IMG/VR virus record: IMGVR_UViG_3300014838_000058
Span: 1 to 30,031 of that record
Length of the DNA stretch: 30,031 nt
Direction: 5' to 3' (one strand)
DNA from: a virus
In this document: positions 1-30,031 of the stretch, piece after piece
Numbering within the stretch: the stretch's first letter is position 1
Layout of the letters: every line of letters begins with the position of its first letter
Translations under genes and position numbers: made by a program
Notes under the pieces: generated by a model
The model's database searches: none
Seen by the model: only the letters and a program-made list of their open reading frames with translations
Told to the model about the DNA's origin: nothing

Positions 1-1
1 G

Positions 2-166
2 GAGTACTGGTCGCCGGCACGGATGGACGAGCTGGCCGGGCAGTGCTGGCGCCGCGACTTCCCGCACAACATGCTCGGCGGCACACCCGAACCGGGACCG
101 CCCTACACCCACACCCTGACCGGCCCCCGTCCCGTCCTGGCCAGGAACGGCAAGCCCCAGGTCTGA
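2..166 (+). CDS. 3' end of an unidentified plus-strand gene (partial)
   Basis: An open frame enters from the left edge and ends at TGA 164-166, giving the last 54 residues of a protein. Nearly every third codon position is G or C, which supports real coding in this frame over the overlapping frame that runs to 276. The visible residues are rich in Trp, Pro and Gly, starting EYWSPARMDELAGQ and ending RNGKPQV. I recognise no domain. It lies upstream of the terminase region, so it could be a DNA-metabolism or early gene of the phage, but the sequence does not show which. An opposite-strand ORF (3-347) overlaps it completely; GC3 favours the plus frame here. Confidence 0.5.
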   Translation, partial: EYWSPARMDELAGQCWRRDFPHNMLGGTPEPGPPYTHTLTGPRPVLARNGKPQV

Positions 167-347
167 CCGAGCCATCACTGACCTGCTCTCTCTCGCGCTG
201 CCTGCGCTTGCGCACCCTGGCCGAGCATCGCGGCGTGCAGCACTCGGCATCGATCCGGCCGCCCGCGCCGCGGTAGAACGTCTCGCCGCAGCCAGGGCAT
301 GTCTTCGGCGGCGGCAGGGACGCGCGGCAGGTCGGGCACCGTTCCAT
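3..347 (-). CDS. Small Cys-rich zinc-finger protein, 3' end unresolved
   Basis: The minus-strand frame begins at ATG 347-345 and has no in-frame stop before the window edge. The first ~57 residues look like a genuine small zinc-binding protein: CPTC near residues 4-7, CPGC near 17-20, then a Cys pair and PRCSARVRKRRQRERE, the basic tail common in zinc-knuckle proteins of the type with a CSxxC...R-rich ending. GC3 is high to about position 181 and then falls. A TGA at 177-175 lies in another frame, so a natural or sequencing frameshift could end the protein there. The start is probably leaderless: TAGAAT (360-355) sits 7 bases before the ATG. It is divergent from the gene at 419. Confidence 0.4.
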   Translation of the reverse strand, partial: MERCPTCRASLPPPKTCPGCGETFYRGAGGRIDAECCTPRCSARVRKRRQREREQVSDGSVRPGACRSWPGRDGGRSGCGCRAVPVRVCRRACCAGSRGASTARPARPSVPATST

Positions 348-354
348 AGTCTCG

Positions 355-360
355 ATTCTA
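355..360 (-). promoter_or_regulatory. -10 box for leaderless minus-strand gene
   Basis: TAGAAT on the minus strand fits the actinobacterial TANNNT -10 consensus. Seven bases (CGAGACT) separate it from ATG 347, so transcription would begin at or next to the start codon. No Shine-Dalgarno sequence precedes the ATG. No clear -35 hexamer is visible. A CCGTGACA element lies 5 bases upstream of the hexamer. Confidence 0.5.
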
Positions 361-430
361 GCGCGTGTCACGGGGTAAAGGCGGATCTAGGCCGTGACAA
401 AGCGATAGAATTAGACCCGTGACACGCGCT
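360..430. repeat. Perfect 15-bp inverted repeat in divergent promoter region
   Basis: AGCGCGTGTCACGGG at 360-374 is the exact reverse complement of CCCGTGACACGCGCT at 416-430, with 41 bases between the arms. One arm abuts the minus-strand -10 box. The other overlaps the GTG start of the plus-strand gene at 419. A third copy of the core CCGTGACA lies at 392-399, 6 bases upstream of the plus-strand -10 box. The placement suggests an operator controlling both divergent genes. This is inference; no matching regulator is identified. Confidence 0.6.
406..411 (+). promoter_or_regulatory. -10 box for leaderless zinc-finger/GIY-YIG gene
   Basis: TAGAAT followed by 7 bases (TAGACCC) and then GTG 419. 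The spacing places the transcription start at the start codon, and no Shine-Dalgarno sequence is present. A CCGTGACA copy (392-399) lies 6 bases upstream. The -35 region shows no clear consensus. Confidence 0.5.
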
Positions 431-1696
431 CGCAACTCCCGATCGCTGGCCGCTGAGGCTGCGTTCCGCGCCCGGCTAGACGAGCTTGGCGTGACGTTGC
501 TTGAGCAGGAGTGGCGCGGCAACGCGAGCAACTATCACGCCAGGTGCCGCGCAGGCCATGATTGCTACCCGAATCCGACCAGACTCCGCAGCGGCCAGGG
601 GCCGTGCCTTTCGTGCGCTGGCCAGAATCCGGCCAGCGCGGCGGCGGCGTTCCGCGCCCGGCTGACCGAGATGGGCGCAACACTCCTGGAGCCGGAGTGG
701 CTGGGCGCCATGCGAAAGCATCACGTCCGATGCAAGGCTGGCCATGATTGTTATCCGCGGCCGAACTGCGTCCAGCAGGGACGCGGCATCTGCCGCATCT
801 GCGCAGGGTACGACTCGGCTACGGCGGAGGCTGCCTTCAGAAAGCGACTCGCCGAACTTGGCGCTGAACTACTTGAGCCGTATCGCGGTTCTGGCCAGTC
901 GCATCGTGTCCGCTGCGCCGAAGGGCACGAGGGCCGTCCGCGGCCGGGTGACGTGGCGAAAGGTGACGGCATCTGCCGGACCTGCGCCGGGAAAGATCCG
1001 GCGACGGCAGAGGCCCGCTTCCTCCGTACGCTCGCGCGGCTGGGGGGCGTTCCCCTTTACGGGAAGTGGCTCGGCAGCGACAAGCGATACCCGGCCCGCT
1101 GCCCGGCGGGGCATGAATGCAGGCCACGCCCGTCCGATGTTTTCCGGTGGGGCACGATCTGCCCGACATGCTCGGGAAAGGATCCGGCCGCCAGCGAGGC
1201 AAAATTCCTGGCCCGGCTGAGAGAGCTAGGCGCAGTTCCGCTCTATGAGACCTGGACCAGCAGTCACGAGGGGCACCACGTGCGCTGCGCCGCCGGGCAC
1301 GATTGTTACCCCATGCCGTCCAGTGTCAATCAGGGCCACGGCGTCTGCCGCTTCTGTATCGGCAAAGACTGGGATGCCTTCTACGTTGTCATGGGCAACG
1401 GCGTCATCAAGTTCGGGATCACGACTGGCGATCCGCGGCCCCGTCTGCGGATCCACGCCGGTCAGGGCTACGCCGAGGTCGTGCGCTTGGCTACCGGCCT
1501 TCCCGGCACTGTCGCGCCCGACACGGAGCGGGCAGTACTCGCCGCGCTGGCCCTGGCGGCCGAGAAGCCGGTCCAGGGGCGAGAGTATTTCGACGCTTCC
1601 TGCCTTGCGTTGATCTTGGACGTTGCCGACTCCTGGCTGACCGTGCCCGCTACCAGCCCGCGCCGTTGGGTGCAGGACATGATGTTCGCCGCCTGA
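419..1696 (+). CDS. Five-module zinc-finger array with C-terminal GIY-YIG-like nuclease domain
   Basis: A 425-aa protein. Residues ~10-316 hold five tandem modules of about 62 residues. Each carries F-x-x-R/T-L-x-x-L/M-G, then a C-x3-H-x15-C-x2-C set: C43/H47/C63/C66, C105/H109/C125/C128, C166/H170/C186/C189, C228/H232/C248/C251, C290/H294/C310/C313. The spacing is invariant, as expected for treble-clef zinc fingers. Residues ~320-405 resemble the T5orf172/GIY-YIG nuclease fold: FYVV at 321-324, KFGIT at 331-335, Arg 340/342, Glu370 and GREYFD 387-392. A DNA-binding, DNA-cutting role of homing-endonuclease type is inferred from fold and repeat architecture. The start is GTG 419 with no ribosome site, behind a -10 at 406-411. 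A paralogue lies at 10878-12116. A non-nuclease regulator remains possible. Confidence 0.75.
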   Translation: MTRARNSRSLAAEAAFRARLDELGVTLLEQEWRGNASNYHARCRAGHDCYPNPTRLRSGQGPCLSCAGQNPASAAAAFRARLTEMGATLLEPEWLGAMRKHHVRCKAGHDCYPRPNCVQQGRGICRICAGYDSATAEAAFRKRLAELGAELLEPYRGSGQSHRVRCAEGHEGRPRPGDVAKGDGICRTCAGKDPATAEARFLRTLARLGGVPLYGKWLGSDKRYPARCPAGHECRPRPSDVFRWGTICPTCSGKDPAASEAKFLARLRELGAVPLYETWTSSHEGHHVRCAAGHDCYPMPSSVNQGHGVCRFCIGKDWDAFYVVMGNGVIKFGITTGDPRPRLRIHAGQGYAEVVRLATGLPGTVAPDTERAVLAALALAAEKPVQGREYFDASCLALILDVADSWLTVPATSPRRWVQDMMFAA

Positions 1697-1722
1697 CCCC
1701 CGAACCGGAGAGGCGGCCATCC

Positions 1723-2316
1723 ATGACGACCGCCGATTCCGGCTCCACTCATGACGATGGCGGCAAGAAGAGGCGCAAGCGCAAGGGCCCGTTCTGCGGT
1801 GGCAAGCTTCACGGCCGGGACGGCACATGCGAGCAGGCTGCGGGATGGGGCACTCCGCATCCCGGTCACGGCCGGTGCAAGCTCCACGGCGGATGCGCTC
1901 CGTCCGGCCGGGCCGCGGGAGCTGAGTCTCAGGCCCGCGCCGAACTCGCGCGGCTGGGCGTCCCGCCGGTCGAGAACGCGCTGACCGCGCTGGCAGCCAT
2001 CGCGGGCGAGGTGGTGGCGTGGAAGGACATGCTCGCCGCGAAGGTAAACGAGCTGTCATCGCTGCGCTATAAGACCGAGGGCGGCGAGCAGCTCCGCGCC
2101 GAAGTTGCGCTGTGGGAACGGGCGCTCGACCGCTGCGGAAAGTTCCTCGTGGACATGGCCAAGCTCGATATTGACGAGCGGCTTGCGCGGGTGACCGAGC
2201 AGCAGGCCGAGCAGATCTCGGCCGCGCTGACCGCGGTCCTGGCCGAGATGGGCCTGAGCCAGGATCAGCAGCGGGCGGCCCGTGCTGGGGTGGCGAGGCA
2301 TCTCCGGGCCGTCTAG
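1723..2316 (+). CDS. terS: Terminase small subunit (putative)
   Basis: A 197-aa protein immediately before the large terminase. The N-terminus has a basic run (KKRRKRKG), then a Cys/His cluster with CGGKLHG, GWGTPHPGHGRC and KLHGGCAPSG, a zinc-binding start seen in actinophage proteins at this position. The rest is Ala/Leu/Glu-rich and helical, with LAEMGLSQDQQRAAR near the end. Small terminases recognise phage DNA and load it onto the packaging motor; here that role is inferred from position, size and the HGG cluster. I chose ATG 1723, with GGAG at 1707-1710, over a longer frame opening at 1303, because the upstream part is antisense to nothing and overlaps the previous gene in another frame. 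Confidence 0.65.
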   Translation: MTTADSGSTHDDGGKKRRKRKGPFCGGKLHGRDGTCEQAAGWGTPHPGHGRCKLHGGCAPSGRAAGAESQARAELARLGVPPVENALTALAAIAGEVVAWKDMLAAKVNELSSLRYKTEGGEQLRAEVALWERALDRCGKFLVDMAKLDIDERLARVTEQQAEQISAALTAVLAEMGLSQDQQRAARAGVARHLRAV

Positions 2317-2333
2317 CAGCATGGAGGCCCGGC

Positions 2334-3842
2334 GTGCGCGCTGACTTCGCCTCCGTCCTCGCCGATCGCCTCGACCCGCCCGACCGTCGCGCATCCGTCT
2401 TCGAGGCGCTCGGCTACACCCCGACCCCGAAACAGGCCATATTTCACGCGGCCACCGAATTCTCGGTCCTTTTCGGCGGCTCGACCGGCGGCGGAAAATC
2501 GAGAGCTCTCACCGCCGAGGCGATCCAGGCATGCCACCGCTATCCGGGCCTGCGTGTTGGCGCGTTCCGCCGCTCGTACCCTGAACTCCGCGAGTCCCTT
2601 CTCGCCGAGCTGGCCAAGCTGCAATACGCCGCACCGCTCGGCGCGCGATGGAACGGCACCGAGCACGAGCTGAGGTTCCCGAACGGCTCGCTGATCATGT
2701 TCCGCTACGCCGAGACCCTCGCGGACGCCACGCGCCGGCAAGGCGGCGAATACCAGTTGCTCATCCTGGACGAGCTGACCCTCTTCGTCCCGGATGTCAC
2801 GACCTTCCTTGAGTCCCGCATCCGTTCCGGCCGCTCGGACATCCCGGTTATCGGCGTCCGCGCATCGGCGAACCCCGGCGGCCCGGGTCACGGTGCAGTC
2901 AAGGACCGCTACATCGAGCCGACCAAGTACGGCTCGGAAGTCGTCATTGACGAGCGCGGCCGGGCTGTCCGCTTTGTGCCAAGCCGCTTGAGCGATAACC
3001 CGCACATGAACGCCGAGCACGCCGCGGACCTCCAGGCGCTGTCCGGGCAGATGCGCGAGGCCTTCCTCGAGGGCAACTGGAACATCTTCGCCGGCCAGAT
3101 GTACCCCGAGCTCAAGCGGGACCGGCATGTGCTTGAGCCGTTCGCGCTCCCCGCGGCATGGCCCCGGTACTGCGGTATCGACTGGGGATATTTCCCGTCG
3201 TACTGGGCCACCGTCTGGGGCGCCCTCGATGAAGACGGACGCGTCTGGATTTACCGCGAAGCGTACGAGCAGATGGTCGGCGAGGCTGACCAGGCGCGGC
3301 GCATCCTGGCGGCTGAGGCTGAAGGTGAGCACATCGCGGTCCGTTATGCGGATGACGCCATGTTCGCCACCAGGGGCGACGCGAAGCCGCTCAGCGATGT
3401 CTATTCCGAGAACGGCGTCTATCTCACCCCGGCAAGCAAGGGCTCGCGGATCATCGGGTGGAACCGAGTCCGCTCCTTTCTCGCCGAGATGCCCGCCTGT
3501 CCCCACCATCGCGCGAACGGCTGGCAGACCTGTCCCAAGCTGCATATTTTCAGCGGGTGCGAGAACCTGTTCAAGCACCTCGCCACCCTCTCGCACGCGG
3601 TCAAAGGCGATCCGGAAGACGCGGGGCCGAACCCGCACGACCACCTGCCCGACGCTCTGCGGTACCTGCTGATCAACCTCGGTGGCGGCCCCTCCTGGCC
3701 CGACGTCCCCCCGCCGGAAGTGAACCCGTTCGACAGCATCGAGACCCTGGAGCCCCGCGGCCCGTTCGCGTACCGCCCCGACGACGACGCACCTGAGCGC
3801 GACCCTCGCCAGGGTGCCCTGCAGCGTCCCCCGTGGGCCTGA
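2334..3842 (+). CDS. terL: Terminase large subunit (packaging ATPase/nuclease)
   Basis: A 502-aa protein of normal TerL length. The ATPase part has Walker A GGSTGGGKS at 48-56, Walker B LLILDE at 142-147 and the SANP coupling segment at 178-181. The C-terminal RNase H-like nuclease has acidic motifs at GIDWG (Asp283), YADD (340-341) and NPHDHLPDAL (Asp436/Asp440). TerL drives genome translocation into the prohead through the portal and cuts the DNA. The start is GTG 2334 with GGAGG at 2323-2327, six bases upstream. It follows the small subunit by 17 bases and precedes the portal by 26, in one transcription direction. Confidence 0.95.
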   Translation: MRADFASVLADRLDPPDRRASVFEALGYTPTPKQAIFHAATEFSVLFGGSTGGGKSRALTAEAIQACHRYPGLRVGAFRRSYPELRESLLAELAKLQYAAPLGARWNGTEHELRFPNGSLIMFRYAETLADATRRQGGEYQLLILDELTLFVPDVTTFLESRIRSGRSDIPVIGVRASANPGGPGHGAVKDRYIEPTKYGSEVVIDERGRAVRFVPSRLSDNPHMNAEHAADLQALSGQMREAFLEGNWNIFAGQMYPELKRDRHVLEPFALPAAWPRYCGIDWGYFPSYWATVWGALDEDGRVWIYREAYEQMVGEADQARRILAAEAEGEHIAVRYADDAMFATRGDAKPLSDVYSENGVYLTPASKGSRIIGWNRVRSFLAEMPACPHHRANGWQTCPKLHIFSGCENLFKHLATLSHAVKGDPEDAGPNPHDHLPDALRYLLINLGGGPSWPDVPPPEVNPFDSIETLEPRGPFAYRPDDDAPERDPRQGALQRPPWA

Positions 3843-3868
3843 TGACCTGACCGCAGCCGGGAGGTAGC

Positions 3869-5788
3869 ATGCCGCTGCCCGGCTGGATCCCCCCCGCGTT
3901 CCGGCGCAGCGGCGACGTCGCGGAGAAGAAGGCCCGCGCCGCAGCTCTGGCGGACCCGGACGGCCCGCGGCGCGCCCTCCCTGCCCGGACCGGCTTCGTG
4001 CCCGGCATCCCCGCCGGCGGGATAGACGAGCACATCCAGTCCATGGGCGCGTCGACCGGCAGCGACCGGAAGACGCTGCTCGAAGAGCTTTACGACTGCT
4101 ACATCGCGGTCCCCGCCGCGTGGGTAGCCGTGCAGGTCATCGCCCGGACCATCACCGCCGGGGGCCTGTACACCGACTGGGACGCTGACACCGGGGAAGG
4201 CGACGAGGCTCCGGACAAGCCGCCCGAGGTCATCGCCCTGGAGCGGTTCTACGCGTTCTGTAACGACACGCAGGACATCCGGCAGATCATGCGGAACGCG
4301 ATCGCCGCGCTGATCGTGTTCGGCGACGCCTTGCTCGAGGTGGGCTGGGACGGTCCGACGCCGGTCGGCTTGTGGAATCTGGACGTGCCCACGACGTACC
4401 CGCGCGCCGATCAGCACGGCGTGATCACGGGCTGGGTGCAGCAGACCGACCTCGGCCAGACCGCGGACTTCGAGCCCAGGGAAGTAATCCACATCTCGAT
4501 GGACTCGGCCCGGCCGGGGATCAACGGGGTAGGCCCGGTTCAGGCGATGCTGAACCCGATGGCGGCGTGGCTGTACGCCGCCGCCACGGAGAAGGAGATG
4601 CTCCGCAAGGGGCTGCCCCCGCTGGTCCACGTCGACCTCGCGGCCGGGACGAGCCCCGATGAGGTGACCCGCTGGGACAACCGGTACCGGGCCCGGAACA
4701 TCGGCACCAAGAACATCGGCGCCCCGCTGATCTCCACGGGCGGCGGGAAAGTTACCGAGCTCCAGGCGGGCAAGCTCGCCGACGTGCTGGCAGCGAAGGC
4801 CGCAGCCCGGGACGAGATCCTCGCCGGATGCGGCGTACCGCCGGCTGAGGGCGGCGTGATCGAGTCCGGGAACCTCGGCGGCGGCACCGGAGATGCGCAA
4901 CACAGAAGTTTTATGCTAAACACCTGCGATCCGGTAGCCGGGCTGCTGCTGGAGAAGCTCAACTTCCACATCGCCGTGCAGGGTTTCGGGGTAAAGGGCT
5001 GGCGCAGCAAGTTCAAGGAAGTCGACTACCGGGACTCCATGGTGGTCGAGCAGATCAGGGACACCCGGCTCAGGAACGGCACGTGGACCCGGAACCGGAC
5101 CGCGGCCGACATCGGGGAGCCCCCGGTGGCCGGCGGGGACAAGGCGGTCCTGGTCGACCGGCAGAACCTGGTCCTGTGGGAGGACATCGACGCGATGTCC
5201 AAGGCTACGGTGGCGTCCAAGAGCCCGACGCCTGGTGCACTTCCCGGTCAGTTCTCGCCCGTCCCGCAGCAGGGCGGACCGCAGCAGCAGGGCGCCGAGT
5301 CGGTCGCAGGCCAGCGGGCAGCAGTCCGCGAGGCCCTGCGCGCCTATCACGCCGCCGGCCGGGCGCTGTACGAGGACGCGGCGAGCGGCGTCTATGCCCA
5401 GATGAGCAAGGCTTTCCCGCCTGCGGCTATCGCGTGGGTCAAGGACAAAGCCGCTTGGCAGGGACCGCAGATGGTGCCCCTGGATCAGGTCGACATGGCC
5501 GACAAGGACCAGTGGGACGCCAGCCGCCCGCAGGATGCGGGCAAGGTGGCCAGGATCGGCCGGAAGATGCGCCGCGCCCTGAAGAACGGCAAGCAGCCGA
5601 CGCCCGCGGTCATGGTCCGCTGGCCCGGCTCGGGCAAGGACGTGATCGTGGACGGCCACCATCATGTCCTCGCGGCCGAGCAGGCTGGCCAGCACTTCGT
5701 GTGGGCCTACGTCGGGCACGTCCCGCAGGAACAAGGCGACTGGCTGACCACGGCAAGCCGCGAGATCCGCGCCAAGAAGGCAGCATGA
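3869..5788 (+). CDS. Portal protein with C-terminal ParB-like domain
   Basis: A 639-aa protein; ATG 3869 follows GGGAGGT. Residues ~45-450 match a phage portal: helical DNA-vertex ring protein with LEELYDCYIAVPAAWVAVQ, a FGDALLEVGW strand, NLDVPTTYPR, GPVQAMLNPMAAWLYAA and a LPPLVHVDLAAG core. The portal is the dodecameric gate for DNA packaging and the platform for head-tail joining. After a Gln/Pro-rich linker (~455-490), residues 534-616 resemble a ParB/sulfiredoxin-type domain: MVPLDQVDM, RIGRKMRRALKNGK, and IVDGHHHVLAAEQAG with DGHHH at 595-599. This extra domain adds ~150 residues beyond a usual portal. The stop overlaps the next start (ATGA at 5785-5788). Confidence 0.88.
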   Translation: MPLPGWIPPAFRRSGDVAEKKARAAALADPDGPRRALPARTGFVPGIPAGGIDEHIQSMGASTGSDRKTLLEELYDCYIAVPAAWVAVQVIARTITAGGLYTDWDADTGEGDEAPDKPPEVIALERFYAFCNDTQDIRQIMRNAIAALIVFGDALLEVGWDGPTPVGLWNLDVPTTYPRADQHGVITGWVQQTDLGQTADFEPREVIHISMDSARPGINGVGPVQAMLNPMAAWLYAAATEKEMLRKGLPPLVHVDLAAGTSPDEVTRWDNRYRARNIGTKNIGAPLISTGGGKVTELQAGKLADVLAAKAAARDEILAGCGVPPAEGGVIESGNLGGGTGDAQHRSFMLNTCDPVAGLLLEKLNFHIAVQGFGVKGWRSKFKEVDYRDSMVVEQIRDTRLRNGTWTRNRTAADIGEPPVAGGDKAVLVDRQNLVLWEDIDAMSKATVASKSPTPGALPGQFSPVPQQGGPQQQGAESVAGQRAAVREALRAYHAAGRALYEDAASGVYAQMSKAFPPAAIAWVKDKAAWQGPQMVPLDQVDMADKDQWDASRPQDAGKVARIGRKMRRALKNGKQPTPAVMVRWPGSGKDVIVDGHHHVLAAEQAGQHFVWAYVGHVPQEQGDWLTTASREIRAKKAA

Positions 5789-5916
5789 GCGAGCCGCCGC
5801 CCGAAGAGCCGTATCAGATCGAGGGCACGGAGCCGGCCTGGGAGCCATCGACGCTGCCGGGCCGGCCGCTGACGGCGGCGGGAGCCGCGCCGTTCGTTCC
5901 CAAAATCATCAGCTAA
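5785..5916 (+). CDS. 43-aa microprotein mimicking the major capsid N-terminus
   Basis: The ATG at 5785 overlaps the portal stop (ATGA), implying translational coupling, and TAA ends it at 5914-5916. The N-terminal half is acidic and proline-rich (MSEPPPEEPYQIEG). The C-terminal half contains PLTAAGAAPFVPKIIS, which aligns without gaps to residues 7-22 of the major capsid protein, ALTAAGASPFVPKLID: 12 of 16 identical. Codons differ at many positions, so the match is kept at protein level and is not a fresh DNA copy. Binding to a partner that also reads the capsid N-arm (scaffold, protease or portal) is my inference. It is too short for domain calls. Confidence 0.7.
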   Translation: MSEPPPEEPYQIEGTEPAWEPSTLPGRPLTAAGAAPFVPKIIS

Positions 5917-5925
5917 GGAGCGCGC

Positions 5926-6471
5926 TTGACCTGCATCGCCGGCCTTGTCCATGACGGGGCGGTCTATCTCGCGGGCGACTCTGCGGGCTGCTCAGGATGG
6001 AACCTGATCGTCCGCACGGACCCGAAGGTCTTCGCTAACGGCTCCTACGTGATGGGGTTCACGACCAGCTTCCGCATGGGCCAGCTCCTGCGCTACGCCT
6101 TCACCCCGCCAGAGCCCGACACGGCGGACCTGCACAGGTTCATGTGCACCGCGTTCACCGACGCGCTGCGCCAGTGCCTGAAAGACGGCGGCTGGGCACA
6201 GAAGGACAAGGAGCAGGAAGAGGGCGGCACGTTCCTGGTGGGGACGCACGGGCACCTGTTCATCGTCAACAACGACTACCAGGTAGCGGAGCCGGCCGAC
6301 TCATATGCGGCGGTCGGCTGCGGCGGCCGGTATGCTCTCGGCGCGCTCCACGCCACCGAGGGCAGCAAGATGGCCCCGCAGCGGCGCCTCGACGCGGCAC
6401 TCGCGGCAGCCGAGCGGTTCTCCAGCGGGGTACGCGGCCCGTTCGCTCACGTCGGCACGGCTTCGGCATGA
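5926..6471 (+). CDS. Proteasome-beta/HslV-like Ntn hydrolase
   Basis: A 181-aa protein starting at TTG 5926, with AAGGAG at 5915-5920 overlapping the previous stop. After Met removal the chain starts with Thr1. Asp17 (LAGDS) and Lys33 (TDPKVF) fall at the exact catalytic positions of proteasome beta subunits and HslV. Further family marks are VMGFTTSFRMGQLL, GTFLVGTHGHLFIV and a SYAAVGCGGRYALGALHA stretch, which matches the usual AxGSGxxxAxGAL segment. It is probably a self-compartmentalising threonine peptidase or amidohydrolase. No ATPase partner such as HslU is visible here. Its place between portal and MuF-like genes suggests use in head assembly, but the substrate is unknown. Confidence 0.8.
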   Translation: MTCIAGLVHDGAVYLAGDSAGCSGWNLIVRTDPKVFANGSYVMGFTTSFRMGQLLRYAFTPPEPDTADLHRFMCTAFTDALRQCLKDGGWAQKDKEQEEGGTFLVGTHGHLFIVNNDYQVAEPADSYAAVGCGGRYALGALHATEGSKMAPQRRLDAALAAAERFSSGVRGPFAHVGTASA

Positions 6472-6779
6472 CGGCCTGCGCGACTTGCGGCGCCCCGCTC
6501 GTCCCGGCCCCACCGCCGCCCGGCACGCTGGCCCCGGTGTGGGGTCACGCCGCCCCGCCGGCCGATGGTCACGAGCCGGGAGTACCTCCGGTCACCGTCA
6601 CCTGCCGGCAGGTATGCGACTCGTGGGATGCCGAGTGCCCCGAATGTCCCGGCTTCCCGGTGCGTGCTGTCACCAGCCTGGAGGAGGCCAAGGCGTCGGC
6701 TCAGACGCTGCTGCTGAGCCTCTCGCCGCCCCGGCCTGTCATCGAGCGAACGGAAACGCCGGATGGCCAGGGAAACTGA
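6468..6779 (+). CDS. Small Cys-containing hypothetical protein
   Basis: A 103-aa protein whose ATG overlaps the stop of the Ntn hydrolase gene (ATGA, 6468-6471). The N-terminus has ATCGAPLVP, with a CATC pair near residues 4-7; the centre has TCRQVCDSWDAECPECPGFPV. These paired cysteines suggest one or two zinc sites. The rest is proline-rich, with a short helical segment (SLEEAKASAQTLLLSL). I do not recognise a family. It is first of six small overlapping genes and is probably translated by coupling. Confidence 0.6.
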   Translation: MTACATCGAPLVPAPPPPGTLAPVWGHAAPPADGHEPGVPPVTVTCRQVCDSWDAECPECPGFPVRAVTSLEEAKASAQTLLLSLSPPRPVIERTETPDGQGN

Positions 6780-6975
6780 GTCCGCGCACCTGCTGTCTGC
6801 TCTGGCCGACGCTCTGAACGCCTGCGAGCGGGGCGGCCTGAAGCCGAAACTGCGCCACGGCGGAGTGATCGAGACCAAGGGCGGGTTCGTCGTCCGGGCC
6901 GAGGTCGGATGGGTGCCGCGGACGCTGGCCTATACCGAGTTCATCCAGGCGACGGAAGGCGACGATGACGACTGA
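6763..6975 (+). CDS. 70-aa hypothetical protein
   Basis: The ATG at 6763 lies 17 bases inside the previous gene. The protein has an N-terminal helix (SAHLLSALADALNACERG), a short beta-type part (GGVIETKGGFVVRAEVGW) and an acidic end (EGDDDD). GC3 is high throughout. No known family is recognised. The overlaps on both sides show it is part of a coupled run of small genes. Confidence 0.55.
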   Translation: MARETESAHLLSALADALNACERGGLKPKLRHGGVIETKGGFVVRAEVGWVPRTLAYTEFIQATEGDDDD

Positions 6976-7147
6976 CGCCACCGTCAAGGCGATCCAGGAC
7001 GCTCGGCTCAGGTACGGAGGCTGGACTCTCCAGGCCTGCCGATGGCACGCTGCGGGCGGCCCGGCGCCGGACCTGAGCCCGGAGGATCGCGCCAACCTGG
7101 CGACCTGGCTCGGCCTGCTGGAGCGAAAGGCTGGCAATGAGCGCTGA
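6965..7147 (+). CDS. 60-aa hypothetical protein
   Basis: The ATG at 6965 lies 11 bases inside the previous gene, and the TGA ends at 7147. The sequence reads as a small helical protein: TVKAIQDARLRYGGWTL, then LSPEDRANLATWLGLLERKAG. No domain is recognised. The coupled overlaps and codon bias support real coding, although the gene is short. Confidence 0.55.
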   Translation: MTTDATVKAIQDARLRYGGWTLQACRWHAAGGPAPDLSPEDRANLATWLGLLERKAGNER

Positions 7148-7532
7148 GGTGGCGGTGCCCGATGAGGTTCTAGACGCCGAGATCGTCGGCATCGAAGAAG
7201 AGCCGGTGGTGTGCTGGGGCGCGGTGATTATCGAATGGCCCGCACCGGACCCGGAGAACCCTCTCCGGCCCGTGGCGGGCTGGAAGTGCGCCCTGTACGA
7301 CGCCGCGACCGGCGGCCAGATCTACACCGTCACCGCGATCGAGGTCCGCGCCCCGGTTGACGGGGCAATCACGGCCGACCTGACCATGCACGCCAACGAG
7401 CACGGCCAGCCGGTTCTCGCACTGGCACCTGGCGACCGCAAGGGCACCGTCAAGATGCCTGCGACGGAGGACGGCAAGCCCTTCATGGGGACGTTCCGCT
7501 TCGACGTCGCCGAGATGCGGATCCGGTCGTGA
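7137..7532 (+). CDS. 131-aa hypothetical protein
   Basis: The ATG at 7137 overlaps the previous gene by 11 bases. The N-terminus is acidic (VPDEVLDAEIVGIEEE). A beta-rich centre contains VVCWGAVIIEWPAPDP, GWKCALYDAATGGQIYTVTAIEVRA and AITADLTMHANEHG. It ends in a strand-like FRFDVAEMRIRS. The alternation of polar and aliphatic residues suggests a small beta-sandwich, possibly a virion accessory or decoration protein. I do not recognise a family. The stop overlaps the next GTG by 4 bases. Confidence 0.6.
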   Translation: MSAEVAVPDEVLDAEIVGIEEEPVVCWGAVIIEWPAPDPENPLRPVAGWKCALYDAATGGQIYTVTAIEVRAPVDGAITADLTMHANEHGQPVLALAPGDRKGTVKMPATEDGKPFMGTFRFDVAEMRIRS

Positions 7533-7648
7533 GCGGCCCCGCTTCGGGCTGGATATGCCCTCGCTGCCACGTCGTCTGGGGTCCGCAGGTCAAGCGCTGC
7601 ACCTGCGAACCGGTGAACACGGATACCCGAACGGAGATCACCGAATGA
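7529..7648 (+). CDS. 39-aa zinc-ribbon-like microprotein
   Basis: GTG 7529 overlaps the previous stop as GTGA, and the TGA 7646-7648 overlaps the next ATG as ATGA, so it is bracketed by two coupled junctions. The product has CPRCHVVWG followed by RCTCEP: two CxxC/CxC pairs about 13 residues apart, enough for one zinc ribbon. It is below common ORF cut-offs. Function is unknown; overlap at both ends is the main argument for translation. Confidence 0.55.
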   Translation: MSGPASGWICPRCHVVWGPQVKRCTCEPVNTDTRTEITE

Positions 7649-7884
7649 AGCCAAGCGTTGGCCGCACAGTGCACTACACCAGCTACGGAACTCCCGGTGG
7701 TGAGTTCGGCAAGGAATGCCGGGCCGCGATCGTGACCGAAGTCGAGGACGATCACACCGTCGGCCTGTGCGTGCTGAACCCTACGGGACTGTTCCTCAAC
7801 CGGGGTGTCGTCTATGACGATGACGACCTGCCCGGTGAGCGCGCGGGCGGCACCTGGCACTGGCCGGAGCGCGTAGAAAGCTAG
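7645..7884 (+). CDS. 79-aa conserved actinophage-type hypothetical protein
   Basis: I chose ATG 7645, which overlaps the previous stop as ATGA, over an upstream in-frame ATG that would lie inside the neighbouring gene. The protein reads as a small beta domain: VGRTVHYTSYGTP, ECRAAIVTEVEDD, VGLCVLNPTGLFLN and GGTWHWPE. This pattern of HY-S-GTP, C-A-I-V-T-E-V, V-L-N-P-T-G and GGTWHWP is familiar from many small actinobacterial phage and prophage proteins of unknown function, from memory of the family. It ends the overlapping small-gene run. Confidence 0.7.
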   Translation: MKPSVGRTVHYTSYGTPGGEFGKECRAAIVTEVEDDHTVGLCVLNPTGLFLNRGVVYDDDDLPGERAGGTWHWPERVES

Positions 7885-7903
7885 CGAGCAAGGGGATAGT
7901 GGC

Positions 7904-8881
7904 GTGCCCCTGCCTCCGCTGCCGTGCCTGTACTGCCCTCCGGCCGGCCCGTGCGAGCGGTGCGACGACGACGGCGCAATTGAGGCCGCCCCGGCAGCGA
8001 CCCCGGCCCAGATCGACCTGAGCGCCCTGGAGGGCATCTGGGCGGACGTCTACGCCCGCCAGGATGCCCTGTACGCCAAGCACCAGCGCAAGGCCCGCAC
8101 CGCTTGGCGCAAGGCCGTCGCCGGGCTGGACCTCGCCGCGCTGGTCGCCGCGTTCCGCCGTCAGGCCCTGATGATCGACGGCGCACCAGCGCCCGGCACC
8201 GACCACGAGTCACCGCAGGCCGCGAAGCACCACAAGGCCGAACTCCGCAACCTGGCCCGGTCGATGGCCAGCGGGTTCCTCGCCGGGGTGAACGACCAGC
8301 CTGACTACGCGGACGTGCTGGCCGCTGTCACTGCGGCACTGGCCGCGTCGGCAGGAGAGGGAGCCGCCGCCGCGCTGGCCGTCAGCGCCGCGGCCGCGGG
8401 CTACACCGGGTTCGCGTGGCAGAAGGCGCAGCGAGACGGCGCCAGTGAGCCAGATGACGCCACCGTCACCGGCTGGGCAGCAAAGATCATCGCCGGGGCA
8501 GTGACGGACCTCGCTACGGCACTTGCCGCCGGGGCTATCGCGGGAGCTTCCGCTGAGGCCATGCTGACCGCGGCGTCGGCGGTGCTCCGCAAGGGCCGTT
8601 CGGTCACCGTTTACCTTAGCCAGGCCATGCAGTCGGCCGTCAGCTCGGCCATGGCCGCCGCATACGCCGCGCTCGGCGGGGTCGAGCTATTGGACTGGCT
8701 GACGGCTGGCTCAGGAAATGTCTGCCCTACCTGCCAGGGCTACGCGGACAACGGCCCGTACAGCCCCCGGAACTACCCGGCCGTGCCTCACCCTGGCTGC
8801 CGGTGCTGTCCTTCGCCGCGAGGCGGCATCCTCCTCCCGCTCGCCGCCTTCGCCGCCTACCTGCTCAAGAGGGCCGCGTAG
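7904..8881 (+). CDS. MuF-like minor head protein
   Basis: A 325-aa protein from GTG 7904 with AAGGGGA at 7890-7896. The C-terminal third has the Mu gpF-type cysteine signature: CPTC at 274-277, a PYSPRNYPAVP loop and HPGCRCC at 296-302. MuF proteins sit inside or near the portal and help head assembly or DNA ejection. The middle is almost entirely Ala/Gly/Val helices (~130-235), and the last 20 residues are hydrophobic (ILLPLAAFAAYLLK), which is unusual for this family. An N-terminal C8/C11/C17/C20 set could bind zinc. Its end overlaps the convergent DUF6221-like gene by 25 bases. Confidence 0.78.
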   Translation: MPLPPLPCLYCPPAGPCERCDDDGAIEAAPAATPAQIDLSALEGIWADVYARQDALYAKHQRKARTAWRKAVAGLDLAALVAAFRRQALMIDGAPAPGTDHESPQAAKHHKAELRNLARSMASGFLAGVNDQPDYADVLAAVTAALAASAGEGAAAALAVSAAAAGYTGFAWQKAQRDGASEPDDATVTGWAAKIIAGAVTDLATALAAGAIAGASAEAMLTAASAVLRKGRSVTVYLSQAMQSAVSSAMAAAYAALGGVELLDWLTAGSGNVCPTCQGYADNGPYSPRNYPAVPHPGCRCCPSPRGGILLPLAAFAAYLLKRAA

Positions 8882-9279
8882 TCCGGGTGATCGCTCCAGG
8901 TGGCAGCGAGGAAGAGAAGTGTCGGGCACGGCGCGCGGAACCGCGTCGCGTGACGGTGCTCCATGCCGGTGTCGGCGATGGCCGTGCAGACGCGGCAGCG
9001 GCCAGCGTCCCGGCCTCCGTTCGCCGGCCCGTGCTCGGCAAGGATCGCCCGCTTGGCCGCCACCTCACGGAACGTGCGGGCCGGGTCATGACGGGCGATG
9101 TGGGCCGTCAGCCCGGTGATGTGACCTTCGATCAACGGCTCGCCATCTACCAGGACTACGCCGATTGCGGGTTCTTCCGCCAACCAGCACTCAGTCAGCC
9201 CGGCAGCCTCGCGCGCTACCGCCTCGTCATCGACCAGCCGCGCGCTCACGAACGCCACCAGGTCCCCGCCGCTGCTCAT
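8857..9279 (-). CDS. DUF6221-like protein (moron)
   Basis: A 140-aa minus-strand protein. It shows the DUF6221 layout common in streptomycetes and relatives: DLVAFVSARLVDDEAVAREA at the N-terminus, HIARHDPARTFREVAAKRAIL in the middle, a CRVC pair, then ATWSDHPDYAALL at the C-terminus. Function of this family is unknown. I chose ATG 9279 because the domain starts there; a longer frame reaches 9435 but would overlap the next plus-strand gene. GACGAT lies 6 bases before the ATG, suggesting leaderless expression. The gene is antisense to the structural operon. Confidence 0.75.
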   Translation of the reverse strand: MSSGGDLVAFVSARLVDDEAVAREAAGLTECWLAEEPAIGVVLVDGEPLIEGHITGLTAHIARHDPARTFREVAAKRAILAEHGPANGGRDAGRCRVCTAIADTGMEHRHATRFRAPCPTLLFLAATWSDHPDYAALLSR

Positions 9280-9285
9280 CCCCGC

Positions 9286-9291
9286 ATCGTC
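9286..9291 (-). promoter_or_regulatory. Weak -10-like box before DUF6221-like gene
   Basis: GACGAT on the minus strand, then GCGGGG, then ATG 9279. It departs from TANNNT at the first base. The same spacing and the 14-base block ATGCGGGGATGAGC recur before the minus-strand gene at 16302. Confidence 0.3.
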
Positions 9292-9334
9292 GCACACCCC
9301 GCAGCCCGTCCCTTCGCACCCCAGGAGAACCCTC

Positions 9335-10033
9335 ATGACCACTCCCGGCAGCCTTTCCTCCGGCGGCCTGCCCGTCGGATTCACGGGCGGCAACGTCGAC
9401 ATCGGCGGCCAGCTGGAAGCGAACGGGTATTTCATCGCGCCCAGTTCCGCTCAGCTGTCCGGCTGGCTGGCCGCCACAATGGACCCGATGGCCGCCTCGG
9501 TCACCACCGGCTCGTCGTCGCTGCCGGCCAGCAACGCCTTTGCCGGCGGGCTGGTCTACCTGCCGGCTCCCGTGTCCAGCACGGGAATGTCCCTTGCCTG
9601 CGTGTCGCTGAACGGGGGCACCGTCAGCAAGTTCTGGGGTGCGCTCGTCCCGGCTGCCGCAGGCACGGCGGTCGCCGCTGTCGCGGCTACCGCTGAGTCG
9701 CACGCCTCGATCGCAGCGACCACCCCGCTCGACCTGGCCTGGGCGTCCGGCCCGATCGCGGTCCCGGCCGGGTACTACTACCTGGGGTATGCCGCCACCT
9801 GGGCCACCGGTGCGCCGACCTTCCTCGGCGGCCTGGCCTCGGACACCTACTACCCGGCGACCGGCGCGAACATCGTGGACAACCAGCAGGTCCATGCCGA
9901 GAACCTGGCCTGGAGCGCGGGCGGGTTCCGGTGGATCTCCCAGCCGTCGCTGACGCTCACCAGCTCGTTCCCGGCGCTGGCGCCGGCGAGCTACGTGGCC
10001 GCCACGTCTCTCCCGTTCATCGGCCTGTATTAA
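9335..10033 (+). CDS. Probable virion protein (fibre or decoration type)
   Basis: A 232-aa protein from ATG 9335 with AGGAG about 8 bases upstream. It is low in charge and rich in Ala, Ser, Thr and Gly, with repeated short strands (GGLVYLPAPVSSTGMSLACVSL, GYYYLGYAATWATG), as in beta-structured virion proteins. Its N-terminus (GFTGGNVDIGGQLEANGYF) is followed by a segment typical of surface-exposed fibre or spike proteins. The location between MuF-like protein and protease suggests a head-associated part rather than a tail part. No family is recognised with certainty. Confidence 0.6.
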   Translation: MTTPGSLSSGGLPVGFTGGNVDIGGQLEANGYFIAPSSAQLSGWLAATMDPMAASVTTGSSSLPASNAFAGGLVYLPAPVSSTGMSLACVSLNGGTVSKFWGALVPAAAGTAVAAVAATAESHASIAATTPLDLAWASGPIAVPAGYYYLGYAATWATGAPTFLGGLASDTYYPATGANIVDNQQVHAENLAWSAGGFRWISQPSLTLTSSFPALAPASYVAATSLPFIGLY

Positions 10034-10064
10034 TAGCCGCTGTTCCTGACCGGGGAGGCGCTGC

Positions 10065-10502
10065 ATGTCCAACCTCTACCCACGCGCGAGGCTCCTGTGG
10101 TCCCTGGCCGCCTCCGGGCTCGGCACCACGATCAGCGCAGCAGGCAACTCGGGCGGCTGGGCGGGGAACGGCGGCGGCGACATCCTGCCCCTGACCGACT
10201 TCGAGGCGTCCGCAGACCTGCGGGACATCCAGGACGTGGTCCTGATGATCTCCGCGGGCGCCGTCACGAGCTCGCCGACGATGAAGGTGGGCCTCGACGT
10301 CTACGACGACGCCGGGAACCTGTACGCCAACGTCCTGCAGACCCTGGCCATCACCGCCGCCGGGACCACGATCCTGGCCGGCGGCCTGCACGGCTACGGC
10401 TCCGGGACGTACCTGGTCCTGCCCTTCTGGGGGCGGGTGAACTGGTCGGCCGTCTCCGGCGGCACGTTCACCGGGACCGAGATCGCCCTTTTCGGCCGCT
10501 GA
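10065..10502 (+). CDS. Probable head decoration-type protein, 145 aa
   Basis: ATG 10065 follows a GGGGAGG ribosome site. The protein is beta-rich with few charged residues: DVVLMISAGAVTSS, MKVGLDVYDDAGNLYANVLQTL, TYLVLPFWGRVNWS. Residues 79-107 align with residues 11-39 of the next protein around the shared YDDAGN and AGTT, so the two share a structural element. A capsid or connector decoration role is inferred from composition and location. No named family is recognised. Confidence 0.6.
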   Translation: MSNLYPRARLLWSLAASGLGTTISAAGNSGGWAGNGGGDILPLTDFEASADLRDIQDVVLMISAGAVTSSPTMKVGLDVYDDAGNLYANVLQTLAITAAGTTILAGGLHGYGSGTYLVLPFWGRVNWSAVSGGTFTGTEIALFGR

Positions 10503-10545
10503 GCGGCCACCGTAACCACCTCAGCCCGCGAAAGGGGCCGGAACC

Positions 10546-10881
10546 ATGCCGTACTCACCCAAGAGCGCTTACGCCATCTACGACGATGCCGGGAACAGCG
10601 TCAAGGCCGAGCTGACCAAGGCCATCGCCGCAGGCGCCGGGACCACAGTCGTCAAGGCCGCTTCCGGGCGCCTCGTCAACGCGGTCATCACCGCAGCTGG
10701 TACCGGCAGCGATAACGCGACAATTTATAACAACACCGCCGGGTCCGGTGACATCCTGGCCGTCATCCCCGGCGGTACCACGCTGACCGGCGCCCAGGTG
10801 GTCATCGACCTGCCTGCAACGGTCGGGATCACTGTCGTGAACGTGTCCGGCGGCCCGGGGTTCACGCTGGGTTACAGCTAA
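10546..10881 (+). CDS. Probable head decoration-type protein, 111 aa
   Basis: ATG 10546 with AAAGGGG upstream. The protein has an all-beta pattern of hydrophobic strands and Gly turns (RLVNAVITAAGTGSDNATIYN, DILAVIPGGTTLTG, GITVVNVSGGPGFTLGYS). The end GFTLGYS, and the layout of an intensity-modulating beta sandwich, resemble small phage accessory virion proteins. Its TAA (10879-10881) overlaps the TAG of the convergent minus-strand gene within the 4 bases CTAA. Confidence 0.6.
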   Translation: MPYSPKSAYAIYDDAGNSVKAELTKAIAAGAGTTVVKAASGRLVNAVITAAGTGSDNATIYNNTAGSGDILAVIPGGTTLTGAQVVIDLPATVGITVVNVSGGPGFTLGYS

Positions 10882-12116
10882 GCCGCTACGTCCTCTGCCC
10901 GCTGCCAGTTGTCCGCGATATCCAGGATCACTGGCAGCGCGGCAAGGTCGAAGTACTCGCGGCCCCGGACGGGAGTGAGTCCCGCCAGGCGAAGCGTGCC
11001 CAGTATGGCGCGCTCAAGATCAGGTGCATCCTCCATGTCGCCGATTGTCGTGACGACGGTGCCGAACCCGTCCGCCCGGTGCCGGCTGAGCCGTGTGCGA
11101 GCATCGTTGGACGTGATCCCGAACTTCACCGTCCGGGTCATCTCGTTCACCACCACGTAGAACACATCCCAGATCCTGCACTCGCACTTGCGGCATATCC
11201 CGTGCCCCTGGTCGACGTCGTTCGGCCGGGGGTTCGCCTCATGGCCGTTCCGGCAGGCAACACGGTGGCGGGTGGTGGCACCGAGCCACGAAGGCTCAAG
11301 GATTACGCCGCCAGCCTCGGCCACAAGCCTGCGGAAGTTCCGTTCAGCCCGGCTGGCAGAGACCGGGGAGCACTCGCCGCAGATACCGCCGCCGCGCTGC
11401 ACCCACTGAGGCCTCGCCTTAGTCTCGTGTCCCTCCGGGCACAGGATCCGGTGCATCTTGTTCGACCCGAGTGACTCCGGTTCCAGCACCCGGCCGCCGC
11501 GCTCGGCAACCTGCCGGCAGAACGTCTGCCACACGGTTTCCTTGTCGTATCCCGAGCAGATAAGGCAGTCGTGGCCGTCCCGGATGCTGGAGGGAAGCCG
11601 CTTCGTTTCGTGTCCTCGGGCGCAGCGGACAAGAACCGGCGTCTTGTTGTCCTTGTACGGCTCTAGCGGCCGGCCTCCCGCTTCGGCGAGATGCGCCAGG
11701 TACGTGCGCTCGGATTCCGCCGGGTCATTTCCGGAACAGGTCCGGCATGCCGGACCTGGCCGGTCGACGACCGAAGGGTATGCGGCTGTCTCGTGGCCGA
11801 CGGCACAGATGATGCGATGACGCTGATGGCGGCCCAGCCAGGTCGGCTCAACTACGAGGCCGCCGCGAGCCTCTACCTTTTCGCGGAATCTCCGCCACGC
11901 TGCCGTTGGTTCGGGTCGGCTGGCGCGCGAGCATACGGCACAGATCCGCCCGGTCTGATGAACCCTGCTGGGCGAGTTGGATACCGCGTGACCCTGGCCG
12001 CAGATGATGCGGTGCGGCGCAACGCTGCCAAGGAAGCGATCTTCAATGACCCGGCCGCCTTGCGCTTCCACCTGGTCATGGAATCGCCGCCATACCGCAG
12101 CGGAACCGAGCCTCAC
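10878..12116 (-). CDS. Second five-module zinc-finger/GIY-YIG-like protein
   Basis: A 412-aa paralogue of the protein at 419-1696. It has five modules with C-x3-H and C-x2-C sets: C39/H43/C59/C62, C104/H108/C124/C127, C165/H169/C184/C187, C226/H230/C246/C249, C288/H292/C308/C311. The third has one residue fewer between His and the second Cys pair. Residues ~318-405 form the GIY-YIG-like domain: FYVV at 319-322, KFGIT at 331-335, Arg342, Glu368 and GREYFD at 385-390. The GTG start at 12116 overlaps the stop of the 68-aa gene as GTGA, so it is probably cotranslated from the 12319 promoter. A homing or DNA-targeting function is inferred. It has diverged well from its paralogue. Confidence 0.75.
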   Translation of the reverse strand: MRLGSAAVWRRFHDQVEAQGGRVIEDRFLGSVAPHRIICGQGHAVSNSPSRVHQTGRICAVCSRASRPEPTAAWRRFREKVEARGGLVVEPTWLGRHQRHRIICAVGHETAAYPSVVDRPGPACRTCSGNDPAESERTYLAHLAEAGGRPLEPYKDNKTPVLVRCARGHETKRLPSSIRDGHDCLICSGYDKETVWQTFCRQVAERGGRVLEPESLGSNKMHRILCPEGHETKARPQWVQRGGGICGECSPVSASRAERNFRRLVAEAGGVILEPSWLGATTRHRVACRNGHEANPRPNDVDQGHGICRKCECRIWDVFYVVVNEMTRTVKFGITSNDARTRLSRHRADGFGTVVTTIGDMEDAPDLERAILGTLRLAGLTPVRGREYFDLAALPVILDIADNWQRAEDVAA

Positions 12117-12319
12117 CGGGGCTCCGTCAGGTAGCGCTCGATCTCATCAAGGCTGATGCCCGCCTTCGGGCTCTTGACGCGATCTGTCTTGGCGTCACTC
12201 AGCCAGTAGAGACCGTAGTCGGCTGCCAGCGGGTCGCGCCTCGCAGAGCGTCTTAGCTTCAGCCCCTGCCGTGCCGCCATCCTGCGCAGGCGGTTCTCTC
12301 TCGCCTTGTCATCGGTCAT
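12113..12319 (-). CDS. 68-aa basic conserved hypothetical protein
   Basis: The protein starts MTDDKARENRLRRMAARQG, continues KLRRSARRDPLAADYGLYWL and ends LDEIERYLTEPR. This small basic N-terminus followed by a YGxYxLxDAxT core is widespread in actinobacterial genomes as a hypothetical protein, often beside mobile genes; its function is unknown. I chose ATG 12319 over the longer frame from 12394, as TACGCT lies 6 bases before it. The stop overlaps the GTG of the zinc-finger/GIY-YIG gene. It may be an accessory DNA-binding partner, which is inference. Confidence 0.72.
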   Translation of the reverse strand: MTDDKARENRLRRMAARQGLKLRRSARRDPLAADYGLYWLSDAKTDRVKSPKAGISLDEIERYLTEPR

Positions 12320-12325
12320 GCCCCA

Positions 12326-12331
12326 AGCGTA
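12326..12331 (-). promoter_or_regulatory. -10 box for leaderless 68-aa gene
   Basis: TACGCT on the minus strand (TANNNT), then TGGGGC, then ATG 12319. The promoter region lies in the 56 bases between this start and the plus-strand GTG 12376, so it overlaps the ribosome site region of the protease gene. Confidence 0.45.
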
Positions 12332-12375
12332 CCGGAAACGATGCCCGAAGTGACGCAGGAACACTAGGAGGTGTC

Positions 12376-14199
12376 GTGGCAAAGGCCATTGCAACCATTA
12401 GCGGCATCGGCCTCGTTCCCGGCGTCTCGAAGAACCGGCGCCTGTACACCCCGGAGATGGTCGAGCGGGCTACGAACCGGCTCGCCGAGCGCATCAAGAC
12501 CGGGAACGCTCCCGCGAACATGCTGTCGCATCACGCCGCCGGGGACGACAGCCGGGAGATCACGGCCACCCTGACCGGGGCCCGCCTGGACGAGGGGCGC
12601 CTGCGGTTCGACGGCGCCATCACCGCCACCAAGGCCGGCGAGGACATCGCGAACCTCGCCGACATCTCGGACGGCAAGCCCGCGCACCTGAAGAACGTGT
12701 CGATCCGGGGCTACTGGCTCGGCACCGTCCGCAAGGTCAAGGGGCCGGACGGGCAGCCCGTCGAGACCGCTGACGACATGGAGATCGACGGGATCGACTG
12801 GACGAAGAGCCCCGGCGTGACCGGTGCCGAAATCGACACGTTCGCATGGGCGGACCGGTCGGGCCGCACGGAGACCACTGAGCGCATCTTCATCACCGAG
12901 AGCGTCCAGGAGGCGCGCGTGACCATCAGCGAAGAGACGGCACCCGCAGCACCCCTGGTGCTGACTGAGGCCGAACGGACCATGCTCCCGTTCGCAGGCG
13001 CCCCGCACGTCCTGGAGAACGGCGCGTGCTCCACCTGTGCCGCAGTGGCCGAGGGCGGCGATGCTCCCGGCGACGGGTCAAAGCCATTCGGCAACGTCGT
13101 CTACGCCGACCCGGGCTACCAGGCGGACAAGCAGAAACGCTATCCCGTCGACACAAAGGCCCACGTCAAGGCGGCGCTTTCGTACCTGGCGCAGAAGTCC
13201 AACGCGGCGAAGTACACCGCCGCACAGCTCAAGCGGGTCATGGGACGCATCCGCGCGGCGGCGAAGAAGTTCGGCATCACCACGGCGGCCGAGTCCGCGG
13301 GCTGGTCGTTCGACGCCCCCGTCCAGCTGACCGAAGCTCTCGCCGAACATCTCGGTGACACGTCCCGCGCGGGCTCGTGGAGCGTCCGCGCATCCAACGG
13401 CCCCGTGGACATCTGCCTGTCGTCCTGGGGCATGGACCCCGAAGACCTCGACGTGATCCTCCGCGCCGCCGCTGACGCGGCCTGCAAGGCCCTGGCCGCC
13501 CTCGACCCGGACATGGACGGCGACGTCGATGTCCCCGGTGTCGGTGACGGCTCAGACCCCGATAACGACGCCCCCGGCGAATCCGCGCCGGACGGTGACG
13601 GAATGACCGACCCAGACCCGGCAGCCGCCCCGGCAGCCGCTACAACGGAAACGGAGGACCCCGCCATGACTGCGGAGACCACCACCCCGGCGGCAGGAAG
13701 CACGCCGGCTGTCGACCCTAAGACCCTCGCCGAAGCGGTCGCGACTGCTCTGGCCGAGCAGGAGACCGCGAGGCAGGCCCGCAAGGCCGCGAAGCGGGAG
13801 AAGGCGGCAAAGGCCGCAACCGAGGCCGCCCGTATCGCCACCGAGTCCGCCGCCCTCGGGCAGGGCGCGCCGGCCACTACGGGCGCTTCCGCCACCGAGA
13901 CCGAGGACCAGCGGCGCGCGAGGCTCGCCGCTCTCGTGGAGGCGCAGTTCGCCGCCAAGGCGCAGGCCGAGGGCCTCGCCACCGAGAAGACCGACGAGCA
14001 GCTCGTCGCCGAGATGATCGAGGAGCGAATGGTCCCGCTGCGCCAGGGTCGCGCCGAGGCCGGTGGCGTCCAGCGCAAGGGCCTCGCCCCCCTGGAGGCG
14101 ATCGCCGACTCGCCCACCGCCGGGAAGCTCCTGGAGAACGCGACGAACGAGGACCTGTCCCACACGGCCGCCGCGGCGTACGGCCCGCGCAGGCGCTGA
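12376..14199 (+). CDS. Prohead protease - DUF6582-like - scaffold fusion
   Basis: A 607-aa protein from GTG 12376 with AGGAGG at 12366-12371. Residues 1-~190 look like a head maturation protease: ATISGIGLVPGVSKNRRLY, MLSHHAAGDD with His52/His53, LKNVSIRGYW with Ser109, and IDWTKSPGVTGAEIDTFA. His and Ser are candidate catalytic residues. Residues ~235-305 match a DUF6582-like segment (VVYADPGYQADKQKRYPVD, HVKAALSYL, AAKKFGI). The remaining part is acidic and then Ala/Lys/Glu-rich coiled coil (~445-500), which suits an internal scaffold removed after assembly. A fused protease-scaffold of this type would cut itself and free the major capsid protein. The catalytic pair is inferred. Confidence 0.78.
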   Translation: MAKAIATISGIGLVPGVSKNRRLYTPEMVERATNRLAERIKTGNAPANMLSHHAAGDDSREITATLTGARLDEGRLRFDGAITATKAGEDIANLADISDGKPAHLKNVSIRGYWLGTVRKVKGPDGQPVETADDMEIDGIDWTKSPGVTGAEIDTFAWADRSGRTETTERIFITESVQEARVTISEETAPAAPLVLTEAERTMLPFAGAPHVLENGACSTCAAVAEGGDAPGDGSKPFGNVVYADPGYQADKQKRYPVDTKAHVKAALSYLAQKSNAAKYTAAQLKRVMGRIRAAAKKFGITTAAESAGWSFDAPVQLTEALAEHLGDTSRAGSWSVRASNGPVDICLSSWGMDPEDLDVILRAAADAACKALAALDPDMDGDVDVPGVGDGSDPDNDAPGESAPDGDGMTDPDPAAAPAAATTETEDPAMTAETTTPAAGSTPAVDPKTLAEAVATALAEQETARQARKAAKREKAAKAATEAARIATESAALGQGAPATTGASATETEDQRRARLAALVEAQFAAKAQAEGLATEKTDEQLVAEMIEERMVPLRQGRAEAGGVQRKGLAPLEAIADSPTAGKLLENATNEDLSHTAAAAYGPRRR

Positions 14200-14285
14200 G
14201 CCCGCGCTCTTACCTCACCCGCTTCACCCGGCCGCCAGCCTCGCTGGTGCTCGAAGGGCAGAAATGGCCTCCCCTTAACCATTCC

Positions 14286-14313
14286 GAGAGCCCCCGTCAC
14301 GGCGGGGGCTCTC
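14286..14313 (+). terminator. Strong hairpin just before the major capsid gene
   Basis: GAGAGCCCCCG (14286-14296) pairs perfectly with CGGGGGCTCTC (14303-14313) across a 6-base loop: an 11-bp stem. No U-tract follows. It lies 20 bases upstream of the capsid ATG, so it may act as an mRNA processing or stabilising element rather than a full terminator. Confidence 0.5.
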
Positions 14314-14333
14314 TGCATTCCCGAGGAGACCTC

Positions 14334-15701
14334 ATGTCCGAAATCCGAGAGGCGCTGACCGCGGCTGGTGCCAGCCCGTTCGTGCCCAAGCTCATCGATC
14401 CGACCCTGGTGGAGTACCAGCGGCGTTTCGCGCCGTGGTGCCGCGCCATCCCGACCAAGAAGACCAACAGCACCACGTACTTCTTCAACACCCGCACCGT
14501 GGTCGTATCCGGCGGCGCGGTGCCGGACGGCGGCGCGCGGCCGGTGTCCACCAGCACCTACACCCAGGGTCAGTTCACCATGACCCACATTCAGGCCGTG
14601 GGCAGCGTGACGGGCTACGCGCAGGCCGTCACCACCGACCTCATCGACCTGCGGGCCACTGAAGTCAACGGCGCCATCAAGGGCTACTACTGGGACGTCG
14701 AGACGTTCTGCGGCTGGGGCAACTCCGCCTCCACCGCGAACGGCGCGCAGCCCCAGTTCGACGGCCTGGACACCCAGATCAGCCAGTTCTCCGCCGGCGG
14801 CTCCCAGAACGTCATCGACTACGCCGGGAAGTCCCTCACCCTGTCCACCCTGGACGAGCTGATGGTCATGGTGGCCGGCAACGCGGCCGAGCCGGTGCAG
14901 GGCGCCAGCTGGATGTACGTCATGAGCGTGTCAGCTGAGGCCCGGATCGCGCAGCTTCTCCAGGCCCAGCAGCGGTTCGACAACGTGGAGATCGCGGCGG
15001 GCCTGATCGTCGCGACGTACAAGCGGGTCCCGCTGGTCCCGTCCAGCTTCCTGTCGACGCTGGGCGGCTACTCGGTCGGCACCGTCACCGCGGCCACGGC
15101 CACCACGGGCGGCACCCTGGCGGCGGCGACCTACTACTACAAGGTGTCCGCGGTCATCGCCCGGCAGGGCGAGATCCTCCCCTCGCTGGAGGTGTCGCAG
15201 GCCACCACCGGGTCCACGTCCACGGTCACCCTCAGCTTCACCGCGCCGACCGGGCAGGACGGCCTCGGCACCCAGCTGTACAAGGTGTGGCGGGGTACCG
15301 CGGCCGGCGGGGAGACGCTCCTCGGCTACGTCGACAGCACCGTCGGGCTGCAGTCCGACGGGGTGACCCCGGTCTACGCCAACCAGATCGTCGACACCGG
15401 GACCGCGCTGGTGCCGCAGCAGTCCAGCGGTCCCGTCGTGCCCGGCATCCTGCCGGTCGTGTACTACGGCACCAACGCGTCGATGCTGCCTCCGGGTGCC
15501 GGGCAGGAGAACATCTACCTGATGTCCCGCGACCCCGGCAACATCGTGCGGCCGTTCGTGCGCGAGGCACATCCCCTGGATGTGTACCCGACGACCGCCA
15601 GCCCGGACAGCATGCCGTTCGCCATTATGGGTGATATGTGTTTGGCGGTTCGCACGCCGAAATTCGCCGGCCGCGCTTACCGGGTCGCTGTCGCTTCGTA
15701 A
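14334..15701 (+). CDS. Major capsid protein with FN3/Ig-like insertion
   Basis: A 455-aa protein; ATG 14334 has GAGGAG 8 bases upstream. It follows the protease-scaffold gene, the normal place for the HK97-fold shell protein. N-terminus: TAAGASPFVPKLIDPTLVEYQRRF, then FTMTHIQAVGSVTGYAQAVTTDLIDL and DELMVMVAGNAAEPV, fitting HK97-fold spine helix and A-domain elements. Residues ~247-356 read as an inserted fibronectin III/Ig-like domain (TYYYKVSAVIARQGEI, STVTLSFTAPTG, LYKVWRGTAAGGETLLGYVD), which in virions tends to project from the shell. The HK97 fold resumes with YYGTNASML and VREAHPLDVYPT. The N-terminal 7-22 segment is copied by the 43-aa gene at 5785. Confidence 0.88.
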   Translation: MSEIREALTAAGASPFVPKLIDPTLVEYQRRFAPWCRAIPTKKTNSTTYFFNTRTVVVSGGAVPDGGARPVSTSTYTQGQFTMTHIQAVGSVTGYAQAVTTDLIDLRATEVNGAIKGYYWDVETFCGWGNSASTANGAQPQFDGLDTQISQFSAGGSQNVIDYAGKSLTLSTLDELMVMVAGNAAEPVQGASWMYVMSVSAEARIAQLLQAQQRFDNVEIAAGLIVATYKRVPLVPSSFLSTLGGYSVGTVTAATATTGGTLAAATYYYKVSAVIARQGEILPSLEVSQATTGSTSTVTLSFTAPTGQDGLGTQLYKVWRGTAAGGETLLGYVDSTVGLQSDGVTPVYANQIVDTGTALVPQQSSGPVVPGILPVVYYGTNASMLPPGAGQENIYLMSRDPGNIVRPFVREAHPLDVYPTTASPDSMPFAIMGDMCLAVRTPKFAGRAYRVAVAS

Positions 15702-15716
15702 CCACCCGCCGCCTGA

Positions 15717-15747
15717 CGGCCCGGCCCGGTACCCTCCGGCCGGGCCG
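15717..15747 (+). terminator. GC-rich hairpin after the major capsid gene
   Basis: CGGCCCGGCC (15717-15726) pairs with GGCCGGGCCG (15738-15747) across an 11-base loop: a 10-bp perfect stem 15 bases after the capsid stop. There is no U-tract. A terminator, attenuator or 3' stabiliser of capsid mRNA are all possible. Confidence 0.45.
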
Positions 15748-15789
15748 CCGGGCGTGCGCTGCCCGCGCCCAGACGAAAGGACCCCGCCC

Positions 15790-15993
15790 GTGTGGCTGAG
15801 GAAAGAAACCGGCGGCACCACGATCGAGCACGCGGGTGATCATTACCCCTTCCCGGCGGACAGTCCGCTGTGCGAGGTTCCCGCGGATCTCGGCCACATC
15901 CTGCTGAACATCCGCGGGGCCGATTACGCCGAGGTCCCGGCCCCGACGAAGGCCGTCCAGGCCGTCACCGCGAAGGCTGCGGCGGCGGAGTAA
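15790..15993 (+). CDS. Small head or connector protein, 67 aa
   Basis: GTG 15790 follows AAAGGA. The protein reads WLRKETGGTTIEHAGDHYPF, then CEVPADLGHILLNIRGADY and an Ala-rich tail. Its position between the major capsid gene and the head-tail adaptor is typical of a small actinophage protein that may sit at the head-tail junction or on the capsid. No family is confirmed. A longer in-frame ORF begins at 15580, but that start overlaps the capsid gene and lacks a ribosome site. Confidence 0.6.
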   Translation: MWLRKETGGTTIEHAGDHYPFPADSPLCEVPADLGHILLNIRGADYAEVPAPTKAVQAVTAKAAAAE

Positions 15994-16079
15994 GGCTGCG
16001 GCGGCTATCCGCCAGGGCCTCCAACGGCCCCGCAGCGGAAGGACGGACTCAACCGCCTCTTGTCGCCGCCGCAGCACCA

Positions 16080-16098
16080 GCCAGCGTACGACGCTGGC
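16080..16098. terminator. Hairpin between convergent genes
   Basis: GCCAGCG (16080-16086) pairs with CGCTGGC (16092-16098) across the loop TACGA. It lies 3 bases beyond the minus-strand stop of the 16302-16102 gene and 87 bases after the plus-strand stop at 15993, where a bidirectional terminator would be expected. No U-tract is present. Confidence 0.3.
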
Positions 16099-16101
16099 CA
16101 G

Positions 16102-16302
16102 CTACCGGCTGCACCTGCACGCCGGCCGGACGTGCACTATGAACCCGGCCTGAGCCCGGTAGCAGGCTGACGGCATCGGCGGCACCGGGGGCGGCTCGTT
16201 GAACAGAAGCGACTGACTGCGGCGCACGTACTCGGCGACCTGTATGGCGCAGGACTGCGCGGCCCAGCTCAGTGCGGCACTCAGTGCGGCGTTCTCGCTC
16301 AT
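16102..16302 (-). CDS. 66-aa hypothetical protein (moron)
   Basis: A minus-strand ORF from ATG 16302, chosen over an upstream start at 16386 which would overlap the adaptor gene. The product has a helical start (MSENAALSAALSWAAQSCAIQVAEYVRR), a proline cluster (NEPPPVPPMP) and a Cys/His/Arg-rich end. I recognise no family. GATCAT-GCGGGG before the ATG mirrors the DUF6221-like gene and supports real expression. The gene fills the gap between the capsid and adaptor genes. Confidence 0.5.
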   Translation of the reverse strand: MSENAALSAALSWAAQSCAIQVAEYVRRSQSLLFNEPPPVPPMPSACYRAQAGFIVHVRPACRCSR

Positions 16303-16308
16303 CCCCGC

Positions 16309-16314
16309 ATGATC
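16309..16314 (-). promoter_or_regulatory. Weak -10-like box before 66-aa gene
   Basis: GATCAT on the minus strand, then GCGGGG, then ATG 16302. It has the A2 and T6 positions of TANNNT but G at the first. It shares ATGCGGGGATGAGC with the region upstream of 9279. Confidence 0.3.
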
Positions 16315-16336
16315 CCACGCCGTGCGGGAGGTGCCC

Positions 16337-17035
16337 GTGGCCGACGCCGACACCCCGGTACCGCTGTGCACCGTCACGAACTTCACCGAGTCCCCGTTCG
16401 CCGATCTCGTCGCGGGTTACACCGACACAGCCCTGTCGGACCTGATGAGCGAGTCGACCAGGGCCTGCGAGGGGGCGGCCGGGGATAAGCGGCTCGCGCC
16501 GTTCACGGTCACCGAGACGACGAGAGCGGACGGCATCGACCCGGACGAGTACCCGGCCGGGGCGTCGCTGCCGATGCCGATCCAGGGCACCATCGGCTGG
16601 TCCGAGGCGCTGGCCCTCGGCGGCGGCAACGACCTGGTCCGCCACTGCTGGCTGACCCAGTTCCCCGTCCGGTACCCCGACCTGTGGGAGTACTCCGGCG
16701 TGTCGGTGCTGGTGATCCGGTCCTATGCCGGCACGGAGACGTTCAATCCGTCGCAGATCCTTGACGGCCCGGACAACACGGGTCACCTGTGGTTCCAGAT
16801 CGGCTCCCTGATCCCCGTCGGCAGCAGGGTCCGGACGACGTACTCGGGCGGTTACACGGTCGCGATCCCCGCGGACCTGGTGCGGGCGTCCCGGCTGATG
16901 GCGGCGTGGATGGTCATCACCGAGCTGGACCCGCAGGACACCGCGCATGACCCGGACCGGCTGTACGGGTCGGCGATGAAGATCCTGGCCAACTACGGGG
17001 GCCGTGATTCCCCGGCGGCGAAGTACGGCGGCTAG
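16337..17035 (+). CDS. Head-tail connector/adaptor protein
   Basis: A 232-aa protein. I chose GTG 16337 because GGGAGG at 16326-16331 is well placed; GTGs at 16322 and 16331 are alternatives. The N-terminal half holds a helical part (SPFADLVAGYTDTALSDLMSESTRACEGAAGDKRLAPF) like the alpha-helical DNA-packaging/adaptor family that binds below the portal, and the C-terminal part has a VRASRLMAAWMVITELDP helix. Between them is a beta-type region. Its location right after head genes fits a neck adaptor. Its TAG shares 4 bases (CTAG) with the stop of the convergent XRE gene. Confidence 0.65.
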   Translation: MADADTPVPLCTVTNFTESPFADLVAGYTDTALSDLMSESTRACEGAAGDKRLAPFTVTETTRADGIDPDEYPAGASLPMPIQGTIGWSEALALGGGNDLVRHCWLTQFPVRYPDLWEYSGVSVLVIRSYAGTETFNPSQILDGPDNTGHLWFQIGSLIPVGSRVRTTYSGGYTVAIPADLVRASRLMAAWMVITELDPQDTAHDPDRLYGSAMKILANYGGRDSPAAKYGG

Positions 17036-17478
17036 GCCGGCCCCATCGCGGTCTCCTCGATTAGTTCCTCGATCTCGATCTGCACCCGCCTGAGCGCGCG
17101 CCCGAGATGCCTGCTGAGCGCCTGGGCGGCTTCAGGGTCGCCAGAGACGGCGAGCATCTGCTCGACACGCGCGGTGAGGTTCCTGGTCTCGCGCACTGCG
17201 GCGGGAACCGGGGCCGGTGGCGCCTTGACGGCTTCTGGTGCCGACAGCAGGACATCGGGGGTCACGCCGAGGATCTCGGCCAGGGCGGCGGCGCCGTCGA
17301 CGTCGACGCGCCGCCTACCCTGCTCGATCCGGGATAGGCCGAGGGGCGGAATGGGCCGGCCGATTCTGTCCAGCTCCGCAGACATCTTGCGCAGGGACAG
17401 CCCCTGCACCTGACGCAGGTACCCCATGTTCGCGATGAGGTTATGGCCGAGCGGGCCCGGCACAGTCATCCCGCTCAC
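17032..17478 (-). CDS. XRE-family helix-turn-helix regulator
   Basis: A 148-aa protein. The HTH lies in residues ~12-75: IANMGYLRQVQGLSLRKMSAELDRI, then GRPIPPLGLSRIEQGRRRVDVD and AAALAEILGVTPDVLL, the actinobacterial XRE pattern. After a Pro/Ala linker comes a helical tail (ETRNLTARVEQMLAVSG, EIEELIEET) that may dimerise. GTG 17478 overlaps the stop of the preceding minus-strand frame as GTGA; ATG 17469 is an alternative start. It may control the minus-strand cassette or lysogeny; the target is not visible. Its presence among structural genes is odd for a repressor. Confidence 0.82.
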   Translation of the reverse strand: MSGMTVPGPLGHNLIANMGYLRQVQGLSLRKMSAELDRIGRPIPPLGLSRIEQGRRRVDVDGAAALAEILGVTPDVLLSAPEAVKAPPAPVPAAVRETRNLTARVEQMLAVSGDPEAAQALSRHLGRALRRVQIEIEELIEETAMGPA

Positions 17479-17783
17479 GGACCTGGCCCGATTGTTACGT
17501 CCAGCCAGTCTTCGCCGTCCTTGCAGTCCCGGTCCCCGGTGTTCCGCGGGCACTCCTCGCCGTGTTCGTGAGGACTGCCGCTGAACGAGAGGCCGCGGCG
17601 CTCCGCCAGCCGCATCACCATCTCGGCCATGTCCGCGTGCACGGCCATCCGGGCACAGCCGTGGTCCTGGACCCTGGCGAACAGGAGCCCGAACTCGACG
17701 CCGCGCCCGTAGTCCGGGCTGCCGGGGTCATAGGGGAGGGTCCGGGCGACCTTCCCGCGCCTCTCGCCCCGCCTCCTGATCAG
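17475..17783 (-). CDS. 102-aa reading frame without a canonical start codon
   Basis: The frame reads RTLPYDPGSPDYGRGVEFG, LLFARVQDHGCARMAVHADM, AEMVMRLAERRGLSFSGSP and ends DWLDVTIGPGP. Third positions are almost all G or C, and the frame fills the gap between two minus-strand genes exactly. Yet no ATG, GTG or TTG starts it: the frame opens after a TAA inside the upstream gene. CTG 17783-17781 overlaps the upstream stop as CTGA, the same layout as the GTGA that ends this frame. Options are CTG initiation by coupling, a -1 shift from the upstream gene, internal ATG 17648, or a sequence error. An AGGAGG lies just after the CTG. No family is recognised. Confidence 0.55.
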   Translation of the reverse strand: MIRRRGERRGKVARTLPYDPGSPDYGRGVEFGLLFARVQDHGCARMAVHADMAEMVMRLAERRGLSFSGSPHEHGEECPRNTGDRDCKDGEDWLDVTIGPGP

Positions 17784-18355
17784 GAGACCGGGCCCATTGC
17801 GGTCGTGGCCACCAGCAGCGGGCGCTTAGGCACCTCGCCGGGCCGGTTCACTCCCGGCATGTGGGCGGCGCAGAACAAGGTGCCGCCGGCCATCGTGACC
17901 CCCGCAGACGGGACGGGGATCGCCTCCGGGTGCGGGTCCGCCGGGTCCTGCGACGGCAGCAGGTGCGGCGGCAGGAACATGAACGGGTTGAGCTGGGCGA
18001 GGCGCGGGTCGCCGGGCTGCATCGCCTGTCCCGCGATCCGCATCTCATCCACCGATGCCCTGAGATCGGCCTCGTGCGCGATCTCCCAGTTGAGCCGCTC
18101 CGCGAGGCAGGTGGCGCAGTGGTATTGCGGGGTGGCTGAGCCGAGGGCCTGCGCGAGCATCGGCGGGAGCATCTCGCTGACCGCCTCGGCCACGGCCCGG
18201 CCGATGAGCCTCGCGGCGTTCGCCTGCAGCCCTAGCGGTACCCCGTTCCCGGTGTGCATCGGGACTTCAGCCGAGCCCTGCGGCGGGATATCTCCAGGCT
18301 CGGGGCTCTCGATCGACGGCTCGTCGTCGCGCTTGCGGTGCGGGTGATTTGTCAT
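17780..18355 (-). CDS. 191-aa hypothetical protein, first gene of XRE cassette
   Basis: ATG 18355 is preceded by CATAAT and 6 bases. The N-terminal ~35 residues are acidic and proline-rich. A helical stretch follows (NAARLIGRAVAEAVSEMLPPMLAQALG), then YHCATCLAERLNWEIAHEADL, with a CATC pair. A FCAAHMPGVNR motif lies near the C-terminus and could complete a zinc site. The opposite plus-strand frame (17562-18347) is a shadow. No family is recognised. It heads a minus-strand run with the 102-aa frame and the XRE gene. Confidence 0.68.
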   Translation of the reverse strand: MTNHPHRKRDDEPSIESPEPGDIPPQGSAEVPMHTGNGVPLGLQANAARLIGRAVAEAVSEMLPPMLAQALGSATPQYHCATCLAERLNWEIAHEADLRASVDEMRIAGQAMQPGDPRLAQLNPFMFLPPHLLPSQDPADPHPEAIPVPSAGVTMAGGTLFCAAHMPGVNRPGEVPKRPLLVATTAMGPVS

Positions 18356-18361
18356 GGCGCA

Positions 18362-18367
18362 ATTATG
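18362..18367 (-). promoter_or_regulatory. -10 box for the 191-aa gene
   Basis: CATAAT on the minus strand, then TGCGCC, then ATG 18355. It differs from TATAAT only at the first base. It sits in the 30-base interval between this start and the plus-strand GTG 18386. Confidence 0.5.
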
Positions 18368-18385
18368 GCGGGGCGGCGGTGACCC

Positions 18386-18898
18386 GTGGGAACCGATTCA
18401 GCCGTGGCCCGGGAAACAGCCTGGCTGCTGACCTCCAGCGGCGACAGCCTGCCGTTCCTGCCCGCCTCCGCTGGCGGCCCGTGGGAGATCATCGACGCCT
18501 ACGTCCAGGGCGCGGCGAGGCAGGCGAACAAGCCGGCCATCTACGTCAAGCGGGGGCAGGTCCGGCAGGTCCGGGTAGCGAACCAGCGGATACGGCCCCG
18601 GTACCCCATGAGCCTGGAGCTCCACTGGCCGGTGGTGCGGATCGGCCCCGGATCATCCTCGATCGCGGCGGAAACGGCACAGGACTTCGACAACGCGATC
18701 GAGCTGCTGAGGGCACGCGTCACCGGGCCGCTGGGGGACAAGAGCCACGGCGGGCGGTTCCTGAGCGCGGCCATCGACGGCAAAGGCCAGCCAGATATCA
18801 GCGTGGACTACGGGAACGCCTCGGAGACGATCAAGGCGGCCAAGGAGCTGACCGCGGCCATGACTTACCCGGTGGACGACTTCGAGCTGAACATCTAG
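18386..18898 (+). CDS. Tail terminator / head-tail joining protein (putative)
   Basis: A 170-aa protein from GTG 18386; GTG 18404 is a possible shorter start. It has strands at MSLELHWPVVRIGPG, a helix at AETAQDFDNAIELLRARV, and DVSVDYGNA-type residues (DISVDYGNASETIKAAKELTAAM) before the conserved-looking end TYPVDDFELNI. The size and the place between the head-tail adaptor and the major tail protein fit the tail terminator/completion family, which caps the tail tube and joins the head. This is inference from position; sequence features alone are weak. The TAG overlaps the convergent gene's TAG (CTAG). Confidence 0.55.
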   Translation: MGTDSAVARETAWLLTSSGDSLPFLPASAGGPWEIIDAYVQGAARQANKPAIYVKRGQVRQVRVANQRIRPRYPMSLELHWPVVRIGPGSSSIAAETAQDFDNAIELLRARVTGPLGDKSHGGRFLSAAIDGKGQPDISVDYGNASETIKAAKELTAAMTYPVDDFELNI

Positions 18899-19356
18899 CC
18901 GCGCTTCCTGGTGATGCCGTGACGCCCGCGCGGCGCATCGTCGCAGTCATAGCCCGACGGGTGGTTGCTGTCCCGCCGCCAGCCGCGCTTGCCGAGGATG
19001 ACCTGCTGGCTGCAGTAGCGGCAAGTCTCGCGCCGGATGTGAGCTGGCCGGGGCCGGGAGTCGCCGCCAGGCAGGCCGTACAGCTCAGCGTCTTCTCCGT
19101 AGAACAGCGTGCTTGGCCCGTAGTACGGCGGCTTGGCCACGCAGCTCGGCTCGGAGTTGGGATTGTCCGGGTCCGGGTCGGGATGGCTGACGCATTCGCA
19201 GCAATCGCAGGCGTGGGGTACGTCGGCAGGGTGACCTCTGGGCTCGTGACAGCCGTGCGATCCCCAGTAGACCTCACAGAAGCCCTCTGGCGGGCGCTGC
19301 GGAGCCGGTGCGGCATAGAAGACGTCCGAGATGACCCGGTAAGGCAGTTCGCTCAC
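18895..19356 (-). CDS. 153-aa Cys/His-rich zinc-binding hypothetical protein
   Basis: GTG 19356 overlaps the previous stop as GTGA, so I prefer it to a longer frame from 19449 that would overlap the upstream gene by ~97 bases. The protein has FCEVYWGSHGCHEPRGH, then HACDCCEC, and a later TCRYC with GYDCDDAPRGRHG. Together these suggest two or more zinc sites. The CxxxxGSHGCxxPRGH pattern is known to me from small actinophage proteins of unknown function. No enzymatic motif is visible. Confidence 0.65.
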   Translation of the reverse strand: MSELPYRVISDVFYAAPAPQRPPEGFCEVYWGSHGCHEPRGHPADVPHACDCCECVSHPDPDPDNPNSEPSCVAKPPYYGPSTLFYGEDAELYGLPGGDSRPRPAHIRRETCRYCSQQVILGKRGWRRDSNHPSGYDCDDAPRGRHGITRKRG

Positions 19357-19724
19357 CGGGTCACGCTCGCAGCCCGGTCGCGCTTCCAGTTGCAGCGCCT
19401 CAGCGTGTGCTTTCGCCCAGCCTTTGCCTCCCAGATGGCACGCACCCACCTGCGTGGCGGCGGATCGTCAACAGAGGCCTCAGGGACGGCTACAACGGGA
19501 GTGCCGCAGCACTCGCACCTGATCGGCTCGCCGCTCTCGCGGAAGCGGATGAAGAACGGTGCCGACTCCATAAGCGACGTGCAGTCCTCGGCGATAAGCG
19601 GATTCTGCGCGAGCCGCGCAAAGTCCATGGCGACCAAGATCCCTTGCTCGCTGCCCGATTGCAGCAGCACGGTATTCGCGTCCAGGTCAGGGTCGACCAC
19701 GATCTTTATCGCCGAGAAGTCCAT
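19353..19724 (-). CDS. 123-aa hypothetical protein with CECC motif
   Basis: ATG 19724 follows TACCGT and 6 bases, so it is probably leaderless. The N-terminal part is a mixed alpha/beta pattern (DFSAIKIVVDPDLDANTVLL, GILVAMDFARLAQNPLIAED). A IRCECCGTPVV stretch follows and could bind zinc with the C-terminal Cys. It ends basic (KHTLRRCNWKRDRA). No family is recognised. It is coupled to the next gene on the minus strand through GTGA. Confidence 0.62.
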   Translation of the reverse strand: MDFSAIKIVVDPDLDANTVLLQSGSEQGILVAMDFARLAQNPLIAEDCTSLMESAPFFIRFRESGEPIRCECCGTPVVAVPEASVDDPPPRRWVRAIWEAKAGRKHTLRRCNWKRDRAASVTR

Positions 19725-19730
19725 GCCATC

Positions 19731-19736
19731 ACGGTA
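19731..19736 (-). promoter_or_regulatory. -10 box for leaderless 123-aa gene
   Basis: TACCGT on the minus strand (TANNNT), then GATGGC, then ATG 19724. Only 28 bases separate this start from plus-strand GTG 19753, so the upstream promoter part overlaps that gene's ribosome site and start. Confidence 0.45.
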
Positions 19737-19752
19737 GCGGCGAGGAGCACGG

Positions 19753-20928
19753 GTGACCTACTCCGTCCTCTCGGCAACGGCCAAGCTCGGCATCGCCGCC
19801 GAGACCACGGACAGCGACTACGTCGTTCCCTCGTTCACCATCCCGTTCAGCACCGGCACCCGCTACCAGAGCACCATCACCCAGCTTTACGACCGCACCG
19901 CCCGCGCCACCGACACGGACACCGTAGACATCGTCCAGGGCCCCGCATGGTCCACCTGGACGATCGCCACCCAGGCGTATCCGGACTGGGCCGGCTGGCT
20001 GTACCGGGCGATGATCGGCCCGGACCAGTGCACGCCGGGCACCGCGACCACCTTCGCTCAGCCTGCCGCACCAGGCGCGACCGCCGTCTACCTCGCCGCC
20101 GCGACCCCGGCCAATGCCGTGCTTCAGTTCGGCACGGGCAGCAGCACCGAGTACGCACAGACCGGCACCCCGACCGGATCGGGCCCGTACCTGGTGCCCA
20201 TCACCAGCCCCGCCTCCGGGCTGCTGTACGAGCACCTGGCAGGCGACAGCGTTCAGTCTCAGGCCACTCACCTGTTCCAGCAGGACTGGACCCCCGCCAC
20301 CGTGTGGCCCAGCTACAGCCTCACCACCGATGACGGGGTCGACGTGCTCGGCTGGCCCGGCTGCATCCTCGGCAAGGCCCGGCTGCAGGTCACAGCGGGC
20401 GGGTACGCGAAGCTCCTAGCCGACTGGAACGGCTTCCCGCCGCAGGCCGTGGCCACGTTCGCGGAGAACGAAAGCCAGGCCCAGCCGTTCGCCGGGTGGT
20501 CGTGGGGGATCGCCACGGCAGGCGGGTCGAGCACACGGGGCGTGTCGCTGGACCTGGCTCTGGACCGGAAGCTGCAGATCAACTCGTGCTGCAACGGGTA
20601 TCAGGCACCGCTCGGCATCTTCCCCGGCCCGATGCGGGCCTCTGGGAGCTACAAGGCGCTCTTCGACACGGCGGCCGACCTGAACCTCTACCGCGAGGCG
20701 ATCCAGGAACCTGCCGTGTGGACGCTGACCCAGCCGGTACTCCAGGGCGGGTCCTCAATCGCGGTCACGCTGAGCCTGAGCGGGTGGACGCAGGGCGCGG
20801 TCAGCCTGGCCGACCAATACGTTACCGCTGAGTACAAGCTGGCGGGGATCGCGAACGTCACCGACTCGGCGAGCACGGGAGTCGCGCAGGTCAGCCTCGG
20901 CAACTTCGTTCAGTCGGCATACAGCTAG
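19753..20928 (+). CDS. Major tail protein-like protein 1
   Basis: A 391-aa protein from GTG 19753 with GAGGAG upstream. It is low in charge and beta-rich, as expected for a tail tube subunit: SVLSATAKLGIAAETT at the start, then VVPSFTIPFSTGTRYQSTI. Residues ~95-170 form an inserted beta module (GATAVYLAAATPANAVLQFG, TEYAQTGTP, YLVPITSPASGLLYEH), of a kind often found inside tube or capsid proteins. The C-terminal part has ITVTLSLSGWTQGAV-like strands. Tail tube role is inferred from position and composition. A second similar protein lies at 21500. Confidence 0.65.
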   Translation: MTYSVLSATAKLGIAAETTDSDYVVPSFTIPFSTGTRYQSTITQLYDRTARATDTDTVDIVQGPAWSTWTIATQAYPDWAGWLYRAMIGPDQCTPGTATTFAQPAAPGATAVYLAAATPANAVLQFGTGSSTEYAQTGTPTGSGPYLVPITSPASGLLYEHLAGDSVQSQATHLFQQDWTPATVWPSYSLTTDDGVDVLGWPGCILGKARLQVTAGGYAKLLADWNGFPPQAVATFAENESQAQPFAGWSWGIATAGGSSTRGVSLDLALDRKLQINSCCNGYQAPLGIFPGPMRASGSYKALFDTAADLNLYREAIQEPAVWTLTQPVLQGGSSIAVTLSLSGWTQGAVSLADQYVTAEYKLAGIANVTDSASTGVAQVSLGNFVQSAYS

Positions 20929-21196
20929 CGCCGATCTCCCGCGCGCCGGCGACGACCTCCCCGGCCAGCACCTTGCGGTCCTGGTAGTCGGCTCCCGCTC
21001 CGATGATGTCGAACCGGATGTACGCCTCGGCCGCCCCCTGCTCGGGAAACAGCGCGCTCAGCCGGTCGGTCATGCCGGGCAACTGGATGAACACGGCCCA
21101 CGGCCAGCGCGGGTCATAGCCCGGATCCTCCTCACCGAGGCGGCCGGCAAACCAGAAGTTGCCCTTCGGGTGATCACCCGTCTTGGCGCTATTCAC
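20891..21196 (-). CDS. 101-aa hypothetical protein (moron)
   Basis: GTG 21196 is preceded by TACGGT and 7 bases. Longer starts at 21379 would overlap the next plus-strand gene deeply. The product reads TGDHPKGNFWFAGRLGEEDP, RWPWAVFIQLPGMTDRLSALF and AAEAYIRFDIIGAGADYQD, a compact mixed alpha/beta pattern, followed by a Cys-containing tail. No family is recognised. Its 3' end overlaps the first major tail-type gene by 38 bases in convergent orientation. Confidence 0.6.
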   Translation of the reverse strand: MNSAKTGDHPKGNFWFAGRLGEEDPGYDPRWPWAVFIQLPGMTDRLSALFPEQGAAEAYIRFDIIGAGADYQDRKVLAGEVVAGAREIGASCMPTERSCRG

Positions 21197-21203
21197 GCCC
21201 GTC

Positions 21204-21209
21204 ACCGTA
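21204..21209 (-). promoter_or_regulatory. -10 box for leaderless 101-aa gene
   Basis: TACGGT on the minus strand (TANNNT), then GACGGGC, then GTG 21196. This follows the same scheme as the other minus-strand cassettes. Confidence 0.4.
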
Positions 21210-21244
21210 CCGCTCCTCTTCCTCGCTGCGCCCCTGGAGGCCTC

Positions 21245-21496
21245 ATGCCGCCCCGCTACTGGACGATGACCGACTTCGTCGCCCGCGACTATCCCGCTCA
21301 CCGGGACGCCTACGACGTGCTCCTGGGGACCGTGCAGCCCGATGACGTGATCGAGCGGGACGAGGCGCCCGACCAGCACTGGTCGCCATACGAGGGCGAG
21401 GACGGCGAGACCCGCAGCAAGGACCGCGGGCAGGACCAGCCCGGCAGTGACACCACCGACGATGAGGCCGGCGAGACCGGCAGCGAGGAGAGCTGA
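21245..21496 (+). CDS. 83-aa acidic tail-region protein
   Basis: ATG 21245 has GGAGG 5 bases upstream, which decides it over the longer frame from 21170. The N-terminal half is folded-looking (YWTMTDFVARDYPAHRDAYDVLL, PDDVIERDEAPDQHW). The C-terminal half is very acidic and Ser/Thr/Gly-rich (GEDGETRSKDRGQDQPGSD) and probably disordered. It is followed 3 bases later by the second major tail-type gene. Function is unknown; an assembly or surface role is a guess. Confidence 0.6.
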   Translation: MPPRYWTMTDFVARDYPAHRDAYDVLLGTVQPDDVIERDEAPDQHWSPYEGEDGETRSKDRGQDQPGSDTTDDEAGETGSEES

Positions 21497-21499
21497 ACG

Positions 21500-22768
21500 A
21501 TGGTCGCTCCCAACCCGCCGACCGGTGTCTACCCGGTCTGCGAACAGCTGCTACTGGCGGCCAAGGAGGCCGGCGGGTTCGCCGTCTCTCCCACCTCCTT
21601 GTCGGCATACACCAGCATCCCGATCGCCGGGTTCACCCCCTCGCCCAAGGTGACATGGATTGAGGACGGGTCCATGTGGGGGGATTTCGTCAAGACCCAT
21701 GATCTCCAGCAGGGCCCGATCTGGATGGAAAGCGAGATCAAGGAATCGCCCTTGTACGGCGACACCTTCCCGATCTTCGCTTTCAACCTGATGGGCGACC
21801 TGACCACCACCGGCACCGCGGGCTCCCCCAGCTGGACGGCGTCGTCGGCGATCACGGCGGGCGCCGGGCCGATCGCTGTCACGTCCGGGTCGTCGGCGGT
21901 CGCGGGCACCTTCATCCAGATCGACACTGCCTCGAACGCCGAAGTGGTGAAGGTCGGCACCGGGTCGACTGCAACCAGCATCGTGATCGACGCCACGACC
22001 CCGATCCGGTTCTCGCACCTGACCGGGGTGGCCATCACCAGCGTGGTCGCGCCTTTCTCGCATTCGCTGAGCCTTTTGAACCCGTACGGCTCGACCGGTG
22101 TCACGACTGGCCAGGGCCCCACGCACACGTTCGTCCACAGGACCAATATCCCTGGCCCGGGCAACAATTTCGCGTGGTCGTTCGCCTATGGCGTGATGTC
22201 AGAGATATCGATCATGGGCAAGGCATCAGGAGCGCTGACCTGGTCCGGGAAGCTGGTGCATTTTTCCCGCGCCTACCCGTCATTCATCCCGACGCCGAGC
22301 TTCAGCGCCGTCCGGATGATCCCGGCGTGGAAGGGGCAGACGACAGTCGCCTCATCGATCCTGAACGACGTCACCGAGTGGACGATCACGCTGACCCGGC
22401 AGGTGGAGACTACCCCGACCGCGGACGGCTACCAGCAGCCCTACCTGATCGGGCGCGGCAACCTTGACGCCGCGTGGAAACTGACGCTCGACCCGGCCCT
22501 GGACGAGGGGCCGCTCAGTCACGTCCTCACCAACGATCAGCCCACCTTTGCGTATTCGATCAGCAATGGCGGCAGCGGGGCGTCCCTGGTGTCGATGGCC
22601 GTGAGTGCGCAGGTCCAGGCGTACAAGGACTCTCCCCTCAAGGCCGATAAGACATTTTTCGGCTGGGACGCCTCGGGGGAGTTCATCGGGAATACGACCA
22701 ACGCCGGCAATAGCGGCGGCAGGGCTCCGCTAAGCCTGACGTTCCAGAATGCGGTACCTACTTACTAG
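21500..22768 (+). CDS. Major tail protein-like protein 2
   Basis: A 422-aa protein from ATG 21500, preceded by GAGGAGAG. It directly precedes the tail assembly chaperones, the usual place for the tail tube protein. Beta-rich and weakly charged, with GFTPSPKVTWIEDGSMWGDF and YGDTFPIFAFNLMGDL at the N-terminus. Residues ~110-195 hold a beta insertion (GPIAVTSGSSAVAGTFIQID, NAEVVKVGTGSTATSIVID, FSHLTGVAITSVV) that follows the same plan as in the protein at 19753. The C-terminal half has WTITLTRQVETTPTADG and ending strands. I think this is the main tube protein and the 19753 gene a variant, but the reverse is possible. Confidence 0.68.
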   Translation: MVAPNPPTGVYPVCEQLLLAAKEAGGFAVSPTSLSAYTSIPIAGFTPSPKVTWIEDGSMWGDFVKTHDLQQGPIWMESEIKESPLYGDTFPIFAFNLMGDLTTTGTAGSPSWTASSAITAGAGPIAVTSGSSAVAGTFIQIDTASNAEVVKVGTGSTATSIVIDATTPIRFSHLTGVAITSVVAPFSHSLSLLNPYGSTGVTTGQGPTHTFVHRTNIPGPGNNFAWSFAYGVMSEISIMGKASGALTWSGKLVHFSRAYPSFIPTPSFSAVRMIPAWKGQTTVASSILNDVTEWTITLTRQVETTPTADGYQQPYLIGRGNLDAAWKLTLDPALDEGPLSHVLTNDQPTFAYSISNGGSGASLVSMAVSAQVQAYKDSPLKADKTFFGWDASGEFIGNTTNAGNSGGRAPLSLTFQNAVPTY

Positions 22769-22789
22769 CAGCACGAAAGCGAGACCTGA

Positions 22790-23206
22790 ATGCACGTTCC
22801 CCTCCCTGGCGGTTCGGCCGAGCTGGCAGACATCAAGACGCTCATGCCGCACCACCAGGACGACTACCAGGATCTCCGGCTAGACATCCTGGACGCCAAG
22901 GAGAAGGCCGCGCTGGCGGCCCTTGCCGCGGCGAACCCGGCGGCCATGCCCGACCCCAGTGCCGAGCCGCCCGCTGTCCGGATTGGCCGGAAAGACCTCA
23001 AGCCCGTCCATGACCTGGTGTGCGGCTGGATGGTGCAGGAGGTCTCGTTCCCCGGCGTGCTGCCGTGGGATGAAGGATCGAGGGGCCGGCTGTGCGAGGC
23101 GGCCGGGCTCGGGGCATGGAACGCGCTCCTGATCGCCCTCAACCCGTATTTCGGCGTCCTGAACGGCGAGGTCCCAAAAGAGAGCGAGCCTTCGGCTACC
23201 ACCTGA
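22790..23206 (+). CDS. Tail assembly chaperone, G-type (138 aa)
   Basis: ATG 22790 starts a 138-aa acidic-helical protein: SAELADIKTLMPHHQDDYQDL, then DILDAKEKAALAALAAANP and PVHDLVCGWMVQEVSFPGVL. It lies between the major tail protein and the tape measure gene, where lambda-like phages encode gpG/gpGT, which coat the tape measure protein during tail assembly. The frame ends at 23206. A CCCAAAA slippery heptamer at 23173-23179 lies in the right phase to shift into the downstream frame. Confidence 0.8.
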   Translation: MHVPLPGGSAELADIKTLMPHHQDDYQDLRLDILDAKEKAALAALAAANPAAMPDPSAEPPAVRIGRKDLKPVHDLVCGWMVQEVSFPGVLPWDEGSRGRLCEAAGLGAWNALLIALNPYFGVLNGEVPKESEPSATT

Positions 23207-23397
23207 GGGAGTATCTCCTCGGCCGCTGTCGGTGCACCCCCGGTGGCGTGAACCCCCGCATCATCCGTCATGCCCGCTGGATAGCCGAAGGGTGGATTCA
23301 CCCGGCTACCCCCGATGACATCCCGATTCCCGTCGCCGGAATTCTGGACGCTGTCGCGTACACACTGCGGGCAATCGAGAACGGGAGCGGCCGGTGA
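22790..23397 (+). CDS. Frameshifted tail assembly chaperone, GT-type fusion (about 202 aa)
   Basis: A -1 shift on C-CCA-AAA (codons for Pro129-Lys130 of the G protein) continues as RERAFGYHLREYLLGRCRCTP, then IIRHARWIAEGWIHPATPDD and AGILDAVAYTLRAIENGSGR, ending at TGA 23395-23397. The extension frame has strong GC3 and no start codon with a ribosome site, as expected if it is only made by frameshifting. The fusion is 130 + 72 residues. Established knowledge: G/GT pairs occur in most long-tailed phages. The shift efficiency cannot be told from sequence. Confidence 0.78.
23173..23179 (+). promoter_or_regulatory. Programmed -1 frameshift site (CCCAAAA)
   Basis: The heptamer fits X-XXY-YYZ in the G frame (gtC CCA AAA). 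The G frame closes 25 bases later and the -1 frame stays open to 23397. I did not find an obvious strong pseudoknot downstream by eye. Confidence 0.75.
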
Positions 23398-23810
23398 ACC
23401 TCTCCGAAGCAGCGACGCGCTTCCGCGAGATAGCCGCAGACTGCAAGGCATCCCTGGCCCTGGACGCCGCGAAGGCCGCCGCCGACGTGGCCCTGGTAGC
23501 GCTGCAGGACGCCACGCCGGTCCTGACGGGCGCGCTGCGCCGCTCGGAGCACGTCGACACGGTGTTCGGCGACGGGGAGCACGCCACGGCTATCCTGGCG
23601 CCGCACATCATCTACGCGGACTTCCGCGACCGCGGCGGCACGATCAGCAGCAAGGGCCCGTGGAGCCTGCACAACGCCGGGACGGGCCAGTACTTCGGCC
23701 GCCACGTCACGCAGGCCGGGAGCCATTACATGCAGCGCGGCGAGGACGCAGGACGCGGCCCGGCCCGCGAGGCCATCGCCGAGGTGGCAGCCCGGTACAT
23801 CTCGCTCTGA
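23394..23810 (+). CDS. HK97 gp10-like protein
   Basis: A 138-aa protein from GTG 23394, overlapping the GT stop as GTGA. It has an N-terminal helix (LSEAATRFREIAADCKASL), then DATPVLTGALRRSEHVDTVFG, HIIYADFRDRGGTI, the typical TPVxTGxLRxS start and IxYAxxxxxGG core of the HK97 gp10 family, which are usually neck or tail completion proteins. Its place after the chaperones and before the tape measure is unusual; gp10-like genes normally sit before the tail tube gene. The C-terminal GPAREAIAEVAARYISL helix is also typical. Confidence 0.75.
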   Translation: MNLSEAATRFREIAADCKASLALDAAKAAADVALVALQDATPVLTGALRRSEHVDTVFGDGEHATAILAPHIIYADFRDRGGTISSKGPWSLHNAGTGQYFGRHVTQAGSHYMQRGEDAGRGPAREAIAEVAARYISL

Positions 23811-23857
23811 CCCGCCTTCCTCGTCGCTGCTGTCCTGACCTCGCTAGGCGGTGAGCG

Positions 23858-26800
23858 ATGGCGATCGAGGAGATTGTCGATGTCTCGGTCGCCGGCCTCG
23901 GCGGCCTTGACGACCTGGCTGCCGCTTTCGACAAGGCTGCGGAGTCCGCTGGCAAGCTGAAGGGTGATCTCGCCTCCCTCGGCGGACTCGGCGACGCGGC
24001 GGCCGGGGCGGGCAAGTTCGCGGACGCCTGGAGTGCTGCCGCCGACAAGGTCTCGGAATCCCTCGGCAAGATCAAGGCCGACATGGCCGGGCTCGGGTCC
24101 GGGGCGGCCGGTGACGCGGGGGCAGCGAAGTTCGCCGCGGCCTGGAGCGATGCCGCCGACAAGGTGTCGGCGTCCATGGACAAGGCTGCTGAGGGCGCCG
24201 GGAAGCTCGACGACATCGGCACCGGTGCCGCGGGGGCGGCCGGGGAAGTCGGCAAGCTCGGTGACGCGCTCGGCGCCGTAGCCGACGAGGGTGCCGGGCT
24301 CGGCGGTGCCGCCGACGGCATCAAGGGCATCGGGACCTCCTCCGACGAGGCTGCCGCGCAGGTGGCGGCGCTCCGGGCTGAGATCACGTCAACCATCGCC
24401 GAGACCTCCGCCTTGCAGGACAAGATCGCGGCGGGGTCAGCGGAAAGCTCGCTGTCGCTGGCGAAAGGCGACGCGGCGATGGTCGCGGCCGCGCCGTCGC
24501 TGGCCACCTCCAGCGTCGAGCAGGACGCGGCGAGGGCCCAGGCGTCAAAGCAGGCCGCCGCCGACGCGAGCGCCGCTGAGGCGTCCGCGTCGAAGTACCA
24601 CATGCTGGCGCTCGGCGGGGCAGTGGCGCTGGCCTACGGGGTCGACAAGGCCGCGCAGCTCCAGACCTCGGTGACGCGGCTGTACACCACGGCCGGGGAG
24701 AGCCAGAAGAACCTGCCGGGCGACACCGCGGGCATCCTGGCGCTGTCGGGGCAGACGAACACCTCGCAGGCGCAGCTGGCGCAGGGCGCGTACATGATCT
24801 CCAGCGCCGGCTACCACGGGCAGGACATGCTCGGCATCCTGAAGGCCGCGGCGCAGGGCGCGCAGGCTGAGGGCGCCCCGCTGTCCGAGACCGGCAACGC
24901 GCTGACGTCGCTGATGAACGCCTACGGGACCCCGAAGGGCCAGTCGACGTCGCAGGCCGCGATGTCGGACATGAACGAGATCATCACGATGGTCGGCCAG
25001 GGCAAGATGACGATGGCCGGGGCGGTTAATGCCCTGCCCGCAGTCCTGCCGGTGGCTGCGGCGGCGAAGATGTCCTTCCCGCAGGTCGCCGGGTCGCTGG
25101 CCACGATGACGTCCATGGGCATGAGCCCGCAGTGGGCCTCCAATGACCTCCGGCACACCATCGGCGCCCTGCAGAACCAGAACACCGTCCAGACGGGCGA
25201 GGAGCAGCAGCTCGGCCTGAACCCGGTGTCGATCGAGAAGAACCTCGGGAAGACCGGGCTTACCGGGACGCTGGACGAGATCAACACGGCAGTGATGAAG
25301 TCGATGGGCCCGTCGGGCCTGGTGATGCTGAAGACGTTCAACCAGAGCGCGTCGGCGGCGCAGGACGCCACGACGATGATGAAGGCGATGCCGCCGCAGA
25401 TCCAGAAGGTGGCGCAGTCCTACCTTGACGGCAGCATCTCCGCGAAGCAGTACAACGCGGAAGTGTTCTCCGGGTCCGAGTCCGCGGGGCAGAAGAACCT
25501 GCTGCAGCAGTTCGCCACCACGGCCAACGCCGCGCACGGCTTCAACGCCGCCCTTAAGTCCGGCCAGCCGGACGCGCAGGTTTACAGCGCGGCGATGTCG
25601 AAGATCCTCGGCGGGACCGTGGGCCTGCAGACCGCGCTGATGCTGACCGGCCAGCACGCCGGGACGGCGAAGAGCAACGTCGATGCTGTCGCGTCGAGCG
25701 CCGCGCACGCCGGGGACAACGTCAAGGGCTGGTCCGCGGTCCAGTCGACGCTGAACTACCAGCTCGGGTCGTTCCAGAAGACCACGGAGGCCGTGGCCAC
25801 GCAGGCCGGCCAGATCGCGCTGCCCGCCGTCACGGACGTGATGAAGGGGCTGTCGGATGCCGGGAGCTTCCTGGCGTCCAACCCTGCGCTGACCAAGGCC
25901 CTGACGATCGGAGGCGGCATCCTCGGGGCCGGCTACCTGGCGCAGAAGGTCGCGTCCCCGGTGATGACCGCCGTTCAGGGTGTCGGCAAGATCGGGCAGG
26001 TTCTCAACATTCCCGGCGCGGACAAGCTGGCAAACGTCGGCAGCGGGTCGTCGGCGGCCGGGGCGAACGCGGCGTCGGGCGGGCTGGACAAGGTTACCGG
26101 GTCGGCGGATGCTGCCGCTGCCGCGCTGGACCGCGTTGGCGCGGCGGGGGACAAAGCTGCCACCGGGGAATCGGCTGCGGGTGCCGCCGGGGATAAGGCC
26201 GCAGCAGGGGAATCGGCTGCGGGCGCGGCTGGGGACAGGGCCGCGATCGGCGAGGACGCCGCGGGGGTGGGCGGGGTCAGGGCCGGAGCCGGGGAAAGCG
26301 CCGCCGGGCTCGGGGCCGGCAAGTTCGGGGCGGCGATGGCCGGGCTGAGCTTCACGAACATCGCCGCCATCGGCGTGACCCTCGGCCTGGTGATCAAGGC
26401 GCTGGGCGACAAGCTGGCCCCGGCGGGCACGCAGGCCGGCAAGTACAACCGCATGCTCCAGACGACCCCGGCGACGAACAGCTCCTCGCTGATGCCGTCG
26501 ATCTTCGGCGGTTTCGAGGGCAAGGTCATATCCTCGATCGGCCAGCCTGTCGGCAACGACATCGCCAGGGCCCTCGGCGAGATCTTCGGCAAGAGCATCG
26601 GGCAGATGGCCGGATACCAGCCCCCCGCCAAGACCGCCCCCGTCAGTGCGAACTTCACGAACATGCTGGGCTCGGCGATGGGCAAGCCCGTCAAGCTCCC
26701 GCCCCCCGACCTGTCCGGCCTCGACGCGGCCAAGGCCAAGGTCCAGGCCGACATGAGCAGCATCGACCACCTCATCTCGGCAGGGAAGGCCGCGAAGATC

Positions 26801-28291
26801 CCCGCGCCGGACATGGCAGCGCTGGAGTCGGCCAAGGGCAAGGCCGTATCGGACCTCAATGCCATCAACAGGGCGATCGACTCGGCGGTGAAGAAGCCCG
26901 CGAAGATGGCCGCACCCGACCTGGGCTCGCTCGACGCGGGCAAGGCCAAGGCGATGACCGCCGCCCAGGGCATCCAGACGGCGGCCCAGCAGGCCGTGCA
27001 GAAGCCAGTCCGTCCCGCCGCCCCCGACTTGTCCCCGTACGTGGCGGCCCGCGGCACGGCTGCCGCTGACGGTGCCGCGATCGATGCCGGGCTCGCGTCG
27101 GGTATCCAGGCCAACGCCGGGGCCGCAGTAGCCGCGGCGAACAGCGTGGCCGCCCAGGTCGGAGCCGCGATGGCTCGCGAGCTCCAGGTGCACAGCCCGT
27201 CGAAGGTCACGCAGAAGATCGGCGCCAGCGCTGTGGATGGCCTTGTCGTCGGCCTCGAAGGCGGCCAGGCCGCCGTCACCGCCGCAGCGCAGGCCCTCGG
27301 CAAGCAGACCGCCAAGGCCGCCGACGTGACCGCCATCGACGCCGCGATCACCAAGGGCATCGGGGACGCGGGCAAGGACTCCGCGCTAGTCAAGTACCTC
27401 AAGGCGGACCAGTCCAAGCTGCTCACCTTGTCGGCCCAGCGCACCAAGCTCGAGACCGAGATCACCGACTCCCAGCAGATCGCGCAGGCCGCGATCAGCA
27501 ACGCGTCCATCCTCAACGCGGCGACGGCTACCCCGTTCGACCCGTCGACAGTCCAGTCATCGGACGGGCTGATCAGCGGGATGAAGATCCAGGCACAGCA
27601 GCAGCAGCAGTTCCTGGCCACGATCGGGCAGCTGCAGAAGGGCGGCCTGAACGCGACCAGCCTGAACCAGCTGGTGCAGGCGGGCCCGTCATCCGAAGGG
27701 ACGGCGAAGGGGCTGGCGGACGGCGGGAAAGCGGCGATCGCGCAGGTCAACAAGATCGAGTCCCAGATCCACGCCTCGGCGGCCAAGCTCGGCGATGTCG
27801 GCGGGCCAGCGATGTACCAGGCGGGCGTGGACGCGGCGGCGGGACTGGCCAAGGGCATCGATTCCCAGCTGGGCAACGTGGACGCGGCGATCACGAAGAT
27901 GGCCAGCTCGATCGTGGCGACGATCAAGAAAGACCTGAAGATCTCCAGCCCGTCCCTCGTCGGCGCTTCTCTCGGCGCGGAGTTCCCGGCCGGAGTCGCG
28001 ATGGGCATCGACCGGGGAGCGCCGATGGCGGCCTCGGCGGCCGGGCGGCTCGGGTCCTCCGTCGCGGGCGGCTACCGGCCTCCTGCGGCCTACGCCCATG
28101 CGGGCGGCGGCTCGGGAGGCGGTGGAGGTGGCGGCGGAGGTGGCGGGGACACGCACTACCACTTCGCGGTGACGGTGCAGGGCTCGGTGACCACGGAAAA
28201 CGACCTGCTGAGCAAGCTCCAGACGCTGCAACTGAAAAAGGCGAATTCAAACTGGCAGGGCGGCTGGTCGCTGCCGAACCGGCGCACCTGA
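23858..28291 (+). CDS. Tail tape measure protein
   Basis: A 1477-aa protein from ATG 23858, the longest gene here, placed right after the chaperones. Residues ~40-110 have two copies of a K-F-A-x-A-W-S-x-A-A-D-K-V-S unit. From ~250 it follows the TP901-type tape measure core (GVDKAAQLQTSVTRLYTTAG, AQLAQGAYMISSAGYHGQDM, NALTSLMNAYG). Hydrophobic segments lie at ~680-700 and ~825-850. Ala/Gly-rich GESAAGAAGD-type repeats fall at ~765-820. Four ~35-residue units with a P-D-L/M start lie at ~947-1085. Two SPSxV-type motifs occur near 1111 and 1366, and a poly-Gly run near 1415. It sets tail length and may help DNA entry. Tail length would follow from the helix length. Confidence 0.92.
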   Translation: MAIEEIVDVSVAGLGGLDDLAAAFDKAAESAGKLKGDLASLGGLGDAAAGAGKFADAWSAAADKVSESLGKIKADMAGLGSGAAGDAGAAKFAAAWSDAADKVSASMDKAAEGAGKLDDIGTGAAGAAGEVGKLGDALGAVADEGAGLGGAADGIKGIGTSSDEAAAQVAALRAEITSTIAETSALQDKIAAGSAESSLSLAKGDAAMVAAAPSLATSSVEQDAARAQASKQAAADASAAEASASKYHMLALGGAVALAYGVDKAAQLQTSVTRLYTTAGESQKNLPGDTAGILALSGQTNTSQAQLAQGAYMISSAGYHGQDMLGILKAAAQGAQAEGAPLSETGNALTSLMNAYGTPKGQSTSQAAMSDMNEIITMVGQGKMTMAGAVNALPAVLPVAAAAKMSFPQVAGSLATMTSMGMSPQWASNDLRHTIGALQNQNTVQTGEEQQLGLNPVSIEKNLGKTGLTGTLDEINTAVMKSMGPSGLVMLKTFNQSASAAQDATTMMKAMPPQIQKVAQSYLDGSISAKQYNAEVFSGSESAGQKNLLQQFATTANAAHGFNAALKSGQPDAQVYSAAMSKILGGTVGLQTALMLTGQHAGTAKSNVDAVASSAAHAGDNVKGWSAVQSTLNYQLGSFQKTTEAVATQAGQIALPAVTDVMKGLSDAGSFLASNPALTKALTIGGGILGAGYLAQKVASPVMTAVQGVGKIGQVLNIPGADKLANVGSGSSAAGANAASGGLDKVTGSADAAAAALDRVGAAGDKAATGESAAGAAGDKAAAGESAAGAAGDRAAIGEDAAGVGGVRAGAGESAAGLGAGKFGAAMAGLSFTNIAAIGVTLGLVIKALGDKLAPAGTQAGKYNRMLQTTPATNSSSLMPSIFGGFEGKVISSIGQPVGNDIARALGEIFGKSIGQMAGYQPPAKTAPVSANFTNMLGSAMGKPVKLPPPDLSGLDAAKAKVQADMSSIDHLISAGKAAKIPAPDMAALESAKGKAVSDLNAINRAIDSAVKKPAKMAAPDLGSLDAGKAKAMTAAQGIQTAAQQAVQKPVRPAAPDLSPYVAARGTAAADGAAIDAGLASGIQANAGAAVAAANSVAAQVGAAMARELQVHSPSKVTQKIGASAVDGLVVGLEGGQAAVTAAAQALGKQTAKAADVTAIDAAITKGIGDAGKDSALVKYLKADQSKLLTLSAQRTKLETEITDSQQIAQAAISNASILNAATATPFDPSTVQSSDGLISGMKIQAQQQQQFLATIGQLQKGGLNATSLNQLVQAGPSSEGTAKGLADGGKAAIAQVNKIESQIHASAAKLGDVGGPAMYQAGVDAAAGLAKGIDSQLGNVDAAITKMASSIVATIKKDLKISSPSLVGASLGAEFPAGVAMGIDRGAPMAASAAGRLGSSVAGGYRPPAAYAHAGGGSGGGGGGGGGGGDTHYHFAVTVQGSVTTENDLLSKLQTLQLKKANSNWQGGWSLPNRRT
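26698..27110 (+). repeat. Four ~35-residue repeats in the tape measure protein
   Basis: Units start PDLSGLDAAKAK, PDMAALESAKGK, PDLGSLDAGKAK and PDLSPYVAARGT, spaced 34, 36 and 36 residues. Each is a helix-forming Ala/Lys/Asp stretch linked by Pro/Lys-rich joints (KKPAKM, QKPVRP). Such internal repeats in tape measure proteins can change in number and so change tail length. Confidence 0.6.
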
Positions 28292-28350
28292 CACTCCCTT
28301 CGCTGCGCCTCCCGTGATGCCCCTCTTCCAGCACTCCAGGAGGCTTTGCT

Positions 28351-28950
28351 GTGCCCTTTTCCACGGCCGGCGCCGATTACATGTTGACTCAGTGGTCAGC
28401 TAACCAGGCGCTCTACGCGAGCTTGCACACCGCCTACAGCAGCAGCGGCGCCAATGAGCTGGCCGGCGGTTCCTACGCCCGTGTAGCGGCCACCTGGGGC
28501 ACCGCCTCAGCGAACGCGGTCAGCCTCGCCGGGACTCCCTACACCGTCAACGTGCCCGCGTCGACCACGGTGGCGTTCGTCGGCTACTGGACCGCGGGCA
28601 GTGGCGGGACGTTCGAGGGCATGAGCGCCCTGGGCGGGGCCACGGCCTACGGCTTCAGCGCGCCGTCGAGCACGTCCACGCTGCTGGCGCCGGGGACGAG
28701 CTACAGCGCTAACCAGACGGTGGTCGTGTTCGCGCCGGCGGGGACGACGCTGCCGACCGGGCTCACGGCGGGGACGATCTACTACGTGAAGTCGCCAAGC
28801 TCGGATTCGTTCCAGCTCTCGGCCACCTTCGGCGGGTCGGCTATCTCCCTGTCCGCGGACGGGTCGGGGATCGTGCAGGCGATCACCACAGAAGCCTTCA
28901 GCGGGGCGGGCACCTACCAGGTGACCGCCGCGACGATGAACGTAGCCTGA
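28351..28950 (+). CDS. Minor tail protein (putative), 199 aa
   Basis: GTG 28351 has CCAGGAGG 7 bases upstream. The protein starts MPFSTAGADYMLTQWSANQ, then ALYASLHTAYSSSGANELAG and YARVAATWG, a pattern shared by many actinophage tail proteins after the tape measure gene. Residues ~125-175 contain a beta module (NQTVVVFAPAGTTLPTGLTA, GTIYYVKSPSSDSFQLSATF) like the phage-tail domain that ends FQLSxTxGGxAI. It is Thr/Ser/Gly-rich and nearly uncharged. A distal tail or fibre-associated role is inferred. Confidence 0.65.
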   Translation: MPFSTAGADYMLTQWSANQALYASLHTAYSSSGANELAGGSYARVAATWGTASANAVSLAGTPYTVNVPASTTVAFVGYWTAGSGGTFEGMSALGGATAYGFSAPSSTSTLLAPGTSYSANQTVVVFAPAGTTLPTGLTAGTIYYVKSPSSDSFQLSATFGGSAISLSADGSGIVQAITTEAFSGAGTYQVTAATMNVA

Positions 28951-28994
28951 CCCTCCCCGACCTTCTCCCCGGCCCGGCGAGGGGAGCGGTCTAG

Positions 28995-30031
28995 GTGCCA
29001 AGCATCACGCTGACCAGCAGCACCACGTGGACCGCCCCGAGCAACATCAGCGGTGCTCCCGAAGTCCAGGCGTGGGGTGAGAGCGGCACCGCCGGCACCG
29101 CGATCACCGGCTCCCACTCGGGCGGGTCGGCCGGGTCCGGTGCCTATGCTGCGGAACCGGCCCTCGGCGGGGTAACTGCCGGGACCGTCCTCACGGTCAC
29201 CATCGGCACGGGCGGCACGGGAACGGCCACCACCGTGACCGGCGGCTCGGTCACGGTGCAGGCGAATCCCGGCGGTAACGCGACGGCGTATACCGCCGGG
29301 TCGGCCGGGGCGGCCGGGAGCAACACGGTCGCCACGGCGGGAACGGCCGGGACGAACGGCTCGGCGGGAAGCGGCAAGGGCGGAGCCGGGGGACCGGGCT
29401 CGCCGGGGGCTTCCGGTTCCGGCGGTCCAGGCGGGATCGGCAGCCCGGCCGGCGGCACGGCGGGCACTGCAGGAGCCGGCGGCGGAGCGGCCGGCGGCGC
29501 AGGCGGCAGTCCCACCTCATCCGGTGCTCCCGGGGTTGCTCCCGGCGGGGCTCCGGGCGGCGGCGGGGACAACGGCAGCCATCCTGGCGGGACGCCATCT
29601 CGCGGTCAGGTCATCATCACCTGGACCGAGATCATCGGCGGCCCGGCTGAGGATTACGCGGCGGCATACGGCAAGGCATCGGGGCTTAAGAAGGCCACGG
29701 GGACCGCCCAGGGCTACGCTGCCGGGCTCGGCACGGCGTCCGGGTCCAAGCACACCACGGGCTCAGCGCAGGATTACGCGGCCGGGTACGGGATCATCAA
29801 CCCGCCCCCGTCGAGCGCGTCTTACGGCTACGCGGCGGGCACCGGGACCGCTACCGGGGTCGCGAACCGCAAGGGCACGGCCAAGGACTACGCGGCGGGC
29901 TACGGGCTGCTTACGGGTGCAGCATTCAACCCGGCCGTGGTCAACGCCTGGTCGGGGTCGTTCGCCCAGCCGTCGAGTTTCGGGCCGGTCCCTCCGGCGC
30001 TCCAGTCTGTCGTGATCCAGCTCAACCCGAC
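28995..30031 (+). CDS. Glycine-rich tail fibre/adhesin-like protein (partial, 3' end missing)
   Basis: GTG 28995 opens a frame that runs off the window, showing 345 residues. The N-terminal part (TLTSSTTWTAPSNISGAPEV, QAWGESGTAGT, GAYAAEPALGGVTAGTVLTV, TIGTGG) is the glycine-rich fibre domain seen in actinophage minor tail proteins, with the WTAPxxV and YTVTIGxGG marks. Residues ~95-195 are Gly/Ala/Ser/Pro-rich and probably a polyglycine-helix or collagen-like shaft. From 29652, five ~20-residue units with D/GYAAG-Y/L-G lie one after another. A receptor-binding role is inferred. GC-rich DNA here also gives long false ORFs on the minus strand. Confidence 0.7.
   Translation, partial: MPSITLTSSTTWTAPSNISGAPEVQAWGESGTAGTAITGSHSGGSAGSGAYAAEPALGGVTAGTVLTVTIGTGGTGTATTVTGGSVTVQANPGGNATAYTAGSAGAAGSNTVATAGTAGTNGSAGSGKGGAGGPGSPGASGSGGPGGIGSPAGGTAGTAGAGGGAAGGAGGSPTSSGAPGVAPGGAPGGGGDNGSHPGGTPSRGQVIITWTEIIGGPAEDYAAAYGKASGLKKATGTAQGYAAGLGTASGSKHTTGSAQDYAAGYGIINPPPSSASYGYAAGTGTATGVANRKGTAKDYAAGYGLLTGAAFNPAVVNAWSGSFAQPSSFGPVPPALQSVVIQLNP
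29652..29906 (+). repeat. Five ~20-residue DYAAGYG-type repeats in tail fibre
   Basis: Unit starts read DYAAAYGKASG, GYAAGLGTASG, DYAAGYGIINP, GYAAGTGTATG and DYAAGYGLLTG, spaced 18-20 residues. The linking part is Thr/Lys/Ser-rich. The pattern suits a repetitive fibre shaft or a short beta-solenoid. DNA codons vary between units, so the repeats are old or kept by selection at protein level. Confidence 0.6.

Follow-up and report, generated by a model that had tools for sequence, protein, structure and literature searches.

Why would a phage encode, directly behind its portal gene, a protein of 43 amino acids whose C-terminal tail repeats the N-terminal arm (N-arm) of its own major capsid protein (MCP)? 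This question is raised by a stretch of viral DNA of 30,031 nucleotides, analysed here at its whole length and referred to as the window. The features that bear on it are the following.

3869..5788, + strand: portal protein, directly upstream of the microprotein, with a 4-nt overlap (Pfam Phage_portal, E 4e-19; PHROG portal)
5773..5779, + strand: Shine-Dalgarno-like purine run AAGAAGG, ~5 nt 5' of the microprotein ATG (from the sequence)
5785..5916, + strand: arm-mimic microprotein gene, 43 aa (ATGA overlap with the portal stop; conserved family; dN/dS 0.21 in its close group)
5869..5913, + strand: arm-mimic tail LTAAGAAPFVPKIIS, microprotein residues 29-43, the sole part conserved family-wide
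12271..14199, + strand: protease-like, DUF6582 and scaffold-like parts fused in one open reading frame (ORF) between microprotein and MCP (DUF6582, E 1e-17; synteny)
14334..15701, + strand: MCP, HK97 fold (phrog_752, E 2e-35; AlphaFold2 pLDDT 81; PDB match 9vel)
14355..14399, + strand: MCP N-arm segment LTAAGASPFVPKLID, residues 8-22, copied by the microprotein (residues 3-5 and 15-20 at pLDDT <50)

The microprotein tail and the capsid N-arm in the window

The ORF at 5785-5916 encodes MSEPPPEEPYQIEGTEPAWEPSTLPGRPLTAAGAAPFVPKIIS. A first-pass annotation of this DNA had described the 43-aa gene as coupled to the portal stop, and indeed the ATG of the microprotein overlaps the portal TGA as ATGA. 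Comparison with the MCP, whose likely start is at 14334 rather than at the longest-ORF start (14247), also bore out the copy of the capsid N-arm that had been proposed, with 12 of 16 residues identical between microprotein residues 28-43 and MCP residues 7-22; the gap between microprotein and capsid gene, previously given as ~8.5 kb, is 8.4 kb. The further statement that codons differ between the two segments is true of 5 of the 12 shared residues, while the same codon is used at the remaining 7 and 35 of 48 nucleotides match. Differing codons were therefore set aside as a weak sign of convergence. The longest exact string common to tail and arm DNA in the window is 10 nt, and therefore the likeness is not the product of a recent DNA duplication. 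The local score of tail against arm is 63; none of 20,000 shuffles scored above 55 (Gumbel p ~1e-5), and the next best arm score among the C-termini of all forward-strand ORFs in the window is 40. Chance likeness is ruled out by recurrence of the tail across 57 loci in which portal, microprotein and MCP are all present.

We modelled the MCP with AlphaFold2 from 84 sequences (pLDDT 81); with 15 sequences the pLDDT was a poor 43. The closest solved folds are SPO1-like MCPs (PDB 9vel and phi812 5lii), the SPO1 capsid 9vel being the best match, and the region 245-365 reads as an inserted beta domain. Residues 3-5 and 15-20 are below pLDDT 50, shortly before a helix that starts at residue 23, and the copied arm segment holds the least confident part of the model, residues 15-20.

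The window microprotein had no match in Pfam, PHROGs or NCBIfam. Protease and scaffold assignments within the ORF at 12271-14199 are putative and were made from sequence features; neither part had a profile-library match. Directly 3' of the microprotein lies a gene for an HslV-like peptidase (5926-6471; phrog_1040, E 1e-24), which we place outside the conserved unit because among the other microprotein loci it was found only in L001, whose sequence is identical to the window. The C-terminus of the window portal (3869-5788) contains a ParB-like segment, VDGHHHVLAAEQAG, which was recognised by eye and is unusual in a portal.

Occurrence, shape and selection of the microprotein family

Relatives were gathered via portal and via MCP among both viral contigs and genomes of bacteria (Streptomyces, Kitasatospora, Catenulispora, Peterkaempfera, Streptantibioticus and others), and every ORF C-terminus was scored with a profile built by iteration from the last 16 residues of the microprotein. 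Profile scores were sharply bimodal: 67 hits scored at least 18, a single locus (L126) scored 9.6 and was later confirmed by four related genomes, and the others scored near or below 0. Three entries from the microprotein scan (L040, L041 and L043) were rejected as MCP arms. Carriers are phages whose hosts are soil actinobacteria and Streptomyces relatives; when the MCP and the microprotein were compared with INPHARED phages by tblastn, no relative was returned.

We found that the order is portal, microprotein, MCP in 57 of 57 loci holding all three, window included, although some of these loci are mutual duplicates, so that there are somewhat fewer distinct genomes. Across these loci the microprotein lies 2.5-8.9 kb from the MCP, and its end is a median of 157 nt past the end of the portal match. 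Searches of whole records placed it beyond the first 10 kb, further upstream, in L060, L062, L078 and L094, and L132 is the sole case in which portal and MCP are present with no microprotein. All four unseen Streptomycetaceae genomes fetched by MCP alone carry the microprotein, which is the top profile match in each at lower scores of ~14. Absence from relatives, or unlikeness to the capsid there, had been named as evidence against the original proposal; our data indicate that the gene is near-universal within a family whose MCPs reach down to 46% identity with the window MCP, and that it is arm-like throughout. Coupling to the portal, claimed for the window, is more restricted. The microprotein start overlaps the portal stop itself in the window, L002, L003, L030, L031, L037, L088 and L117, while another gene is directly upstream in many genomes, including L004, L063 and L076.

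Microproteins range from 21 to ~54 aa when read from likely start codons. Their constant tail is roughly PLxAxDVxxLIxKxIG-stop; the N-terminal part varies and is rich in proline. In Streptomyces short forms, such as MEHGHPTRAQDVLPLIAKRIG, the N-terminal part is nearly gone and the 21 aa are almost only mimic; members as short as this show that the N-terminal half can be lost and the mimic cannot. Most members stop exactly at the end of the mimic, but the C-terminus is extended past it in L003, L012 and L062, and therefore a free C-terminus is not essential. In profile-profile comparison the microprotein family aligns to MCP residues 5-21 (E 5e-5, probability 68%), and its profile had no match among PDB sequences.

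Cysteine-rich segments accompany the microprotein at a few loci. In L012 (2-298) it continues after the mimic into a Cys-rich zinc-ribbon-like domain, and in L076 (6114-6848) the end of a similar Cys-rich ORF overlaps the microprotein start; this fusion and the adjoining ORF may, as fused genes can, hint at a partner. In L086/L120 (6009-6173) a CxxC zinc-finger-like segment (WRCGVCGRECAVPSLARACEAAH) stands in frame before the microprotein.

The microprotein is under purifying selection, with dN/dS ~0.2: the values in three separate groups are 0.21 (the close group of the window), 0.20 and 0.18. In most members the start is an ATGA or GTGA across the upstream stop, and many have GGAGG-like or purine-rich leaders resembling Shine-Dalgarno sequences. 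Selection, coupled starts and leaders together suggest that the microprotein is translated.

Co-variation of the tail and the MCP arm

The first-pass annotation had asked whether changes in the two segments go hand in hand. When MCP bodies, from which the arm was removed, were placed on a maximum-likelihood tree, the core F/L position changed four times in each protein. This co-change exceeded that in simulations in which the microprotein state evolved on the MCP tree independently of the MCP (p 0.001), and Pagel's model gave LR 15.5 (p 0.004). Three of four independent F/L pairs are concordant and none is opposite, which is too few for significance. With four more genomes the p values are 0.001 for F/L, 0.004-0.005 for the residue before Lys, 0.024 for V/I, 0.06 for the last hydrophobic position and 0.16 for the first core position, all for positions picked after the alignment was seen and uncorrected for the number of tests. 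Pro before Lys occurs in the microprotein in 0 of 12 cases where the MCP arm has no Pro, versus 17 of 39. Tail and arm match in pairs such as FLPK/FLPK (L122), FIQK/FIQK (L076), LVQK/LVQK (L105) and ALVSK/ALVSK (L176), and the sister pair L021/L061 provides a local example of co-change.

Other comparisons gave no such signal. A partial Mantel test controlled for MCP body distance gave r 0.01 (p 0.40), a microprotein matched its own MCP arm no better than the nearest different arm (21 vs 19), and a microprotein F is paired with an MCP L in three sampled lineages. Thus the tree tests support the proposal at three of five core positions, while the partial Mantel result leaves strict residue-by-residue co-change unsupported; tail and arm co-change at some positions, not strictly. 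In one MCP clade (L086, L089, L101, L113, L124 and relatives) the arm Lys has become Thr (PTIVD) and the microproteins keep Lys, and at this site the two copies may be under separate constraints.

A putative role in head assembly

Our preferred explanation, in which we have moderate confidence, is that the microprotein is a small factor in head assembly, with 15-16 residues at its C-terminus that mimic the flexible N-arm of the phage's own MCP and act at the site of that arm. This is supported because the microprotein always lies between portal and MCP, is under selection, is arm-like and partly co-varies with the arm. Against it stand the locus without the gene (L132), the Mantel result, the uncorrelated first core position and SPO1, where none of the small-ORF C-termini in the 40 kb tested resembles the MCP arm. 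We infer both the binding to the arm's site and the role in assembly. The microprotein would bind in trans where the MCP N-arm binds, either in the groove of a neighbouring MCP or on a scaffold or protease protein that contacts the arm in the procapsid; in other words, it would engage the arm's partner during head assembly. It would act as an adaptor or a competitor by occupying this site in certain places or at certain times, and its N-terminal part, which is variable and rich in proline, would provide a tether, a spacer or a means of tuning.

Studies of other phages indicate what such a site might be. In procapsids of 80alpha the N-arm helix has the bound tail of scaffold at its side (PMC5644958); in both 80alpha and SaPI1 procapsids the N-arm is inside, and the tail of scaffold or CpmB lies beside its helix (PMC5644958, PMC10541612). 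In D3, the N-arm is thought to occupy a P-domain site vacated by scaffold (PMC12749128). By analogy, an arm copy supplied in trans could compete at a site shared by N-arm and scaffold. Somewhat more tentatively, we suggest a conserved class of arm-mimic microproteins, in which copies of a phage's own N-arm, encoded in trans, would occupy arm sites or compete for them at one particular place or moment, such as at the portal vertex.

Two narrower readings are finer cuts of the preferred explanation, and the likelihoods that we give them overlap with its own. The first, a minority possibility, is that the microprotein is made with the portal as an adaptor and either fills the empty N-arm sites of the surrounding capsomers or links the portal to a scaffold that recognises the arm. 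Placement at the vertex is favoured because the microprotein always follows the portal gene on its 3' side, closely and in some loci across the portal's own stop. A fixed link to the portal is disfavoured because the directly upstream genes vary and because the N-terminal part, which would presumably hold the portal, is itself variable and dispensable. The second, which we regard as unlikely, is that a soluble peptide sits on the partner site of the arm as a brake or chaperone. In the manner of a minimal scaffold tail, it would hold back shell assembly that is premature or aberrant, or would set the curvature of the shell. The 16-residue C-terminal effector is the size of the 80alpha scaffold/CpmB tail found beside the N-arm (PMC5644958), and it co-varies with the MCP arm; however, it is unlike the scaffold C-terminus, and a profile search of all ORFs found microprotein and MCP arm to be the only clear carriers.

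Alternatively, the tail could be a ligand of the prohead protease, whose main substrate is usually scaffold, and imitate either what this enzyme cuts at the MCP arm or what it leaves there after cutting (MCP ..PKIID-P, peptide ..PKIIG-COOH). Most members ending exactly with the mimic, and a protease-like protein encoded between microprotein and MCP, fit this reading, which we nevertheless consider improbable because extended C-termini exist and the scaffold part showed no motif resembling the arm. That the gene is a copy of the MCP gene's 5' end without function, or that the likeness arose by chance, is very improbable: the shared sequence might come from an old duplication, but the gene is near-universal and old, has kept its reading frame and coupled start at dN/dS ~0.2, and shares so short an exact DNA string with the arm.

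The microprotein under the preferred explanation resembles several known systems in part. As with the RIIK tail shared by 80alpha scaffold and SaPI1 CpmB, a motif that also occurs in a different protein of head assembly makes up its last ~16 residues (PMC5644958). That tail binds the capsid protein beside the N-arm, and CpmB, a size-redirection factor that alters capsid size, is satellite-encoded, has a dimer domain and copies scaffold (PMC5644958). Unlike CpmB, the microprotein belongs to the phage's own head module, from portal to MCP, has no dimer domain and copies the MCP arm, with no match to scaffold in the search of all ORFs. It is also like encapsulin cargo-loading peptides in being a short C-terminal peptide related to an HK97-fold shell; in encapsulins the N-terminal helix of the shell forms part of the pocket (PMC8346489), and the peptides bind the inner face of the shell. 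Unlike these, it resembles the shell protein's own arm and carries no enzyme cargo, most members being 21-54 aa without a recognisable enzyme domain; L012 alone, with its long Cys-rich extension, departs from this short form. Scaffolding proteins are long, mostly helical and abundant internal proteins, and by length the microprotein is not one; a separate protease/scaffold-like gene is present. The capsid-targeting sequences of T4 internal proteins, which direct small proteins into the prohead, are short, N-terminal and cleaved, while the peptide of the microprotein is C-terminal.

In the open-access literature (subscription papers were outside the search) we found no description of a phage with a separate gene for a copy of its own capsid arm. 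Short motifs common to capsid-assembly proteins are a known principle, as in CpmB and scaffold (PMC5644958). We rate the microprotein as a new kind of component with a putative function because it has no profile-library or PDB match and no literature description, and because it differs from CpmB in origin and in the protein copied.

If the suggested class of arm mimics is real, these phages would have a so far undescribed way to handle symmetry mismatch or to control shell assembly. The microprotein touches two open questions, namely how a twelve-fold portal sits in a five-fold vertex and how the flexible N-arm is restrained until the shell matures, and an arm copy of 21-54 residues would be a small, easily synthesised handle on both. 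Our data also suggest that near-universal structural genes can escape annotation because they are tiny.
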